Below are positions 1-64,000 of a stretch of DNA of 64,000 nt, piece by piece. Both the position numbers and the translations under genes were made by a program. The stretch spans positions 496,001 through 560,000 of the forward strand of contig NZ_WQLV01000001.1 in assembly GCF_009753675.1 (NCBI RefSeq), read 5' to 3'. The stretch is from Parasedimentitalea huanghaiensis. Its GTDB lineage: Bacteria > Pseudomonadota > Alphaproteobacteria > Rhodobacterales > Rhodobacteraceae. Numbering within the stretch: the stretch's first letter is position 1; the number at the start of each line of letters is the position of its first letter. Below the pieces are notes generated by a model. The model did no database searches. It was not told the DNA's origin and saw nothing but the letters and a program-made list of their open reading frames with translations.

Positions 1-37
1 CCGGTACCAGAGCGGGGAACCCGCCCCAGCATATGAT

Positions 38-94
38 TAACTATATATCGTGGTTGAAACCTGACAAGCCCCCAGTTTCCACTATATCTCGCAA
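38..94. promoter_or_regulatory. Pair of NrdR-box-like sites
   Basis: Two 16-base sites at 38-53 (TAACTATATATCGTGG) and 79-94 (CCACTATATCTCGCAA) match the usual NrdR box ACACTATATATAGTGT at 12 and 10 of 16 positions. Their centres are 41 bases apart, about four helical turns, and tandem sites on one helix face are typical of NrdR. They lie 77-133 bases upstream of the pseudouridine synthase gene, but could equally serve a leftward gene beginning outside the window. The match is visible; the function is inferred. Confidence 0.35.
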
Positions 95-149
95 TTAGCC
101 TATGCCGGAATTGTAACAGCAAAATGATAGCAGCCCTTGATTTGCCTTT

Positions 150-170
150 GCCCGCCTCGTATGGGCGGGC
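150..170. other. GC hairpin abutting the start codon of rluE
   Basis: GCCCGCC (150-156) and GGCGGGC (164-170) form a perfect 7-bp stem with a 7-base loop. The stem ends one base before the ATG at 171, so the purine-rich stretch that would act as ribosome binding site is inside the stem. It may lower translation, or be the trailing part of a terminator for something further left; there is no T tract after it. Confidence 0.4.
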
Positions 171-752
171 ATGACCCGTTTGATCCGCTTTAACAAACCC
201 TTTGATGTACTGCCGCAGTTTACTGATCGTGGCACAGCAGATGGGCCTCGCCGCACCCTGAGCGATTTCATTACCCTGCCTGGTGTTTATCCAGCCGGAC
301 GGCTTGACCGGGACAGCGAGGGCTTGATGTTGCTGACCGACCACGGCCCGCTCCAGGCCAAGATCTCGGACCCCAAGCACAAAATGGCTAAAACCTATTG
401 GGTGCAGGTCGAAGGCACCCCAGACATGGCCGCCCTGCAAGCACTTGCCCAGGGGGTCGAACTAAAAGACGGGCTGACCAAACCAGCCCAGGCCCGCGTC
501 ATCGACGAGCCAGAAAACCTTTGGCCGCGTACGCCGCCCATACGTGTTCGTAAAAACATACCCGACACATGGGTTGAGCTAACGCTTCGCGAAGGCCGCA
601 ACCGTCAGGTGCGCCGAATGACCGCTGCAGTGGGCCATCCGACCCTGCGACTGATCCGCTGGAAGATCGGAAACTGGACATTGGAAGGGCTGGAATCAGG
701 AACCTGGCAAAATGCCCCCCAAACGATCAAACCAACCCGAACGCGTCGCTAG
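171..752 (+). CDS. rluE: 23S rRNA pseudouridine synthase, RluE type
   Basis: This 193-residue protein is a small RsuA/RluB/E/F-family pseudouridine synthase, which isomerises a uridine in 23S rRNA (U2457 for E. coli RluE). The family motif [14 protein letters not shown], with the catalytic Asp, is at about residues 43-56. The downstream signature [18 protein letters not shown] is at about 140-157. There is no N-terminal S4 domain, which fits RluE rather than RluB or RluF. The ATG at 171 opens directly into the core fold and the length is normal for the family. The gene stands alone on the plus strand, with a structured non-coding stretch after it. Family assignment is firm; the exact target uridine is inferred. 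Confidence 0.9.
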
Positions 753-1070
753 CGCATATGGGCCAACAATAACCTGAGCCAGCTGTTGCCAGTACTGCGT
801 ACGGTCAGATCACGAGATGTTCGGAACTACCATTCAGTATAGCGCCCAATCGCGATTACCGTCGGGTCTGACCCCCCCGACATCAGGATCAGGGCCCTGT
901 TTAAATCAGGGCGCTATTGAGATGCATTTACGCTCGGGGGATAAAATCCCCGGCCTACCCCGCTTGCGCGGTACCGCCGCTAGTATTTGCCTTTACCACC
1001 AGCTTGAATGCTGAAATCCAAACTGGATCAGAACCGGCAGGGATCTACCCTGTCGGCCCATAGACTGTGG
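753..1070. other. Non-coding stretch with nested inverted repeats
   Basis: No convincing gene is visible here. ATAGCGCCC (839-847) pairs perfectly with GGGCGCTAT (909-917). Inside that outer stem lie GTCGGG/CCCGAC (861-866, 876-881) and the palindrome AGGGCCCT (891-898). A further short stem GGGGAT/ATCCCC lies at 937-951. It may be the 3' end and terminator of the rluE transcript or a small structured RNA; no T tract follows. Confidence 0.4.
1034..1056 (-). terminator. Hairpin after the esterase gene
   Basis: CCGGCAGGG (1034-1042) and CCCTGTCGG (1048-1056) form a 9-bp stem with one G-T pair and a 5-base loop, 14 bases past the stop codon of the leftward esterase gene. The following minus-strand bases have only a short T run, so this is a weak intrinsic terminator at best. 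Confidence 0.4.
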
Positions 1071-1736
1071 TTACAACCCCAATTTGTCGCGCATAAAGGC
1101 CAGCGCAACACTCAGCCCATCCTGCGCTATTCCATGACCAGTTCCCTTTTGGATATGCGCAAACACATCCTGAAAGCCAGCTTCCTGCAAGGCTTCTGCG
1201 GCCTCAGGTAGCGACTGCGGTGGAACCACGTCATCCGCGTCTCCATGGACCAGCAGGATCGACATTTTGCTGACCACTTCATCCTTCAGCGTTTCCGGTG
1301 ACAGTAAGCGTCCCGAAAAGGCCACGATGCCCGCAACCGGATCTTCGCGACGCGGTGCGACATGCAACGCCATCATCGTGCCCTGGCTAAAGCCAAACAG
1401 GACCACCTGTTCGGGCAGCACGTCCTCGTCTACCATCAACGCATCAAGAAATGCATTCAGATCATCAATAGCCGACCGCATCCCGCGCTCAGATTCTTCC
1501 TCGGATGACCCGTCAATCCACGGGATAGGAAACCATTGGTACCCCATCGGCGCCCCAGCGCAGCGCTCAGGGGCATCAGGAGCAACAAACAGCGTATCCG
1601 GCAGATGTTCACCCAGAGGATCTGCCAACCCAAGCAGGTCAGCACCATTGGCCCCATAGCCATGCAGAAACACCACAACCGAACGGGTGGTGCCTGACAC
1701 AGGCTCTTTTCGTTCGGCGGTCAATACTCGAGTCAT
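1071..1736 (-). CDS. Phospholipase/carboxylesterase family alpha/beta hydrolase
   Basis: The 221-residue protein is a serine esterase of the Abhydrolase_2 (phospholipase/carboxylesterase, acyl-protein thioesterase-like) family. It opens with a strand carrying the oxyanion motif VVVFLHGYGANGADL, has the nucleophile elbow LFGFSQGTM, a late Asp in LLVHGDADDVVPP and a His in GTGHGIAQDG, giving a full Ser-Asp-His triad. The ATG at 1736 is preferred over an upstream in-frame start because AGAAGG lies just before it and because it overlaps the stop codon of the preceding glycosylase gene as ATGA, implying translational coupling. The natural substrate cannot be read from sequence; carboxylic ester hydrolysis is the family activity. 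Confidence 0.85.
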   Translation of the reverse strand: MTRVLTAERKEPVSGTTRSVVVFLHGYGANGADLLGLADPLGEHLPDTLFVAPDAPERCAGAPMGYQWFPIPWIDGSSEEESERGMRSAIDDLNAFLDALMVDEDVLPEQVVLFGFSQGTMMALHVAPRREDPVAGIVAFSGRLLSPETLKDEVVSKMSILLVHGDADDVVPPQSLPEAAEALQEAGFQDVFAHIQKGTGHGIAQDGLSVALAFMRDKLGL

Positions 1737-2377
1737 CTGATACCTTCTCTGGATTTTGCTACATGGTAATAGGAAAACAAAAGCCGCGCTGCAACCGATC
1801 GCCAAGGCGACCATGCCTCAGCCATCTTGCGCAACTCTTTTTCTTTTGGGCGGTCCGGCAATTCAAACAGCATTCTTGCGGCTTCCTGCAAGGCCAAATC
1901 CCCCGGTGCAAAAACATCCGCACGGCCAAGCGAAAACATTGCATAAATCTCTGCAGTCCAGGCTCCTATCCCAGAAACCGTGACCAATTGCTTCACTACC
2001 TCGGCATCAGGAACATCGCGCAAGGCATTGTAATCAATATTCGCTTCAGCCAAAGCACGCGCATATCGAACCTTCGGTCTGCTTAAACCTGCCGCTCGCA
2101 GCTCCTCTTCACTGGCTGCCATAACCTGAGACAATTCAGTAAGGTTGGCCTCCTCCATCCGCCGCCAAATGGCCCGCGCTGAGGCAACACTGACCTGTTG
2201 ACTGATAATTGCCGACAGTAATTCAGAAAATCCATCAGGCTTACGACGTAGCGGCAATGGGCCGGTTAATTCCAGCGCGGCCGCAAAACGCGGATCGTAA
2301 TGCGCCAACCACTCGGCCCCCTCCGCCACACAGGCATCACTCGATATTATGCGGCCAATTTTCTGATCTGACGCCAC
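1733..2377 (-). CDS. DNA-3-methyladenine glycosylase II, AlkA/HhH-GPD type
   Basis: The 214-residue protein belongs to the helix-hairpin-helix GPD superfamily of base-excision glycosylases that remove alkylated purines. Visible hallmarks are the SAIISQQVSVASA helix, the hairpin motif VSGIGAWTAEIYAMFSLGR, and the catalytic Asp in DVFAPGDLALQEA. It lacks the N-terminal domain of E. coli AlkA and is close to the short AlkA-like enzymes of alphaproteobacteria. The reading frame stays open upstream to 2602, but the GTG at 2377 is chosen because AGCAGGAG lies 6 bases before it and because conserved sequence begins only there. It is followed by the overlapping esterase gene and is divergent from the MFS transporter gene across about 96 bases. 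Confidence 0.85.
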   Translation of the reverse strand: MASDQKIGRIISSDACVAEGAEWLAHYDPRFAAALELTGPLPLRRKPDGFSELLSAIISQQVSVASARAIWRRMEEANLTELSQVMAASEEELRAAGLSRPKVRYARALAEANIDYNALRDVPDAEVVKQLVTVSGIGAWTAEIYAMFSLGRADVFAPGDLALQEAARMLFELPDRPKEKELRKMAEAWSPWRSVAARLLFSYYHVAKSREGIR

Positions 2378-2473
2378 GTCATTCTCCTGCTTCACAATCA
2401 CTTGCAGATTAGCCGCAGGTTCCAGCGCAGCAAGCGACTTGTGCCCACTGTTTTTCGCAGCTACGCAGTCGCC

Positions 2474-3697
2474 ATGACAATTAGTATGACCACTCACGAT
2501 GACCGTGCCGCCAAACGCAATGTCGCCATTCTGGTAATGGCGCAGGCTTTCCTTGGCTCGCAAATGCCCATCATCTTCATCGTTGGCGGCTTGGCTGGCC
2601 AATCCCTGGCCTCTAACGCCTGTTTTGCAACCTTGCCAATCTCGCTGATTGTTCTTGGCTCGATGTTGTCGGCCACACCTATTTCAGCCATCATGCAGAA
2701 ATGGGGTCGCAGGTTCGGGTTTATTATTGGCGCTCTGGGTGGCGCCGTCGGCGCTATGGTTGGTGCTTATGGTCTATACCTTGGGTCATTCCCCATTTTC
2801 CTAGCTGGGAGTTTCCTGACAGGGGTCTACATGAGCGCGCAGGGTTTTTACCGCTTTGCGGCAGCAGACACGGCCAGCGAAGGCTTTCGACCCAAAGCCA
2901 TTTCATACGTAATGGCAGGTGGTTTGCTCTCCGCAATCATTGGCCCACAACTGGTCAAAGCCACCAGCGATGCCTTTGTCATTCCATTTTTGGGCGCCTA
3001 TATGGCGGTGATCGCAATCAACGTAATTGGCGCGCTCCTATTCCTGTTTCTCGACATCCCCAAGCCCGCTGCCCCTAGTGCAGACGCGCCGCATGGTCGG
3101 ACCCGTTGGGAGCTATTGAAAACGCCCCGCATTGCCGTTGCAGTGATCTGCGCCATGGTTTCATACGCTTTGATGAACCTGGTGATGACATCAACCCCGC
3201 TTGCTGTGGTTGGCTGCGGGTTCACCCAAAACAATGCGGCTGACGTGGTCACAATGCATGTACTGGCGATGTACATCCCTTCGTTCTTCACCGGTCACCT
3301 GATCTCCCGCTTTGGTGTGGAAAAGGTAGTTGCCGCGGGTCTGGTCATTTTGGCTGGCGCAGGCGCTGTAGCCCTGAATGGGGTTGAACTAAGCAACTTC
3401 TTTGTTGCGCTAATTCTCCTGGGACTGGGCTGGAACTTTGGTTTCATCGGTGCCACCACCATGTTGGCTGGGGCCCATGAACCACACGAACGTGGCCGGA
3501 TGCAGGGTCTAAACGATCTGCTGGTCTTTGGCGGCGTGACCTTTGCCTCGCTGTCCTCAGGCGGCTTGATGAACTGCTCGGGCGGTAATCCGGTAGAAGG
3601 CTGGAACGCAGTCAATATGGCAATGGCACCGTTCCTGGTACTGGCTGGAGGTGCACTGATGTGGCTGACCCTTCGCCCACAAGAAAGCTATTCATAG
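2474..3697 (+). CDS. MFS transporter
   Basis: The 407-residue protein is a major facilitator superfamily permease with about 12 hydrophobic segments, located in the inner membrane. A charged cytoplasmic loop around residues 195-215 (after FLFLDIPK, before RTRWELLK) separates two six-helix halves. An MFS loop 2-3 pattern follows helix 2 (IMQKWGRRFG). The substrate is not evident. The frame is open from 2402, but ATG 2474 is preferred because the earlier residues are not family-like; a second ATG at 2486 is also possible. It is divergent from the AlkA-type gene, so the two share the short promoter region 2378-2473. Confidence 0.8.
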   Translation: MTISMTTHDDRAAKRNVAILVMAQAFLGSQMPIIFIVGGLAGQSLASNACFATLPISLIVLGSMLSATPISAIMQKWGRRFGFIIGALGGAVGAMVGAYGLYLGSFPIFLAGSFLTGVYMSAQGFYRFAAADTASEGFRPKAISYVMAGGLLSAIIGPQLVKATSDAFVIPFLGAYMAVIAINVIGALLFLFLDIPKPAAPSADAPHGRTRWELLKTPRIAVAVICAMVSYALMNLVMTSTPLAVVGCGFTQNNAADVVTMHVLAMYIPSFFTGHLISRFGVEKVVAAGLVILAGAGAVALNGVELSNFFVALILLGLGWNFGFIGATTMLAGAHEPHERGRMQGLNDLLVFGGVTFASLSSGGLMNCSGGNPVEGWNAVNMAMAPFLVLAGGALMWLTLRPQESYS

Positions 3698-3701
3698 CAA
3701 G

Positions 3702-3726
3702 ATTGGGGCGCTACCAGCGCCCCAAT
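3702..3726. terminator. Perfect hairpin between convergent genes
   Basis: ATTGGGGCGCT (3702-3712) and AGCGCCCCAAT (3716-3726) pair perfectly over 11 bp with a 3-base loop. The hairpin lies between the convergent MFS gene and phytoene-synthase-like gene and covers the stop codon of the latter. There is no T tract on either side, so it may act as a barrier or 3'-end protector rather than a classical terminator. Confidence 0.55.
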
Positions 3727-4487
3727 GCTGCGCGCCACAAAAGACCTGAGCGACGGTTGAATTCGCTTAGTCCCAAAGCGCCCTGTACAACCCGTTCAGG
3801 CTGTTTGATGGCCTGTTTTAAAATACCTTCGGCCTGCCATCCTGCCAACAGGGCAACACCGGACTGTGTTGAAACCCGCCCAGAATTTTTACGGGCATTC
3901 AACAACCGTTCCAGTGCCTTACGTGCCAAAGCTCGCACTCCTTCTGGTGTCCCATCCAAAAGTGGAACTCGTTTTTGGGCTTCCAGTTCCGGGATTGCTC
4001 GCAACCAATTTGCCACCCCGACACCATAAGCGAAATCACGCACGACACCCTCATCCGCTGGGCCCAGTGCCCCTGCAGCCATCCACATTAGCCCCCCCGA
4101 TGTAGAATCGATATAAGCGTCGAACTCCGCCTCATCCGCAAAGGGGTCGCGGTAGATGTCCCAGCGCCGCGCCTCAGCCATTGCATCAATGACACGCGCC
4201 AGTTCGGGTTTCAGCAACCGCGCTAAAGGTGTGGCCACAAAATGCCGCCGTACCGACTGACCTGCAGCAATCTCAGTTCCCAGATCACGCCACCACTGTA
4301 GTCTCATTTCAGCGATCATGCTCTCCGAGCTGGCCCAAGGCGCACGCGACAGCTCTACATTGAAAGCATAGATCGCAAACAGCACCTCACGTGCGGCGAC
4401 TGGCGCAGCCATAACAGCCTGAAACCGGTCCACATCTCCAGTCTGCACCAGCTCGGCACAAGACCGCAGATCATCATCAAAACCCAT
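3711..4487 (-). CDS. Squalene/phytoene synthase family protein, likely non-catalytic
   Basis: The 258-residue protein has the all-helical squalene/phytoene synthase fold. Recognisable parts are EVLFAIYAFNVELSRAPW (about residues 35-53), MRLQWWRDL, and ANWLRAIPELEAQKRVPLLD (about 160-180). In true prenyl synthases the first position has an Asp-rich DxxxD motif and the second NxLRDxxED; here both lack the acidic pairs (NVELS and NWLRAIPE). This resembles the NDUFAF6-like branch linked to respiratory complex I assembly rather than carotenoid synthesis. That functional reading is inference. The ATG at 4487 has GAGGA 8 bases upstream; the gene overlaps the end of the upstream hydrolase gene by 11 bases. 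Confidence 0.75.
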   Translation of the reverse strand: MGFDDDLRSCAELVQTGDVDRFQAVMAAPVAAREVLFAIYAFNVELSRAPWASSESMIAEMRLQWWRDLGTEIAAGQSVRRHFVATPLARLLKPELARVIDAMAEARRWDIYRDPFADEAEFDAYIDSTSGGLMWMAAGALGPADEGVVRDFAYGVGVANWLRAIPELEAQKRVPLLDGTPEGVRALARKALERLLNARKNSGRVSTQSGVALLAGWQAEGILKQAIKQPERVVQGALGLSEFNRRSGLLWRAALGRW

Positions 4488-5451
4488 CCAAATAGTCCTC
4501 AATCGCGGCTAATGCCTGCGGTGAATCTACGATATCCAAATGTCCTGTTTCAGGAACAATGTGATATCGACCTTTTGCCGTTTGCGCCGACATCAGCGGC
4601 TCGAATTGTTGTGCCAGAAAAGCCTCGTCCTGCTCACCCACAACAACAAGAAAGGGTGGCAAGCTACAGATATCAGTCAAATAATCAGACCTCGGCGCAT
4701 AACTGACATTCATTCGGTATGAATATTGTGTTGTCGCAAGATCCCCTAGTGGTCCGTCCAAAACGGCTTTTGGCATATTAAACTCAATCACCGAAACAGA
4801 GTTCAACAGCTCAATACCAACAGCATTTAACATGCTAAGGCCGATAATGCGCCGGGTAAGCGGTCGCGCCCATCCACCAGAATTTTCTCGAGCCGTTGGC
4901 GCGTTGTACTTCAAAAACGGCGCCAGCAAGATTGCGCCATCCAGCATATCGCCATGTGAACCACCTGCCATCCGTACTGCCAGACCACCGCCTGACGAAT
5001 GTCCGAGCAACACTACTTTTTGCGCCGGGGCCCGCTCTGCATCTATCAGATCAGCCAAGTCATCTTCAAGCTGGCCAATGTAATCTACATCCCCACGCCG
5101 ACCCGGCTTGGCGCCATGGCCACGCAGGTCTGGAACCAAAATACGGCCATACTTCAAAAGGTTCTTCGACAGACTGGTAAACTGCAACCCGTTCCAACCA
5201 GAGCCGTGCAGCAAAAGGATCAATGGCCCATCTGCGCCCGAGGTATATTCGCGCACCTGCAGGTCGTAGCCATCGCGCATTGTTACAGCGTGGGGAATTG
5301 GCGCATCGTCGCTTTTGGCCAAGACCTGAGTGAAGTCCAACCCGCCGTCAATGAACCTACCACTGGGTCGCTGCGAGACAATCAGCCCCAGTGCCAACAC
5401 CCCGGACCCAACAATGCCATAGACGACACAGCGCAACAGGGTTGCGATCAC
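4477..5451 (-). CDS. Membrane-anchored alpha/beta hydrolase
   Basis: The 324-residue protein begins with a hydrophobic segment (about residues 5-26), probably a membrane anchor or uncleaved signal, followed by an alpha/beta hydrolase domain. The oxyanion loop is LILLLHGSGWNG, the nucleophile elbow is VLLGHSSGGGLAVRMAGG, and the late His is in VPETGHLDIVDSP. It looks like a lysophospholipase or monoglyceride-lipase-type serine hydrolase, though the substrate is not deducible. The GTG start at 5451 overlaps the citramalate synthase stop (GTGA), and its own 3' end overlaps the next gene, so the three leftward genes form a translationally coupled series. Confidence 0.8.
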   Translation of the reverse strand: MIATLLRCVVYGIVGSGVLALGLIVSQRPSGRFIDGGLDFTQVLAKSDDAPIPHAVTMRDGYDLQVREYTSGADGPLILLLHGSGWNGLQFTSLSKNLLKYGRILVPDLRGHGAKPGRRGDVDYIGQLEDDLADLIDAERAPAQKVVLLGHSSGGGLAVRMAGGSHGDMLDGAILLAPFLKYNAPTARENSGGWARPLTRRIIGLSMLNAVGIELLNSVSVIEFNMPKAVLDGPLGDLATTQYSYRMNVSYAPRSDYLTDICSLPPFLVVVGEQDEAFLAQQFEPLMSAQTAKGRYHIVPETGHLDIVDSPQALAAIEDYLDGF

Positions 5452-7067
5452 TTGGCCTCTCCGTCACGGACCAGTTTCCAGCGTATTGCATCCAGCAACG
5501 CCTCGAACGAGGCATCTATTATGTTTGGACTGACGCCAACGGTGGACCAACGTCGGCCTGTGTCATCTTCACTGTCGATGATGACACGGGTCACCGCTTC
5601 GGTGCCGCCTTGTGTTATTCTCACTTTGAAATCCACCAGACGCATGTCGTCAAGCACCGCCGAATACCGCCCAAGGTCCTTTATCAGCGCCTTGGCCAAC
5701 GCGTTCACTGGCCCTCGGTCACTGCCGGTTTCATCAACCGATTCACTGACCGACAGCCGCTTTTCGCCATCAACCTTAACAACCACAACGGCCTCTGACA
5801 GGCTGATCATCCGGTTGTACTTATTCTTGCGACGCTCAACGGTGACTTTATACCGTTTGACCTCAAAGAACTCAGGAAGTTGTCCCAGTTCGGCCCGAGC
5901 CAATAGTTCAAAACTGCCCTGCGCAGTGTCATAGGAATAGCCAAGATCCTCGCGGACCTTGATTTGTTCCAGAATTCGACCCAACGCCGGATTGCCCTTT
6001 TCGACATCCAGCCCGGCTTCTGTCAATCTTCTGCGAAGGTTGCTTTGCCCGGCCTGATTTGACATCGGAATGATGCGCGCATTGCCCACCAGTTCGGGTT
6101 CAATATGTTCATAAGTCGTAGGATCTTTCAGGATCGCGCTGGCATGCAGCCCAGCCTTATGCGCAAATGCCGAAGCCCCGACATATGCCGCCTGCCGCAT
6201 TGGCACCCGGTTCAGTATATCGTCCAGCATTCTGCTCACATGGGTCAACTGTGCAAGCGCACCCCGGTTCACACCAATGTCAAATTGGCTTGCGTAGGGC
6301 TCTTTTAACAGCAACGTCGGGATCAATGAGGTCAAGTTGGCATTGCCACACCGTTCCCCCAGCCCGTTCAAGGTCCCTTGAACCTGCCGCACACCAGCCT
6401 CTACAGCTGCCAGCGAACAGGCCACAGCATTTTCAGTGTCGTTATGAGTGTGGATACCTAAACGCTCACCGGGCAGTCCAGCCGCGATCACCTCTGCGAC
6501 GATGCGGTGCACTTCACTTGGCAGCGCGCCACCATTGGTGTCACACAGCACAACCCAGCGCGCGCCAGCATCCAGTGCGGCGCGACAAGCGGCAATCGCA
6601 TACCCCGGATTATCCTTATACCCATCAAAGAAATGCTCGGCGTCATACAGCGCTTCACGCCCCTGTGCCACGATATGAGCAATCGAGGCGCGGATGTTTT
6701 CGATGTTCTCTTCCAGCGAAATACCAAGCGCAGCCGTCACATGGTAGTCATGTGCCTTACCTACCAGACACACCGACTGCGTCCCCGCGTTCATCACTGC
6801 CGCCAGCACATCGTCATTCTCGGCTGAACGACCGGCCCGTTTGGTCATCCCAAAGGCGGTCAAGCGCGCCTTGGTTTTGGGCGCCTCGTCAAAGAACGCG
6901 CTATCGGTCGGATTTGCTCCGGGCCAGCCACCTTCGATATAATCTACACCTAGGTCGTCCAATGCCTGGGCAATCTGCTTTTTTTCGGCAGTGGAGAACT
7001 GCACACCTTGGGTTTGTTGTCCATCACGTAACGTGGTGTCGTAAAGATAGAGCCGTTCTTTGGTCAC
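5448..7067 (-). CDS. cimA: (R)-citramalate synthase
   Basis: The 539-residue protein condenses acetyl-CoA with pyruvate to citramalate, the first step of the threonine-independent isoleucine route, and belongs to the LeuA/homocitrate synthase family. The N-terminal HMGL-like barrel carries the metal and catalytic motif DTTLRDGQQTQGVQF (residues about 10-24), the GIHTHNDTENA metal-binding His pair, and GLGERCGNANL. A C-terminal regulatory LeuA dimer domain follows from about residue 390. The family length and the DTTLRDGQQT variant point to CimA rather than LeuA. The GTG at 7067 is chosen since GGGGGG stands 7 bases before it. It is the first gene of a leftward group with an overlapping hydrolase gene. 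Confidence 0.9.
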   Translation of the reverse strand: MTKERLYLYDTTLRDGQQTQGVQFSTAEKKQIAQALDDLGVDYIEGGWPGANPTDSAFFDEAPKTKARLTAFGMTKRAGRSAENDDVLAAVMNAGTQSVCLVGKAHDYHVTAALGISLEENIENIRASIAHIVAQGREALYDAEHFFDGYKDNPGYAIAACRAALDAGARWVVLCDTNGGALPSEVHRIVAEVIAAGLPGERLGIHTHNDTENAVACSLAAVEAGVRQVQGTLNGLGERCGNANLTSLIPTLLLKEPYASQFDIGVNRGALAQLTHVSRMLDDILNRVPMRQAAYVGASAFAHKAGLHASAILKDPTTYEHIEPELVGNARIIPMSNQAGQSNLRRRLTEAGLDVEKGNPALGRILEQIKVREDLGYSYDTAQGSFELLARAELGQLPEFFEVKRYKVTVERRKNKYNRMISLSEAVVVVKVDGEKRLSVSESVDETGSDRGPVNALAKALIKDLGRYSAVLDDMRLVDFKVRITQGGTEAVTRVIIDSEDDTGRRWSTVGVSPNIIDASFEALLDAIRWKLVRDGEAK

Positions 7068-7128
7068 GCCACGGCCCCCCAATATAAATCAGATCCGTGC
7101 CTTTGGCACAGACAGCGCCCGACCTTCA

Positions 7129-7158
7129 CCATGGGAGGGCGCTTCACGCCTCCCATGG
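7129..7158 (-). terminator. Hairpin between cysS and cimA
   Basis: CCATGGGAGG (7129-7138) pairs with CCTCCCATGG (7149-7158) across a 10-base loop, and the stem can be extended by CG/CG past a single bulged base. It lies 33 bases past the cysS stop. There is no T tract on the minus strand, so termination is plausible but weakly supported. Confidence 0.45.
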
Positions 7159-7191
7159 ATCGGTCGCTGTTCCACATTGGTTCAGCTGATT

Positions 7192-8574
7192 TCATGACAG
7201 TCCCTCCAGTTTGGAAGCATCAAAGCCTGGCCCCGGAACCAGTTCCACCCCTGCCTTGCTCATCCGGACCTCCAGACCAGCGTCAACAAAACCTGCCTTC
7301 AACCGGTCCACTTCAGAAAAATCTTTACTCGCCATGGCCGCGGCACGTGCCTCGGAAAGCAGGACTTCAAAGTTAGACAAATCGATATCGGCAGTCTGAG
7401 CCCAATCGCCAATATCATCGGTGAGCAGCCCAACCAATTGCCCTGACGCCAGCAACCCAGCTGCATCACCAGCCGCAGCCAGTTTATGCAGTTCAGTAAT
7501 GGCACCCGCAGTATTCAGGTCATCCGACAGCGCCTCGACAACCACGGCAGCAGCGTTGGCGGCGGGTTCGATACCCGCCGTCAGCGCCCGCCATTTACGC
7601 AGAGTAGCCTCCGCTTCCTTTGCTTTTTTGTCGGTCCAGTCCATCGGTTTACGATAATGGGTCGACAAAAACACCAAACGGATCACTTCTCCCGGAACGC
7701 CCTGCTCCAGCAAGTCCCTGACGGTAAAGAAATTTCCCAGGCTCTTGGACATCTTTTTGCCCTCAACCTGCAACATTTCATTGTGCAGCCATACTTTTGC
7801 AAAGCTATCATCGCCATTTGCGCAGCAGCTTTGCGCAATCTCATTTTCATGGTGCGGGAACATCAAGTCATTGCCACCACCGTGGATGTCAAAGGTATCC
7901 CCCAGCAGCTCAAACGACATGGCAGAACATTCGATGTGCCAGCCAGGACGTCCACGACCCCAGGGGCTGTCCCAGCCCGGCTGTGTCTCGTCCGATGGCT
8001 TCCACAGAACAAAGTCCATCGGGTTGCGTTTATAAGGCGCCACCTCAACCCGAGCGCCAGCAATCATGTCATCGACCGACCGGCCAGACAGCTTTCCATA
8101 GCCCTGCTTCCAGCTGTCTACCGCAAACAACACATGACCTTCTGCTTCATAGGCATGGCCTTTTGCGATCAGCTGTTCAATCATTGTCACCATCTGCGGA
8201 ATGTACTGCGTGGCACGCGGCATGTGGTCCGGCTCAATGGCCCCCAAGGCAGCCATATCATCGAGAAACCACTGGATGGTTTCATCGGTAATCACCCCAA
8301 TATCACGGCCGCTCTCTGCTGCACGAGTGTTGATTTTGTCGTCAACATCAGTGAAATTTCGCACATAGGTCACCCGATCCGCACCATAGGTTTGGCGTAG
8401 CAATCGGTTCAATATGTCGAAGACGACCACCGGGCGTGCATTGCCTAGATGGGCGCGGTCATAGACTGTTGGGCCACAGACATACATCCGCACATTATCC
8501 GGATTAATCGGCGTAAAGACCTCTTTTGTGCGGGTCTTGGTGTTGTGCAGTTTGATCACGGTCTCGGTCCTCAT
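7192..8574 (-). CDS. cysS: Cysteinyl-tRNA synthetase
   Basis: The 460-residue protein charges tRNA-Cys with cysteine in the cytoplasm. It is a class I synthetase: the HIGH-like box is in [15 protein letters not shown] (about residues 34-48) and the KMSKS loop is [11 protein letters not shown] (about 275-285). Zinc ligands are suggested by the Cys at position 33, the Cys in [10 protein letters not shown] and the HHENE motif. The anticodon-binding DALR-like helical part occupies the last 110 residues. The ATG at 8574 gives a normal N-terminus (I-LHNT motif). The gene stands in a leftward position, with cimA 124 bases downstream and a divergent aminotransferase upstream. Confidence 0.95.
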
Positions 8575-8899
8575 GACAGATTCTTAGTAGGGCACGAGCA
8601 AGTGCCTGGCGCGCAGCGCGGGCTTAGCAATTTGTCAGATAGATTGAAACGACAGATACCGGCCCGCTGGGTTGATCAGCAGGTAATGCAGCAAATAATA
8701 ATGGTGCGGGTCTGGTTCATGCGCCGTGGATAACACGACTAACACGCTTCGCCAAGCCTGTTCTGACGACTCCCGATTCACAAAGCCAATACCAGCGACT
8801 GGGCTCCGCAATGTCGCAAACGAACGATGCTGTCGCAGTCAGTCTTGACAGCCTTCGTGATGCCTGCCCCCTTCGGGGTTTGTAGACAGGAGGGCCGCA
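8575..8899. other. Divergent intergenic region
   Basis: This 325-base stretch between the divergent cysS and aminotransferase genes holds no plausible gene. A short stem CCCC/GGGG at 8868-8878 and CCTG/CAGG at 8863-8866 and 8887-8890 would pair around the aminotransferase ribosome binding site, but both are short. Promoters for both genes must lie here; I cannot place them with confidence. Confidence 0.4.
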
Positions 8900-10072
8900 A
8901 TGTTGTTGTCGCAACGGATTACACATCTGAACACAAACGGGACAGATGGCTGGGAAGTGTTTGTGCGCGCGCGCTCGATGAAGGCAGCAGGTTTGCCTGT
9001 TGTTGAACTGACCATCGGCGAACACGATATTCGCACTCAAACGGACATCCTGGAGGCCATGCATGTTTCCGCCATGAATGGTCATACCGGTTACGCAATG
9101 GTTCCGGGTACAGATCAGTTACGGGACACAATCGCTAAACGAGTCAGCCTCCGCACAGGTGTCCCAACCGATCGTGACAATGTTCTGATCACCCCCGGAG
9201 GCCAATCGGCCCTATTTGCAGCCCATATCGCGCTGTGCGATCCCGGTGATCGGGCCCTGTATCTGGATCCTTACTATGCCACCTACCCTGGCACCATCCG
9301 TGGCACAGGGGCACAGGACATTGCTATCCAAACTCATTCGCGTGACGCATTCCTCCCACAACAGGCGCTGTTGGACGCAGCAGCGCCTGATGCAAAATCC
9401 TTGTTGATCAATACACCCAATAATCCAACAGGGGTCGTCTATCCAAAGGAAACGATAGAAATGATAGCGGGTGTCTGTCAGCGCCATGACCTGTGGCTGA
9501 TTTCGGACGAAGTTTATGACACCCAGATTTGGCAGGGAGAGCATGTCAGCCCTCGTGCCTTGCCCGGCATGGCGGAGCGCACGCTGGTGATTGGTTCGAT
9601 GTCAAAGTCCCACGCAATGACAGGGTCGCGCTGTGGTTGGATCATCGGACCAAAAGAAGTAATCGCGCATCTGATCCATTTGGCGACGCACACCACCTAT
9701 GGCGTTCCGGGGTTCATTCAGGATGCCGCTGATTACGCGTTGAAGCAGGGGGCTGATCTGGAGGTCGATATTGCAGAGCCATTCAGACGACGCCGGGCCT
9801 TGGCCCTAAAGGTTCTTTCCCAGCAAGCTTTGCTACGGGTGATCCCACCGCAAGGGGCCATGTATCTGATGCTGGACGTTCGGGAAACCGGACATTCAGG
9901 TAGTAGCTTCGCCAATCTATTGCTGGAAACGCACAACATTGCAGTAATGCCGGGTGAAAGCTTTGGCCGCGCTGCTGCAGGTCATATCCGTATCGCCATG
10001 ACCGTAGATGACAATGTATTTGTTACAGCACTTCAAGTGTTGTGCGACTTTGCTCAATCTCTTGGCAAGTGA
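8900..10072 (+). CDS. PLP-dependent class I/II aminotransferase
   Basis: The 390-residue protein is a fold-type I aminotransferase. Features in order: ITPGGQSALFAAH cofactor phosphate region (about residues 95-107), the LLINTPNNPTG motif (about 166-176), the SDEVYD cofactor-ring Asp-Tyr motif, the PLP lysine in IGSMSKSHAMTGSRCGW (about 228-244), and a C-terminal substrate Arg in GHIRIAM. It looks most like the aspartate/arginine-pyruvate aminotransferases annotated near AruH; the donor amino acid is not certain. ATG 8900 has AGGAGG 6 bases upstream. It converges on the outer-membrane barrel gene 19 bases away. Confidence 0.85.
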   Translation: MLLSQRITHLNTNGTDGWEVFVRARSMKAAGLPVVELTIGEHDIRTQTDILEAMHVSAMNGHTGYAMVPGTDQLRDTIAKRVSLRTGVPTDRDNVLITPGGQSALFAAHIALCDPGDRALYLDPYYATYPGTIRGTGAQDIAIQTHSRDAFLPQQALLDAAAPDAKSLLINTPNNPTGVVYPKETIEMIAGVCQRHDLWLISDEVYDTQIWQGEHVSPRALPGMAERTLVIGSMSKSHAMTGSRCGWIIGPKEVIAHLIHLATHTTYGVPGFIQDAADYALKQGADLEVDIAEPFRRRRALALKVLSQQALLRVIPPQGAMYLMLDVRETGHSGSSFANLLLETHNIAVMPGESFGRAAAGHIRIAMTVDDNVFVTALQVLCDFAQSLGK

Positions 10073-10091
10073 CCGTTCAACAGTTGGCAGG

Positions 10092-10625
10092 CTAAAATCG
10101 AAACGACGCGCGCAGGGACAAGGAATTCGAACGCATCATGCCGCCATTCTCCAATCCATCGACTTCCTGATGCAGAATTTCACCACCAACCCGCAGGTTT
10201 TGATTTAGGGAGTATGACATTCCAAAGCCGATCACCGCGCCGATATCGTCATCAAGCTCAGTTTCAGCCCGCACCCCCCCCACAGCGACATACCCCAGGG
10301 TCTGGCCAAAATCATAACCAACCCGCAGTTTTACCCGCTGCATTTCCTGGGTTTCAATACTCCCAAGTTGGATTTGGGCGCGCTCGACCTCAAGCTCACC
10401 GCCAAGAACCAACTGACCAAAATCAAGATCATACCCCAAGTGAAGTCCAGCGGCTCCGGCATCATGCCCAGTTGTACCGTCCATACTTGCATTCTGTCGG
10501 GCAATGGATGCCCCAAGAAGAAAACCGCTCCAGTCTGCGGACGTGACGGGTGTCGCGACGGCCATTGCGGTTGTCAGGCTCACAACAAGCCAGGTCAGGT
10601 TTTGAGTTTGTTTGGCAACAGGCAT
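10092..10625 (-). CDS. Small outer-membrane beta-barrel protein
   Basis: The 177-residue protein has an N-terminal signal peptide (hydrophobic stretch about residues 12-28, ending near VTSA) followed by alternating strands such as AAGLHLGYDLDFGQLVLGGE and MQRVKLRVGYDFGQTLGYVA. It ends with SLRASFRF, where the C-terminal Phe is the usual BAM recognition signal. It resembles OmpA-like or Omp25/porin-family 8-strand barrels with no C-terminal peptidoglycan domain. The specific role is unknown. The gene is leftward, convergent with the aminotransferase gene, with a long non-coding region upstream. Confidence 0.8.
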   Translation of the reverse strand: MPVAKQTQNLTWLVVSLTTAMAVATPVTSADWSGFLLGASIARQNASMDGTTGHDAGAAGLHLGYDLDFGQLVLGGELEVERAQIQLGSIETQEMQRVKLRVGYDFGQTLGYVAVGGVRAETELDDDIGAVIGFGMSYSLNQNLRVGGEILHQEVDGLENGGMMRSNSLSLRASFRF

Positions 10626-11284
10626 GTTCTTGTCTTTCTTCAGGCGCCCTTAAGCATCTGGTGTTCCCCTGCCCTCAAGTATCGCTCAAATTGCTTAACA
10701 GTTGGTTCCCCAGATGGCCTTTGGAAAAAAATCAGGTCTGCTTCAACCCTGCTTAGTTCTACAATACTAACACCCATGTCTCGGCGCGGTGGAGATCTGC
10801 CTCAACCAAGCACAAATCGAAAAAATCGTTGTGATACAACCTATTGCCCCCCCAAGAGGGTCAAAAAAACCTTTTCCCTTCGTATGCATCCACATGGCAC
10901 TGATGGCTCACCCCATTTTTTGTTAGGCCCCATCTTTGAGGTGTTTGCAAAAATGTTGATATCAGCGAACCGTTCAAAACAATTGTGCCCATGGATATCA
11001 ATGCGTTCAGGCGTGATTTGAGCTATGAACCAGGTACAGCTCCTCCTCTGCCCCAAAAACGTAATAAAGCGACGTGAAGGCATTGTATCTGATATTGGAC
11101 AAAGTCATAAATCGGATTGGACCGGCCCCCTTTTGCTGGGAAACATGGTCATCGAAAGGATAACGCCGAAAAATCCGTATGCCGACTGTAAACAGGATTC
11201 AATTGAGCGAATGCCCCCCCCCAAGACAGTGTCTCGGCAGGCGGCGCATGACATTGCAATGAATATTGACCATACCAAGAGACC
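10626..11284. other. Long AT-rich non-coding region with poly-C tracts
   Basis: These 659 bases between a barrel gene and the glycosyltransferase operon contain no ORF with gene-like features. Two similar C tracts occur: C7 at 10847-10853 and C9 at 11214-11222, each preceded by ATTG or AATG and followed by AAGA. The longer one ends 62 bases before the first glycosyltransferase start. Such tracts can slip during replication, so promoter-level phase variation is possible but unproven. Confidence 0.4.
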
Positions 11285-12151
11285 ATGAACTATCAGATGA
11301 CACACACCAATCCTCAGCAAATTCCGATCTACCTGATCAACCTCGACAACTCTCCGGAACGATTGAAGGCGTTTGAGGCTGAAACGAGCCATTTCGGATT
11401 GCAGTTCACCCGGGTTTCCGCTGTAAACTCTGCAGAGATTCCGCCAGATCAAGCAGACAACCTGCTTAGTCGGCGCTCTGGCCACTTACCGCTGGGCAAA
11501 GGTGAGATGGGATGTTTTCTTAGTCATCAAAAAGTTTGGGACCTAATCATCTCGGGCAATGACGAATGGGCGTTTGTAGCCGAAGATGACATTCACATTT
11601 CCAACCCAGATGCGTTCTTTAGCGACATGTCTTGGCTCCCTGAAGACGCCGATATCGTGAAGGCCGAGACTGCTCGGCAACTTGTAACGCTATCCATCCA
11701 GCTTCACTCAACTGTCGACGGTCATGAAATCAGGCAGTTGCAATCCTATCATGGCGGAAGTGCAGGTTATTTTGTCTCACGCACTGGCGCTCAAAAGCTG
11801 TTGGCCAGTACTCAAGACAAATGTGATGCTCTAGACCATGTTTTGTTTCACACTTGGATTGGCATTGTACAAACTTTGAAAGTCTATCAAATGGATCCGG
11901 CGATCTGTGTGCAGGACTATCTCCTGAAAGGGCTGCAAAAGAAGGGGTTTGCCAGCACTTTGAATACCGACAGAAGCACCAGCCGAAGTGAACAGGGCAT
12001 GGTTGGAAAACCCAAAGGTCTTGCGAAGCTATGGCGGGAAATCAGTCGCCCCTTTACACGCTTGCTGCGAAAATTAAGCGTCGCCATCGACAACGCGCGC
12101 GGTGTTGCAGTGATCAAATTCATTCCGTTTCACGGAGATTCCAAGCGGTGA
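11285..12151 (+). CDS. Glycosyltransferase family 25 protein (first of two)
   Basis: The 288-residue protein is a GT25 (LOS/LPS glycosyltransferase) enzyme that would transfer a sugar, often galactose, onto a surface glycan on the cytoplasmic face of the membrane. Hallmarks are IYLINLDNSPERL at residues about 14-26, the GEMGCFLSHQKVWDLI donor region (about 74-89), WAFVAEDDIHIS with the metal-binding EDD (about 96-107), and a late GGSAGYFVS (about 157-165). The sugar and acceptor are unknown. AAGAGA stands before the ATG. It is the first of three genes overlapping by 4 bases, and base composition is lower in G+C than neighbouring genes. Confidence 0.88.
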   Translation: MNYQMTHTNPQQIPIYLINLDNSPERLKAFEAETSHFGLQFTRVSAVNSAEIPPDQADNLLSRRSGHLPLGKGEMGCFLSHQKVWDLIISGNDEWAFVAEDDIHISNPDAFFSDMSWLPEDADIVKAETARQLVTLSIQLHSTVDGHEIRQLQSYHGGSAGYFVSRTGAQKLLASTQDKCDALDHVLFHTWIGIVQTLKVYQMDPAICVQDYLLKGLQKKGFASTLNTDRSTSRSEQGMVGKPKGLAKLWREISRPFTRLLRKLSVAIDNARGVAVIKFIPFHGDSKR

Positions 12152-12996
12152 TTCCACTTTATTACATCAATCTCGCCGAACAACCGTCTCGCAAGGAGTG
12201 GTTTGAAAACCAATGCGCCGAGCTCGGCATTTCCACGATACGAATAGACGCTGTTGATGGACGAAAGCTCCCTCAAGTTAAGCTTGAAGAGTTCAAAACA
12301 AAACAACGATTGAGACTTCGTTTTGGGCCTGCAGAAATTGGCTGTGCCCTGAGTCATCGCAAAGTTTGGGAAGCTTTTTGCAAGTCGGGTGAACAATGGT
12401 GCTTTGTTGCCGAGGATGATTTACATCTGGCAAAAGACAGCGCAGCCTTTTTCCAGTCGACATTCTGGATTCCAAAAGATGCCAGCCTGGTCAAAGCTGA
12501 AAGCACATTTAAGAAGTGCCACCTGGGACCCGCTGAACCTATTTTTGATGGCGAACGAACCATCCGGCGCCTTCTGAGCCTGCATGGCGGTGCTGGTGGG
12601 TATTTCATCAATCAGGATGCAGCCCAAAAAGCACTGGAAGCGACAACGCATCGCTTCGAGCCTGCAGATCACGTTCTCTTCAACCCCGAATTTGGATTCT
12701 TCGAAGACATTTCAGCCTATCAAATCGCCCCAGCTTTTGGCGCGCAAGACCTGTTCTTTGAAAACTCCATAGATGGTTTCATCAAAAGTGGGCTTGAACT
12801 GGAAAGACAAACACTGCGTAAGAGGCCAGCTGTTTCGAAAATCCTACGCGAGTTGAAGCGCCCGTTCCGCCAGGGATTGGAGGCCGCATCAAATGCCATT
12901 TATACTGCAGTACGAAAAAGCAGCTTTGTAAGCGTTCCCTATTTTTCAGCTGAACCTGGTTCCAAGCCGGAAATTCTCCGTAAGAGGTTCAAATGA
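12148..12996 (+). CDS. Glycosyltransferase family 25 protein (second of two)
   Basis: The 282-residue protein is a second GT25 enzyme, similar in every motif to the one before it: PLYYINLAEQPSRK at the N-terminus, AEIGCALSHRKVWEAF, WCFVAEDDLHLA and GGAGGYFIN. The two look like a diverged tandem duplication. The frame is open from 12031, but the GTG at 12148 is preferred since it overlaps the upstream stop (GTGA), has CGGAG upstream, and begins just before the first conserved strand. The C-terminal 60 residues are basic and may contact the membrane. Its stop overlaps the fucosyltransferase start (ATGA). Confidence 0.85.
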   Translation: MIPLYYINLAEQPSRKEWFENQCAELGISTIRIDAVDGRKLPQVKLEEFKTKQRLRLRFGPAEIGCALSHRKVWEAFCKSGEQWCFVAEDDLHLAKDSAAFFQSTFWIPKDASLVKAESTFKKCHLGPAEPIFDGERTIRRLLSLHGGAGGYFINQDAAQKALEATTHRFEPADHVLFNPEFGFFEDISAYQIAPAFGAQDLFFENSIDGFIKSGLELERQTLRKRPAVSKILRELKRPFRQGLEAASNAIYTAVRKSSFVSVPYFSAEPGSKPEILRKRFK

Positions 12997-13853
12997 TTAT
13001 TGTCAGAATTAATGGCGGTCTGGGAAACCAGATGTTCCAATATGCAGCGGCAAAAGCCCTTGCAGTTCGTTGCGGATCCAAAGTTGGTCTCGATCTGCGG
13101 GTGTTTGACGGCCCCTCTCAATTTGGTAACGCACTTAACCATTTTGACATTACAGGTATGGCCTTGCCAGAGAAGGACTTGCCGCCTCTCAGGAAGAAAA
13201 ACAAGCTTCGATACCTTATGTGGCGTTCTGGACTTGTTGGGCCCAAATTTGTTGAAGAGGAAGGTGATGGTTTCGACCCGAAGTTCTCTGGATTCACTAA
13301 AAACACCTATCTGAAAGGGTATTGGCAAAGTGAAAAATACTTTGAGGGCATATCGGACGTAATCCGTCAGGAGTTCAGCATTACGACCAAACCAAGTATC
13401 GAAAATGTCCAGTTGATGAAGGAGGTTCAGTCTTGCAACTCTGTTTCCCTTCACATTCGACGTGGCGACTATGTCAGCGACCCGCTGGCAAATGCGACCC
13501 ACGGATTGTGCTCTATGGAGTACTACACAGAATCGCTGGAACGTCTCGCAGAGAAGACAGGTACTCGACCTCAGATCTATGTGTTTTCTGATGATGCTGA
13601 ATGGGCCAAAGAAAACGCCGTTTTCAAGTACCCAACACGTGTCGTTTCCCTAAATGATGGTGCGCATCAATATGAAGACATGCGGCTAATGTCATTGTGC
13701 AAAAACAATATTATAGCAAATTCATCGTTTTCCTGGTGGGGAGCTTGGCTAAACGAGAACAGCGAGAAAATTGTCATTGCGCCTAAGCAGTGGTTCCAAG
13801 CTGCACAAAAGCACAACCGTGACATTTGTCCTGCCTCCTGGATCCGGATCTAA
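12993..13853 (+). CDS. Glycosyltransferase family 11 (alpha-1,2-fucosyltransferase-like)
   Basis: The 286-residue protein is a GT11 enzyme. The N-terminal GGLGNQMFQYAAAKALA (about residues 8-24), the nucleotide-sugar Arg motif SLHIRRGDYV (about 152-161), YVFSDDAEWAKEN and NSSFSWWGAWLNE (about 248-260) are the family's three signature blocks. Known members transfer fucose from GDP-fucose in alpha-1,2 linkage to galactose, which would fit the product of GT25 galactosyltransferases encoded just upstream; that pathway link is inference. No GDP-fucose synthesis gene is in the window. A 60-base row in it (13201-13260) has 28 G+C, compared with 39 in 27601-27660 of trpE. Confidence 0.88.
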   Translation: MIIVRINGGLGNQMFQYAAAKALAVRCGSKVGLDLRVFDGPSQFGNALNHFDITGMALPEKDLPPLRKKNKLRYLMWRSGLVGPKFVEEEGDGFDPKFSGFTKNTYLKGYWQSEKYFEGISDVIRQEFSITTKPSIENVQLMKEVQSCNSVSLHIRRGDYVSDPLANATHGLCSMEYYTESLERLAEKTGTRPQIYVFSDDAEWAKENAVFKYPTRVVSLNDGAHQYEDMRLMSLCKNNIIANSSFSWWGAWLNENSEKIVIAPKQWFQAAQKHNRDICPASWIRI

Positions 13854-13922
13854 TAGCCAGGCGATTTAAGAAACGGCTTGAACTTCAGATTTCACCTGAC
13901 GACACGTTGGGCCTAAAAATAA

Positions 13923-13940
13923 GGGGGGCCGTAGCCCCCC
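13923..13940 (+). terminator. Terminator of the glycosyltransferase operon
   Basis: GGGGGGC (13923-13929) and GCCCCCC (13934-13940) form a perfect 7-bp GC stem with a CGTA loop, 70 bases after the fucosyltransferase stop, followed by AGTTTCGTT. This is a reasonable intrinsic terminator with a poor T tract. The rest of 13854-14162 holds no gene. Confidence 0.55.
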
Positions 13941-14131
13941 AGTTTCGTTATCCAAGCTCAATAGTTTACCGCTCGTATTTTTATTGCCTGCGGCTTGAAT
14001 ACCGTCTAGGGAGAGCGCACCCACCCCTTGTTCTCTTGAGACCAAAATACGTCCCATACATCCCATATTTTGAAATCTTGACCGTACGGGGTACAGATTT
14101 CATACGCATCCAAGCTGACATAGTGCTGACA

Positions 14132-14155
14132 CGCGCCCTAATTAATCAGGGCGCG
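14132..14155 (-). terminator. Hairpin after nrdJ
   Basis: CGCGCCCT (14132-14139) pairs with AGGGCGCG (14148-14155) over 8 bp with an 8-base AT loop, starting 8 bases after the nrdJ stop on the minus strand. No T tract follows. Confidence 0.5.
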
Positions 14156-14162
14156 CAACACC

Positions 14163-17100
14163 TTAACTACAGCCAGACGTTCCACCACAGGTATTACACT
14201 TCATGCATGTTCCATTGCGCACCAGTGTGTAATTCCCACATTCATTACAGGCTTCACCTTCATAACCCTGCATTTTTGCCTTTACGCGTGCATCCATTCC
14301 GGTACTTGACGCCACAGGTGCTGCAGAGCCCGAAGAGGTTTCCGGCACCAGCGTCTGCAATGCAGATACCGGATCACTTCCACCGTTCAGAGCAGTGGCC
14401 TCACCCTGCCCGCCCTGCAGCACGACCAGCTCTTGTGGCAGACGTTTACGCAGATACCCTGTTGATGAGATCTGCTTTAGCACCTCCAGCGACTTGCTGG
14501 CGGCACTTTCACTCAGCTCCGAAACGTTAGAAACGCCCTCTTCCTCACCACGCCCCAGATCATCAAAGGCCGCACCTTCCGGTTTAACATGGGCCAGATC
14601 TGTTCGGTCCAGATAGCTGACGGCCAGTTCGCGGAACACATAGTCCAGGATTGAGGTAGCGTTCTTGATGCTGTCGTTGCCCTGTACCATGCCGGCGGGT
14701 TCAAACTTGGTAAAGGTAAAGGCGTCGACGAATTCCTCGAGCGGTACGCCATATTGCAGACCAACGGACACTGCGATGGCAAAGTTGTTCATCATCGCGC
14801 GGAAACCAGCACCTTCCTTGTGCATGTCGATGAAAATCTCGCCCAGGGTTCCGCTTTCATACTCCCCAGTCCGCAGATAGACCTTGTGCCCCCCAACGAC
14901 CGCTTTTTGAGTATAGCCTTTGCGACGATGAGGCATCTTTTCGCGGTGCGATTTGATGATCTCTTTGACGATGACCTTTTCAACGATCTTTTCAGCCAGC
15001 ACCGCTGCTTTTTCGTGCGAACTGCCGGTTTCAAGAACTTCAGCCGCATCATCGTCATCTTCGACCAGTGCCGCCGCCAAAGGCTGGCTCAGCTTGGATC
15101 CGTCACGGTAAAGGGCGTTGGCCTTAATACCCAGGCTCCAACTAAGCTCATAAGCTTTCTGGCAATCCTCGATGGTCGCATTGCTCGGCATGTTGATGGT
15201 TTTGGAAATTGCACCAGAAATAAACGACTGGGCTGCAGCCATCATGGTGATGTGGCTGTTCACCGACAAGAAACGCTTGCCTTTCTTCCCACAGGCGTTG
15301 GCGCAGTCAAAAATGTTGTAATGCGCCTCTTTCAGGTGTGGCGCACCTTCCAGTGTCATGGTGCCGCATACGTGATCATTGGCGGCTTCGATATCTGCCT
15401 TGGTAAAGCCAAGATGGCGCAGCAGGTCGAAGGTTGGATCGTTCAGTTTGGTTGCTGGGATGCCTAGAACGCCGGTGCAGAAATCCTCGCCTAGCGTCCA
15501 CTGGTTGAACACAAAGCGGATATCAAAAGCACTTTCCAGCGCGGCATCAACTTTGGCCAGCTCATTGGGGCCAAAACCATGGCCGGCCAACGATGTATGG
15601 TTGATCCCAGGTGCGTTGCCGATGGTCGCGTGCCCCACCGCATAGCCGGTGATTTCTTCGATCTGAGCCGAAGAATATCCCAACCCTTCAAGTGCGGAAG
15701 GCACCGAACGGTTGATGATCTTGAAGTAACCGCCGCCGGCCAGTTTCTTGAACTTGACCAAAGCAAAGTCAGGCTCGATCCCAGTGGTGTCGCAATCCAT
15801 CACCAAACCGATAGTGCCGGTTGGAGCGATCACAGTGGTTTGAGCATTTCGATAGCCGTGCTTTTCGCCCAATTCCAAGGCTTCGTCCCAGGCACTCCGC
15901 GCCAGTTCAGTGAGCTGTGCATCCGGACAATTGTGCAGATCCAGCGGAACCGGCGCTACAGACAGGCCTTTATAGCCATCAGTGTTACCATAGGCTGCAT
16001 TCCGGTGATTGCGGATTACACGCAGCATATTTTCAGCGTTACGGTCATAGGCCTCAAACGCGCCCAGCTCGCCGGCTATTTCAGCCGAAGTCATGTAGGC
16101 AACACCCGTCATCAGGGCAGTCAGAGACCCGCACAGGGCGCGACCTTCGTCGCTGTCATAGCCATACCCCATATTCATCAGCAAACCGCCGATGTTCGCA
16201 TAGCCTAGCCCCAGGGTGCGGAAGTCATGCGACAGTTGGGCAATTTCCTTGGATGGGAACTGCGCCATCATCACCGACACTTCCAGTGTCAGCGTCCACA
16301 AACGGCAGGCATGCATATAGTCCTCGGCCTGAAACGCCCCGTCTTTTAGGAATGTCAGCAGGTTGATCGATGCAAGGTTGCAAGCTGTGTTGTCCAGAAA
16401 CATATACTCGGAACAGGGGTTCGATCCGCGGATCTCGCCATCTGCCGGGCAAGTGTGCCAGTCATTGACAGTATCGTGGTACTGAATCCCTGGATCTGCA
16501 CAGGCCCAGGCCGCATGGCCAACCTGGTCCCACAGATCCCGTGCCCGGACGGTTTTAGCGACTTTGCCATCGGTACGATTGATCAGCTGCCAGTCAGCAT
16601 CTTTTTCTACAGCTGTCAGGAATGCATTGGTGACCCGGATTGAGTTGTTCGAGTTCTGCCCCGAAACAGAGCTGTATGCTTCAGAATCCCAATCGGTGTC
16701 ATAGGTGGGAAACTCAATGCTGGTGTGACCCTGCTTGGCATAGTCCAAAACCCGCTTGATATAGGTTTCAGGGATCATCATCTTCTTAGCTTCGCGGATT
16801 GCGGTTTTCAGACTAGTATTATGTGCCGGATCATAGGCATCTGCCTCGCCGCCATCCCAGGACCGGATCGCTTCAAAAATGCCGTTCAGCATCTTTTCAT
16901 GCATTTTTGAGCCAGCAACAATCGAGGCAACTTTCTGCTCTTCGATCACCTTCCACTCGATGAATTTTTCGATATCGGGGTGGTCTGCATCAACGATAAC
17001 CATCTTGGCGGCGCGACGGGTTGTTCCACCTGACTTAATTGCACCAGCGGCCCGATCACCGATTTTCAGAAAGCCCATCAAACCTGAGGATTTCCCACCG

Positions 17101-17819
17101 CCAGACAGCGCCTCGCCTTCGCCGCGCAGGTGGCTGAAGTTTGTGCCAGTACCCGACCCATATTTAAACAGGCGGGCCTCACGTACCCAGAGATCCATGA
17201 TACCGCCATCATTGACCAGATCATCCTGAACACCCTGAATGAAGCAGGCATGCGGCTGCGGATGCTCGTAAGAGCTGTTGGATTTGGTCAGCTTTCCAGA
17301 TTTGTAGTCGACATAATGGTGGCCCTGAGCTGGTCCATCTATCCCATAAGCCCAGTGCAGGCCTGTGTTGAACCATTGCGGGCTGTTGGGTGCAGCGCGT
17401 TGGCTGGCCAGCATATAACGCATTTCATCGAAATAAGCGCGAGCATCTGCTTCACTAGAAAAGTAACCACCTTTCCAGCCCCAATAGGTCCAAGCACCTG
17501 CCAAACGATCGAATACCTGCTTGGACGACGTCTCCCCCTGGAAAGTAACGTCATCTCCGTCTGGAACCGAACGCCACAGGAAGTCTGGTACGCCTTTCTC
17601 ACGCACCCGCTTCAATTTGGAGGGGACACCGGCCTTGCGAAAGTATTTCTGCGCGATCACATCGCTGGCCACTTGGCTCCAGTCAGACGGGACCTCGACG
17701 TTATCAAGACGGAACACTATTGTTCCATCCGGATTACGGATTTCCGACGTCGCAGAAGTGAATTTCAGACGTGCATAGGCATCTTGCCCAGCTGTTGTGA
17801 ACTTTCTTTCGATCTTCAT
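14163..17819 (-). CDS. nrdJ: Adenosylcobalamin-dependent (class II) ribonucleotide reductase
   Basis: The 1218-residue protein reduces ribonucleotides to deoxyribonucleotides with a coenzyme-B12-generated thiyl radical, needing no oxygen or separate radical subunit. The N-terminal part carries [15 protein letters not shown] and the first redox Cys in QPHACFIQG; the core has [24 protein letters not shown] and the radical-site loop [13 protein letters not shown]; then a phosphate-binding [22 protein letters not shown]-terminal zinc-ribbon ([16 protein letters not shown]) covers about residues 1190-1218, where re-reducing cysteines are expected. ATG 17819 has GAAGG upstream. It is followed by a hairpin and preceded by a 720-base upstream region with NrdR-like boxes. 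It appears intact and of normal length. Confidence 0.96.
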
Positions 17820-17956
17820 GCTGCTGCCTTCACTTTTTTTGTTGCCTTAAAGTGCTGCCCGCACACCCCACATCGTAAATTGATGAAACAACCATAGGCA
17901 CCACACAACACAGCAGGCACCTGACCAAGCTGGCCATTTGAACGGTTGTTTCAAAT

Positions 17957-18003
17957 ATCTTATTTGTAGTTATACGGGCGGACATCACCACTATATTTAG
18001 TGG
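17957..18003 (-). promoter_or_regulatory. Tandem NrdR boxes upstream of nrdJ
   Basis: The site CCACTATATTTAGTGG (17988-18003), a CCACTA/TAGTGG palindrome, matches the NrdR consensus ACACTATATATAGTGT at 13 of 16 positions. A weaker partner, ATCTTATTTGTAGTTA (17957-17972), matches at 9 of 16 and is exactly 31 bases away, three helical turns, the usual NrdR spacing. They sit 138-184 bases before the nrdJ start. NrdR is the ATP/dATP-sensing repressor of ribonucleotide reductase genes, so this is the expected control site. Other inverted repeats here are CAAATA/TATTTG (17952-17966) and TGAAACAACC/GGTTGTTTCA (17884-17893, 17944-17953). Confidence 0.7.
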
Positions 18004-18129
18004 CACCCCGATCTACCGCTACAATTTGGCGTATATCTCCATACATGGTCAACGCCAAATTTACCTTTAATTAGGGATCTTTTTGGTTGACCGACCATTA
18101 GGGATTGGACGCGCGTAAGGGTAGATGAT

Positions 18130-18149
18130 TCATCCACAAGTTATCCACT
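18130..18149. promoter_or_regulatory. Two DnaA-box-like 9-mers
   Basis: TCATCCACA (18130-18138) and TTATCCACT (18141-18149) each differ by one base from the DnaA box TTATCCACA and are in tandem 11 bases apart. A third one-mismatch site on the other strand, TGTGGTTAA, is at 18273-18281. They lie in the 720-base gap between tRNA-Pro and nrdJ. DnaA is known to act on nrd genes in E. coli; a similar role is inferred here. Confidence 0.4.
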
Positions 18150-18363
18150 AATGCTCACCGGGATTCTCGTTTCAGGTCATCCCCAATTTATACCGAAACC
18201 CTAACGGGTTGCTTCCTTATCTTCATGGCAAAATCACGCAGTTCCATGACTTGGAAAGTTGAATATGAAAAGTGTGGTTAACCAATACACCAACACAATC
18301 ATTTCCAGGCGAGTAGAGAATGCCGCAGGACAGCGTTCGTATAAGTTGTAGGGGTAAATATCG

Positions 18364-18413
18364 AACTGTGGACGCACGACCACAGTTGTTAACATAAGGT
18401 TAAAGGAGGGAGG
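18364..18413. promoter_or_regulatory. CtrA-like site, inverted repeat and orphan Shine-Dalgarno
   Basis: TTAACATAAGGTTAA (18389-18403) is a perfect TTAA-N7-TTAA, the full CtrA recognition pattern of alphaproteobacteria. Just before it AACTGTGG (18364-18371) is mirrored by CCACAGTT (18380-18387). Just after it, AAAGGAGGGAGG (18402-18413) is a very strong ribosome-binding-like sequence, yet no ATG, GTG or TTG follows at a usable distance. No gene is visible on the plus strand here. Confidence 0.4.
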
Positions 18414-18541
18414 TTTTCATAGTCATTCCAGAAACAAATCTGACCATCAGCAGTCGTTGGGCAAGAATCAAAACTGCAGCTGATCTAGGCTCCAGCTCTC
18501 CTGTCTGGGCTTAGACATCGCTGGAATTTGAAGGTGAAAAC

Positions 18542-18618
18542 TGGTCGGGACGGCAAGATTCGAACTTGCGACCCCCTGTACCCAAAACAGGTGCGCTACC
18601 AGACTGCGCCACGCCCCG
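18542..18618 (-). tRNA. tRNA-Pro (anticodon UGG)
   Basis: A 77-base tRNA folds on the minus strand with 5' end at 18618 and an encoded CCA at 18544-18542. The acceptor stem CGGGGCG pairs with CGTCCCG (one G-T). The D arm is GCGC AGTCTGGTA GCGC, the anticodon arm CCTGT-TTTGGGT-ACAGG with anticodon TGG, and the T arm GCAAG-TTCGAAT-CTTGC. All stems are intact. It lies 44 bases after the DUF192 gene on the same strand and may share its transcript. Confidence 0.97.
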
Positions 18619-18662
18619 GACCGTGCGCCTTCTCTAGCTGCGCAAAGCGGTTTTGAAAACCC

Positions 18663-19133
18663 CTAACAAGACCATTTTCCACCGCCAGGTGAAAAAACAC
18701 TGTGCCGCATCTCAGTGCCGACCGAAATCCCATAAAGGGCAGTCAAACCAGCATTAATTTCGAGGACGGCAAAAACGTTGTCGCCGCCGGGTATAGGTGT
18801 CAGGTCACCCGGCACGGCATCGGGATGTACATGCGTGACCACACCACTTTCATCTGTAAAAATGATATCCAACGGAATCAGGGTGTTTTTCATCCAGAAG
18901 CTGGCGCGTTGAGGGTATTCATAAACAAACAGCATGCCGGCGCCGCGGGGCATGTTTTCCCGGAACATCAGCCCGCGGGCGCGCTCTTCATTGTCATCAG
19001 CAATTTCAATGCTAAACGATGCTTGACCCCAATCACCGCGCAAATCCACACGATCCGCTTTGCATTGGGCATGGGCAAGACCAGGAACTGCTGCAGCAAG
19101 GACCAAAGTAAAAGCTGCAGCAAATTTGTTCAT
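18663..19133 (-). CDS. Secreted DUF192 family protein
   Basis: The 156-residue protein has a clear signal peptide (MNKFAAAFTLVLAAAVPGLA, cleavage near AHA-Q), so it is exported to the periplasm. The rest is a DUF192 domain: EERARGLMFRENMPRGAGMLF, followed by SFWMKNTLIPLDIIF and VFAVLEINAG. These small beta-rich domains are widespread and uncharacterised; some workers see a structural similarity to cradle-loop folds, but no enzyme activity is established. It starts 9 bases after the two-domain cold-shock gene and is probably co-transcribed with it, and it is followed by tRNA-Pro. Confidence 0.88.
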   Translation of the reverse strand: MNKFAAAFTLVLAAAVPGLAHAQCKADRVDLRGDWGQASFSIEIADDNEERARGLMFRENMPRGAGMLFVYEYPQRASFWMKNTLIPLDIIFTDESGVVTHVHPDAVPGDLTPIPGGDNVFAVLEINAGLTALYGISVGTEMRHSVFSPGGGKWSC

Positions 19134-19142
19134 CGGTCTACC

Positions 19143-19676
19143 TTACGCTACTGTTGGGACAGCACTTTCCCAGGCCATGACCTCAACTGCCATGCGGCCA
19201 CGATTGCCATCTATCACGCGCATCGCCAAGGCTTCTCCAGGTTGTAGATCAGCCAGACCAGATTGACGCAGGACTTCTACATGCAAAAACACATCATCGT
19301 TGCTTCCGAAAACATTGGCAAAACCAAACCCTTTGCCCTTATCGAACCACTTGACGCGCGCCGCTTCCAAAGGCTCTGAACGCAGCTCATCAAAATCAAG
19401 TTCGGCAAAGTCAGCCAGCACCGGCGTCTCCTCACGCTCTGGTGCAACAATCGAGACCACTTCAACCGCCTGAACGCCGCGATCGGTGCTATGAGACATG
19501 ATTACGATTTCGGCCCCATCCGCAACGGAGCTTTGTCCGAAATTCCGTAGCACATTCACGTGCAACAAAATATCGGGGCCGCCGTCATCAGATACAACAA
19601 AGCCATACCCTTTGGCCGGGTCGAACCATTTAACAAGGCCCCTTACTTGACGCATACCGCTCAGATCGTCTGCCAA
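19143..19676 (-). CDS. Two-domain cold-shock protein
   Basis: The 177-residue protein contains two CspA-like cold-shock domains joined by an acidic linker. Domain 1 has VKWFDPAKGYGFV and DILLHVNVL; domain 2 has VKWFDKGKGFGFANVF and DVFLHVEVLR; these are the RNP1/RNP2 single-strand nucleic acid binding patches. Fused pairs of this type are typical of alphaproteobacteria. The start is uncertain: no ATG precedes the fold except at 19655, immediately before domain 1. The TTG at 19676 is preferred because it yields the usual acidic ADDLSG lead-in and has GGTGGA upstream; GTG 19688 is another option. The gene precedes DUF192 by 9 bases. Confidence 0.85.
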   Translation of the reverse strand: MADDLSGMRQVRGLVKWFDPAKGYGFVVSDDGGPDILLHVNVLRNFGQSSVADGAEIVIMSHSTDRGVQAVEVVSIVAPEREETPVLADFAELDFDELRSEPLEAARVKWFDKGKGFGFANVFGSNDDVFLHVEVLRQSGLADLQPGEALAMRVIDGNRGRMAVEVMAWESAVPTVA

Positions 19677-19801
19677 TTTGTAGTCCACCAGTGTTCTTGT
19701 TTTTATTGCTGTTCGCAACGTTGATGCGCGAAAATGGATACATTTTTCAAGCCTAAAAGTTTCGAATATCGGCAGTTTTTGCTATTCTTGTCACACTCAA
19801 T

Positions 19802-20407
19802 TTAGGGAGATAAACGCGTAATCTGCCATGGTGATGATGACGTTTGGCGACGCCAAACAAACCGATCATGCAACCGGAAGGTGCCATCTGCCCAAAATTC
19901 AATTTCCTGTGGAACCAATCTATACCCCCCCCAAAACGGCGGACGTTCTGGTGACGTACCCTTGGCAGCGGTCACTTTTGCAACTTCGGCCATCAGCGCT
20001 GCACGGCCAGACAAGGGCCGGGACTGCTGCGAAGCCCAAGCACCCAAACGGCTTTTCAAAGATCGTGACTGATAGTAGGCATCTGCCTGCGGACCATCTT
20101 CGCGACTGATCGTACCACGGACCCTCACCTGTCGACGCAGCGATTTCCAGTGCATTACAAATGCCGCCTTGCCTGCCCCATCCAACTCCTCTGCCTTGGC
20201 ACTCTCGTAATTGGTGTAAAAAACAAAGGCCGTGTCTTCGATCTCTTTCAACAGAACCATGCGCGCATTTGGCACGCCCTCTGAATCGACCGTCGACAAA
20301 GCAATTGCATTTGCATCATTGGGTTCTGTCTTTTCGGCCTCGGCTAACCAAGAGCGGGCAATCTCGAACGGATCATCGCCTGCAAAAATTCCACTGCGGT
20401 CTGACAT
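19802..20407 (-). CDS. pdxH: Pyridoxamine 5'-phosphate oxidase
   Basis: The 201-residue flavoprotein oxidises pyridoxine or pyridoxamine 5'-phosphate to PLP. Family landmarks in order: [35 protein letters not shown], the FMN-binding [26 protein letters not shown], the [11 protein letters not shown] substrate region, and the C-terminal signature [21 protein letters not shown] 20407 is chosen, with GAGGG 5 bases upstream; an in-frame start 12 bases earlier has no such site. A G8 run on the coding strand at PFWGGY is a possible slippage point but the frame is intact. It is divergent from fabI. Confidence 0.95.
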
Positions 20408-20538
20408 AGCGTCCCTCATTTGTTGTTACCGGCAACCTAGGCAGGTTCTGTCAGACCAACAAGACCTCCTCCCCTTGAAGCAGGCCGCTCAATAACTTAA
20501 AGATCGCTAAATCAATCGAACACGGGCGGAGAACCTGC

Positions 20539-21345
20539 ATGTCTAATCAGCTGATGGCCGGAAAACGTGGCCTCATCATGGGCCTGGCCAATAACAAATC
20601 AATCGCCTGGGGTATCGCCAAAGCCTGCGCCGACGCTGGCGCCGAACTGGCCTTTTCCTATCAGGGCGAAGCCCTGAAGAAACGCGTTGGTCCATTGGCC
20701 GCAGAATTGGGCAGTGACACTGTCCTGCCATGCGACGTCTCAGATGAAGCCTCGATTGATGAATTGTTTGCGTCGCTTGAAGCAAAATGGGGCAAGTTGG
20801 ACTTTGTCGTCCACGCGATTGGCTTTTCCGACAAGGGCGAGCTGCGCGGCCGTTATGTTGATACCAGCCGGTCGAACTTCCAGATGACCATGGATATCTC
20901 GGTCTATTCCTTCACTGCCGTTGTAAAACGCGCCGAGAAGATGATGAGTGAAGGCGGATCATTCCTGACCATGACCTATTACGGTGCTGAGCAGGTGATG
21001 CCACATTATAATGTCATGGGTGTTGCCAAGGCCGCGCTTGAAGCATCTGTCAAATACCTGGCCGAAGATCTGGGCAAGGACGGTTTGCGTGTCAACGCCA
21101 TCTCGGCTGGTCCAATTAAGACGCTGGCCGCCAGCGGCATTGGTGATTTCCGCTACATTATGAAGTGGAATGAATACAACTCTCCACTGCGTCGCAACGT
21201 GACCATCGATGACGTGGGCAAATCGGCATTGTATCTTCTGTCTGACCTCAGTTCAGGGGTGACAGGTGAAAACCTGCACGTCGATGCGGGTTATCATGTT
21301 GTAGGCATGAAGGCCGTGGACGCGCCGGATATCACCAAAGCATGA
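20539..21345 (+). CDS. fabI: Enoyl-[acyl-carrier-protein] reductase (NADH)
   Basis: The 268-residue short-chain dehydrogenase-like enzyme reduces the enoyl-ACP double bond in each cycle of fatty acid elongation. The nucleotide-binding segment is RGLIMGLANNKSIAWGIAKA (about residues 10-29). The catalytic Tyr and Lys are in YYGAEQVMPHYNVMGVAKAA, giving the YX6K spacing characteristic of FabI. The SAGPIKTLAASGI substrate loop follows. ATG 20539 is at the start of the normal N-terminus. The LysE-family gene overlaps its stop by 4 bases (ATGA). It is the only enoyl-ACP reductase in the window. Confidence 0.95.
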   Translation: MSNQLMAGKRGLIMGLANNKSIAWGIAKACADAGAELAFSYQGEALKKRVGPLAAELGSDTVLPCDVSDEASIDELFASLEAKWGKLDFVVHAIGFSDKGELRGRYVDTSRSNFQMTMDISVYSFTAVVKRAEKMMSEGGSFLTMTYYGAEQVMPHYNVMGVAKAALEASVKYLAEDLGKDGLRVNAISAGPIKTLAASGIGDFRYIMKWNEYNSPLRRNVTIDDVGKSALYLLSDLSSGVTGENLHVDAGYHVVGMKAVDAPDITKA

Positions 21346-21956
21346 GTCTTGCCGCCTTCATTGCTGCAGTTCTGCTCTGCCTGATGGCCGCCATCAGTCC
21401 CGGCCCTGCCGTGTTGATGGCGGCCCGCATCGGGTTGGCCGAAGGTTGGCGCACCGGTGTTGCGCTGGCCACTGGGATTGGCGCAGGCGCAGTGATCTGG
21501 GCGGCAGCAGCTCTGTTTGGACTGGCACTGCTATTTGACTATGCGCCGGTTTTGCTGACAGGGTTGAAAATTGGTGGTGCAGCCTTGCTCATCTGGCTCG
21601 CCATCAAGATGTGGCGCCGTGCTGATGATCCTGTTGCTCAGACCGAGATACCACCGACACCACGTTCACCTTTGGCGGCGTTTCGTCTTGGCCTTGTGAC
21701 ACAGCTGGCCAACCCCAAACCCGCGGTGTTTTTTGGTGCGGTTTTTATTGGCACAGTACCCGTTGGCACACCTGGGGTGGTCATGGCTGCGCTGCTTGCC
21801 TGTATCTTCCTTGTCGAAACCCTATGGAATGCCCTGATTGCCCGGCTTTTCTCGTTGGAAAAAAGCCGCCGTATCTATATCAACCTGAAACATATTATCG
21901 ACCGGACCTTTGGCGGGCTGCTTGCCTTGCTGGGGGTCAAGATCGCTGCAACCTGA
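21342..21956 (+). CDS. LysE/RhtB family amino acid exporter
   Basis: The 204-residue protein has about six hydrophobic segments and the LysE-type N-terminal signature MAAISPGPAVLMAARIGLAEG, then LLIWLAIKMWRRADDP near helix 3 and the LVTQLANPKPAVFF loop (about residues 115-130). It is an inner-membrane exporter of amino acids or related metabolites; the substrate is unknown. The start codon overlaps the fabI stop (ATGA), so translation is coupled to fabI, although no metabolic link between them is obvious. The xanthine phosphoribosyltransferase gene begins 23 bases later. Confidence 0.88.
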   Translation: MSLAAFIAAVLLCLMAAISPGPAVLMAARIGLAEGWRTGVALATGIGAGAVIWAAAALFGLALLFDYAPVLLTGLKIGGAALLIWLAIKMWRRADDPVAQTEIPPTPRSPLAAFRLGLVTQLANPKPAVFFGAVFIGTVPVGTPGVVMAALLACIFLVETLWNALIARLFSLEKSRRIYINLKHIIDRTFGGLLALLGVKIAAT

Positions 21957-21979
21957 CGCGCTAAGCGGGGAGCCCTAAC

Positions 21980-22486
21980 ATGACCGATCGTTTGCCACAC
22001 GAAAAAGGCTTTCACATCTCGTGGGACCAAATCCACCGAGACAGCCGAGCCCTGGCCTGGCGACTGGATGGCCAAGGGCCAAATGACGGGGCCTGGCGCG
22101 CCGTCGTCGCAATCACTCGTGGCGGCATGGCGCCAGCCATGATTGTTGCGCGCGAGCTGGATATCCGCACCGTCGACACCATTTCAGTTCGTTCTTACCA
22201 CCATCAAGAACAGGGTGAGGCTGAGGTGTTAAAGGCACCGGATGCAGACATTATGGGGGATGCCGGCGAAGGCATTCTGATCATTGATGACCTGGTCGAT
22301 AGCGGCAAAACACTTGATCTGGTACGTAACCTGTACCCCAAGGCACATTTTGCCACCGTCTATGCCAAGCCAAAAGGCCGCCCGATGGTGCATACGTTCA
22401 TCACCGAGGTCAGCCAAGACACTTGGATCTTCTTCCCTTGGGATATGGCGCTGCAATATGTTGAGCCCTATCGTGGAACCGACTGA
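21980..22486 (+). CDS. gpt: Xanthine-guanine phosphoribosyltransferase
   Basis: The 168-residue purine salvage enzyme attaches ribose phosphate from PRPP to xanthine or guanine. The PRPP-binding loop is [17 protein letters not shown] (about residues 95-111), with the [18 protein letters not shown] flexible segment near 45-62 and the base-specific hood [15 protein letters not shown] near the C-terminus, as in E. coli Gpt. ATG 21980 is preceded by GGGGAG. It ends the fabI-lysE-gpt group and is followed by a strong terminator. Confidence 0.92.
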
Positions 22487-22504
22487 CTTTTAACTATATA
22501 TCCG

Positions 22505-22534
22505 AAAAAGCGCGTCCGATGGGCGCGTTTTTTT
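22505..22534 (+). terminator. Intrinsic terminator after gpt
   Basis: AAAAAGCGCGTCC (22505-22517) pairs with GGGCGCGTTTTTT (22521-22533) with wobble pairs and a 3-base loop, ending in a T7 run. It lies 18 bases after the gpt stop and 7 bases before the end of the convergent lactamase gene, so it can serve both strands. Confidence 0.85.
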
Positions 22535-22540
22535 GAGTTC

Positions 22541-23296
22541 TTACCTGCCATGCTCCGTGACCAACTGAAAAGTCAGTTCCAGTAGTTCTGCCCCGGCAGG
22601 TTCACCATGACCGGGAACGACCAGTGTCGCATCAGAAAACTGTTGTTGAACGGATCCAACAGCATCCCCCCAATGCATCAGATTCGCATCTGCAATGTTA
22701 CCCAACCGCTTCGCACGGGCCGAACGGATCAAGCAGCCCCCAAACAAAATCCCTGCCTCTGGAACATAAGCGACGAGGTTGTCCGCTGAGTGACCAGCGC
22801 CAGGATAGAAAACCTCTACTGGCCCAAAGTTCAACGCTTTATCATTTTGATTCAACGTTAAATCAAATTCTGCAGGCATCAGCCCACTCGCGGATGCGAT
22901 CTGATTGCTCAAAGCCAGCGCGTGCGTTTCGATGCCGCGCGCCTGAACAGCCCCAACGCCTCCCATTTTGTCGCTATGCGCATGGGTGAAAATCGCCTGC
23001 TTAACCGGATGGCCCAACTCATTGCGCGCCCAGTCCAAAATCTCAGTGGTCTGTGCATCCGTCCAGGCACTATCAATCAGGATTGAATTGGCGCCATCGA
23101 CAACAACCAATCCATTTGATGGATAGGCGCCAAATTTTTTAAACACCTTATAGCTGGTGTGCATCCATACCGTTTCAGACAGCTGCAAAAATTTGACCGG
23201 TGGAACGCGTTGCTCTGTTGAGGTGTCAGCCGTGACCGCTGATGAACCAAGGCCGAATACTGTCACAACAACACGTAGAATCTTTTTTGATATCAT
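22541..23296 (-). CDS. Subclass B1 metallo-beta-lactamase, NDM-like
   Basis: The 251-residue protein has an N-terminal signal (MISKKILRVVVTVFGLGSSA) and a zinc hydrolase domain with a full B1 ligand set: H105-A-H107-S-D109 in THAHSDKMGG, H169 in PGAGHSADN, C188 in FGGCLIRSARAKRLGN, and H230 in VVPGHGEP. The intervals 169 to 188 and 188 to 230 (19 and 42) equal those of NDM-1, and the loop after the Cys keeps the Asn used for substrate binding; the usual Lys is Arg, as VIM enzymes have Arg nearby. It should be periplasmic and hydrolyse beta-lactams; that is inferred. ATG 23296 is chosen because it starts the signal peptide; the ribosome site is weak. Two 60-base rows (22801, 23101) have only 23 G+C each, unlike flanking genes. 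Confidence 0.85.
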   Translation of the reverse strand: MISKKILRVVVTVFGLGSSAVTADTSTEQRVPPVKFLQLSETVWMHTSYKVFKKFGAYPSNGLVVVDGANSILIDSAWTDAQTTEILDWARNELGHPVKQAIFTHAHSDKMGGVGAVQARGIETHALALSNQIASASGLMPAEFDLTLNQNDKALNFGPVEVFYPGAGHSADNLVAYVPEAGILFGGCLIRSARAKRLGNIADANLMHWGDAVGSVQQQFSDATLVVPGHGEPAGAELLELTFQLVTEHGR

Positions 23297-23534
23297 TTTG
23301 TAGCACCAATTTTTGGAAAGCTTGGTCGAAAGCCATCCCAGAAAGCAAGCACTTGGCAAGTAAGCTGGCACAGCTTCGCGCATAATATAAATGTGGTATC
23401 GGACTGAGCGATTTTTCGGGCTACACGCATTTCGACTTGAGCCTCAGGTCGTCCCATCGCAGGATCGCCAAAACTTGAGGCAAGATCTAACACAGGGTCA
23501 AATGCCAGAACCAATCGCCCGACAGGACCCGCCG

Positions 23535-24710
23535 ATGTCACTCCCCCGTACTGCTGCAACTTTTATCTCGCCAATTGTCGAATCCCGGCGCTGGCTTGAA
23601 GGTGTTCACTTTTCTGCCGAGCAGCCGTTGATCAATGTCAGTCAAGCCGCCCCGATTGACCCGCCCCCCCAGGGCCTGCGTCAGGCCATTGCACAGGCCG
23701 CGCTGAATGATGACAGCGCCCATCTATATGGTCCGGTTTTGGGACGCCTTGATCTACGCACCGCCTTGGCTTCACAGATCTCAAAGCACTATGCAGCCAG
23801 ACTGACCAGCGACCAGATTGCGATCACCTCGGGATGCAATCAGGCCTTTGCCGCCGCGATCGCATCCCTGTGTGGTGAAGGCGATGAGGTCATCATTCCA
23901 ACCCCATGGTATTTCAATCACAAAATGTGGCTTGATCTGGCTGGCGTTGCGGCCTGCCCGCTCCCTGTCGGTGCCGAGATGCTACCCGATGTTCAGCACG
24001 CCGAAGCCCTGATCACGCCGCGCACGCGAGCCATTGCACTGGTGTCCCCCAACAACCCCTGTGGGACAGAATACCCTGCCCCTTTGTTGCGGGCTTTTTA
24101 CGAGTTGGCCAAATCGCGCGGCCTGAAGCTGATTCTGGACGAAACCTATCGCGATTTTGACAGCCGCACCGGCGCGCCACACGATCTGATGCAATCCGAA
24201 AGCTGGGATCACACCCTTATTCACCTCTATTCTTTTTCTAAGGCTTACCGCCTAACCGGGCACCGGGTTGGCGCAATTGCCACCTCTCCTGCCCGATTGT
24301 CCGAAATGGAGAAATTCCTGGACACCGTCACCATCTGCCCAAATCAGCTGGGTCAGATCGGCGCGCTTTGGGGCATTGAAAACTTGTCTGACTGGTTGGC
24401 CGCCGAACGGGCAGAAATTCTGGATCGCCGCGCTGCGATCCATGAAAGCTTTGGTATACTGGCTGAACGCGGCTGGAAGCTACTTGGCTGCGGCGCGTAT
24501 TTTGCCTATGTGGAGCACCCGTTTGACGCACCATCAGAACAGATCGCACGCGACCTTGTCACTCAGTCCTCGGTGCTGATGCTGCCGGGATCGATGTTCC
24601 TGCCGGTAGATGATCCGGCTGGGGAACGTCAATTCCGAATAGCCTTTGCCAATGTTGATCGGCCCGGCATCACTGAATTGTTCCATCGCTTAGCCGCAGT
24701 TCAACGCTAG
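23535..24710 (+). CDS. PLP-dependent class I/II aminotransferase
   Basis: The 391-residue protein is a fold-type I aminotransferase distinct from the one near 9 kb. It shows ITSGCNQAFAAAI (PLP phosphate region, about residues 97-109), ALVSPNNPCGTEYP (about 169-182), LDETYRDF (about 207-214), the PLP lysine in LYSFSKAYRLTGHRVGAI (about 232-249), and a late Arg in RQFRIAFANV. The reaction partner is unknown. The frame opens at 23391, but ATG 23535 (AGGA 7 bases before) gives the usual family length; ATG 23500 is a fair alternative. It is divergent from the lactamase gene across about 240 bases. Confidence 0.85.
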   Translation: MSLPRTAATFISPIVESRRWLEGVHFSAEQPLINVSQAAPIDPPPQGLRQAIAQAALNDDSAHLYGPVLGRLDLRTALASQISKHYAARLTSDQIAITSGCNQAFAAAIASLCGEGDEVIIPTPWYFNHKMWLDLAGVAACPLPVGAEMLPDVQHAEALITPRTRAIALVSPNNPCGTEYPAPLLRAFYELAKSRGLKLILDETYRDFDSRTGAPHDLMQSESWDHTLIHLYSFSKAYRLTGHRVGAIATSPARLSEMEKFLDTVTICPNQLGQIGALWGIENLSDWLAAERAEILDRRAAIHESFGILAERGWKLLGCGAYFAYVEHPFDAPSEQIARDLVTQSSVLMLPGSMFLPVDDPAGERQFRIAFANVDRPGITELFHRLAAVQR

Positions 24711-24837
24711 TTGCACGCAACACCGCTTGCTCCTCATCGGGTGGCAGCGTATTCAGGGCACCAGACATTTTTTCACCCCCTGCCACGGCTGTTGCATAGA
24801 CGCTGACTGGCAGAGGCACCGACAATATGAGGGCATC

Positions 24838-26682
24838 ATGGCCGCAGGCATGAAACATCTTTCCAAAACCTTTGTGTGGATCCTGATGGGATTGATCATG
24901 CTGAGCCTTGTCGGCTTTGGTGCGGTGAATTTTTCCGGCTCAGCCAGTTCCGTAGCGACAGTCGGCACCCAAGAGATATCAGTGCAAAACTTCTATCGGG
25001 AATTGCAGCGCGAGCAGCAGGCCCTGCAGGCACAAACCGGACAGTTTATTCCATTGTCGCAGCTATCTGCACTGGGAATGGACCAACAGGTACTGTCACG
25101 GTTGATTTCAATTGCAGCCATCGACAATGAGGTTGACCAACTGGGCATATCTATCGGCGATGAAAACCTGCTAAAGGAAATCACCGAAATCCCCAGTTTT
25201 CAGGGATCCAGTGGCGAGTTCAATCGCGACACCTATGAATACACACTAGACAACAATGGTCTGTCTGAACGTGAATTCGAAGACGACCTGCGCCGCGAAT
25301 CTGCCCGTACACTGGTACAGGGTGCCATGATGGTTGGCGCAACAATGCCAGCAACCATGCGCGACACCATCACCAGTTTTATTGGCGCGCGCCGCAGTTT
25401 CTCTTGGGTGCAGTTGCAAAATGACGAGATGGCGATGATCGCGCTGGCACCCACCGACGCAGAACTTCAAGCCTTCTACGATAGCAACCCTGACCTGTTC
25501 ACGCTGCCCGAAACCAAACAGATCGCCTATGTTCAGTTGACCCCGGCCATGCTGATGGATCAGGTCGATGTCGACCAAGACGCACTACAGACATTGTTCG
25601 ACCAACGCGCGGACCAATATCAGTCCCCGGAACGCCGTTTGGTTGAACGTTTGGTCTATTCAGACGACGAAGCAGCCTCTAGCGCCAAGGCGCAGCTGGA
25701 AACTGGCGGCACCACTTTTGAGGCCTTGGTTGAAAACCGCGGCCTTGCTCTTGCCGATGTTGATATGGGTGACATGACTATTGGTGCTCTTGGTGCCGCT
25801 GGTCAGGACATCTTTTCGGCCCAAGTCGGTGATGTTGTTGGCCCGCTACCATCAGACCTAGGCCCGGCCTTGTACCGTGTGAATGGACGTCTGGAAGCCC
25901 GCGTCACACTGTTGGCAGACGTCGAAGCCGAATTGCGTGAAGAGCTGGCCGCGGGTCGGGCCCGTCGCCTGATTGAACAACAGTCCGAAGAGATCGACGA
26001 TATGCTGGCTGGCGGTGCCACGCTCGAAGAGATCGCCGATGAAACCGACATGCAGCTGGGCCAGATCAGCTGGACCGAGCAAAGCCGCGAAGGTATCGCT
26101 GCCTATGATGGGTTTCGTCAAGCCGCCTCCGCTGTCACTGTAGACGATTTCCCGGCCGTAGAGTTTCTGGATGACGGTAGCCTGATTGCTCTGCGTCTTG
26201 ATACAGTATTGCCCCCGCGTGCCGAACCGCTGGCTGACGCTTATACAGCCGCTTTGCAGGGCTGGAACGCTGAACAGCGCCAAAATGCAATCACCACCGA
26301 AGCTGAGGCAATTGTGGCCCGGACCAAAGCCAATGGTGATTTTGACGAGGCGTTGACTGTCACCACTGAAACCGGTCTGACACGCACTGCCTATATCGAC
26401 ACCACTCCGGTCGATATGCTGAACCAGGTTTTTGAGATGGAACCCGGCGAAATGCGTATTGTGTCAGATGAGAATTCAACTGTTGTATTGCGTTTGGACG
26501 AAATCCTACCTCCGGGTGAGAGCGACGATCTGCAGGCAATGTCCAACGCGTTGGAAGCTCAGCTAAATCAGGCGCTGTCGCAGGACCTGTTTGAAGCGTT
26601 TGTTCAAGATGCCCGGACCCGTGCACAGCCCCAGATTGACCAGCAGGCTCTACACGCCTTGCAGGCCAATTACCTTCAGTAA
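24838..26682 (+). CDS. ppiD: Membrane-anchored periplasmic peptidyl-prolyl isomerase, PpiD type
   Basis: The 614-residue protein has a short cytoplasmic lead (MAAGMKHLSK), one transmembrane helix (about residues 11-32) and a large periplasmic chaperone region. A SurA/PpiD N-terminal domain starts at VGTQEISVQNFYRELQ. A parvulin-like (rotamase) domain is around residues 235-360. The acidic, repetitive C-terminal part contains a second rotamase-like segment. PpiD works at the Sec exit site on folding outer-membrane and periplasmic proteins. ATG 24838, with GAGGG just upstream, is preferred to an upstream frame opening. trpE follows 15 bases later, and the pair is probably one transcript. Confidence 0.88.
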   Translation: MAAGMKHLSKTFVWILMGLIMLSLVGFGAVNFSGSASSVATVGTQEISVQNFYRELQREQQALQAQTGQFIPLSQLSALGMDQQVLSRLISIAAIDNEVDQLGISIGDENLLKEITEIPSFQGSSGEFNRDTYEYTLDNNGLSEREFEDDLRRESARTLVQGAMMVGATMPATMRDTITSFIGARRSFSWVQLQNDEMAMIALAPTDAELQAFYDSNPDLFTLPETKQIAYVQLTPAMLMDQVDVDQDALQTLFDQRADQYQSPERRLVERLVYSDDEAASSAKAQLETGGTTFEALVENRGLALADVDMGDMTIGALGAAGQDIFSAQVGDVVGPLPSDLGPALYRVNGRLEARVTLLADVEAELREELAAGRARRLIEQQSEEIDDMLAGGATLEEIADETDMQLGQISWTEQSREGIAAYDGFRQAASAVTVDDFPAVEFLDDGSLIALRLDTVLPPRAEPLADAYTAALQGWNAEQRQNAITTEAEAIVARTKANGDFDEALTVTTETGLTRTAYIDTTPVDMLNQVFEMEPGEMRIVSDENSTVVLRLDEILPPGESDDLQAMSNALEAQLNQALSQDLFEAFVQDARTRAQPQIDQQALHALQANYLQ

Positions 26683-26697
26683 CCAAGGCAACAGATC

Positions 26698-28209
26698 ATG
26701 GCACTGACTCCCGATTTCGACACCTTCGCCAAGGCCTATGACGCAGGTGAAAACCAAGTTGTCTATACGCGATTGGCTGCGGACCTCGATACTCCGGTGT
26801 CGCTGATGCTCAAGCTGACAGGGGCCCAAAAGGACGCCTTTATGCTGGAATCAGTGACCGGTGGAGAGGTCCGCGGGCGCTATTCGATTATCGGGATGAA
26901 ACCGGATCTGGTTTGGCGCTGCCGGGGCACAACCTCGTCACTGAACCGATCAGCGCGGTTTGATGCGGATGATTTCAGCGATCAAGCAGGCGATCCAATG
27001 GATAACCTGCGCGCACTGATAGCCGAGAGCCGCATTGACCTCCCCGAGGACCTGCCACAGGCCGCCGCAGGCCTGTTTGGCTACCTTGGCTATGACATGA
27101 TCCGACTGGTCGAACATCTTCCTAACGTCAATCCCGACCCTCTGGGATTACCCGATGCCTTGATGTTACGACCTTCGGTGATTGCTGTGCTGGACGGCGT
27201 AAAGGGTGAGGTTACAGTGGTGTCGCCAGCCTGGGCCAGCGATGGCCAGTCAGCCCGTGCGGCCTATGCGCAAGCGGCCGAACGAGTCATGGATGCAGTC
27301 CGCGATCTGGAACGCGCCATGCCTGCCGAAACCCGCGATTTGGGCGAAGCGGACGATGTGGCTGATCCGGTTAGCAACTTCACCAAATCCGGCTACATGG
27401 AAGCGGTTGAAAAGGCCAAAGAGTACATTCGTGCCGGTGATATCTTTCAGGTGGTCCCTGCGCAGCGCTGGACACAGGAATTCCGCCAGCCGCCGTTTAC
27501 ACTATATCGGTCGCTGCGCCGCACTAACCCGTCGCCGTTCATGTTCTACTTCAATTTTGGCGACTTTCAGGTGGTTGGCGCCAGTCCGGAAATCCTGGTG
27601 CGAGTGTTTGGCGATGAAATCACCATTCGTCCCATCGCCGGTACCCGCCCGCGTGGCGCCACACCAGAAGAAGATCGGGCACTAGAGGCCGACCTGCTGG
27701 CCGACAAGAAAGAACTGGCGGAACATCTGATGCTGCTGGACCTGGGGCGCAATGACACCGGCCGCGTCGCCAAGATTGGCACCGTGCGCCCAACGGAAAA
27801 GTTCATCATTGAACGTTACAGCCATGTCATGCACATCGTTTCCAATGTCGTTGGAGAGATGGCAGAAGACAAAGACGCGCTGGATGCGTTTTTTGCCGGT
27901 ATGCCAGCAGGCACGGTATCAGGCGCGCCCAAGGTTCGAGCAATGGAAATCATCGACGAGCTGGAGCCCGAAAAACGCGGAGTTTATGGCGGCGGTGTTG
28001 GCTATTTCTCAGCTGGTGGCGACATGGATATGTGTATCGCGCTGCGCACTGCCGTGGTGCAGGATCAAAAGCTGTATATCCAAGCTGGCGGCGGTGTTGT
28101 CTATGATAGCGATCCCGAATCCGAGTTCATGGAAACGGTCCATAAATCCAACGCCATTCGCCGCGCTGCTGCAGATGCCGGTCGTTTTACCGGCGGTGGC
28201 AACAGATAA
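26698..28209 (+). CDS. trpE: Anthranilate synthase component I
   Basis: The 503-residue subunit converts chorismate and ammonia into anthranilate at the head of the tryptophan branch. Recognisable blocks are VSLMLKLTGAQKDAFMLESV, with the tryptophan feedback LLES-like site, YSIIGMKPDL, QVVPAQRWTQEF, and the chorismate-binding core SPFMFYFNFG, IRPIAGTRPRGATPEED, LLDLGRNDTGRV and YSHVMHIVSNV. The GMPAGTVSGAPKVRAMEII block and GVYGGGVGYF complete the site. It lies immediately after ppiD and is separated from its partner trpG by two leftward genes and about 2.7 kb. No attenuator-like leader peptide was seen before it. Confidence 0.97.
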   Translation: MALTPDFDTFAKAYDAGENQVVYTRLAADLDTPVSLMLKLTGAQKDAFMLESVTGGEVRGRYSIIGMKPDLVWRCRGTTSSLNRSARFDADDFSDQAGDPMDNLRALIAESRIDLPEDLPQAAAGLFGYLGYDMIRLVEHLPNVNPDPLGLPDALMLRPSVIAVLDGVKGEVTVVSPAWASDGQSARAAYAQAAERVMDAVRDLERAMPAETRDLGEADDVADPVSNFTKSGYMEAVEKAKEYIRAGDIFQVVPAQRWTQEFRQPPFTLYRSLRRTNPSPFMFYFNFGDFQVVGASPEILVRVFGDEITIRPIAGTRPRGATPEEDRALEADLLADKKELAEHLMLLDLGRNDTGRVAKIGTVRPTEKFIIERYSHVMHIVSNVVGEMAEDKDALDAFFAGMPAGTVSGAPKVRAMEIIDELEPEKRGVYGGGVGYFSAGGDMDMCIALRTAVVQDQKLYIQAGGGVVYDSDPESEFMETVHKSNAIRRAAADAGRFTGGGNR

Positions 28210-28238
28210 CCTGTCCCAGTTAGGGTCCAACATGCATC

Positions 28239-28277
28239 AGTTTAGCCTGAAACGATCTGTTAGTTTCAGGCTAAACT
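28239..28277. terminator. 15-bp perfect hairpin shared by trpE and tauE-like gene
   Basis: AGTTTAGCCTGAAAC (28239-28253) and GTTTCAGGCTAAACT (28263-28277) pair perfectly with a 9-base loop. The hairpin covers the stop codon of the leftward TauE/SafE gene and lies 29 bases beyond trpE. Its A/T ends provide short T runs on each strand, so it could stop transcription in both directions. Confidence 0.65.
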
Positions 28278-29012
28278 ACGGGCGAAAAACACGGCTGTCA
28301 TCACCAGTCCCACAACGACCACGATGCTTTTGACCATCGCCACCGGCATCAGTCGCGCCAATCGTGCACCGATATAGCCGCCAATAGTGGCTGCCACCAT
28401 CATGATAGCCGCTTCGTACCAATAGACGATACCCGCCAGCGTGAAGGTTACGACCGAGGCTGCTGACAAGACAAATGACAGGATGTTCTTCAACCCGTTC
28501 ATCAGGTTAAGATCGCGCATCCCCTGAGCAGAAAACAGCGCCAACAGCACAATACCCAGCCCACCGTTGAAGTAACCTCCGTAGATTGAAACCACCAATG
28601 TGGCGAACCAGGTATTTTTGTCCTGTCTGCCACGCGATTCAATCCAGGAATTGATGCGACCCCCTAACAAAAATAGTATAGTGGCAAACAATAGCAGCCA
28701 TGGCACAACCCAGTTGAACACACTTGCCGGCGTGACCAGCAGCAGCAATGACCCAGCGACACCGCCGACAATCGACAGCCCAACAAGCTGAAGCAACGCA
28801 CGCCGGTCAAAGCTGCGCAGCTCTCTTAAAAAACCCAATGCGCCACTGGCATAACCGGGGAAAACGGCCACCGCGCTGGTGGCATTGGCTGCAATTGGGG
28901 GAATGCCTGTGAAAACCAGCGCCGGAAACGTCAGAAAGCTACCCCCGCCTGCAATTGCATTTAGTCCGCCAGCCAGAAATGCAGCGGTGCAAAGAACCAC
29001 AAAATCAATCAC
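28266..29012 (-). CDS. TauE/SafE family membrane transporter
   Basis: The 248-residue protein has about seven to eight hydrophobic segments and the TauE/SafE (DUF81) pattern, with paired repeats LAGGLNAIAGGGSFLTFPAL (N-terminal half, about residues 14-33) and YFNGGLGIVLLALFSAQGM (about 145-163). The family exports sulfite, sulfoacetate and related organic anions through the inner membrane; the substrate here is unknown. The start is GTG 29012, giving VIDFVVLC. It lies between trpE and trpG on the opposite strand and is preceded by a polysaccharide-deacetylase-like gene 54 bases upstream. Confidence 0.85.
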   Translation of the reverse strand: MIDFVVLCTAAFLAGGLNAIAGGGSFLTFPALVFTGIPPIAANATSAVAVFPGYASGALGFLRELRSFDRRALLQLVGLSIVGGVAGSLLLLVTPASVFNWVVPWLLLFATILFLLGGRINSWIESRGRQDKNTWFATLVVSIYGGYFNGGLGIVLLALFSAQGMRDLNLMNGLKNILSFVLSAASVVTFTLAGIVYWYEAAIMMVAATIGGYIGARLARLMPVAMVKSIVVVVGLVMTAVFFARSLA

Positions 29013-29066
29013 AGTGTCCGGTCTTTCTTCAAGGAATTAGGAGTAGCCCTAAACTAAGTCTGAAAC

Positions 29067-30701
29067 TTAGCGGTTGATAACCTGCAGGGACAATGCAGCC
29101 GACACCGGTGACAGCGCAACCCGCGTCGCACGGTCCTGCAGCCCCCACAGCAGCAAGGCCGAAATGGTATCTGGTTGCACCCGGCCCAACATAATCACCG
29201 CACCTTCCTGACCAGCGCGGAATGCCGCCTGATCCAGAAAGCGCCGGATTGCGCGGGGATTTTGGCCCGCACCATCAAAATCACGAAACACCACTGCAGC
29301 AGGAACGCCATCACGGGCCGCCAGTTTTTGGACGGTGTTCAGCCCATGGTCTTGTGTCAACAAACCGCGACCGGATGCCGCCGCAGCCGCCGACACTTGA
29401 TCCGCCAAAGGCCGGTTTCCCTGAAACCCTGTACCGGTGCCTTCCAGCACTGCAATGGTTTCAGGCAGGGTATCAAACCAAACCGCAAGCGACGTTTCGG
29501 CATCCTGCGGCGCGGCTTCGCGCGGCAGATTGGTCAGAACCAGGACTTCAAACCCAGCGGCCCGTCGCGCCGCCATTTTCTCGGCCGCTTTGGGATCCTC
29601 GGGATCGATGGCAAAACTCAGGGGATAAGGAAACCCAACCAAGGCTTCGGCCCCAATCGAATTTTCGTCATCAATCAGCACAATGGCCATCAACGGGCGA
29701 CCTTCCGGATTATCCAGAGGCTCAGCATAAAGTTCAAAAGGAGAGGCATCCTGCGAACCGTTTGAAAGCCCGCTCTCATTTAGCCTGTTGCGTTCCGTCA
29801 GCGGCACCACAGGCGTTCCAATTGTTGGGCCATCAGTTCCTGCTTGTGTGCCTGATGTGGTAGGCAGTGCGGCAATTCTCTCGCTGACGGCATCTTCTTC
29901 GGCGGTGCCAGATGCCTCGTCACGAGATTCGCCCGGAACCAATTGTTCTGCTGGAGCATTGTCGACAGTCGGCAAAATGGACGGCAAGGTCCCAAGAGGC
30001 ACATTTCCAACGTCCGGCGTTGCCAACACTGGAACATCAACGCCAACATCAGGCGCGGCCACCGTAGCATTTTCGGCAACGTCTGGCGCAATCGGTGCGG
30101 TTTCAGTTTCCGGGTTAGCGACAATATCCTGACTGCGTGTGCTGGACGGCACCCTGTCACCGTTGTCAGGTCCGACGGGTGTTATCGCAGGGGCACCTGT
30201 GGGGGGGGTAATGGTGGCCAATTCTGGCACGACAACCGGAGACGGGGGTTGCGCCGGCTCGCCGGACACCACGACTTCGGATTCCTGTGACGGTAATGCT
30301 GGCGCCGGAAGTGTTTCGACCGGCACCACAGGTGTATCCGTTTGCAAAGATATATCCGGGGCAGAAGTAGAGTTGTTTCCGGTGTCGGTGGACTCGGCCA
30401 GAGTTGTATCATCAGCCCCAACTGAAGGTCGGGCAGCAGGCTGAGTATCTGCATCGCGCAACGCGCTGAGGTCATCGACCGCTTCCCCCACTGGCGCGGC
30501 AGGCGCAGCCTCGACCAGGTCGGCGTCCTGTCCCGGAGTGTCATCCGGAGCAGAGGTTGGGTCCACTGGTTCAAGCGTTCCTGCAGGGGGGTGTGCGGCA
30601 ACATCCACCACCTTGGGAAGTGGCGCTGACAAGGACAACATTGCCGCTCCGGCGGCAGCCACCAGCGCCCCAATACTTACACCACCCAGGAATCCTCGCA
30701 T
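29067..30701 (-). CDS. Divergent polysaccharide deacetylase family protein with long disordered linker
   Basis: The 544-residue protein has a transmembrane or signal segment at about residues 5-29, then roughly 300 residues rich in Pro, Thr, Ala, Val, Asp and Glu with no fold, and a C-terminal domain of about 200 residues. That domain (MAIVLIDDENSIG, FPYPLSFAIDP, AGFEVLVLTNLP, LLTQDHGLNTVQ) is the divergent polysaccharide deacetylase (YibQ-like) NodB-related fold. The usual metal ligands are only partly evident, so activity is uncertain. The linker probably spans the periplasm. ATG 30701 is preferred over earlier in-frame starts because it directly begins the membrane segment. It is divergent from trpG. 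Confidence 0.8.
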   Translation of the reverse strand: MRGFLGGVSIGALVAAAGAAMLSLSAPLPKVVDVAAHPPAGTLEPVDPTSAPDDTPGQDADLVEAAPAAPVGEAVDDLSALRDADTQPAARPSVGADDTTLAESTDTGNNSTSAPDISLQTDTPVVPVETLPAPALPSQESEVVVSGEPAQPPSPVVVPELATITPPTGAPAITPVGPDNGDRVPSSTRSQDIVANPETETAPIAPDVAENATVAAPDVGVDVPVLATPDVGNVPLGTLPSILPTVDNAPAEQLVPGESRDEASGTAEEDAVSERIAALPTTSGTQAGTDGPTIGTPVVPLTERNRLNESGLSNGSQDASPFELYAEPLDNPEGRPLMAIVLIDDENSIGAEALVGFPYPLSFAIDPEDPKAAEKMAARRAAGFEVLVLTNLPREAAPQDAETSLAVWFDTLPETIAVLEGTGTGFQGNRPLADQVSAAAAASGRGLLTQDHGLNTVQKLAARDGVPAAVVFRDFDGAGQNPRAIRRFLDQAAFRAGQEGAVIMLGRVQPDTISALLLWGLQDRATRVALSPVSAALSLQVINR

Positions 30702-30890
30702 GCCTGTCTCGCCTCTCACGTCTTGTATCTGCCCTTCGGGACCTAAGGATCTGCGCCCAGATGCCCCTATGGAAAAGTTGCTGCGCCACCCTGCGCCCTT
30801 GACGCTGCCGCGCAACCCTGAACATGTATGTTACGACCACTATACTGCGGCAGGGCCCTGCCCCGCCAGCCCTTAAAAGAGCCTGCCAAG

Positions 30891-31472
30891 ATGTTGCTGC
30901 TAATCGACAACTACGATTCCTTTACCTACAACCTGGTTCACTATCTGGGCGAGTTGGGCGCAGAGATCGAAATCCGCCGTAACGATGCCATTGATGTGCA
31001 AGAGGCGATGGCGATGAAACCGAGCGGCATTTTACTGTCACCCGGTCCCTGTGATCCGGACCAAGCCGGGATTTGTCTGGCCCTGACCGAAGCCGCCGCC
31101 GAAACCAAGACACCCCTGATGGGTGTTTGTTTGGGGCACCAGACCATTGGGCAGGTGTTTGGCGGCAAAGTAGTGCGCTGTCATGAGATTGTGCATGGCA
31201 AAATGGGCAGCATGTCCCATACCGGCAAAGGTCTGTTTGCAGGCCTGCCCTCGCCGTTTGACGCGACGCGCTATCACTCGCTGGTGGTTGAGCGTGAAAC
31301 TTTGCCTGACTGTCTGGAAATTACTGCCGAGCTGGAAGATGGCACCATTATGGGCCTGCAGCACCGAGAATTGCCTATTCATGGTGTTCAATTTCACCCG
31401 GAATCAATTGCATCCGAGCATGGCCACGCCCTGCTGCAAAACTTTTTGAACGAGATGAAGGACCCGACATGA
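30891..31472 (+). CDS. trpG: Anthranilate synthase component II (glutamine amidotransferase)
   Basis: The 193-residue subunit supplies ammonia from glutamine to TrpE. It is a class I amidotransferase: N-terminal [15 protein letters not shown], the catalytic Cys in [16 protein letters not shown] (about residues 76-91), and the His and Glu in [16 protein letters not shown] (near 167-182). ATG 30891 begins precisely at the family N-terminus, although the frame is open 63 bases earlier. It is followed without gap by trpD (ATGA overlap), the first of a tightly coupled series. Confidence 0.96.
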
Positions 31473-32491
31473 GCGATCGTCTAAAGCCACTGATCGGGGC
31501 CGCTGCCGAAGGTCCGCTGACACGTGAACAGGCTGAAACCGCCTTTACGCTGCTCTTTGAAGGGGAAGCCACGCCAAGCCAAATTGGCGGCTTGCTGATG
31601 GCACTGCGCACACGCGGTGAAACAGTCGACGAATATGCCGCAGCCGCTGCGGTGATGCGATCCAAGTGCAACGCCGTAAAGGCCCCAGCTGGTGCAATGG
31701 ACATCGTTGGCACCGGTGGCGATGGCAAACATACGCTGAATATCTCAACCGCGACCGCCTTTGTCACCGCTGGTGCGGGTGTGGTTGTTGCCAAACACGG
31801 CAACAAAAACCTGTCGTCCAAGTCCGGCACCGCCGACGTTCAGACCCAAATGGGTATCAATGTCATGGTGACACCTGATGTTGTCGAAAAAGCAATTTCC
31901 GAATGTGGCATTGCTTTTATGATGGCCCCGATGCACCACCCGGCAGTTGCCCATGTCATGCCCACCCGGCAAGAGCTGGGGACTCGCACAATCTTTAATA
32001 TCCTTGGTCCACTGACCAACCCAGCAGGGGTAAAGCGCCAACTGACCGGTGCCTTTTCCCGTGACCTGATCCGGCCAATGGCCGAAACGCTGGGACAATT
32101 GGGATCTGAACGTGCTTGGTTGGTGCATGGATCAGACGGCACAGACGAGCTGACCATCACCGGTGTCAGCTGGGTTTCTGCGCTTGAAAAAAACGGCAGT
32201 GTTGTTGATTTTGAATTGCACCCGGAACAGGCAGGCCTGCCTGTGCATCCCTTTGAGGCCATTGTAGGCGACACGCCCGAAGACAATGCCAATGCATTCC
32301 GCGCCTTGTTGGATGGGACACCATCGGCCTACCGCGACGCAGTCCTGCTAAATTCAGCCGCTGCACTGGTGGTAGCGGATGCCGCCAGCGACCTTCAAGA
32401 AGGCGTTGAAAAAGCCCGTGAAAGCATCGATTCCGGCGCAGCCAAAGCCAAGCTTCAAGCTCTAGCACGGATCACAACAGGAGCCACCTGA
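31469..32491 (+). CDS. trpD: Anthranilate phosphoribosyltransferase
   Basis: The 340-residue enzyme joins anthranilate to PRPP. The PRPP-binding glycine-rich loop is [17 protein letters not shown] (about residues 75-91); [39 protein letters not shown] and [11 protein letters not shown] follow. An N-terminal helical domain comprises residues 1-70. Its ATG overlaps the trpG stop and its TGA overlaps the ung start (TGATG), so all are likely translated from one message. Confidence 0.97.
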
Positions 32492-33159
32492 TGGCATCGC
32501 CACCTTTGCCAAAGGCTTGGGGGCATTTGCCTTTTTTCACTCAGGAATGGCCTGGTATCAACAGCGCCATTGAAACGGATCCGCGGCAAATTTTGCCCCC
32601 CGTGCATGATCGGTTTGCTGCACTAGATCTGACCTCGCCCAAGAGCACCCGTGTGGTGATCTTGGGCCAAGATCCCTACCCCACTCCGGGTCACGCCCAT
32701 GGATTGGCTTTTTCGGTCAAACCAAATGTGCGTCCTTTACCGCGATCACTGAACAATATTTTCAAAGAGCTGACCGACGACATCGGCCAGTGCCCAACAA
32801 GCGGAGATCTGCGCGGTTGGGCCAATCAAGGCGTTTTGCTGCTGAACACAGCACTTTCAGTTCCGGCAGGTGACGCAAATGGCCACAAGAGCCTTGGTTG
32901 GACGAAACTGGTGCACCAGGTGCTGGATCTAACGTCGCAGCGCCCCACAGCATATATTCTCTGGGGCAATGCAGCGCAAAAGCTTGAATCTTTTATCAAT
33001 CCGGGCGATCACCTGATCCTGAAATCTGCCCATCCCTCTCCTCTGTCAGCCCGGCGTGGTTTTTTTGGCTCGCGGCCATTTTCCACTGTGAACCGCTGGC
33101 TGTCCGAACGGGGGGAGGCTACTATCAACTGGACTGCACCATCGGAGGCGTTGGAATGA
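32491..33159 (+). CDS. ung: Uracil-DNA glycosylase, family 1
   Basis: The 222-residue enzyme excises uracil from DNA. The water-activating loop is [20 protein letters not shown] (about residues 55-74), where the classic GQDPYH is GQDPYP; the catalytic Asp is kept. Other family blocks are [14 protein letters not shown], and the leucine-intercalation loop [18 protein letters not shown] (about 181-198). It lies between trpD and trpC with overlaps on both sides (TGATG and ATGA), unusual for a DNA-repair gene. lexA is four genes downstream. No SOS box was seen immediately before it. Confidence 0.95.
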
Positions 33160-33968
33160 CAACAAATGTGCTGGATAAGATCAAGGCCTACAAGCTGGAA
33201 GAAGTCGCCGCCGACAAAGCTGCCAAACCGTTGTCCGAGGTCGAAGCAGAGGCCCGCGCTGCCAGCCCTGTCCGTGGCTTTGCGCAGGCCCTGATGTCCG
33301 CCAATCGCGAAGGCTATGGGTTGATTGCCGAAATCAAGAAAGCCAGCCCTTCCAAAGGTTTGATCCGGGCTGACTTTGATCCTGCGGCGCTTGCCCGTGC
33401 CTACGAAGAGGGTGGTGCCACCTGCCTGTCCGTACTGACCGATACACCCAGCTTTCAGGGCGCCAAAGACTTTCTGGTTCAGGCCCGTGCCGCCTGCACA
33501 CTGCCTGCCCTGCGCAAAGATTTCATGTATGACACCTATCAGGTGGCAGAGGCCCGTGCCCTCGGCGCCGATTGCATTCTGATCATCCTGGCCTCGGTGT
33601 CGGATGCTCAAGCCGCGGAACTGGAACAGGCAGCGTTTGACTGGGGCATGGATGTGCTGCTGGAAGTGCATGATGCCGAAGAACTGGAACGTGCCTGCGC
33701 GTTGAAATCACCACTGATGGGTATCAACAACCGCAACCTTAAAACCTTTGAGACCACGCTGGACACGACACGCACCCTGTCCAAAATGGTTCCCGCTGAC
33801 CGTACGATTGTCTGCGAAAGCGGTCTCAGCGGTTCCGATGATCTGTCTGCCATGGCCAAATACGGGGCACGGACCTTTTTGATTGGTGAAAGCCTGATGC
33901 GTCAGGATGATGTTGCCAGTGCCACCCGCAACCTGCTGGCTTCGCCACTGATGCCCGGAGCGATGTAA
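33156..33968 (+). CDS. trpC: Indole-3-glycerol phosphate synthase
   Basis: The 270-residue TIM-barrel enzyme closes the indole ring from carboxyphenylamino-deoxyribulose phosphate. Conserved blocks are [21 protein letters not shown] (catalytic Lys; about residues 55-75, here in part), [27 protein letters not shown] (second active Lys), [12 protein letters not shown] and [11 protein letters not shown] for phosphate binding. It has no fused phosphoribosylanthranilate isomerase, as expected. The start overlaps the ung stop and the last base of the stop is the first of moaC (TAATG). Confidence 0.96.
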
Positions 33969-34438
33969 TGCCACTGACCCATTTTGACACCAAGGGCGAT
34001 GCCCATATGGTTGACGTCTCGGACAAGCCCGTCACGTCGCGTGTCGCCACTGCTGAGGCCCACATTCGTATGGCTCAGGCTACATTTGACATCATCGCCG
34101 ATGGGCGCGCCAAAAAGGGTGACGTTCTGGGCGTGGCCCGACTGGCGGGTATCATGGGGGCCAAGAAAACCCCCGATCTTATCCCGCTGTGTCACCCGCT
34201 GCCCGTCACCAAAGTGGCCGTCGAGCTGACCTTGGATCCTGACCTGCCAGGCGTTCAGATCGAGGCGACTGTTAAGACCACGGGGCAGACAGGTGTTGAA
34301 ATGGAAGCCTTGACCGCTGCCAGCACCGCAGCCCTTACAGTCTATGACATGAGCAAAGCGGTGGATAAGGCCATGGAAATTGGCGGCCTGCGCGTCACAC
34401 TGAAAGACGGCGGTAAATCAGGTCGTTACGAGGCATAG
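33968..34438 (+). CDS. moaC: Cyclic pyranopterin monophosphate synthase
   Basis: The 156-residue enzyme makes cyclic pyranopterin monophosphate in molybdenum cofactor synthesis. The core motif [20 protein letters not shown] (about residues 60-79), the [18 protein letters not shown] block and the C-terminal GGKSGRY are typical. The start overlaps the trpC stop by one base (TAATG), and moeA starts directly after its stop. Confidence 0.96.
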
Positions 34439-35611
34439 ATGATCACAGTTGATGACGCCCTTGCGCAGTTGATGACACTGGTTTCCGTTCTGGAAGCCGA
34501 AGACGTTCCCCTGATCGAAGCAGCCGGGCGGGTGCTGGCCGCAGATGTGTCTGCACGTCGGGATCAGCCTCCCTTCGCAGCTTCAGCTATGGATGGCTAT
34601 GCGCTGAAATCCACCGAGGTCGAGCAACATTCCATCCTGAAAGTGATTGGCGAATCTGCAGCTGGCCACAGGTTTGATGGGCAGGTCGGCCCCGGTCAAG
34701 CAGTGCGTATTTTCACTGGAGCGCCCGTACCTGAAGGCGCTGATTTTGTCGTCATACAAGAAGACATCACCCGCAATGGGGATCTGATTACCATTGCCAA
34801 TGCGCCAAGTTCTAATTCCAACATTCGTGCCAAAGGCAATGATTTCGCCATTGGCAGTACCCTGGATGCGCCACGCGTCTTAACCCCCAGTGATATCGCC
34901 CTGCTGGCGTCGATGAACGTCGCCACGGTTCCGGTGATCCGCCGCCCCGATGTGGCGCTTATCTCCACCGGGGACGAGCTGGTTATGCCCGGCGACACGC
35001 CCGGCCCTGACCAGATTATTGCCTCCAACACTTTTGGCCTGAAGGCCATGATTGACGCTTTGGGGGCGCATGCGCGTATTTTACCCATTGCCCGCGACAA
35101 CACCGCATCCTTGCGCACAGCGTTCAAACTGGCACGCGGGGCTGATCTGGTGATCACCATTGGTGGGGCCTCAGTTGGCGATCATGATCTGGTTGGCAAA
35201 GTTGCAGCAGATCTGGGGCTTGAACAGTCGTTCTACAAAGTTGCAATGCGCCCTGGAAAACCGCTGATGGCTGGTCGGATGAATGAGGCTGCGATGGTTG
35301 GACTGCCGGGTAACCCGGTATCAGCGATGATTTGCGGTAAGATTTTTATCGCGCCAATGATCGAGGCAATGCTGGGCCTAGATACAAATGCACCGACCCT
35401 TCTTAAGGCACAGCTGACCGAACCTCTTACCGCCAATGGACCGCGTCAGCACTATATGCGTGCCCTGCTGGACGGATCAGAAATCCGCGCATTTGATCGC
35501 CAAGACAGTGCTTTGTTGACAGTTTTGGCCTCAGCCAACGCGCTTTTGATCCGCGCTCCATTTGATCCCGCGCGCAAAACTGGCGAAATAGTAGATTACC
35601 TGCCGCTCTGA
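34439..35611 (+). CDS. moeA: Molybdopterin molybdenumtransferase
   Basis: The 390-residue enzyme inserts molybdate into adenylated molybdopterin. Visible motifs are PPFAASAMDGYAL (about residues 41-53), FTGAPVPEGADFVV, PVIRRPDVALISTGDELV (start of the MogA-like domain), ITIGGASVGDHD and MVGLPGNPVSAMI (about 284-296). It follows moaC with no spacing, so trp and Moco genes are on one message. The next gene, lexA, has its own promoter. Confidence 0.95.
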   Translation: MITVDDALAQLMTLVSVLEAEDVPLIEAAGRVLAADVSARRDQPPFAASAMDGYALKSTEVEQHSILKVIGESAAGHRFDGQVGPGQAVRIFTGAPVPEGADFVVIQEDITRNGDLITIANAPSSNSNIRAKGNDFAIGSTLDAPRVLTPSDIALLASMNVATVPVIRRPDVALISTGDELVMPGDTPGPDQIIASNTFGLKAMIDALGAHARILPIARDNTASLRTAFKLARGADLVITIGGASVGDHDLVGKVAADLGLEQSFYKVAMRPGKPLMAGRMNEAAMVGLPGNPVSAMICGKIFIAPMIEAMLGLDTNAPTLLKAQLTEPLTANGPRQHYMRALLDGSEIRAFDRQDSALLTVLASANALLIRAPFDPARKTGEIVDYLPL

Positions 35612-35693
35612 CCCCTAATCACATTATGATCCCCCCAACCTAGGGCCGGTGGCATCGGTTGGATGGCATCTGTTCGCGCGAGCTCTAATACCG

Positions 35694-35722
35694 TTGACAC
35701 AAAACGGGAACATGCGTAGAAC
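35694..35722 (+). promoter_or_regulatory. lexA promoter with SOS box
   Basis: GAACATGCGTAGAAC (35708-35722) is a perfect GAAC-N7-GAAC, the LexA site of alphaproteobacteria. TTGACA at 35694-35699 has the strength of a consensus -35 box, and 17 bases further the -10 region (TAGAAC, 35717-35722) is covered by the right half-site. This placement would let LexA repress its own gene directly. The lexA ATG is 33 bases beyond the box. Confidence 0.88.
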
Positions 35723-35755
35723 AAAACAAAACGCAATACGGCGGAGGGAAAACCT

Positions 35756-36463
35756 ATGTTGACCAAGAAACAGTTGGACTTGCTGGAATTTATTCACAAG
35801 CGCCTGCAAAAAGATGGTGTGCCTCCCAGTTTTGACGAGATGAAAGTTGCGTTGGATCTGCGCTCAAAATCCGGCATTCATCGATTGATCACTGCCTTGG
35901 AAGAACGTGGCTTTATCCGCCGTCTTGCACACCGGGCGCGGGCCATTGAAATCATCCGTCTTCCGGAATCTCTTGGCGGCAGTCAGACACCGGTTGGATT
36001 TACGCCGCGGGTGATCCAGGGCGGCCACCAAACGCCGCCCCCCAGCCAGCCCGCAAATGTCGAACCTAGCCATATGATGGCGATGGAATTGCCGGTGATG
36101 GGACGTATTGCGGCTGGTGTTCCAATTGAAGCGATCAGCCAAGTGTCACATCAGGTGGCCGTGCCCAGTTCGATGCTTTCAACCTCGGGACAACACTATG
36201 CTCTTGAGGTCCGCGGTGATTCAATGATCGAGGCCGGTATCAATGATGGGGATGTGGTGGTCATCCGTGAAACCAAGGTGGCCGACAACGGTGACATTGT
36301 TGTTGCATTGGTTGAAGGTCACGAAGCGACACTAAAGCGGTTCCACCGTCAGGGAGGATCTATTGCTCTGGAAGCCGCAAACCCAGCCTATGAAACCCGC
36401 GTTTACCCTGAAGATCAGGTAAAGGTGCAAGGCCAACTGGTTGGCTTGATCCGAACCTACTGA
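35756..36463 (+). CDS. lexA: LexA repressor
   Basis: The 235-residue regulator represses DNA-damage genes and cleaves itself upon RecA filament formation. The N-terminal winged-helix DNA-binding domain (residues 1-65) has [19 protein letters not shown] as recognition region. Cleavage is expected between Ala120 and Gly121 in [12 protein letters not shown]. The catalytic Ser156 is in [15 protein letters not shown] and Lys194 in EATLKRF. A Pro/Gln-rich linker at about 84-104 is longer than in E. coli. The GGAGGG before ATG 35756 fixes the start. The gene has its own SOS-box promoter. Confidence 0.97.
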
Positions 36464-36470
36464 TCGGGCA

Positions 36471-38504
36471 TCACTGACCAGCCCCAAGCATTTGCGGGGC
36501 TGGTGCATTTGTCCACAAGCGGTGCCCGGCCAAATCTTGTGCACTGTACAGCTTCCCCTCGGCAGTCAGCATCACACTTCCGATATCGCGTAACCGCACT
36601 GGATCGATAATCTGGCAACCTCCGGTCAGGTCTTTTGCAACGGTTGTGACAATGATTTGACCAGCGCGGCACTCGGAAAACGCGTCAACGGCGCGCTTGC
36701 CAATCACATGTACAACTTCGGTTGAGCCTATAACCACCCGCCTTGATGCCCCTGCCCAACGCGCCGCCGCATCAGACTGGTTCACGTCGTCCCCGTCATT
36801 TTCCAACCAAATCCGCGCCGAAAATCCTGCGCCTTTGGGTTTTGACAGCGCGCGACCCTCACTGGTCATTTTGCCCACCAAGGCCGCATCCGCAGAGATG
36901 AGCACCGCCGGACGCTCATGCTGGCTCCACAAAACCAAACCAAATAATGCAGGTACCAACCCCAAAACCCGTAGCCACCCTTGCCAGAGGATCAACAACA
37001 ACATCCCCGTTCCAACCAACGGAAGCACCATAGGCCCTGGGGCGATCACCCTGCCCTGGGCCCCCTGCAATCCGGATACCCAATGCGCAACCAACAAAAT
37101 CCACTCCAATCCCCAGCCCATAAGCGTCAAGCCGATCATCTCCAGTCCAAACGGCGCAAGACTGAGCGCCAATACTGCCGAAGGGATGACCAGTACCCCC
37201 ATCAAGGGCACCGATAGAAGATTAGCGATCAACCCATAGTACGATAATGTGTTGAAATGGGCCGCTCCAAATGGCGCAGTCGCGGCACCAGCCACGGCGG
37301 ACGATATTATCACCGCAAGCACAGGACGCAGCCAAGCAGGCCCCAGTGTAATCCCACTGTCGCGAATCCATCCGAACACGGCCACCAACCCCGTTGTGGC
37401 GGCAAAGCTCATCTGAAAACCGGGACTCATCAGGCTTTCAGGGCGACGTATCAATACAATCAGCGCGGCCAATGCAACTGCGCGCAGGGAGAAGGCCCTC
37501 CGATCCATCAACACAGCCCCCAAAACCACGGCCACCATTACAAAGGCGCGCTCGGTGGCGACATTTCCGCCGGACAACGCCAGATACCCCGCCGCCACCA
37601 ATAAGGCCCCGATGGCAGCAAGCTTTTTGACTGGTAGTCGCAGCCCGACCCTTGGCCACAGATTTAGCAACACCCGCAGGGATGCAAAGACAAACCCGGT
37701 CAAGAGCCCCATATGCAAACCTGAAATAGCCAATAGATGGGCCAGGTTACTTCCCCGCAGCGCCAACAGACTTTCCTGCCCTATGCCACTACGGTCTCCG
37801 GTGGTGATAGCTGCGGCGAATCCGCCTATGCTGCCCGGCAGTTGCTGTTGTATGTAAGTTGACGCAACACGGCGCAGACGTTGTAATCTCAAGTCCTCTC
37901 CGCCGGGTGTCACCAACAAAACTGGTACGCGGGTGTACCCTACCCCTCCGAGACTCTGAAACCAGGCATGCCGACGGAAGTCAAAACCACCCGGCTCTGC
38001 CGGCCCCTGAGGCGGCATAAGGTGTGCAGTGGTCATAATACGGCTACCTGGCGCGGGTAGCTCCGTTGCACCATGTAATGATATGCGGACCCGCTCCGGC
38101 GTGTTGACCGGAGATATTTTGCGCAGCCGGACCTGATCCAGCGTCAGACGCAGCGCATCGCTGGCCGAACGATCAATCACAACCACCCGCCCCTCAACCG
38201 GGCCGTAATAGCGATACGTCAAAACCGGAGCAGTAACCCCGTGCGCACGAAGGCCTGCCACACAAAAACCCGCCGCAACGAGCAAAATCATCCAACCCAG
38301 AAGTGATACGTTGCTCTTGCTCCGCACCACGACCAAACCACCGATACCGCAGATCGCTGCCAAGGCCAGATAGTTTTCAAGTGTGGGTTCTGTCGTTAAT
38401 GCAAAATAGCTCCCAACCCCTGCCCCCAGCATCACTGGAGCGAAAGGGAACAAATGTCCCCGCTGTTTCACCAGCAGGGAGTCCAGGGCAGCAATCGCAC
38501 GCAT
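36471..38504 (-). CDS. comEC: ComEC/Rec2 family DNA-uptake channel protein
   Basis: The 677-residue membrane protein would carry single-stranded DNA across the inner membrane during transformation. It has an N-terminal membrane and OB-like domain (DUF4131; about residues 20-190), then the Competence domain with many helices (HLLAISGLHMGLLTG at about 252-266, ALSGGNVATERAFVM, SPGFQMSFAATTGL). The C-terminal 150 residues are soluble but lack the HxHxDH zinc-hydrolase motif found in Bacillus ComEC, as is common in alphaproteobacteria. It is divergent from gltX and convergent with lexA. No other competence gene is present, so natural competence is only suggested. Confidence 0.9.
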   Translation of the reverse strand: MRAIAALDSLLVKQRGHLFPFAPVMLGAGVGSYFALTTEPTLENYLALAAICGIGGLVVVRSKSNVSLLGWMILLVAAGFCVAGLRAHGVTAPVLTYRYYGPVEGRVVVIDRSASDALRLTLDQVRLRKISPVNTPERVRISLHGATELPAPGSRIMTTAHLMPPQGPAEPGGFDFRRHAWFQSLGGVGYTRVPVLLVTPGGEDLRLQRLRRVASTYIQQQLPGSIGGFAAAITTGDRSGIGQESLLALRGSNLAHLLAISGLHMGLLTGFVFASLRVLLNLWPRVGLRLPVKKLAAIGALLVAAGYLALSGGNVATERAFVMVAVVLGAVLMDRRAFSLRAVALAALIVLIRRPESLMSPGFQMSFAATTGLVAVFGWIRDSGITLGPAWLRPVLAVIISSAVAGAATAPFGAAHFNTLSYYGLIANLLSVPLMGVLVIPSAVLALSLAPFGLEMIGLTLMGWGLEWILLVAHWVSGLQGAQGRVIAPGPMVLPLVGTGMLLLILWQGWLRVLGLVPALFGLVLWSQHERPAVLISADAALVGKMTSEGRALSKPKGAGFSARIWLENDGDDVNQSDAAARWAGASRRVVIGSTEVVHVIGKRAVDAFSECRAGQIIVTTVAKDLTGGCQIIDPVRLRDIGSVMLTAEGKLYSAQDLAGHRLWTNAPAPQMLGAGQ
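36477..36504. terminator. Hairpin between lexA and comEC
   Basis: ACCAGCCCC (36477-36485) and GGGGCTGGT (36496-36504) pair over 9 bp with a 10-base loop, 14 bases past the lexA stop and just inside the 3' end of the convergent comEC gene. GCATTTGT follows on the plus strand, a weak T tract. Confidence 0.6.
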
Positions 38505-38581
38505 CTTGCTCCTCGCCGTTTGGCTCGGTAGACAGGCGTCAAATCTAGCTCTTCAAAAGTTTCCAAAAGGTAAATGGCCCC

Positions 38582-39982
38582 ATGTCCAAACCGGTCGTCA
38601 CCCGTTTCGCACCGTCTCCTACCGGCTTTCTACATATCGGTGGCGCGCGTACTGCTCTGTTCAACTGGCTATACGCCCGAGGTCGTGGCGGCAAATTCCT
38701 GCTGCGCATCGAGGACACTGATCGTGAGCGTTCAACACCCGAAGCAACAGCTGCGATCTTGCAGGGCATGGAATGGTTGGGTCTTGACCATGATGGCGAG
38801 GTGGTTAGCCAGTTTGACGGCGCCGCGCGTCATGCAGAGGTGGCACATCAATTGCTGGCAGAGGGCAAAGCTTACAAATGTTTTGCGAGTCAGGATGAAA
38901 TTGCTGCCTTTCGAGATCAGGCCAAAGCCGAGGGTAAATCGACCCTCTATCGTTCACCCTGGCGCGAAGCCGACGAGGGCGACCACCCCGATATGCCTTA
39001 TGTCATTCGCATCAAAGCGCCGCAAAGCGGCGTTACCACTATCAAAGACCAGGTTCAGGGCGATGTGACCATCAGCAACAACCAGTTGGACGATATGATC
39101 CTTCTGCGTTCAGATGGCACCCCAGTCTATATGCTGGCAGTTGTTGTCGATGATCACGATATGGGTGTGACCCATGTGATCCGGGGAGACGATCACCTAA
39201 ACAACGCTGCCCGCCAGATGACAATCTATGAGGCTATGGGGTGGGACATCCCTGTTTGGGCCCATATCCCGCTGATCCATGGCGCCGACGGCAAAAAACT
39301 GTCCAAACGCCACGGTGCATTAGGCGCGCAGGAATATCAGGTGATGGGTTATCCTGCGGCGGGAATGCGCAACTATCTGGCCCGTCTAGGTTGGAGTCAC
39401 GGCGATGATGAGTTCTTTTCAGACGCTCAGGCGTTGGAGTGGTTTGATCTGAATGGAATCGGTAAAAGCCCGGCCCGATTTGACACCAAAAAGCTCGAAA
39501 ACCTATCCGGTCAGCACATCGCCGTTAGCGATGACGCTGCATTGCGGCAGGAAATTCAGGCCTATCTCGTTGCTGCTGAACAGCCCGTGTTGAATGACGC
39601 ACAGTCAAACAATCTTGAGCGAGCCCTATATTGCCTCAAAGAGCGTGCGAAAAAATTGCCGGAACTTCTTGAAAAAGCACATTTTGTTCTAATTTCAAGG
39701 CCTGTGGAGCAAGACGAGAAAGCAGCTAAAGCGCTGGCATCTGTATCCGATGGTATACTGGATGAATTGACGCCGCAGCTGCAAAATGCTAGCTGGTCCA
39801 GAGATGATCTGGAGATGCTTCTGAAAACCTTTGCAGAAGCCCATGACACCAAGTTTGGTAAGCTGGCTGGCCCACTGCGGGCAGCACTGGCCGGACGTGC
39901 GGTGACACCTTCAGTTTTTGACATGATGCTTGTACTGGGCCGCGATGAAACCATGGCCCGTCTAACCGACGCCGCAGGTTGA
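38582..39982 (+). CDS. gltX: Glutamyl-tRNA synthetase
   Basis: The 466-residue class I synthetase charges tRNA-Glu (and, in many alphaproteobacteria, tRNA-Gln). The HIGH box is [19 protein letters not shown] (residues 8-26) and the KMSKS box is [11 protein letters not shown] (about 238-248). The C-terminal helical anticodon-binding domain spans about 330-466. The start ATG 38582 gives the normal N-terminus. It is divergent from comEC and is followed 119 bases later by gltA, with a hairpin in the interval. Confidence 0.95.
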
Positions 39983-40051
39983 ACACATTAAATGTTGTTC
40001 TGACCTGCTCAAAAGTGACAATGCCTGCATTCTGAATTCGCAGGACTGGCC

Positions 40052-40080
40052 GCATGGAATGGCCCGGTGCCATTCCATGC
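40052..40080 (+). other. Leader hairpin before gltA
   Basis: GCATGGAATGG (40052-40062) and CCATTCCATGC (40070-40080) form a perfect 11-bp stem with a 7-base loop. The hairpin ends 21 bases before the gltA ATG and 8 bases before its AGGAAGG ribosome binding site. There is no T tract, so it is more like an mRNA leader structure than a terminator for gltX. Confidence 0.55.
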
Positions 40081-40101
40081 CAGTAACAGGAAGGGATATC
40101 C

Positions 40102-41397
40102 ATGACCGACACCAAGAAATCCGCCACGCTTAGCCTCAATGGCGAATCCTACGAGTTGCCTATTTTTTCCCCGACTGCTGGACCCGATGTTCTTGATATC
40201 CGTAAACTCTATGGTCAGGCTGGTGTTTTCACCTATGATCCGGGTTTCACCTCAACTGCCAGCTGCGACAGCACCATCACCTTTATTGACGGTGACAAGG
40301 GCGAACTGCTGCACCGCGGTTATCCAATCGATCAATTGGCCGGAAAATCGCATTATCTAGAAGTCTGCTATCTGCTGCTTTATGGTGAGCTGCCAACGGC
40401 TGCTCAGCTGGAAGATTTCGAAGCACGCGTGACCCGTCACACAATGGTGCACGAACAGATGCACAACTTCTTCCGTGGTTTCCGGCGTGATGCCCACCCA
40501 ATGGCCACACTTGTGGGTGTTGTTGGTGCGATGTCGGCCTTCTACCACGATTCCACCGATATTTCAGACCCTTGGCAGCGCGAAGTTGCATCGATCCGTC
40601 TAATCGCCAAGCTGCCAACAATTGCTGCGATGGCCTATAAATATTCTATTGGCCAGCCATTTGTATATCCTCGCAATGATCTGGATTACGCTGCTAACTT
40701 CCTGCACATGTGTTTCTCGGTTCCCGCCGAGCAGTACGAGGTCAACCCGATCCTGGCCCGTGCCATGGACCGGATCTTTACACTTCATGCGGATCACGAG
40801 CAGAACGCATCGACCTCGACCGTACGTCTGGCCTCATCTTCTGGTGCCAATCCGTTTGCCTGTGTCGCGGCTGGCATTGCATGCCTCTGGGGTCCGGCTC
40901 ACGGCGGCGCCAACCAGGCCTGCCTGGAGATGCTGAAAGAAATCGGCAGCGTTGACCGCATTCCAGAATACATTGCACGCGCCAAGGACAAGAGCGATCC
41001 GTTCCGTCTGATGGGCTTTGGTCACCGGGTTTATAAAAACACCGACCCGCGCGCCACTGTGCTGAAGCAATCAGCTGATGAGGTTCTGGACCTGCTGGGT
41101 ATCGAAGATAACCCGTTGCTACAGGTTGCAAAGGAACTGGAGCAAACCGCGCTGAACGACCCCTACTTCATCGAGAAGAAGCTGTTCCCCAACGTTGACT
41201 TCTATTCGGGCATTATCCTCGAAGCGATGGGTTTCCCAACATCGATGTTCACACCGATCTTCACACTGTCACGCACAGTTGGTTGGGTATCGCAGTGGAA
41301 AGAAATGATCGCAGACCCGCAGAACAAAATCGGTCGGCCGCGTCAGTTGTATCTTGGTGAGACCGCTCGCGACTACATCGATATCGAGAATCGCTAG
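40102..41397 (+). CDS. gltA: Citrate synthase, type II
   Basis: The 431-residue enzyme condenses acetyl-CoA and oxaloacetate at the entry to the TCA cycle. It carries the N-terminal [20 protein letters not shown] stretch of gram-negative type II enzymes. The three catalytic residues are in [25 protein letters not shown] (first His nearby), the [14 protein letters not shown] block (second His) and the [13 protein letters not shown] segment with the Asp close by. AGGAAGGG precedes the ATG. A strong terminator follows. Confidence 0.97.
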
Positions 41398-41433
41398 TAA
41401 TTTCGATCACCCGATTGAAAAACAAGGTTAATG

Positions 41434-41469
41434 AGCGCCCCAATCCATCCGGTTTGGGGCGCTTTTTTT
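41434..41469 (+). terminator. Intrinsic terminator after gltA
   Basis: AGCGCCCCAA (41434-41443) and TTGGGGCGCT (41454-41463) form a perfect 10-bp stem, followed by a T7 run to 41469. It lies 36 bases after the gltA stop. Confidence 0.93.
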
Positions 41470-41607
41470 GAAACAATCCTTTGCTGGCCCGCGTATTGTC
41501 CCGTGCTGCCTTATAATCGCCATATTCTCTTGACGCACCAAAGGTAGAAATCTTAACAATTCATTAAGTTGCATTTTAATTCAAATAGTTGAAAGTGAGT
41601 ACTCGAT

Positions 41608-42870
41608 ATGCTGTGGATGACATTGATTGGTCTGGGCTTGCTGGTTGGAGTTGTATCCAACGATGACGATGATCCCGCAACCACAGGAGATGCAGCCGAA
41701 GAGCCCCCCATCGACGACGGCCAGCTTGAAGGCAATGAGGGCCATGATTTGCTGATGGGCACTGCGTCGGATGAGACGCTGCTTGGTCGAGACGGCAACG
41801 ATAACCTTGATGGTGGCGAAGGTAATGACCGGCTGTTCGGAGACAACGGCAACGACACCCTGTCCGGTGACAGTGGCCAAGACAACTTGTTTGGTGGCAA
41901 AGGCAATGACGAACTGGATGGCGGCAAAGACGATGACAAAGTCTTTGGTGGTGCCGGCAATGACGTCGCTTCTGGTGGTGACGGCAACGACAGCGTCTTT
42001 GGCAGCACAGGTGACGATACAGTCTTAGGCCGGGATGGTGACGACTTTCTGCGAGGCGGTGACGACAATGACCGCGTATTCGGTGACAATGGCAGTGACA
42101 CATTGATCGGCGATGGCGGCAACGACCACCTGTTTGGCGGCAAGGGTGATGACCAGCTGAATGGTTCGGTTGGCGATGACGCAGTCTCAGGTGGGGACAA
42201 CGACGACGTGGCCACCGGAGGAGAAGGCAACGACCGTGTCTTTGGCAATGACGGCGAGGACAAACTGTTTGGAGAAGCAGGAGATGATCTTCTGCGTGGC
42301 GGCGATGGCGACGACATCCTCATCGACGGTTCGGGAACCGATGTACTGCGCGGTGGTGGAGGCAACGACGCAATCTTTGCCAGTGGCTTTATGAACGAAC
42401 AGGCCACACTTGATAATTTCAAAAACCCAGATGACACACTTACTCCTGCAGAATTAGTCGACAAGCTTGAGTTGGACTTTTCTCAAGATACCGACACTGA
42501 CGGTGATATCGTTGATGGCGGCCAAGGCGACGACACGATATTTGGCGGCATTGGCGATGTGCTAACGGGGGGTGATGGCGCTGATACGTTTATCACTGGG
42601 GATTGGGTCAAGGGCGAGGAAGTCACTGAGATCACGGACTTCGACGCAAGCGAGGATGTGTTACTCTTCGGCTATGACGAAACCCTGCCCGAGCCGGTCC
42701 TGACGATGGTAGCTGAGGACAACGGTGAAGGTGGCAGTGACGCTATTGTAATGGCCGATGGTGTCGAAGTCATCCGCTTGGCAAATCTTGGAACAACGTT
42801 CGACGTTAGCAATGACATTGCGCTGATGCCCAACAACGGCTTGATCCAACAAAGTATAGAACGGCTCTAA
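41608..42870 (+). CDS. RTX nonapeptide-repeat calcium-binding protein
   Basis: The 420-residue protein starts with a hydrophobic segment ([17 protein letters not shown]), an acidic spacer, and then 24 uninterrupted nine-residue RTX repeats (residues 42-257; consensus GGxGNDxLF), which bind calcium and fold as a parallel beta-roll. A C-terminal section has two further GGxGxDxI/F repeats (near 308-330) and the M10-peptidase-C-like [19 protein letters not shown]. There is no catalytic domain. It may be secreted by a type I system or anchored by its N-terminus; no transporter genes are near. Such proteins are frequent in Roseobacters. The ribosome site before ATG 41608 is weak. Confidence 0.9.
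41731..42378 (+). repeat. 27-base tandem coding repeats (24 units)
   Basis: This section of the RTX gene is a run of 24 direct 27-base units, each encoding one GGxGxDxxx nonapeptide, without insertions or deletions. Units are strongly diverged at the DNA level but keep GGC...GG(T/C)...GAC positions, so the run is old rather than recently expanded. Confidence 0.9.
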
Positions 42871-43060
42871 CCGAATACCGGAGAGATCCGTTCTATATAA
42901 CTCATTTTGACTATGGGGTGATTACCGACATTTTCGTGATAGTGATCACCCTAGATCGATCAAATCGACGCGGACCTTACACGCTCTTCCTAACCGAAAC
43001 TGCATGGATTCGCTGATTTTCGTCCTTGGACAACCAAAATGCCAACCGCTCCAAGTCGTT

Positions 43061-43090
43061 TTGCCGCCGTTTGCTATCAAACGGCGGCAA
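43061..43090 (-). terminator. 13-bp hairpin after enoyl-CoA hydratase gene
   Basis: TTGCCGCCGTTTG (43061-43073) and CAAACGGCGGCAA (43078-43090) form a perfect 13-bp stem with a CTAT loop, 5 bases past the stop codon on the minus strand. A second inverted repeat, GGGTGAT/ATCACCC, is at 42916-42922 and 42945-42951 nearer the RTX gene. Confidence 0.75.
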
Positions 43091-43095
43091 ATAGT

Positions 43096-43872
43096 TTAGC
43101 GGCCTTCGAACTTGGCTGGGCGCTTTTCCATAAAGGCGGTGACACCTTCCAGGAAATCGCGCGACTTGCCGCATTCACCCTGCAAATGCGCTTCAACCGA
43201 CAGTTGCTCTTGCAGGCTGTTGCCATAGCTGGCGCGGATCGACTGCTTGATCGCACCAAACGCTTTGGTTGGTCCTTTGGCCAGATAGGTGGCGCGGGCG
43301 CGCCACTGATCCGAAAAGTCCGCGTCTGGCACAGCTTCCCAGATCATCCCCCAGTCACTTGCCTGCTTGGCCGAGATTCTGTCGGCAAATAGTGCAGCGC
43401 CCATGGCTTTGGCCATGCCCATCTGTCGGGGAAGGAACCACGTACCACCGGCGTCCGGCATCAGCCCAATGCGGGCAAAGGCCTGCATGAAGAATGCGCT
43501 CTCAGTCGCGATCACCACATCCGTCGCCAATGCAAGATTGGCCCCTGCTCCAGCAACCGGGCCATTTACCGCCGCAAGGGTCGGAACAGGGCAATCAAAG
43601 ATCGCTTCCAGCATTGGGGTATATTCATCGCGCAGCGTACGCTCCAGATCCAGGTCACTGGCGCTGTTGGCGTCGCTTAGGTCCTGTCCCGAGCAAAACG
43701 CATCACCTGCGCCTGTCAGAACAACCACCCGCGCTTCTTCACCAGCGCGACGCATCGCATGGGTAATCTCAGCGCGCATCTGGCTGGTTAGCGCATTCAT
43801 CTTTTCAGGGCGATTCAACGTTACGATCGCCAGCCCGTCCGCCAGCAGATAAGTAATTTCTTTATAGTCCAT
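43096..43872 (-). CDS. Enoyl-CoA hydratase/isomerase family protein (PaaG-like)
   Basis: The 258-residue crotonase-fold protein acts on acyl-CoA thioesters. The oxyanion hole blocks are GAGDAFCSGQDLSD (about residues 54-67) and AVNGPVAGAGANLALATD (about 98-115), and the Asp-bearing GLMPDAGGTWFLPR (about 130-143) matches the isomerase PaaG, where Asp rather than Glu is catalytic. PaaG isomerises the epoxide of phenylacetyl-CoA; no other paa gene is nearby, so that role is tentative. ATG 43872 is preferred with GAGG 7 bases upstream (GTG 43875 also in frame). Confidence 0.88.
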   Translation of the reverse strand: MDYKEITYLLADGLAIVTLNRPEKMNALTSQMRAEITHAMRRAGEEARVVVLTGAGDAFCSGQDLSDANSASDLDLERTLRDEYTPMLEAIFDCPVPTLAAVNGPVAGAGANLALATDVVIATESAFFMQAFARIGLMPDAGGTWFLPRQMGMAKAMGAALFADRISAKQASDWGMIWEAVPDADFSDQWRARATYLAKGPTKAFGAIKQSIRASYGNSLQEQLSVEAHLQGECGKSRDFLEGVTAFMEKRPAKFEGR

Positions 43873-43909
43873 CACTCGGCCTCATATTATCCGTTGTCTG
43901 CATGCTGAC

Positions 43910-44458
43910 TTAGGTAGCCGAACGGGAAAAGGCAAACGCCACGTCAGGTAAAGGGACTCTTTGTAACTCCCGCAACTGACTTATTAGCGCGCGTGCATCT
44001 ACAGGAACAGGTTGCTCCACCCTTTGGTAACGAGATCCGTCTTTGGTACGGGTTACCAATCGCATCTCAACCAGTGATCGCCGTATCTGCGCAGCATCTT
44101 CCAGTGTCGTCACTTCGTTGAGAAGCTCACTGATTTCGCGTTCTCCCCAAACAGTTTTAGAGGGCAACACAGCCCAAACCGCCCACAGGCACAGGTTCTG
44201 CGTACTTGTCTTACCGGGCCAATTGGAAAAACGGCCTTTGTCATCAAAGTTTCGCAGCGCTCGGTCCAGCAAACGCTGATTGACCTGAGGTTCGGGCGCG
44301 TTCGTTGCGCGAAGATGTTGGAAATTCTTGTAACCAGCGGCCTGTGCTACACGGTTCAGCATTTCAACATGGCTGGGCGCATCTGACAGTGTGCCCCGCA
44401 GTGATTTGGTGAATTGTGACAGGTCGGCAATGGTCAGCCGAATTACATCCCGGGTCAT
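43910..44458 (-). CDS. DUF2087 domain protein, probable regulator
   Basis: The 182-residue soluble protein has a DUF2087 region in its middle and C-terminal half: NFDDKGRFSNWPGKTSTQN, then a segment with WGEREISELLNEVTTLEDAA, followed by RRSLVEMRLVTRTKDGSRYQ. The pattern resembles a winged-helix domain found at the C-terminus of ArsR-type regulators. The first half has a helical stretch that I do not recognise (VEMLNRVAQAAGYKNFQHL). A good GGGAG site precedes ATG 44458. Upstream, TTATCC (44510-44515) and GGATAA (44541-44546) form an inverted pair that might be its operator. DNA binding is inferred. Confidence 0.75.
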   Translation of the reverse strand: MTRDVIRLTIADLSQFTKSLRGTLSDAPSHVEMLNRVAQAAGYKNFQHLRATNAPEPQVNQRLLDRALRNFDDKGRFSNWPGKTSTQNLCLWAVWAVLPSKTVWGEREISELLNEVTTLEDAAQIRRSLVEMRLVTRTKDGSRYQRVEQPVPVDARALISQLRELQRVPLPDVAFAFSRSAT

Positions 44459-44629
44459 ATCTTTCTCCCATGGATACCGCAGCCCAAGTTGGGATGAGGA
44501 TGCCCGCCCTTATCCAAATGGTATCCTGAGTAAAGGATCCGGATAAATAAAAAGCAGGTTTAGCGAAAGGCGGAGCCTGGGTGAACTGCTGACCAAGGGC
44601 ACCCTAACAAGGGGTAGCAAGCGTTGCAA

Positions 44630-45115
44630 TCACTCGTCCAGAAGTTCTTTCAAACGGGCTTGTTCGGCTTCGCTCAGACCGGACTCGTTGCGCCTCGGGG
44701 CGTTGGAGCGTCCGCGCAAATACCCCCCAGCCATGATGACAGCAAGCAACAGCATCATGGGCCCAGCCGCCCACAGCAGCCAGTTCGACCCATTTGCAGA
44801 AGGCCGCAACAAAACGTATTCGCCAAAGCGATCGACAATGAAGTCCATTGCCTCAGCATCGCTGTCCCCAGCAACCAAACGTTCACGCAGTAGAATGCGC
44901 AGATCACGCGCCAGTTCGGCGTTGCTCTCATCGATGCTTTCGTTGCGGCAGACCAAGCAGCGAAGATCTTTGGACAATTCTCGCGCCCGCGCTTCTAATG
45001 CCGGATCTTCCAACACCTCATCCGGCTCAACCGCCTGAGCGGTGGTGCCAAAAAACACTGGGGTGGACAGACCCAGAACAAGCAGTAGCGTCAGAACAAT
45101 CTTTAGATGTTTCAT
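44630..45115 (-). CDS. ccmH: Cytochrome c-type biogenesis protein CcmH (CycL)
   Basis: The 161-residue protein has a signal-type N-terminus (residues 1-28), a periplasmic thiol domain with the redox motif LRCLVCRNESI (about 51-61), and one transmembrane helix (about 112-132). It reduces the CXXCH cysteines of apocytochromes c before heme attachment by CcmF. Its start overlaps the ccmF stop (ATGA). It lacks the CcmI-like C-terminal extension of E. coli CcmH, which is usually a separate gene. Confidence 0.94.
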   Translation of the reverse strand: MKHLKIVLTLLLVLGLSTPVFFGTTAQAVEPDEVLEDPALEARARELSKDLRCLVCRNESIDESNAELARDLRILLRERLVAGDSDAEAMDFIVDRFGEYVLLRPSANGSNWLLWAAGPMMLLLAVIMAGGYLRGRSNAPRRNESGLSEAEQARLKELLDE

Positions 45116-47085
45116 TCAGCCGCTACCCCTGCGATCTTAGCCTTGCGAGCACCAGCAGCCACGCGGTAGCGACGGTCGCTTAACGATAGCAATCCCCCCA
45201 GAGCCATCAATAGACAACCACCCCAGATCCAGTTCGCCAATGGCTTGATATAGGTCCGCATGATCCAGCCACCATCGTTTTGCTGATCGCCGATCACCAC
45301 ATACAGATCGCGCAGGAACCGGTAGTCAATCGCCGCTTCGGTGGTTGGCATCCGCGTCACCGGATAGTCGCGTTTTTCAGGCCGCATCATTGCCACTGGC
45401 TGACCGTCCTTGGTCACCCGGACATTGGCTACAGTTGCGTAGTAGTTTGGCCCACGATTGCGACCAACATCTTCCAGAACCAAAGTGTAGGCACCTACGT
45501 CAAAAGGTTGACCAACATATGCAACCCGAATGTCCTCTTGTTCCCAGGCGGTGAGCCCGGCTATGGCAAAGAACGTGATACCCAAACCGGCATGTGCCGT
45601 CGCTTTACCCCAATCTGCCCGCGGCAGGCGCATCATCCGTGCCAGACGCCCGGCCAGGCCAGAACGACCCGTGTGCGACCAGAGGTCAGTGATGGCGCCA
45701 AAGACCATCCAAGAGCCCAGGAACAGTCCGACAGGGCCAAGCGCTGAACGCCCGGTTTGCAAGGCCCAGGCAGCAACACCCAAAGCAACAGCCAACCCAA
45801 AGACGTAGCGCAGTTTCCAGGCCGTGCGGCCTAGCTTACCCCGTTTCCACGGCAGCATTGCGCCCACCGGCATGACCAGTCCCAACAGCACCATAAACGG
45901 CGTAAAGGCGGCGTTGAAGAACGGAGGTCCGACGCTCAATTTCCGGTCAAAGGCCATTTCAGCAATGATTGGCCACAGGGTGCCAAAGAACACCACGAAA
46001 CAGCTGACGGCCAGCAGGACATTATTGATCACCAGCCCGCTTTCGCGACTGATCACGCCAAACACCCCCTTGGCCTCCATCGACTGGGCCCGTGTGGCAA
46101 ACAATGTCAGCGCACCACCGGTAAAGATCGCCAGGATATACAGGATGAACACACCACGCACTGGATCATTGGCAAAGGCATGGACGGATGTCAGCAACCC
46201 TGAGCGCACAATAAAGGTGCCAACAAGCGAGAAACTAAAGGCCAGAATTGCCAGCAGGATAGTCCAGCTTTTCAGCGACTCGCGTTTTTCAACCACAACC
46301 GCACTGTGCAGCAACGCTGCGGCTAAAATCCAAGGCATGAAGGACGCGTTTTCGACCGGATCCCAGAACCAGAAACCGCCCCAGCCCAATTCATAATAGG
46401 CCCACCAGCTGCCCAGAGCGATACCAATGGTCAAAAAGACCCATGCAGCAAGTGTCCAGGGGCGAACCCAACGCCCCCAAGCTGCATCAACGCGCCCTTC
46501 AATCAGGGCAGCTATGGCAAAGGAAAAGGTCATGCTGAGGCCAACATAACCAAGGTACAAGAACGGTGGATGAAACGCCAAACCGGGGTCTTGCAATAGC
46601 GGGTTCAAATCCTGTCCGTCAAACGGCGGCACTGCCAGACGCATGAAGGGATTTGAAGTGAACAGGATAAAGGCAAAAAACGCGACCCCGATCGAGGCCT
46701 GTACCGCCAGAACGCGCGCTTTAAGGCTGGGCGGCAATCCACCACCAAAGACGGAAGCCACCGCACCAAACAGCGCCACAATCAGTACCCACAACAACAT
46801 AGAGCCTTCGTGATTGCCCCAGGTTCCGCTGATTTTGTACAGCATGGGTTTGGCTGAATGGCTGTTGTCCACCACCAGCTTTAGCGAGAAATCGGAGGTG
46901 ACGAAGGCCCAGGTCAGCGCGCCAAAGGCAAAAGCCGTAAACAGGAACTGCGCCTGCGCGGCTGGCTCGGCAACGGCCATCCATCCGGGCCATCGTTTAT
47001 GGGCACCAATCAACGGCACAACCATCTGCACGATAGCAATCAAAAAGGCGAGGATGAGGGCGAAGTGTCCGAGCTCTGTAATCAT
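45112..47085 (-). CDS. ccmF: Heme lyase CcmF
   Basis: The 657-residue integral membrane protein has about 15 helices and ligates heme, delivered by CcmE, to apocytochrome c in the periplasm. The tryptophan-rich WWD heme-binding domain is GSWWAYYELGWGGFWFWDPV (about residues 226-245), followed by ENASFMPWI, and conserved His are found in SGTWGNHEGSMLLW and HPPFLYLGY. It overlaps ccmH at its 3' end. The holin-like gene lies 72 bases upstream, where CcmE would directly precede it in most ccm operons. Confidence 0.96.
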   Translation of the reverse strand: MITELGHFALILAFLIAIVQMVVPLIGAHKRWPGWMAVAEPAAQAQFLFTAFAFGALTWAFVTSDFSLKLVVDNSHSAKPMLYKISGTWGNHEGSMLLWVLIVALFGAVASVFGGGLPPSLKARVLAVQASIGVAFFAFILFTSNPFMRLAVPPFDGQDLNPLLQDPGLAFHPPFLYLGYVGLSMTFSFAIAALIEGRVDAAWGRWVRPWTLAAWVFLTIGIALGSWWAYYELGWGGFWFWDPVENASFMPWILAAALLHSAVVVEKRESLKSWTILLAILAFSFSLVGTFIVRSGLLTSVHAFANDPVRGVFILYILAIFTGGALTLFATRAQSMEAKGVFGVISRESGLVINNVLLAVSCFVVFFGTLWPIIAEMAFDRKLSVGPPFFNAAFTPFMVLLGLVMPVGAMLPWKRGKLGRTAWKLRYVFGLAVALGVAAWALQTGRSALGPVGLFLGSWMVFGAITDLWSHTGRSGLAGRLARMMRLPRADWGKATAHAGLGITFFAIAGLTAWEQEDIRVAYVGQPFDVGAYTLVLEDVGRNRGPNYYATVANVRVTKDGQPVAMMRPEKRDYPVTRMPTTEAAIDYRFLRDLYVVIGDQQNDGGWIMRTYIKPLANWIWGGCLLMALGGLLSLSDRRYRVAAGARKAKIAGVAAE

Positions 47086-47157
47086 AAAGCCTATATAGGC
47101 CGAACAGATCGGCGCGCCAATGACAATCGCCGCGCCATCCGGTCACAGGTCTGTGGT

Positions 47158-47745
47158 TTATTCACTCTGTTTGTTGCGCAACAAACGCCACTGTATCAAT
47201 GCTGGATTCTGTTCCGGTTTGACAACCTCGATTTCATCCTCTGCATGCCCGTTTGTCGTTGCTTTACTCACACTTACGGCTTCTAGCTGTCTTAACTGAG
47301 AAACATTGCCAACGACTTGAGGCACGCGCGACAAAGACAGGGCCAGATCGCGTTGCAGATTTTCGGACTTCAGTTGCTGACGGGCGCCAAAGTAAAAGGA
47401 TACAATTACCCCCAGCAGCCACCATAATGGTTCTGGCACCAGTGCAATCCCCTGCATTCGTGCCGCAAACCAAACCGGATCAACCATTGCCGATCCCAAT
47501 AGCCCAATCGTGCCAAGAGCCAAGGCGGGGCGTGGCAGTCGATTAACCCCATCCATACACCGATCAAACCAGCCGCGTTGTTGCAACGCAAATTCCGATT
47601 GCATTTGGTTGATCGCAGCCATCTGGCCTTCAAATTGCCGCTGTGCACCAGACTCGGCATTCTCGCGGAACACTTCAACCGTTTCGCGCAACACATTGCG
47701 GTTGCCACCAAACGCCATTTTTAAGAACTGTGAGATCACCCCCAT
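47158..47745 (-). CDS. Holin family protein (3TM-type, GTA lysis type)
   Basis: The 195-residue protein has a charged N-terminal part (RENAESGAQRQFEGQMAAIN, about residues 27-46), two clear hydrophobic segments (PALALGTIGLLGSAMVDPVWF at about 71-91, here in part, and WWLLGVIVSFYFG at about 106-118) and a polar C-terminal tail. This is the layout of Rhodobacterales holin family proteins found beside a GH108 lysin. In Rhodobacter capsulatus a holin-endolysin pair outside the main cluster releases gene transfer agent particles; that equivalence is inferred. It overlaps the lysin gene by 10 bases. It sits within the ccm cluster, between ccmE and ccmF. Confidence 0.75.
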   Translation of the reverse strand: MGVISQFLKMAFGGNRNVLRETVEVFRENAESGAQRQFEGQMAAINQMQSEFALQQRGWFDRCMDGVNRLPRPALALGTIGLLGSAMVDPVWFAARMQGIALVPEPLWWLLGVIVSFYFGARQQLKSENLQRDLALSLSRVPQVVGNVSQLRQLEAVSVSKATTNGHAEDEIEVVKPEQNPALIQWRLLRNKQSE

Positions 47746-48347
47746 GATGCCACCCTTTTTTGAAAATCCTGTTCGCTGAGATGATACCGGGGAGACAAAA
47801 ACTCCTCGGCACGCCGGATCCAGCCGCCTTTGCCTCCTGCCCGGGTTCGGGCGTATTTGCGGCTGGCGGCCCGTCGATCGGCTAGGCGAAAATAGTAGTT
47901 ACGTCGGGCAACGCCGTAGGCATCTTTCAACGCCTGCTCACCCACATCGGCGGCCAGTCTTGACGCTTTTATCGTCTGCGGCCCGATCACCCCATCAACT
48001 GTCGCCTCATACCCCATATCGCGCAGCAACCGCTGCAAGATTTTGACGGCATTCGACCCCGCGTTAACATACATATCAAACACCGAAGGTTGCAGAAGTT
48101 TGGGTAAACTGGAGATTTTCGGAGCCGTAAAATAATGGGAAACAAATATCTCTACCGCTTGTTCCTGGCTTATCGCCTGCACATCGTCCAGCCCAACTTG
48201 CCCATCTCCGGTTAGATCCAAATTCAACCGGCGTAGCGTGTGGATTGTCACCCCATGCTTGGTCGCCCCTCCCGGATCATCGGGATCATTCACAAAACCA
48301 CCTTCACGGGCGACTATTTCTTCTGCAATCTGTTGGACACTGGGCAT
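47736..48347 (-). CDS. Holin-associated N-acetylmuramidase (GH108 endolysin)
   Basis: The 203-residue protein has an N-terminal glycoside hydrolase 108 domain with catalytic Glu in VAREGGFVNDPDDPGGATKH (about residues 11-30), then VSHYFTAPKISSLP and FDMYVNAGSNAVKILQRLL, and a C-terminal predicted peptidoglycan-binding domain (VDGVIGPQTIKA) ending in a basic segment. There is no signal peptide, so it needs the holin to reach the cell wall. A DGQVGLDDV calcium-loop-like insert is present near residues 47-57. Its 3' end overlaps the holin gene. The pair lies between ccmE and ccmF on the same strand. Confidence 0.88.
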   Translation of the reverse strand: MPSVQQIAEEIVAREGGFVNDPDDPGGATKHGVTIHTLRRLNLDLTGDGQVGLDDVQAISQEQAVEIFVSHYFTAPKISSLPKLLQPSVFDMYVNAGSNAVKILQRLLRDMGYEATVDGVIGPQTIKASRLAADVGEQALKDAYGVARRNYYFRLADRRAASRKYARTRAGGKGGWIRRAEEFLSPRYHLSEQDFQKRVASWG

Positions 48348-48500
48348 CGCACACTCCTATCGGAACCGTGCACCAGATTGCCGTTCAAATATTGCCACGC
48401 CTAAAACACAGCGCGCGCCCCGTTATCCGGAGCGCGCGCCTTATCTTCTTAGTCATGCTGCAAAAAACGACCACGTCAAATCAGGACGGTGTCGAAAGAT

Positions 48501-48944
48501 TCAGCTTTCTGGTTCGACGTAGACACCCTGTTCTTTCAGTGCATCTACCACTTCTTTAGGCATGTAAGTTTCGTCATGTTTCGCAAGGATTTCAGTCGCT
48601 TCGAAGACACCTTCAACATAACTCCCGGTTCCAATCATGCCTTGGTTTTCTTCGAACAAATCCGGCAAGACACCCGTATAGGTGACGGGAATCGACGCCC
48701 CACCATCCGTCACCGAGAACGAAATGATTTCACCCTGCCCGCGCACCAACGTACCTTCTTCGACCAGTCCGCCAATGCGGAACACTTCGCTTGGTTTTGG
48801 TGGTTCAGCCATCACTTCGCTAGGAGCGCGAAAGAAATTGATGCCGTCCTGCAGTGCATAGCCAATCAGACCGGTGGCCACCACAAGGGCCACCGCAGAA
48901 ACCAAAACAATCTGTACCCGGCGCCGTTTTTTGAGTGTCTTCAT
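48501..48944 (-). CDS. ccmE: Heme chaperone CcmE
   Basis: The 147-residue protein has a positively charged N-terminus, one membrane helix (about residues 10-30), and a periplasmic OB-fold domain. The covalent heme-binding His and following Tyr are in ILAKHDETYMPKEV (about residues 119-132). It receives heme from CcmC and passes it to CcmF. It starts 7 bases after argC on the same strand; downstream come the lysin and holin genes and then ccmF. Confidence 0.94.
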   Translation of the reverse strand: MKTLKKRRRVQIVLVSAVALVVATGLIGYALQDGINFFRAPSEVMAEPPKPSEVFRIGGLVEEGTLVRGQGEIISFSVTDGGASIPVTYTGVLPDLFEENQGMIGTGSYVEGVFEATEILAKHDETYMPKEVVDALKEQGVYVEPES

Positions 48945-48951
48945 TCCATCC

Positions 48952-49980
48952 TCACGGGAATAGCGGGGCCATCATCAGACCCGATGTTTCATCTTCACCT
49001 AACATCAGATTGGCGTTCTGCAAGGCCTGCCCGCTGCTACCTTTTGTCAGGTTATCCAATGCGGCGATAACAATTGCACGACCTTCGATCCGGTCGGCCG
49101 CAACACCGATGTGACAAAAGTTTGAGCCCCTCACATGATGAGTACTGGGAGCCTCACCAAAGGGAAGCACTTCGATGAACGGCTCGCCGGTGTAAGCTGC
49201 CGCCAGACACTCATGGATATGCTGGGCATCACCTTTGACATAAGCCGTAGCCAGAATACCCCGGTTGGCAGGCATGAGATGCGGGGTGAACTGCACCTTA
49301 ACCGCGCGGCCGGCCACCTTTGAAAACTCTTGATCAAACTCTCCCAGATGCCGGTGCGTGCCACCGATAGCATAGGCGTTGTAACCCTCACTCAGCTCGG
49401 CGTGCAGCAACCCTTCTTTAAGAGATCGCCCCGCACCAGAAACGGCGCATTTCAGGTCCAGAATGATTTCGTCCAGATCAATCACCCCGTCTGCAATTAG
49501 GGGCCGCAATGCAAACTGCCCAGTGGCAGCATTACACCCGGTGCCAGCTACCAAACGTGCGGCAGCGATGTCGTTGCGGTAAAATTCGGTCAGCCCGTAA
49601 ACCGCCTCCGTCTGCTGCTCCAGCGCGTTGTGTGGATTTCCGTACCACTTTTCATAAGCCGCCGGATCACGCAGCCGGAAGTCCGCGGACAGATCAACGA
49701 TCTTTAGCGTTTTGGGTAGTGCAGCAATCACTTCCTGGCTGGTTTTATGCGGCAGGGCACAAAAACACAGATCGATCTGAGAAAAATCAATCTCACCAAT
49801 CTTACACAGGGTTGGCATATCCAAATGACGCAGATGCGGGAACACCTGTGACATTTCCATGCCTGCCTTACGGTCCGCAGACAGGGCCGCGATTTCAAAG
49901 CTCGGATGCTGCGAGATCAGCCGCACCAGTTCAGCACCAGTGTAGCCGCTAGCGCCCAGAATTGCGATTTTATGGGTCAT
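48952..49980 (-). CDS. argC: N-acetyl-gamma-glutamyl-phosphate reductase
   Basis: The 342-residue enzyme catalyses the third step in arginine synthesis. The N-terminal NADP-binding motif is [17 protein letters not shown] (about residues 5-21), and the active-site Cys is in [15 protein letters not shown] (about residues 144-158), with the conserved His in [12 protein letters not shown]. The size fits the 340-residue type. It is the first gene of the argC-ccmE group; murI lies 88 bases upstream on the same strand. Confidence 0.95.
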
Positions 49981-50068
49981 GTCAGACCTCTTTCTTACAT
50001 GTCATGTATCATTGCCATGACTGACAATGAACTTTTAGAACAAAAATGGATGAGTGCTTTGACCTGGA

Positions 50069-50878
50069 TCAGGCCGCTGAGAAGGTTATCTCTCGTCGCA
50101 AAAACTGAGTGGCGCGGTCTGATACCCGAGTGGCATCGCCGCTGGTCAGAAAACCGCCAGGTCCGCGCCCCATCATATCCGGATGACGCTCAAGATAATG
50201 CGCCAGACTTTCAGCAACCAGATCGCCCTGACTGTAAACAGTGACATTCGGTCCCAGCGCCTTTTGAAAGATATCTTCCATCAGCGGATAATGGGTACAG
50301 CCCAATATTGCGGCTTGTGGTTCAGGCATCTTGCGCTTTAGCGCATCCACATGGCTGCGCACCAAAGCTTCGGCCAGGATTTCATCACCCTCTTCGATGG
50401 CATCCACAACACCGCCGCAGCTTTGTGCTTCGACATCGACGCCAATAGCCCGAAACGCCAGTTCACGCTGAAAGGCACGGCTGGCCACGGTCGCTGGCGT
50501 CGCAAACAGCGCCACATGTTTGACCTCAACTTCACGTGGGGGGGAGTTATCGCCCCACTCTCGTTCCGTCAGGGCCTCAATCAGGGGAACAAACACGCCC
50601 AACACCCGTTTGCCCGGAGGCAGACCACCTTCTTGCATCCTGCGCAGGGCAGCAGCGCTCGCGGTGTTGCAGGCCAGTATAACCAGATCGCAGCCATGCG
50701 CCCACATCGTTTCAACCGCTTGCCGAGTCAACTGAAAGACGTCTTCAGCGTCGCGTACCCCATAAGGCGCATGGGCGCTGTCGCCATAATAAAGGAAATC
50801 CACATCCGGCAGACGTTGCTGCGCGGCGTTCAGAACGGTTAGCCCGCCCAATCCAGAATCAAAGATACCAACTGCCAT
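50069..50878 (-). CDS. murI: Glutamate racemase
   Basis: The 269-residue enzyme provides D-glutamate for peptidoglycan. The [11 protein letters not shown] motif is at residues 6-16, the first catalytic Cys is in [14 protein letters not shown] (about residues 67-80), and the second in [16 protein letters not shown] (about 191-206). The length is normal. It starts 8 bases after the acyltransferase gene on the same strand and may be co-transcribed with it. Confidence 0.95.
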
Positions 50879-50886
50879 TGTCCCTG

Positions 50887-51762
50887 TCAGGCGCGATGCC
50901 TGTCCTCGAATTCATAGCCATAGCCGTTGTTGTTCAACGGCTTTGGAGACAGCTCATACGTGGCTTTGCGCAGGAAATCCATCATTGCTTTGGAATCTGT
51001 GACCAAAGGATCCAAAACATCACGCTGCAACGGATCCCCAATCACTACTTTCACCGGCGTATCTACCCGTTTTTTGAATTCCTTGATCAACAACCCCATC
51101 CGCAACGTACCGTGTAGATGACTGGCGATTTGAAACAAGCGCGATGTATGACCCTCAAAAAACAGCGGCACAACCGTCGCATTAGATTTGGCAACCATCC
51201 GTGCCGTAAAGCCACGCCACCCCGGATCCATTGGATAATCAAACGGGCGTGCTCCGGTGGAAACGGTGCCTCCGGGAAAAATACCAATTGCTCCGCCCTG
51301 TCCCAGATAGTTGAGCGCGGTTTTTCGTGTTTGCAAGTTGGTCCTTAAGGCATCTTTGGTCTCTTTGAATGAAACAGGCAGCACGACCCGGTTCAGGTCC
51401 TCGGCATTTTGAAACACGCGGTGCGCCAAAATGCGAAAATCGGAGCGCGATTGGGACAATATGTGCCCCATCATTAGCCCATCCAGTATTCCATAAGGAT
51501 GGTTTGCAATCAGGATCAATGGTCCGTCTGTTGGTATGTTCGTAAGAGACCCCGCCATCACGTCCAGGGTTAACCCGTAGCGTTCAGCCATAACTGACCA
51601 GAAGTCATGGCCCTCGGTAATATCATGCTGATATCCTTTGGCCCGCTTAATCAAACCAAGTCGGCCCGTTGAGTTTTCCATCAGTTTGATCAGGAACCGA
51701 CCGGAACGGGTTTCAGCCGAATGTGCGTAGGAGATATCGCGGGCAATATGGCGCGCTTGCAT
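50887..51762 (-). CDS. Lysophospholipid acyltransferase family protein
   Basis: The 291-residue protein is a PlsC-like acyltransferase that probably acylates a lysolipid at the inner membrane. Its block I is [16 protein letters not shown] (about residues 96-111), with the His and Asp one residue further apart than the usual HX4D; block III is [11 protein letters not shown] (near 166-176). It is close to those alphaproteobacterial acyltransferases that make aminolipids or ornithine lipids, but the substrate is not certain. The frame is open to 51897, yet ATG 51762, preceded by GGAG, gives the family N-terminus. Confidence 0.82.
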
Positions 51763-51999
51763 TCTGGCGGTACTCCAAGGGAAGGAACCGGAACACCGGC
51801 TTATGTGTTCCAAAATATGCGAGCCGCGTAACATGCCAGTGACAGAGATTGAAACGGGATTAGTTATGACTGCACGGATGCGCCACAGCGTCATCATCTT
51901 GTTGCTTCAGGCGTTTCTACCGACAGACTATTCTTTAGCCAGATAAATTGTTGGATACCCTTCGTTGGAAACGCTATCGACGACTAGGGTTCATAACAA

Positions 52000-52028
52000 A
52001 AAGGCCGGGATTACCCGGCCTTTCTTTG
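52000..52028 (-). terminator. Terminator of the indolepyruvate oxidoreductase gene
   Basis: AAAGGCCGGG (52000-52009) and CCCGGCCTTT (52014-52023) form a perfect 10-bp stem with an ATTA loop. On the minus strand it is followed by TTTTGTT and lies 25 bases past the stop codon. Confidence 0.9.
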
Positions 52029-52048
52029 AATTAGGATCAGCGTTGCGC

Positions 52049-55000
52049 CTATTCCGCCGCCTTGTTCAGCTGCGTTCCGCCCTGTTGCAACACAATCAGC
52101 AACTCCTCACGGCGCTTGGCCGCCTTTAGTTCGCTTTCGTGTTTGACAGGGCCAAAGCCACGAATTTGTAACGGCAGTTCGGCCAGTGCAATCAGCGGTT
52201 CCATGATCTCTGGGCTTGCCTTAGGCAACCAAGCCTTCATATCCGCTTCATATTGCTTGATCAGTGCACGCTCCATTTTGCGATCTGCCGAATACCCAAA
52301 CAGATCCAACGGTGTACCACGCAGAGATTTCATTTTGGCGAGCAACCGCAACAGACGCAGTGTTCCCGGGCCAAATTTGCGCTTTTTGGGACGGCCATTG
52401 GCGTCTTTTCCGCCCAGCATGGGAGGAGCCAAATTAAAGGACATCTTGAAATCACCCTCAAACTCAACCTCTGCCTTGGCGCGACTGTCCAGCAGCAATC
52501 TGGCAACCTCGTACTCATCCTTATAGGCCAGTAGTTTGTGATAGCCTTTGGCCGTGGCTTCTTTGAGAGGCTTATCACTGATACCTTCCAGCAGTTTGCC
52601 ATAACGCTTGGCCAGGCGTTTGCCCTGATATGCCACCAGAGCATCACTGCGATAGGATATTTTTTCATCCAGTGTTTTGGGCAGATCAACGACCTTGGGC
52701 TGGCTTACACCTTTTGCCTCGGCCGGGAACAGAACCGCCCAGCGACCAATATCAAAGGCCCGCAGGTTACGTTCGACAGCGGCACCGTTCATGGTGATCG
52801 CCTGGGTTAACGCCTCCAAAGTCAGAGGGATCAAACCACGCTGCCAGGCCGCACCAAACACCATCATGTTGGAAAAAATCGAATCTCCAAGCGTGGCTTT
52901 CGCCAGGTCGGTCGCGTCGAACAAGTCCAGACGATCCCGCAACCGTGCTTCCAGCGCCAGTTGCAACCGGTCAGTTGGAATGGTGAAATCCGTATTGCGG
53001 GTAAAATCACCGGTGATGATCTCGTGGCTATTGACCACAGCCCCAGTACGTTCAAGCGACGTCAGCCCCAATGTTTTGGCACCTGCGCTCACCACTAAGT
53101 CGCCACCAATCAATGCATGGGCCTCGCCGGTGGCCACACGGATTGCGCTGATGTCTTCCGGGCGATTGGCCAAGCGGCAATGGATGTGCACTGCGCCACC
53201 CTTTTGCGCCAAACCCGCCATTTCCATCATGCCGGCGCCTTTGCCGTCAATTTGTGCCGCCTGAGCAAGAACTGCACCAATGGTCACAACGCCAGTGCCG
53301 CCGACCCCAGTGATGACAACATTAAACGTGCCATCGATTGTCGGGAGATCTGGCTGCGGCAGATCTGGCAAATCTAACTGTGTGGTAGGGTCTTTTCGCG
53401 GCTTTGCGCCTTCCAAACTCAGGAAAGAGGGACAAAAGCCGTTCAGGCAAGAAAAATCCTTGTTGCAGGACGATTGATCAATCGCACGCTTACGGCCCAG
53501 TTCGGTTTCGGCAGGAACAATTGACACGCAGTTGGACTGAACGCCACAATCACCGCATCCTTCACAAACATCTGTATTGATGAACACCCGCTGATCCGGG
53601 TCTGGAAACAGACCACGCTTGCGGCGACGGCGTTTTTCAGCAGCACAGGTCTGGATATACAGGATGGCTGATACCCCTTCGACCTTTTCAAATTCGCGCT
53701 GAACGTTCATCAGCTCACCCCGTTCATGCATTCGCATACCGGAGGGAAATTGTTTGGCGTCGACGTCTTCTTTCTCATCATAGACCACCGCCATGGTCTT
53801 GATGCCCATGGCCACAAGCTCGCGAGCGATACGCGGAGCATCCAGCCCGCCTTCGTTACCCTGTCCACCGGTCATGGCAACCGCATCATTGTACAGGATC
53901 TTATAGGTTATGTTGGTACCCTCAGCCAGGGCAGCGCGGATCGCTTGAATGCCTGAATGATTGTAGGTGCCATCGCCTAGGTTCTGGAAAACATGGGGTC
54001 GGTTCGAGAAGGGAGCCTCGCCAATCCAGTTGGCGCCCTCCCCACCCATATGAGTAAACCCAGTGGTTTCGCGGTCCATCCACTGCACCATAAAGTGGCA
54101 ACCAATACCGGCATAGGCGCGAGACCCATCCGGAAGTTTGGTGGAGGAGTTATGTGGGCATCCAGAACAGAAGTAAGGCAGACGCGAGGTGATTTCTTCG
54201 GCATTGTCCGCCCGGCGCGCGTCCTCAAGAGCCGATAGGCCTGCGTGAATAGCATCGGTTTCGCGGCCCTCTTCGATCAAGATCTGACCAAGTTTCTCGG
54301 CGATCATAATCGGATCCAGCGCAAACCGAGTTTGGAACAGCTCTTCGCCGTGCATCGAGCCCGCACCGCCCCCTTTGTGCCAACCGTAAACCCGGCGACC
54401 ACGGCGATCATCAAAGATAGCTTCTTTGATCTGCACTTCGATCAGTTTGCGTTTTTCTTCAACAACAACGATCAGGTCCAGACCTTCCGCCCAATCGTGA
54501 AAACCTTTCATATCCAGCGGGAAGGTTTGTCCGACCTTATAGGTGGTGATGCCCAGCCGGTCGGCCATATTTTCATCAATGTTCAGCAACGACAACGCAT
54601 GGCTCAGGTCCAGCCAGTTTTTACCCGCAGCAACAAAACCGATTTTTGCACCCCGCTGACCCCACATGCGCTTGTCCATCTTATTGGCATGCGAGAACGC
54701 TTCGGCAGCAAAACGTTTATAGTCAATTATCCGGTCTTCCTGTTGGAAGCGGTCATCGGCCAGACGGATATTCAGCCCATCGTTGGGCATTTCGAATTCA
54801 GGCGTAACCAGCTTGATCCGGTCCGGGTCCCCATCCACAACCGAGGTCACCTCGATGGTGTCCTTCATCGTCTTCAGGCCAACCCAGAGCCCCGAAAACC
54901 GGCTGAGCGCCATGCCATAGATGCCGTAGTCCAGAATTTCCTGAACACCCGCCGGGCTGACAATCGGCAAATAGGCATCCATGAGGGCCCATTCCGATTG

Positions 55001-55471
55001 GTGCAGCACGGTTGAGGATTCACCTGTGTGGTCGTCGCCCATCGCCAACAGCACGCCGCCGTGCTTGGAGCTTCCGGCCATGTTGGCGTGGCGGATCACA
55101 TCGCCCGAACGGTCAACGCCCGGCCCTTTACCGTACCAAAGCCCAAACACGCCGTCGAATTTACCTTCACCACGGACTTCGGCCTGTTGACTGCCCCATA
55201 GCGCTGTTGCGGCCAGATCTTCGTTCAGCCCCAGCTGAAAGGTAACATCCGCCGCTTTTAGCTGCTTTTCAGCCCGCATCATCATTGTATCTACGGCACC
55301 CAGTGGCGATCCGCGATATCCGGTGACCAAGCCAGCCGTATTCAGACCGGCCTGCGCGTCACGCGCCTTTTGCATCAACATCAGGCGCACCAGCGCTTGC
55401 GTGCCGTTTAACATGACCGGCGATTTTTCCAGGTCATATTTGTCATTGAGCGAAATTTTTTGCGTGCTCAT
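52049..55471 (-). CDS. Indolepyruvate ferredoxin oxidoreductase, fused subunits
   Basis: The 1140-residue enzyme oxidatively decarboxylates aryl-pyruvates from aromatic amino acid breakdown to the acyl-CoA with ferredoxin as acceptor. The N-terminal two thirds are IorA-like: GYRGSPLGAVDTMMMRAEK, the GHSSTK-like YFCSGCPHNSSTK, and the TPP site GGEGANWIGEAPF through GDGTYNHSGIQAIR with MTGGQGNEGG. An iron-sulfur section CEGCGDCGVQSNCVS plus SSCNKDFSCLNGFCPSF is at about residues 650-700. The gamma-like part starts at GVGGTGVVTIGAVLAQAA (about 735) with MAGLAQKGGAVHIH. ATG 55471 has GGGAGG 5 bases upstream. It is divergent from a LysR-family gene. Confidence 0.93.
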   Translation of the reverse strand: MSTQKISLNDKYDLEKSPVMLNGTQALVRLMLMQKARDAQAGLNTAGLVTGYRGSPLGAVDTMMMRAEKQLKAADVTFQLGLNEDLAATALWGSQQAEVRGEGKFDGVFGLWYGKGPGVDRSGDVIRHANMAGSSKHGGVLLAMGDDHTGESSTVLHQSEWALMDAYLPIVSPAGVQEILDYGIYGMALSRFSGLWVGLKTMKDTIEVTSVVDGDPDRIKLVTPEFEMPNDGLNIRLADDRFQQEDRIIDYKRFAAEAFSHANKMDKRMWGQRGAKIGFVAAGKNWLDLSHALSLLNIDENMADRLGITTYKVGQTFPLDMKGFHDWAEGLDLIVVVEEKRKLIEVQIKEAIFDDRRGRRVYGWHKGGGAGSMHGEELFQTRFALDPIMIAEKLGQILIEEGRETDAIHAGLSALEDARRADNAEEITSRLPYFCSGCPHNSSTKLPDGSRAYAGIGCHFMVQWMDRETTGFTHMGGEGANWIGEAPFSNRPHVFQNLGDGTYNHSGIQAIRAALAEGTNITYKILYNDAVAMTGGQGNEGGLDAPRIARELVAMGIKTMAVVYDEKEDVDAKQFPSGMRMHERGELMNVQREFEKVEGVSAILYIQTCAAEKRRRRKRGLFPDPDQRVFINTDVCEGCGDCGVQSNCVSIVPAETELGRKRAIDQSSCNKDFSCLNGFCPSFLSLEGAKPRKDPTTQLDLPDLPQPDLPTIDGTFNVVITGVGGTGVVTIGAVLAQAAQIDGKGAGMMEMAGLAQKGGAVHIHCRLANRPEDISAIRVATGEAHALIGGDLVVSAGAKTLGLTSLERTGAVVNSHEIITGDFTRNTDFTIPTDRLQLALEARLRDRLDLFDATDLAKATLGDSIFSNMMVFGAAWQRGLIPLTLEALTQAITMNGAAVERNLRAFDIGRWAVLFPAEAKGVSQPKVVDLPKTLDEKISYRSDALVAYQGKRLAKRYGKLLEGISDKPLKEATAKGYHKLLAYKDEYEVARLLLDSRAKAEVEFEGDFKMSFNLAPPMLGGKDANGRPKKRKFGPGTLRLLRLLAKMKSLRGTPLDLFGYSADRKMERALIKQYEADMKAWLPKASPEIMEPLIALAELPLQIRGFGPVKHESELKAAKRREELLIVLQQGGTQLNKAAE

Positions 55472-55638
55472 CGGGGCCTCCCAACCTTGACTAGCTTGCA
55501 TTGTTTTTTCAACTAATAGGTCACAATTGCTGACCTGTATAGCTATATTTTGTAAAAACTGTCTTCAGGACACGGTTGAAATTGAAACAAGTGATACAAT
55601 TCATATAGGTTAGTCGCAGTAGATCAAAAGAGATGCAC

Positions 55639-56544
55639 ATGGACTGGGACAAGCTAAGAATTTTTCACGCGGTTGCCGATGCCGGCAGCCTGACCCACGC
55701 AGGCGACAAATTGAATTTGTCGCAATCGGCGGTTAGTCGACAGATTCGCGCGCTTGAAGAAAGCCTAAGCGCCACCCTGTTTCACCGACATGCGCGTGGC
55801 CTGATTCTCACCGAACAGGGAGAATTGCTGTTTGATGCCACAGTCGCCATGTCAAAACGGCTGGAAACAGCTTCGGCCCGAATTCGTGACAGCGATGAAG
55901 AAGTGTTTGGTGAACTACGTGTCACCACGACGACTGGATTTGGAACACTTTGGTTGGCTCCGCGACTGACCAAACTGTACGACCAGTTCCCAGACCTGAA
56001 AATCGACCTAATGTTGGAAGAGCGCGTACTCGATCTGCCAATGCGCGAGGCTGATGTGGCGATTCGTATGAAAGAACCAAGTCAGGCGGATTTGATCCGT
56101 AAAAGGTTGATGACTGTCAAAATGCGGCTCTATGCCTCTCGCGCCTACTTGGAGCGTAACGGCACACCGCAAGAGCTGTCAGAGATGTCAAAACACCGGC
56201 TGATCTGCCAAGATCCGCGCTCTCCGCAGGTTGGTTCCGCTGCCGTACTGGTTCAGAAGCTGATGACTCACAACCCATTATCCTTGCTTACCGTGAACAA
56301 CTATTTTGCTGTATTGCAGGGCGTTTCTCACGATTTGGGGATCGGTGTCTTACCCGACTACGTCACTGAGGACTCTCCCGACCTGATAAATATTTTACAC
56401 AGCAACGATGCGGGTGAAGTCCCGGTGTACTTAGCCTATCCGGAAGAATTACGGCATTCTCGGCGCATTTCCGCCTTTAGAGATTTTGTGCAAAATGAGA
56501 TCATCGCCCACCGCAAACATCTGAAAGAACTTGGCAAACTGTAA
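55639..56544 (+). CDS. LysR family transcriptional regulator
   Basis: The 301-residue regulator has an N-terminal winged helix-turn-helix (AGSLTHAGDKLNLSQSAVSR, about residues 16-35; RQIRALEESL) and a periplasmic-binding-like effector domain from about residue 90. It is divergent from the indolepyruvate oxidoreductase gene, so autoregulation or control of that gene is possible; a LysR T-N11-A site was not resolved. ATG 55639 (AGAG 6 bases upstream) is preferred to ATG 55633, which leaves no spacing for its ribosome site. The effector is unknown. Confidence 0.85.
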   Translation: MDWDKLRIFHAVADAGSLTHAGDKLNLSQSAVSRQIRALEESLSATLFHRHARGLILTEQGELLFDATVAMSKRLETASARIRDSDEEVFGELRVTTTTGFGTLWLAPRLTKLYDQFPDLKIDLMLEERVLDLPMREADVAIRMKEPSQADLIRKRLMTVKMRLYASRAYLERNGTPQELSEMSKHRLICQDPRSPQVGSAAVLVQKLMTHNPLSLLTVNNYFAVLQGVSHDLGIGVLPDYVTEDSPDLINILHSNDAGEVPVYLAYPEELRHSRRISAFRDFVQNEIIAHRKHLKELGKL

Positions 56545-56704
56545 GCCATGCACAAAACGCATAGCAGCAATGCTGCGCCTGCGGCATTTCGTGCCTTGAT
56601 CGAACATCACAGGGACCCTAAATCACTCTCGAAGGCGATGGCAATTGCCTCTCCTTCACCTCCCTGTTGGACTTCGGCCGAGCTTAGTGCTCGGCCTTTT
56701 TTTT
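56545..56704 (+). ncRNA. Candidate small RNA with anti-Shine-Dalgarno stretch and terminator
   Basis: After the lysR stop there is no gene-like ORF, but a row of RNA-like elements: GCAGC-AAT-GCTGC at 56563-56575, the palindrome GGCAATTGCC at 56640-56649, an unpaired TCTCCTTCACCTCCC stretch, and a strong terminator GGCCGAGC/GCTCGGCC (56676-56683, 56689-56696) with T8 to 56704. Unpaired CTCC/CCTCC before a terminator resembles small RNAs of Rhodobacter that target ribosome binding sites. It may instead be just the lysR 3' untranslated region. The 5' end is not known; only the terminator is firm. Confidence 0.4.
56676..56704 (+). terminator. Strong intrinsic terminator before the channel gene
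   Basis: GGCCGAGC (56676-56683), loop TTAGT, GCTCGGCC (56689-56696), then eight T. It lies 131 bases downstream of lysR and closes either that transcript or an independent small RNA. Confidence 0.93.
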
Positions 56705-56831
56705 GGCTTTCTAGTCCAATAGCCCCAACTGTTTCGCCAAAGTGTTTTTCAAGGTGCATTTCTAATAACCCGTGCATTTTCAAGACCAGAAGCTTAAACC
56801 TATTGGCAAAGCCGTTTTAAAGGATCCAATT

Positions 56832-59123
56832 GTGTTATTCCGTCTCTTATCAACGCTCAGCATATTGCTATTTGCAGGCGTCGTTTCCTCTGCCGTGCAG
56901 GCACAGGTCCCTTTGCCCAACACATCCACAGCTGCGCCAGCTGAAATCACTCTGCCGGACCCGCTGACCCCAGAAGCCATTCACGAAATGGTTGCCAGGA
57001 TGTCGGATGACCAGGTCCGCAACCTGTTGCTTGATCGTCTGGACGCAGTGGCAACCACACAAACGGCGCAACAGTCAGGCAAAAGTCTAATCACAATCGC
57101 TCAAGAGACCTGGGTGGCCTTCTACACCCCTACTCTGGACGCAGTTTCCAAACTGCCGGTATTGTTCAGCAAACAGGGTGAGGCGCTTTCCAATTTCCAA
57201 GCCTCTTTTGGAAATGCCGGCCTGTTAAAGCTATTTGCCTTTATGGCGATCGCCATTGGCGCAGGTCTTGCCGCTGAATTCGTAACAAACCTACTAAGCC
57301 GACGATGGCAAGGGGATGAAACACCGTCCGAAGACGCCACACTATGGAGTGCACTCAGCTTTCTGGCGCGACGGTTTGGTCGTGACATACTTGGACTGGT
57401 AGCCTTTTACTTTGCGCTGCGGTTTGTTGGCCTGACGTTGCTTAGCCCTGCAGAACTTAGCTTTGCCGGACCGTTTGTGACCTATCTGATCTGGTTCCCA
57501 CGTCTTGGCGCTGCCATTTCACGTTTTATTCTTGCCCCACACCGGGCTGATCTGCGGCTGGTGAATATCAACAGCCGCTGGGCCGGCTTTTTGCACCGCA
57601 ACATAATCGGGCTGGTACTCCTGGGTGGTTTCACACTGTTTATTGTTGGGTTTGATACCGCAAACGGAGTTGCCATCAACGAAACCCGAATTGCCTTCTG
57701 GCTCAACACTGCCGTGCACATCTATGTTGCACTCATTTTCTGGACCGCCCGCGCAGGTCTGTCAGAGATGATGCGTGGCACAGATCCGGACCGTAGTAAA
57801 TTTGATGAATGGGTCGCCAAAGCCTACCCTTACTTTGCAGTAGCTGTCGCATTGGTAACTTGGATTGTCGTACAGGTTCTGTCCGGCTCTGGACATATCA
57901 AACTGCTGCTGACCGCACCGCATTACACCACCATGTTCTGGTTGCTGCTGGCTCCGGCAATCGACACCGCCATTCGCGGCTTGGTGCGTCACTTGCAACC
58001 GCCGATGATTGGCGAAGGTGCAGTGGCCGAGGCTGCCTACAAAGCGACCAAGCGCAGTTACATCAAAATTGGTCGTGTCATCGCGGGCCTGTTTGTGGTG
58101 TTGCGCGTGGCAGCCGCTTGGAACTTGGACCTTCGCAACTTGGCTGCTGCCGGTGTTGGTGAGCGCTTTGCCGCTAATTTTGTTGAGTTCACAATGACCG
58201 TCGCCACTGGATATGTGATCTACGAACTTGTCTCGCTTTACGTAAACCGACAACTGGCAAAAGAGCAAACCTCGCTTGGCGTTGTCGAGGAAGACGCGGC
58301 TGGTGGTGAAGGTGGCGGAGCTGGGGGCTCACGCCTGACCACCGTCTTGCCATTGGCTCTGGTCAGTGCCCAGACTGGGATCATAGTGATTTTTGGCCTG
58401 TTGGCTGTGGGCAGCCTTGGCATCGATATTACGCCATTGCTGGCTGGTGCTGGTATCCTTGGCCTTGCGATTGGTTTTGGTGCGCAAAAGCTGGTGGCCG
58501 ATGTGGTCTCTGGCGTGTTCTTCCTGATTGATGATGCGTTTCGTGTTGGCGAATACGTTGAGGTTGGCGGTACAATGGGCACGGTCGAAAAAATCTCGAT
58601 CCGCTCCATGCAGCTGCGTCACCACCGCGGATTAGTGCATACCATCCCCTATGGCGAAATTCCCAAGCTGACCAACTTCAGCCGCGACTGGGTCATCATG
58701 AAATTGATGTTCACTGTGCCATTTGATACCGATCCCAATAAGGTCAAAAAGATCTTCAAAAAGATCGGTGCAGAGATGATGCAGGAACCGCTGTTCAAGG
58801 ATGACTTCCTTGAGCCCTTCAAAAGTCAGGGTGTGTTCCAGTTTGATGATGTTGGCATCGTCATGCGCGGCAAATTCATGGCGAAACCGGGAACGCAGTT
58901 CACCATCCGCAAGGAAATCTATAACCGGGTGCGCAAGGAATTTGACGCCGCTGGTATTGAATTCGCCCGCCGCGAGGTCCGTGTTGCCCTTCCCGGTGGA
59001 GACGAAACTAAGGAACTGACAGAGGCCGACAAAACTGCCATTTCCGCAGCCGCGGGCGCTGCAGTTCAACAGCAGGTAGAACAAAAGGCCGAGGAAGAAC
59101 TTGCAGCCAAGGCGAAGACCTAA
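56832..59123 (+). CDS. Mechanosensitive ion channel of the MscS family, large form
   Basis: The 763-residue membrane protein has a signal peptide (about residues 1-25), a periplasmic segment, about eight or more helices, and at about 540-700 the MscS core: ILGLAIGFGAQKLVADVVSG (pore helix, with alternating Gly and Ala), FFLIDDAFRVGEYVEVGGTM, and GLVHTIPYGEIPKLTNFSRD in the cytoplasmic cage. A linker at about residues 495-510 is acidic and glycine-rich. The C-terminal tail is Ala/Glu/Lys-rich. GTG 56832 is chosen: AAAGGA lies 7 bases before it and the signal peptide begins at once. The gene is followed after 21 bases by an outer-membrane barrel gene. Confidence 0.9.
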   Translation: MLFRLLSTLSILLFAGVVSSAVQAQVPLPNTSTAAPAEITLPDPLTPEAIHEMVARMSDDQVRNLLLDRLDAVATTQTAQQSGKSLITIAQETWVAFYTPTLDAVSKLPVLFSKQGEALSNFQASFGNAGLLKLFAFMAIAIGAGLAAEFVTNLLSRRWQGDETPSEDATLWSALSFLARRFGRDILGLVAFYFALRFVGLTLLSPAELSFAGPFVTYLIWFPRLGAAISRFILAPHRADLRLVNINSRWAGFLHRNIIGLVLLGGFTLFIVGFDTANGVAINETRIAFWLNTAVHIYVALIFWTARAGLSEMMRGTDPDRSKFDEWVAKAYPYFAVAVALVTWIVVQVLSGSGHIKLLLTAPHYTTMFWLLLAPAIDTAIRGLVRHLQPPMIGEGAVAEAAYKATKRSYIKIGRVIAGLFVVLRVAAAWNLDLRNLAAAGVGERFAANFVEFTMTVATGYVIYELVSLYVNRQLAKEQTSLGVVEEDAAGGEGGGAGGSRLTTVLPLALVSAQTGIIVIFGLLAVGSLGIDITPLLAGAGILGLAIGFGAQKLVADVVSGVFFLIDDAFRVGEYVEVGGTMGTVEKISIRSMQLRHHRGLVHTIPYGEIPKLTNFSRDWVIMKLMFTVPFDTDPNKVKKIFKKIGAEMMQEPLFKDDFLEPFKSQGVFQFDDVGIVMRGKFMAKPGTQFTIRKEIYNRVRKEFDAAGIEFARREVRVALPGGDETKELTEADKTAISAAAGAAVQQQVEQKAEEELAAKAKT

Positions 59124-59144
59124 TTCTGCTTAGGAAGGACGAAG

Positions 59145-60332
59145 ATGACCACTCAATTTGCGGCTTCATTTTGGTCAATTACAGGTCGAACTCTGTCCTG
59201 GAATAAACTTACACACGGTGGCCGTCAGATGACGGCCACCGTTGCGTTGATATGTAGCTGTATTCCGCAATTGGCATGGGCGGTTGGCCCGGATGATGTC
59301 GACCGGCAAATGCAACCTGTAGAAAAACTGGGGAAAGACACCGACTTTGGCTTCAAGAACGGCTCGGTTGTTGTGGCCCCTATCCCGTTTTCCAACCCCA
59401 CCATTGGGTCTGGTCTGGCTCTTGGCGCCGGATATCTTTTCAAGACCGATGAGAATTCCAATACCTCTGTCATTGGTGCGGGCGCCATGCGGTCTGACAA
59501 TGGCAGTCAGGCTGCTGGCGTGATGGCCAGCCTTGCATTTAACAACAACCATTGGCTGGTCAGCGCCTTTGCAGGCAAAGCGGACGTTCGCTATGATCTG
59601 TACACCTCACTGGGGCCGTTTCCTGTACATCAAGATGGCTATTTAGCCCGTTTCAGTCTGGCGTATGGCGTGACAGATAATCTTAGGTTTGGCGGCGTTA
59701 TGCGCTACCTGGATACTTCCATCTCTGCCGATTTCCCCGGCTTGCCATCCCTGCCGCCTAGTTATGATCCGGATCTAACCCTCGAAGTCCTAACTGCCGG
59801 CATTAGCGCGGATTGGGATCGCCGCAATGACAGCGACTACCCAACCGAAGGCTCTCGATTAACCGCCGAAGTCACGCGTGGATTTTTCCTTAGCAGCGCC
59901 CGCGCCAGTTACGACAAGGCCCATGCCATTTATGATTGGTACAAACCACTGAACGAGAGCAGCACAGTAGCTCTACGCGGCGTTATCTGCTCCACAACGG
60001 ATGAAACCCCGTTCTTTGATCAATGTTCAATCGGTGCCACTGATAACATGCGTGGTTTCAATTCGACCCAGTTTCTCGATCTACGCTCTACCTCCTTACA
60101 AGCCGAATATCGCCATCGCTTTGGTTCGCGCTGGGGTGGTGTGGTCTTTGGCGGCGTTGGCTGGACCGGGGCAAAATTTGACCAACTTCGAGATGGTGGC
60201 AGCCACAGTGCCATTGGTGTCGGTGCCCGCTACCGGGTTTCCAAGAAATTCCCGGTCGATTTCTCGGTGGACGTCAGCCACAACAATCTGGGCGATGATC
60301 AGATCTATATCTATGTTGGACAACGGTTCTGA
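59145..60332 (+). CDS. Outer-membrane BamA/TamA-like (surface antigen D15) protein
   Basis: The 395-residue protein has a signal sequence ending near LAWAVG (about residue 47) and a C-terminal beta-barrel of the bacterial surface antigen type: many short amphipathic strands, RGFNSTQFLDLRSTSLQAEY (the usual R-G-F/Y loop motif near residue 300) and final QIYIYVGQRF ending in Phe. No POTRA domain is present, so it is not BamA. The N-terminus is long for a signal peptide and ATG 59229 is an alternative, but AGGAAGGACGAAG sits before 59145. It follows the channel gene by 21 bases and is probably in the same operon; the function is unknown. Confidence 0.83.
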   Translation: MTTQFAASFWSITGRTLSWNKLTHGGRQMTATVALICSCIPQLAWAVGPDDVDRQMQPVEKLGKDTDFGFKNGSVVVAPIPFSNPTIGSGLALGAGYLFKTDENSNTSVIGAGAMRSDNGSQAAGVMASLAFNNNHWLVSAFAGKADVRYDLYTSLGPFPVHQDGYLARFSLAYGVTDNLRFGGVMRYLDTSISADFPGLPSLPPSYDPDLTLEVLTAGISADWDRRNDSDYPTEGSRLTAEVTRGFFLSSARASYDKAHAIYDWYKPLNESSTVALRGVICSTTDETPFFDQCSIGATDNMRGFNSTQFLDLRSTSLQAEYRHRFGSRWGGVVFGGVGWTGAKFDQLRDGGSHSAIGVGARYRVSKKFPVDFSVDVSHNNLGDDQIYIYVGQRF

Positions 60333-60472
60333 CCGGGCAGATCAGGGCAACCAATACCGGTTCGATCCGGACCGCACCAATTGCTACACCTTGTTTTGGC
60401 GCTTTACCCTTCCCCCGGCGGCCTAGTTGTCCTAAAAGGCGCCCAAATCCAGCCATCCGGGAAATATGATCG

Positions 60473-62638
60473 ATGCAAGAACCAGCCATCACATCAGAAC
60501 TGATTGAAAGCCACGGATTGAGCCCCGCGGAATACGATCGCATCCTGGAAATCATGGGCCGCGTCCCAACCTATACCGAGTTGGGCATTTTCTCGGCGAT
60601 GTGGAATGAGCACTGTTCCTACAAATCCTCCAAGAAATGGTTACGTACTTTGCCGACCGAGGGACCACAGGTCATCTGTGGCCCTGGTGAAAATGCGGGT
60701 ATCGTCGATATCGGTGATGGCCAATGTGTGGTGTTCAAGATGGAAAGCCACAACCACCCGTCGTACATTGAGCCCTATCAGGGTGCGGCCACGGGTGTAG
60801 GCGGCATTTTGCGCGATGTTTTCACAATGGGCGCTCGCCCCATTGCGGCTATGAACTCGCTGTCCTTTGGTGAACCCGCGCACCACAAGACCACTCAGCT
60901 GGTCAATGGCGTGGTCGAAGGTGTTGGTGGTTACGGCAACTGCTTTGGCGTGCCCTGCGTTGGCGGCGAAGTCCGCTTTCACCCGGCGTATAACGGCAAC
61001 TGCCTGGTCAATGCCTTTGCGGCGGGCCTGGCTGACACTGACAAAATTTTCTACTCAGCTGCATCGGGCATTGGCATGCCTGTTGTTTACCTTGGCGCCA
61101 AAACCGGCCGAGATGGCGTTGGTGGCGCAACAATGGCCTCAGCTGAGTTCGACGATACCATCGAAGAAAAACGCCCCACCGTTCAGGTTGGTGACCCCTT
61201 CACTGAAAAGCGTCTGATGGAAGCCACGCTGGAGCTGATGGGCACCGGTGCCGTGATCTCGATCCAGGACATGGGCGCAGCGGGTCTCACCTGTTCGGCT
61301 GTAGAAATGGGTGACAAGGGTGGCCTTGGTGTCAAACTAAACCTCGAAGACGTGCCGCAGCGCGAAGAGAACATGACAGCCTATGAGATGATGCTGTCAG
61401 AATCTCAGGAACGCATGCTGATGGTGCTAAACCCCGAGCTGGAAGCCGAAGCCCGCGCTGTGTTTGTAAAATGGGATCTGGATTTTGCCATTGTTGGCGA
61501 AACCATCGCCGAAGACCGGTTCCTGATCCTGCACAACGGCGAGGTCAAAGCCGACCTGCCGCTGGCCACGCTGGCAGGTTCTGCCCCAGAATATGACCGC
61601 CCTTGGGTTCCAACCCCCGCTGCGGAACCACTGACAGACGCCGATGTGCCAACCATAGATCCCATTGACGGCCTCAAGGGTCTGATTTCTTCGCCCAACT
61701 ATGCCGGTAAGCAGTGGGTCTACGAACAGTATGACACCACCGTCATGGGGGACACCGCTCGTCGTCCCGGTGTTGGCTCAGGCCTGATCCGGGTACACGG
61801 CACTGAAAAGATGCTGGCCTTCACTTCGGACGTGACCCCCCGCTATGTCAAAGCCAACCCAACTGAAGGCGGCAAGCAGGCGGTGGCCGAGGCTTACCGC
61901 AACCTGACCGCAGTTGGTGCCAAGCCTTTGGCCACAACCGACAACTTGAATTTTGGCAATCCGGAGAAGCCCGAAATTATGGGCCAGTTTGTCGGCGCGC
62001 TGGATGGCATTGGTCAGGCCGTCGCTGCACTGGACATGCCCATCGTGTCCGGCAACGTGTCACTATACAACGAAACTGACGGTCAGGGCATCCTGCCGAC
62101 CCCAACCATTGGGGCTGTGGGTCTCGTCGCCGCCGGAGAGGAACCGATTATCGGTGAAGCTCGTGACGGTCACGTCGCACTGCTGATCGGCGATACGCTT
62201 GGTCATCTTGGCCAGTCCGCTCTACTGGCAGAAGTCTTCAACCGCGAAGATGGCGACGCCCCTGCGGTGGATCTGGACGCTGAAAAGCGCAATGGTGATT
62301 TTGTGCGCAACAACCGCGACTATATCAAAGTCTGCACCGATCTGTCCGACGGTGGCCTGGCGCTGGCTGCCTTTGAACTGGCCGAGGCAGGTGGTGTTGG
62401 TGTTCAAATCGACGCCAGCGACACACCAACCCTGTTTGGTGAAGATCAGGCGCGTTATCTGGTTGCCTGTAATTTTGATCAGGCCGAGGCCCTGATGCTG
62501 GCTGCCGGTCAGGCAGGCGTCACGCTAACCACTGTTGGAAAATTCGGTGGCGATACAGTTAAGATTGGTGGCAGCGAAGCCCCGCTGGCTGAGCTATCCG
62601 AGATCTTCCGCAGCAGTTTCGCTGCTACGGTGGCCTGA
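60473..62638 (+). CDS. purL: Phosphoribosylformylglycinamidine synthase subunit PurL
   Basis: The 721-residue small-type PurL catalyses the fourth step of purine synthesis along with separate PurQ and PurS subunits. Typical blocks: [41 protein letters not shown] (in part), [35 protein letters not shown], and the C-terminal half repeat [14 protein letters not shown] and [20 protein letters not shown]. It is complete. The start ATG 60473 has no strong ribosome site (CGGGAAATATGATCG), but the N-terminus fits. A terminator hairpin follows, then bolA. Confidence 0.96.
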
Positions 62639-62666
62639 CACAGCCCCCAAATCCAAATCACTTTGG

Positions 62667-62696
62667 AGCCGCCCGTCATCACGACTGGGCGGCTTT
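62667..62696 (+). terminator. Hairpin after purL
   Basis: AGCCGCCC (62667-62674) pairs with GGGCGGCT (62687-62694) and the stem extends inward by GTC/GAC past one bulged T; a short T3 follows. It lies 29 bases past the purL stop. Confidence 0.7.
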
Positions 62697-62815
62697 CCCA
62701 CAGTTCTGACATGCCGATATATCGTAGAGGGGTTCGTCATCTCTGTCTCACCTGCCCCTTGCAGCCCAGCCCCCGCACATCTACATCTTAGACAACAAGT
62801 CAGGAGACATCCCCA

Positions 62816-63052
62816 ATGGCCATGCTAGCCTCAGATATCGAAGCGCTGATCCGTGAAAGCTTCCCCAATGCCGAGATCACCGTGATGGGCGACGATGGCG
62901 TTCACTTCTCTGCTGAGGTAATCGACGAGAGCTTTCGGGGTAAAAACCGCGTGCAGCAACAACGTGCCGTGATGGCCGCGCTCAAGGGCAAAATGGACGG
63001 CTCCAACGGCGAAATCCACGCCCTAGGCCTGACAACAAAGGCGCCTGAGTAA
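62816..63052 (+). CDS. BolA family iron-sulfur regulator
   Basis: The 78-residue protein is a small BolA-like protein (BolA2/IbaG length). The helix-turn-like core HFSAEVIDESFRGKNRVQQQ (about residues 30-49), and the late GEIHALGLTTKAP contain the invariant His positions used to share a [2Fe-2S] cluster with a monothiol glutaredoxin. Such a glutaredoxin gene follows at 63337, so a BolA-Grx complex for iron homeostasis is likely. The ATG at 62816 is preceded by CAGGAG. Confidence 0.93.
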   Translation: MAMLASDIEALIRESFPNAEITVMGDDGVHFSAEVIDESFRGKNRVQQQRAVMAALKGKMDGSNGEIHALGLTTKAPE

Positions 63053-63300
63053 TCACTGTTGCGTGGGTCATAGCAAGCGTTGTTGTACTTATTGTTGCGG
63101 CAATTGGCATTGAAGCCTATGTGAAGCGCAACAAAAGACGGGCTCTATCGCAGTCGCAACCCACAATGCGCAACGCAAACTGCAAGAAGGTTGAGCTGGG
63201 ACAAGAAGCGACTGATCTGGATCTGGTTGAACAGGCCATAAGACGAAACCAGCTGTTAGAAGACGCCGGCAGGCGTTTAAGCAGCCGTAACACAAAATAA
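63052..63300 (+). CDS. Small single-pass membrane protein, no standard start codon
   Basis: Between bolA and grxD an 82-codon open frame encodes a hydrophobic helix (VAWVIASVVVLIVAAIGI) directly followed by a basic cluster (VKRNKRR) and then a polar, helical tail ending RRLSSRNTK. This looks like a real single-pass protein with its tail in the cytoplasm. Its frame is preceded by a TGA at 63046-63048, and the first codon touching the bolA stop is ATC: TAATC where coupling would expect TAATG. No ATG, GTG or TTG stands before the membrane segment. It may use ATC, have lost its start, or reflect a base error. Confidence 0.45.
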   Translation: MTVAWVIASVVVLIVAAIGIEAYVKRNKRRALSQSQPTMRNANCKKVELGQEATDLDLVEQAIRRNQLLEDAGRRLSSRNTK

Positions 63301-63336
63301 TGCGCCGCGGCGCAGTAGAGACTAAGGAAACGCGAC

Positions 63337-63699
63337 ATGACCGACACAAAGACCCGTATCGACGAAACCGTCAAAACAAATGACGTTGTGCTGTTCATGA
63401 AAGGCACCAAGGACATGCCACAGTGTGGCTTCTCGTCCAAGGTGGCCGGTGTGCTGAACTACATCGGCATTGAATATACCGACATCAATGTTCTGGCCGA
63501 TGAAGACATCCGCTCGGGAATCAAAGATTACTCCGACTGGCCCACCATTCCGCAGCTCTATGTCAAAGGCGAATTTGTCGGCGGATGCGACATCATTGTT
63601 GAAATGACCCTGTCTGGCGAACTGGATGGTATGTTTGAAACCAATGGTATCACCTTCGACAAAGATGCCTCTAACAAGATCCGCGAAGCCAACGGCTAG
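63337..63699 (+). CDS. grxD: Monothiol glutaredoxin, Grx4 type
   Basis: The 120-residue protein is a CGFS-type monothiol glutaredoxin that carries [2Fe-2S] clusters rather than reducing disulfides. The active site is [18 protein letters not shown] (about residues 23-40), followed by the glutathione-contact [20 protein letters not shown] (about 68-87). An extra Ala/Glu lead peptide is absent. BolA is encoded 285 bases upstream, its usual partner. A strong terminator follows. Confidence 0.95.
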
Positions 63700-63721
63700 G
63701 CCACCGTACTCAGGACAAATA

Positions 63722-63756
63722 AAAAAGGCCTCCGGTGATCTTCCGGAGGCCTTTTT
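63722..63756. terminator. Bidirectional terminator after grxD
   Basis: AAAAAGGCCTCCGG (63722-63735) and CCGGAGGCCTTTTT (63743-63756) pair perfectly over 14 bp with a 7-base loop. T5 follows on the plus strand and T6 on the minus strand, so it serves both grxD and the convergent gene. Confidence 0.95.
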
Positions 63757-63777
63757 CGTTCTAAGAGATGAAAAGGT

Positions 63778-64000
63778 CTATTTCGCCAGTTTTTCTTCGA
63801 CTTCGGCGGCCATTGATTCTGCTCTCGCGGCCAGCTCAGCCAGTGTATCCGTCACCTGCGGCGGGATCACCGGGACTTCGATACGTTCGGGCTCGGGCGC
63901 TGGCGCAGCACGCAGATCAGCCAACTCCGATTCTCGCTCGGCGAGTTCCGCCTCGACAATTTTGATCCGGTCTTCAACAGCCGCGGTCTTATCCGCCAAC
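63778..64000 (-). CDS. C-terminal part of a coiled-coil protein, cut by window edge
   Basis: The frame runs off the right edge; about 74 residues of the C-terminus are visible. It is strongly helical and charged (VEDRIKIVEAELAERESELA), then a Pro-rich piece (PAPEPERIEVPVIPPQ) and a final helix with AELAARAESMAAEVEEKLAK, fitting a coiled coil. The first apparent start (TTG at 63999) is probably internal. I do not recognise the family. It is convergent with grxD and shares its terminator. Confidence 0.6.
   Translation of the reverse strand, partial: LADKTAAVEDRIKIVEAELAERESELADLRAAPAPEPERIEVPVIPPQVTDTLAELAARAESMAAEVEEKLAK

Follow-up and report, generated by a model that had tools for sequence, protein, structure and literature searches.

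A subclass B1 metallo-beta-lactamase gene at a shared chromosomal site in Parasedimentitalea

One of the questions raised by the genome of Parasedimentitalea huanghaiensis concerns a gene for a metallo-beta-lactamase (MBL) that lies between a phosphoribosyltransferase gene and an aminotransferase gene, within the 64,000-nucleotide stretch of DNA analysed here (the window, by which the whole of that stretch is meant). What kind of B1 enzyme does this gene encode, and is it a recent arrival or an established resident? The original prediction described a chromosomal, NDM-like enzyme of subclass B1 in a marine alphaproteobacterium, with signs of transfer, and saw in such genes candidate reservoirs for acquired carbapenemases. 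The reading favoured here, to which we give a probability of roughly 85%, is that of a periplasmic, probably two-zinc B1 beta-lactamase, with carbapenems among its substrates, whose gene is a long-standing Parasedimentitalea resident, likely gained once and later lost in part. The window MBL fits the published picture, as given in the available text of PMC5637372, in which NDM, FIM and VIM belong to a B1 group that is also found on the chromosomes of environmental Proteobacteria, and it names no source of any acquired enzyme.

The gene and its predicted product

The open reading frame runs uninterrupted from its ATG through 251 codons (translation of window 22541-23296, minus strand). A second, longer in-frame start at 23383 would give a protein of 280 residues; the copy in Zongyanglinia marina can be aligned from the ATG at 23296 over 251 of 251 residues. 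The leader, as read by eye, has a basic start, a hydrophobic stretch and an A-x-A type end near residues 21-23, features that make export by the Sec pathway plausible, and residues 1-27 of the predicted model have a pLDDT below 50. All six zinc ligands of subclass B1 are present (Table 1), and each of the motifs on which the original prediction had relied can be located in the translation, both those that carry ligands (HAHSD at residue 105, GAGHS at 166, GGCLI at 186 and PGHG at 228) and the DKMGG, ALSNQ and KRLGN segments (at 109, 128 and 196, respectively).

Table 1. Features of the MBL locus in the window. Residue numbers are those of the 251-residue protein, ligand names follow BBL numbering, and conservation refers to an alignment of 21 sequences, in which L022 and L025-L036 are not included.
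Feature	Position	Strand	Basis
Xanthine phosphoribosyltransferase gene, left flank	21980..22486	+	NF006613, 239.5 bits vs 138; in 7/8 genus genomes
Terminator-like hairpin after the phosphoribosyltransferase gene	22503..22535	+	RNA fold -21 kcal/mol, z -4.76
B1 metallo-beta-lactamase (MBL) gene	22541..23296	-	251 aa + stop; NF033088.2, PF00753
Zinc ligand His263 (residue 230)	22607..22609	-	nearly invariant; 1/21 rows stops short of residue 230
Arg224 (residue 191), at the anchor position for the substrate carboxylate	22724..22726	-	nearly invariant in the alignment
Zinc ligand Cys221 (residue 188)	22733..22735	-	invariant, 21 aligned sequences
Zinc ligand His196 (residue 169)	22790..22792	-	invariant, 21 aligned sequences
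HAHSD, zinc ligands His116/His118/Asp120 (residues 105, 107, 109)	22970..22984	-	invariant, 21 aligned sequences
Putative Sec signal peptide, about residues 1-23	23228..23296	-	read by eye
PLP aminotransferase gene, right flank, divergent from the MBL gene	23535..24710	+	NF005732, 539 bits vs 366; in 7/8 genus genomes

The assignment to subclass B1 is borne out at several levels. The protein passes the curated NCBI subclass B1 model NF033088.2 with 250.2 bits against a cut-off of 200 (E 1.6e-74), while Pfam places it at the superfamily level only (PF00753). At the family level it passes neither the FIM model (236 bits against a cut-off of 590) nor the NDM model (198.9 bits against 580), and no named family exceeds its own cut-off among the best 25 of 54 NCBIfam matches. 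An AlphaFold model built on the 21-sequence alignment has a mean pLDDT of 89.8 and a pTM of 0.85, and its best match in the PDB is FIM-1 (6v3q; E 4.8e-32, rmsd 1.4), followed by the MBL of Hirschia baltica (6v54; rmsd about 1.0-1.1) and then NDM; of 522 PDB matches with E up to 0.001, the best 50 all bear the title of a metallo-beta-lactamase. The predicted fold is thus that of the solved B1 enzymes. Judged on model match, ligands, predicted fold and tree placement (see below), the window protein is a subclass B1 metallo-beta-lactamase, as the original prediction had proposed.

The finer resemblance to NDM is another matter. The ligand spacings of 19 and 42 had been said to equal those of NDM-1, and the values are correct, but they recur in VIM-1 and FIM-1, which makes the spacings a sign of B1 membership and not of kinship with NDM; as an NDM signature they were discarded. 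Position 224, by comparison, does vary among these enzymes, being Arg in the window MBL and in FIM-1, Lys in NDM-1 and His in VIM-1.

Relationship to other B1 enzymes

Where, then, does the window protein stand within the subclass? A scan of the genome collection with the window MBL returned 33 loci. Within the genus the Z. marina copy is 94% identical to it and that of P. denitrificans 56% (58% over a shorter stretch). The enzymes of Pseudoteredinibacter and of a Cellvibrionaceae MAG follow at about 51%, with Henriciella at 51% and Hirschia sp. SP140 at 50%; the named enzymes range from FIM-1 at 50% through the H. baltica MBL (46%), NDM-1 (45%) and VIM-1 (41%) to IMP-1 (35%). Among the rows compared, the nearest outside the genus therefore stands at 51%. 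What is new is the lineage: the window and Z. marina enzymes apart, every compared row is at 56% identity or less. Judged on these rows and on the best 25 of the NCBIfam matches, it would probably count as a new B1 family by the 70% identity convention (PMC5637372).

The protein search and phylogeny that had been proposed with the original prediction place the protein inside B1 and outside the NDM clade. In a tree of 40 of 41 rows (L036 was left out) the three Parasedimentitalea MBLs form one clade (100/99) against 37 other B1 rows, and this clade lies not outside the subclass but inside a supported 21-row alpha- and gammaproteobacterial B1 group that holds the FIM, NDM and Hirschia enzymes (97/95). 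Within this group NDM-1 and two Pontixanthobacter enzymes form a clade of their own (100/100) to which the window protein does not belong, FIM-1 sits beside the Pseudoteredinibacter enzymes (89/86), and the Hirschia, Henriciella and Arenicella MBLs make up a separate clade (98/96). In the best tree the sister of the window clade is a Parvularculaceae MAG, at 31/52, and none of the sister groups tried is rejected, whether the NDM clade (p-AU 0.34), FIM-1 alone (0.32), FIM-1 with Pseudoteredinibacter (0.44) or the Hirschia clade (0.28); for this reason no single sister is claimed. Two further tests, which joined the window clade to NDM-1 alone (p 0.0005) and the window and Z. marina proteins to FIM-1 (p 0.010), were put aside as badly posed because they separate NDM-1 from Pontixanthobacter and the window protein from P. 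denitrificans.

On these comparisons the window MBL is no closer to NDM than it is to FIM or to the Hirschia enzymes, and it is near all of them. The special closeness to NDM that had been claimed is not supported: FIM-1 is nearer by identity, the NDM family model is not passed and the NDM clade excludes the window protein, so that "NDM-like" was dropped as a statement of family.

The nearest named enzymes help to place the protein. FIM-1 of Pseudomonas aeruginosa is the best solved match by both sequence and fold and has the same Arg224 and ligand spacings, but the window protein falls far short of the FIM cut-off and FIM-1 keeps to its own place in the tree with Pseudoteredinibacter. HBA, as the H. 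baltica MBL is called, has solved structures among the PDB matches and comes second by the same measure, yet it belongs to the separate Hirschia, Henriciella and Arenicella clade and its gene follows fabI. NDM-1 is a B1 enzyme with the same ligands and spacings; it differs in its Lys224, in having MSHS where the window protein has PGHG, and in a leader cysteine, whereas the window MBL by eye has no cysteine of the lipobox type. The structure 6v73, titled an MBL from Erythrobacter litoralis and taken here to be ElBla2, has the same fold as the window model (rmsd 1.9, 43% identity). ElBla2, from E. litoralis HTCC 2594, is likewise a chromosomal B1 enzyme of a marine alphaproteobacterium (PMC5770381), but in our tree, which does not include ElBla2 itself, NDM-1 is placed with Pontixanthobacter enzymes, which come from the family of ElBla2, and not with the window protein. 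As far as the available text of PMC5770381 goes, ElBla2 is reported to resemble NDM-1 more closely than any MBL described before it, and it hydrolyses meropenem and cefotaxime, not cefepime or nitrocefin. The same text describes its gene as neither in nor near a mobile element, with surroundings conserved in other Erythrobacter species, where its absence is read by the authors as gene loss.

The kind of enzyme is thus already published, on what the accessible parts of these papers describe, in ElBla2 (PMC5770381) and in HBA, which is listed as a B1 enzyme (PMC10740994). The tree position of the window MBL likewise matches that of the published B1-1 group. In the available text of PMC5637372, NDM, FIM, VIM and other mobile enzymes fall either within this group or within a second one, and the chromosomal hosts of B1-1 are Alpha- and Deltaproteobacteria. 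No paper on the present lineage was found in the open-licence literature, a search that did not cover the supplement of PMC5637372; nor was any found there on B1 enzymes in Rhodobacteraceae or, by title, in Roseobacter, and the titles under the genus name are without beta-lactamases. Apart from this lineage, further environmental B1 genes with 42-49% identity occur in Pacificimonas flava (L015), Pseudoteredinibacter isoporae (L012) and Arenicella (L010/L011), on different branches of the same B1 group.

Distribution, insertion site and history

The window genome belongs with Parasedimentitalea/Zongyanglinia. The MBL gene is present in three of the eight genus genomes, namely the window genome (G000), Z. 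marina DSW4-44 (G003) and P. denitrificans CY04 (G001), and the B1 model too is passed in 3 of 8. In a sample of 394 Rhodobacteraceae genomes a single one matches at E 1e-10, the window genome itself; the gene was not found in the other 393, which represent about one genome per genus and include one further member of this genus that is without it, on a first look that scored at most six candidates per genome in the rows shown. Across the Alphaproteobacteria the B1 cut-off is passed in 3 of 385 sampled genomes, window genome included. Matches at E 0.001 occur in 316 of the 385 and are mostly to the wider superfamily, because a control set matches in 13 of 14 genomes with one above the cut-off. 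B1 enzymes look rare in the Rhodobacterales genomes sampled, to which the window MBL adds a separate B1 lineage.

Such a patchy distribution (3/8 in the genus, 1/394 in the sampled family) suggests transfer at some time, and to that extent the original prediction stands; its argument from base composition is not convincing. The gene has 51.2% GC against a mean of 54.6% (sd 2.6) for 49 mechanically picked window ORFs, among which it ranks fourth lowest for GC, fifth for GC3 and tenth for codon-usage score. The two rows with 23 of 60 G+C that had been cited were not reproduced, the lowest full rows inside the gene having 26 of 60 (three rows), although the earlier row phase may differ; a row at 23260 with 19 of 60 straddles the start codon, and the lowest 60-base stretch in any phase has 20. 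The mildly low GC is thus weak evidence of transfer, and the ranks led us to reject it as strong evidence.

Elsewhere in the window, at 10368-13853, lie three ORFs that are the lowest of the 49 both in GC (47-50%) and in codon-usage score. Two encode glycosyltransferases (families 25 and 11) and one has no Pfam match. By composition, these surface-sugar genes would be a likelier foreign stretch than the B1 locus.

What does the site itself reveal? In all three carriers the MBL gene occupies the same site in the same orientation. Four other genus genomes have the empty site, where the matched parts of the flanks are 206 (G005), 227 (G007), 275 (G004) and 220 bases (G002) apart, against 1,051 bases in the window with the MBL gene included; G006, an 85% complete genome, has neither flank gene and is uninformative. 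The comparison of synteny that had been suggested thus gives three occupied sites, four empty and one uninformative out of eight, and such a pair of occupied and empty sites makes it possible to study the age of the gene's residence. In the window five bases separate the hairpin behind the phosphoribosyltransferase gene from the MBL stop codon, and by eye that gene is followed by a comparable GC-rich hairpin and T run at occupied and empty sites alike. A consensus terminator scan found one terminator-like site, which is not the hairpin at 22503..22535, and a promoter scan found none. The stretch 22300-23700 is free of inverted repeats and has a single direct repeat, an internal one of 16 bases, and none of the 15 window proteins scanned with Pfam, MBL included, has a transposase or integrase domain, in keeping with the earlier statement that no mobile element flanks the gene. 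The description as chromosomal and from a marine alphaproteobacterium also agrees with the 784-kb contig, the conserved chromosomal neighbours and the marine origin of the named relatives.

Comparison of the carriers gives a measure of residence. Between G000 and G003 the MBL gene has a dS of 0.216, inside the range of seven compared neighbours (0.10-0.29), and a dN/dS of 0.115; the gene is under purifying selection (dN/dS about 0.12), and the two values together mark it as a resident. This bears directly on whether the locus holds a recently acquired, mobile, NDM-like carbapenemase gene that is passing through the genome. The patchy presence, the slightly low GC and a sister relation to the NDM clade that the tests allow would all be in line with such a gene. 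What makes it very unlikely is that the MBL has diverged in step with its neighbours between G000 and G003, has an unremarkable codon-usage score, stands outside the well-supported NDM clade and is accompanied neither by mobile-element domains among the 15 proteins scanned nor by flanking inverted repeats. Its relatives, moreover, are not found among mobile elements: 2,709 of 72,556 plasmid records match the MBL, none of them at 60% identity or more, and no phage record matches it. The proposed role as a reservoir for acquired carbapenemases finds no backing in these plasmid records.

Long residence still leaves the number of arrivals to be considered. In the flanking-gene tree, ((G005,(G000,G003)),(G001,(G002,(G007,G004)))), with all 4 inner branches starred, the carriers G000, G003 and G001 are not a clade. 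A rooting tree of one gene with outgroups, built on 12 of 13 matches (G008 was left out), does not settle how G005, G001, G000/G003 and the remaining genomes branch from one another, and a tree constrained to make the carriers a clade is weakly rejected (p-AU 0.029). Since the carriers are not a clade, a single gain has to be followed by one loss or by two, according to where the root is placed; otherwise the site must have received a B1 gene twice. Independent arrivals of related B1 genes in the G000/G003 lineage and in that of G001 would take one step fewer than a gain and two losses under midpoint rooting of the flanking-gene tree. They would also suit the divergence between G000 and G001, where 17 of 19 window genes match the G001 stretch and none of these 17 has diverged as far as the MBL itself (56% identity; pN 0.296, pS 0.81). 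Against this, the gene would have had to arrive twice at the same site and in the same orientation, the three MBLs form one clade to the exclusion of all other B1 rows, and a resident fast gene, for a polysaccharide deacetylase, decays nearly as far (94% identity to G003 and 63% to G001, as compared with 94% and 56% for the MBL). A double arrival is therefore unlikely, and one old gain followed by losses is the likelier history. On that history the gene would have been placed behind the phosphoribosyltransferase terminator, most likely once and before the sampled carriers diverged, and would then have been lost in at least one sister lineage.

Predicted catalysis and the fabI neighbourhood

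What might the enzyme do? In solved B1 enzymes Zn1 is bound by three His residues and Zn2 by Asp120, Cys221 and His263, a hydroxide carries out the attack and residue 224 docks the carboxylate. By analogy, His116, His118 and His196 of the window protein would hold Zn1, with Asp120, Cys221 and His263 holding Zn2, such that a zinc-bound hydroxide could attack the lactam carbonyl while Arg224 docks the carboxylate of the drug, before the opened product leaves. The enzyme is probably active, to judge from its kin: 18 of 21 newly described B1 genes that were synthesised hydrolysed imipenem and 3 were inactive (Berglund et al., in the available text of PMC5637372). Could the main natural substrate instead be some other cyclic amide or lactone, with clinical beta-lactams turned over only as a side activity? 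The named relatives are marine, and so presumably live away from drug use, the gene is nonetheless kept by purifying selection, and other roles have been suggested for marine GOB-type enzymes of subclass B3 (PMC5895761, available text). But the window protein shares its ligands, Arg224 and LGN loop with FIM-1, and most of the new B1 enzymes put to the test do hydrolyse imipenem, which together make a different main substrate improbable. A B1 beta-lactamase remains the preferred reading.

Finally, there is the matter of fabI. In the Hyphomonadaceae a related B1 gene follows fabI on the same strand in 5 of 5 carriers (105 family genomes searched; loci L008, L009, L013 and L095-L099), with gaps of 6 bases in Henriciella aquimarina, 26 in Hirschia sp. 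SP140 and 5 in H. maritima, and in one carrier the enzyme matches PDB 6v54 (H. baltica) at 100% over 212 residues. From this spacing and order the two genes look like an operon, and no paper on such an operon in Hirschia was found in the open-licence literature.

The window also holds a fabI gene, which ends about 1.2 kb from the MBL gene. All six genus relatives that were checked have it, whether they carry the MBL or not, its order and strand relative to the MBL differ from the Hyphomonadaceae arrangement, and it is only 51-56% identical to the Hyphomonadaceae fabI genes, roughly as near to them as the other fabI copy of the genome. With no special identity and a gene kept where the MBL is missing, a shared neighbourhood was rejected and the proximity is treated as chance. 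A bolder and far-fetched idea is that the B1 enzymes of marine alphaproteobacteria belong to resident physiology or self-defence and are not resistance genes in transit, that Parasedimentitalea has retained its gene for as long as the genus has existed, and that the fabI link might reflect envelope or fatty-acid physiology, or else a combined protection from natural compounds that inhibit FabI and cell-wall synthesis. As a last observation, the window genome has two fabI genes, at window 20539-21345 (+) and at G000:C23:73647-74417, which are 57% identical to each other; the second is 53-55% identical to the Hyphomonadaceae genes.
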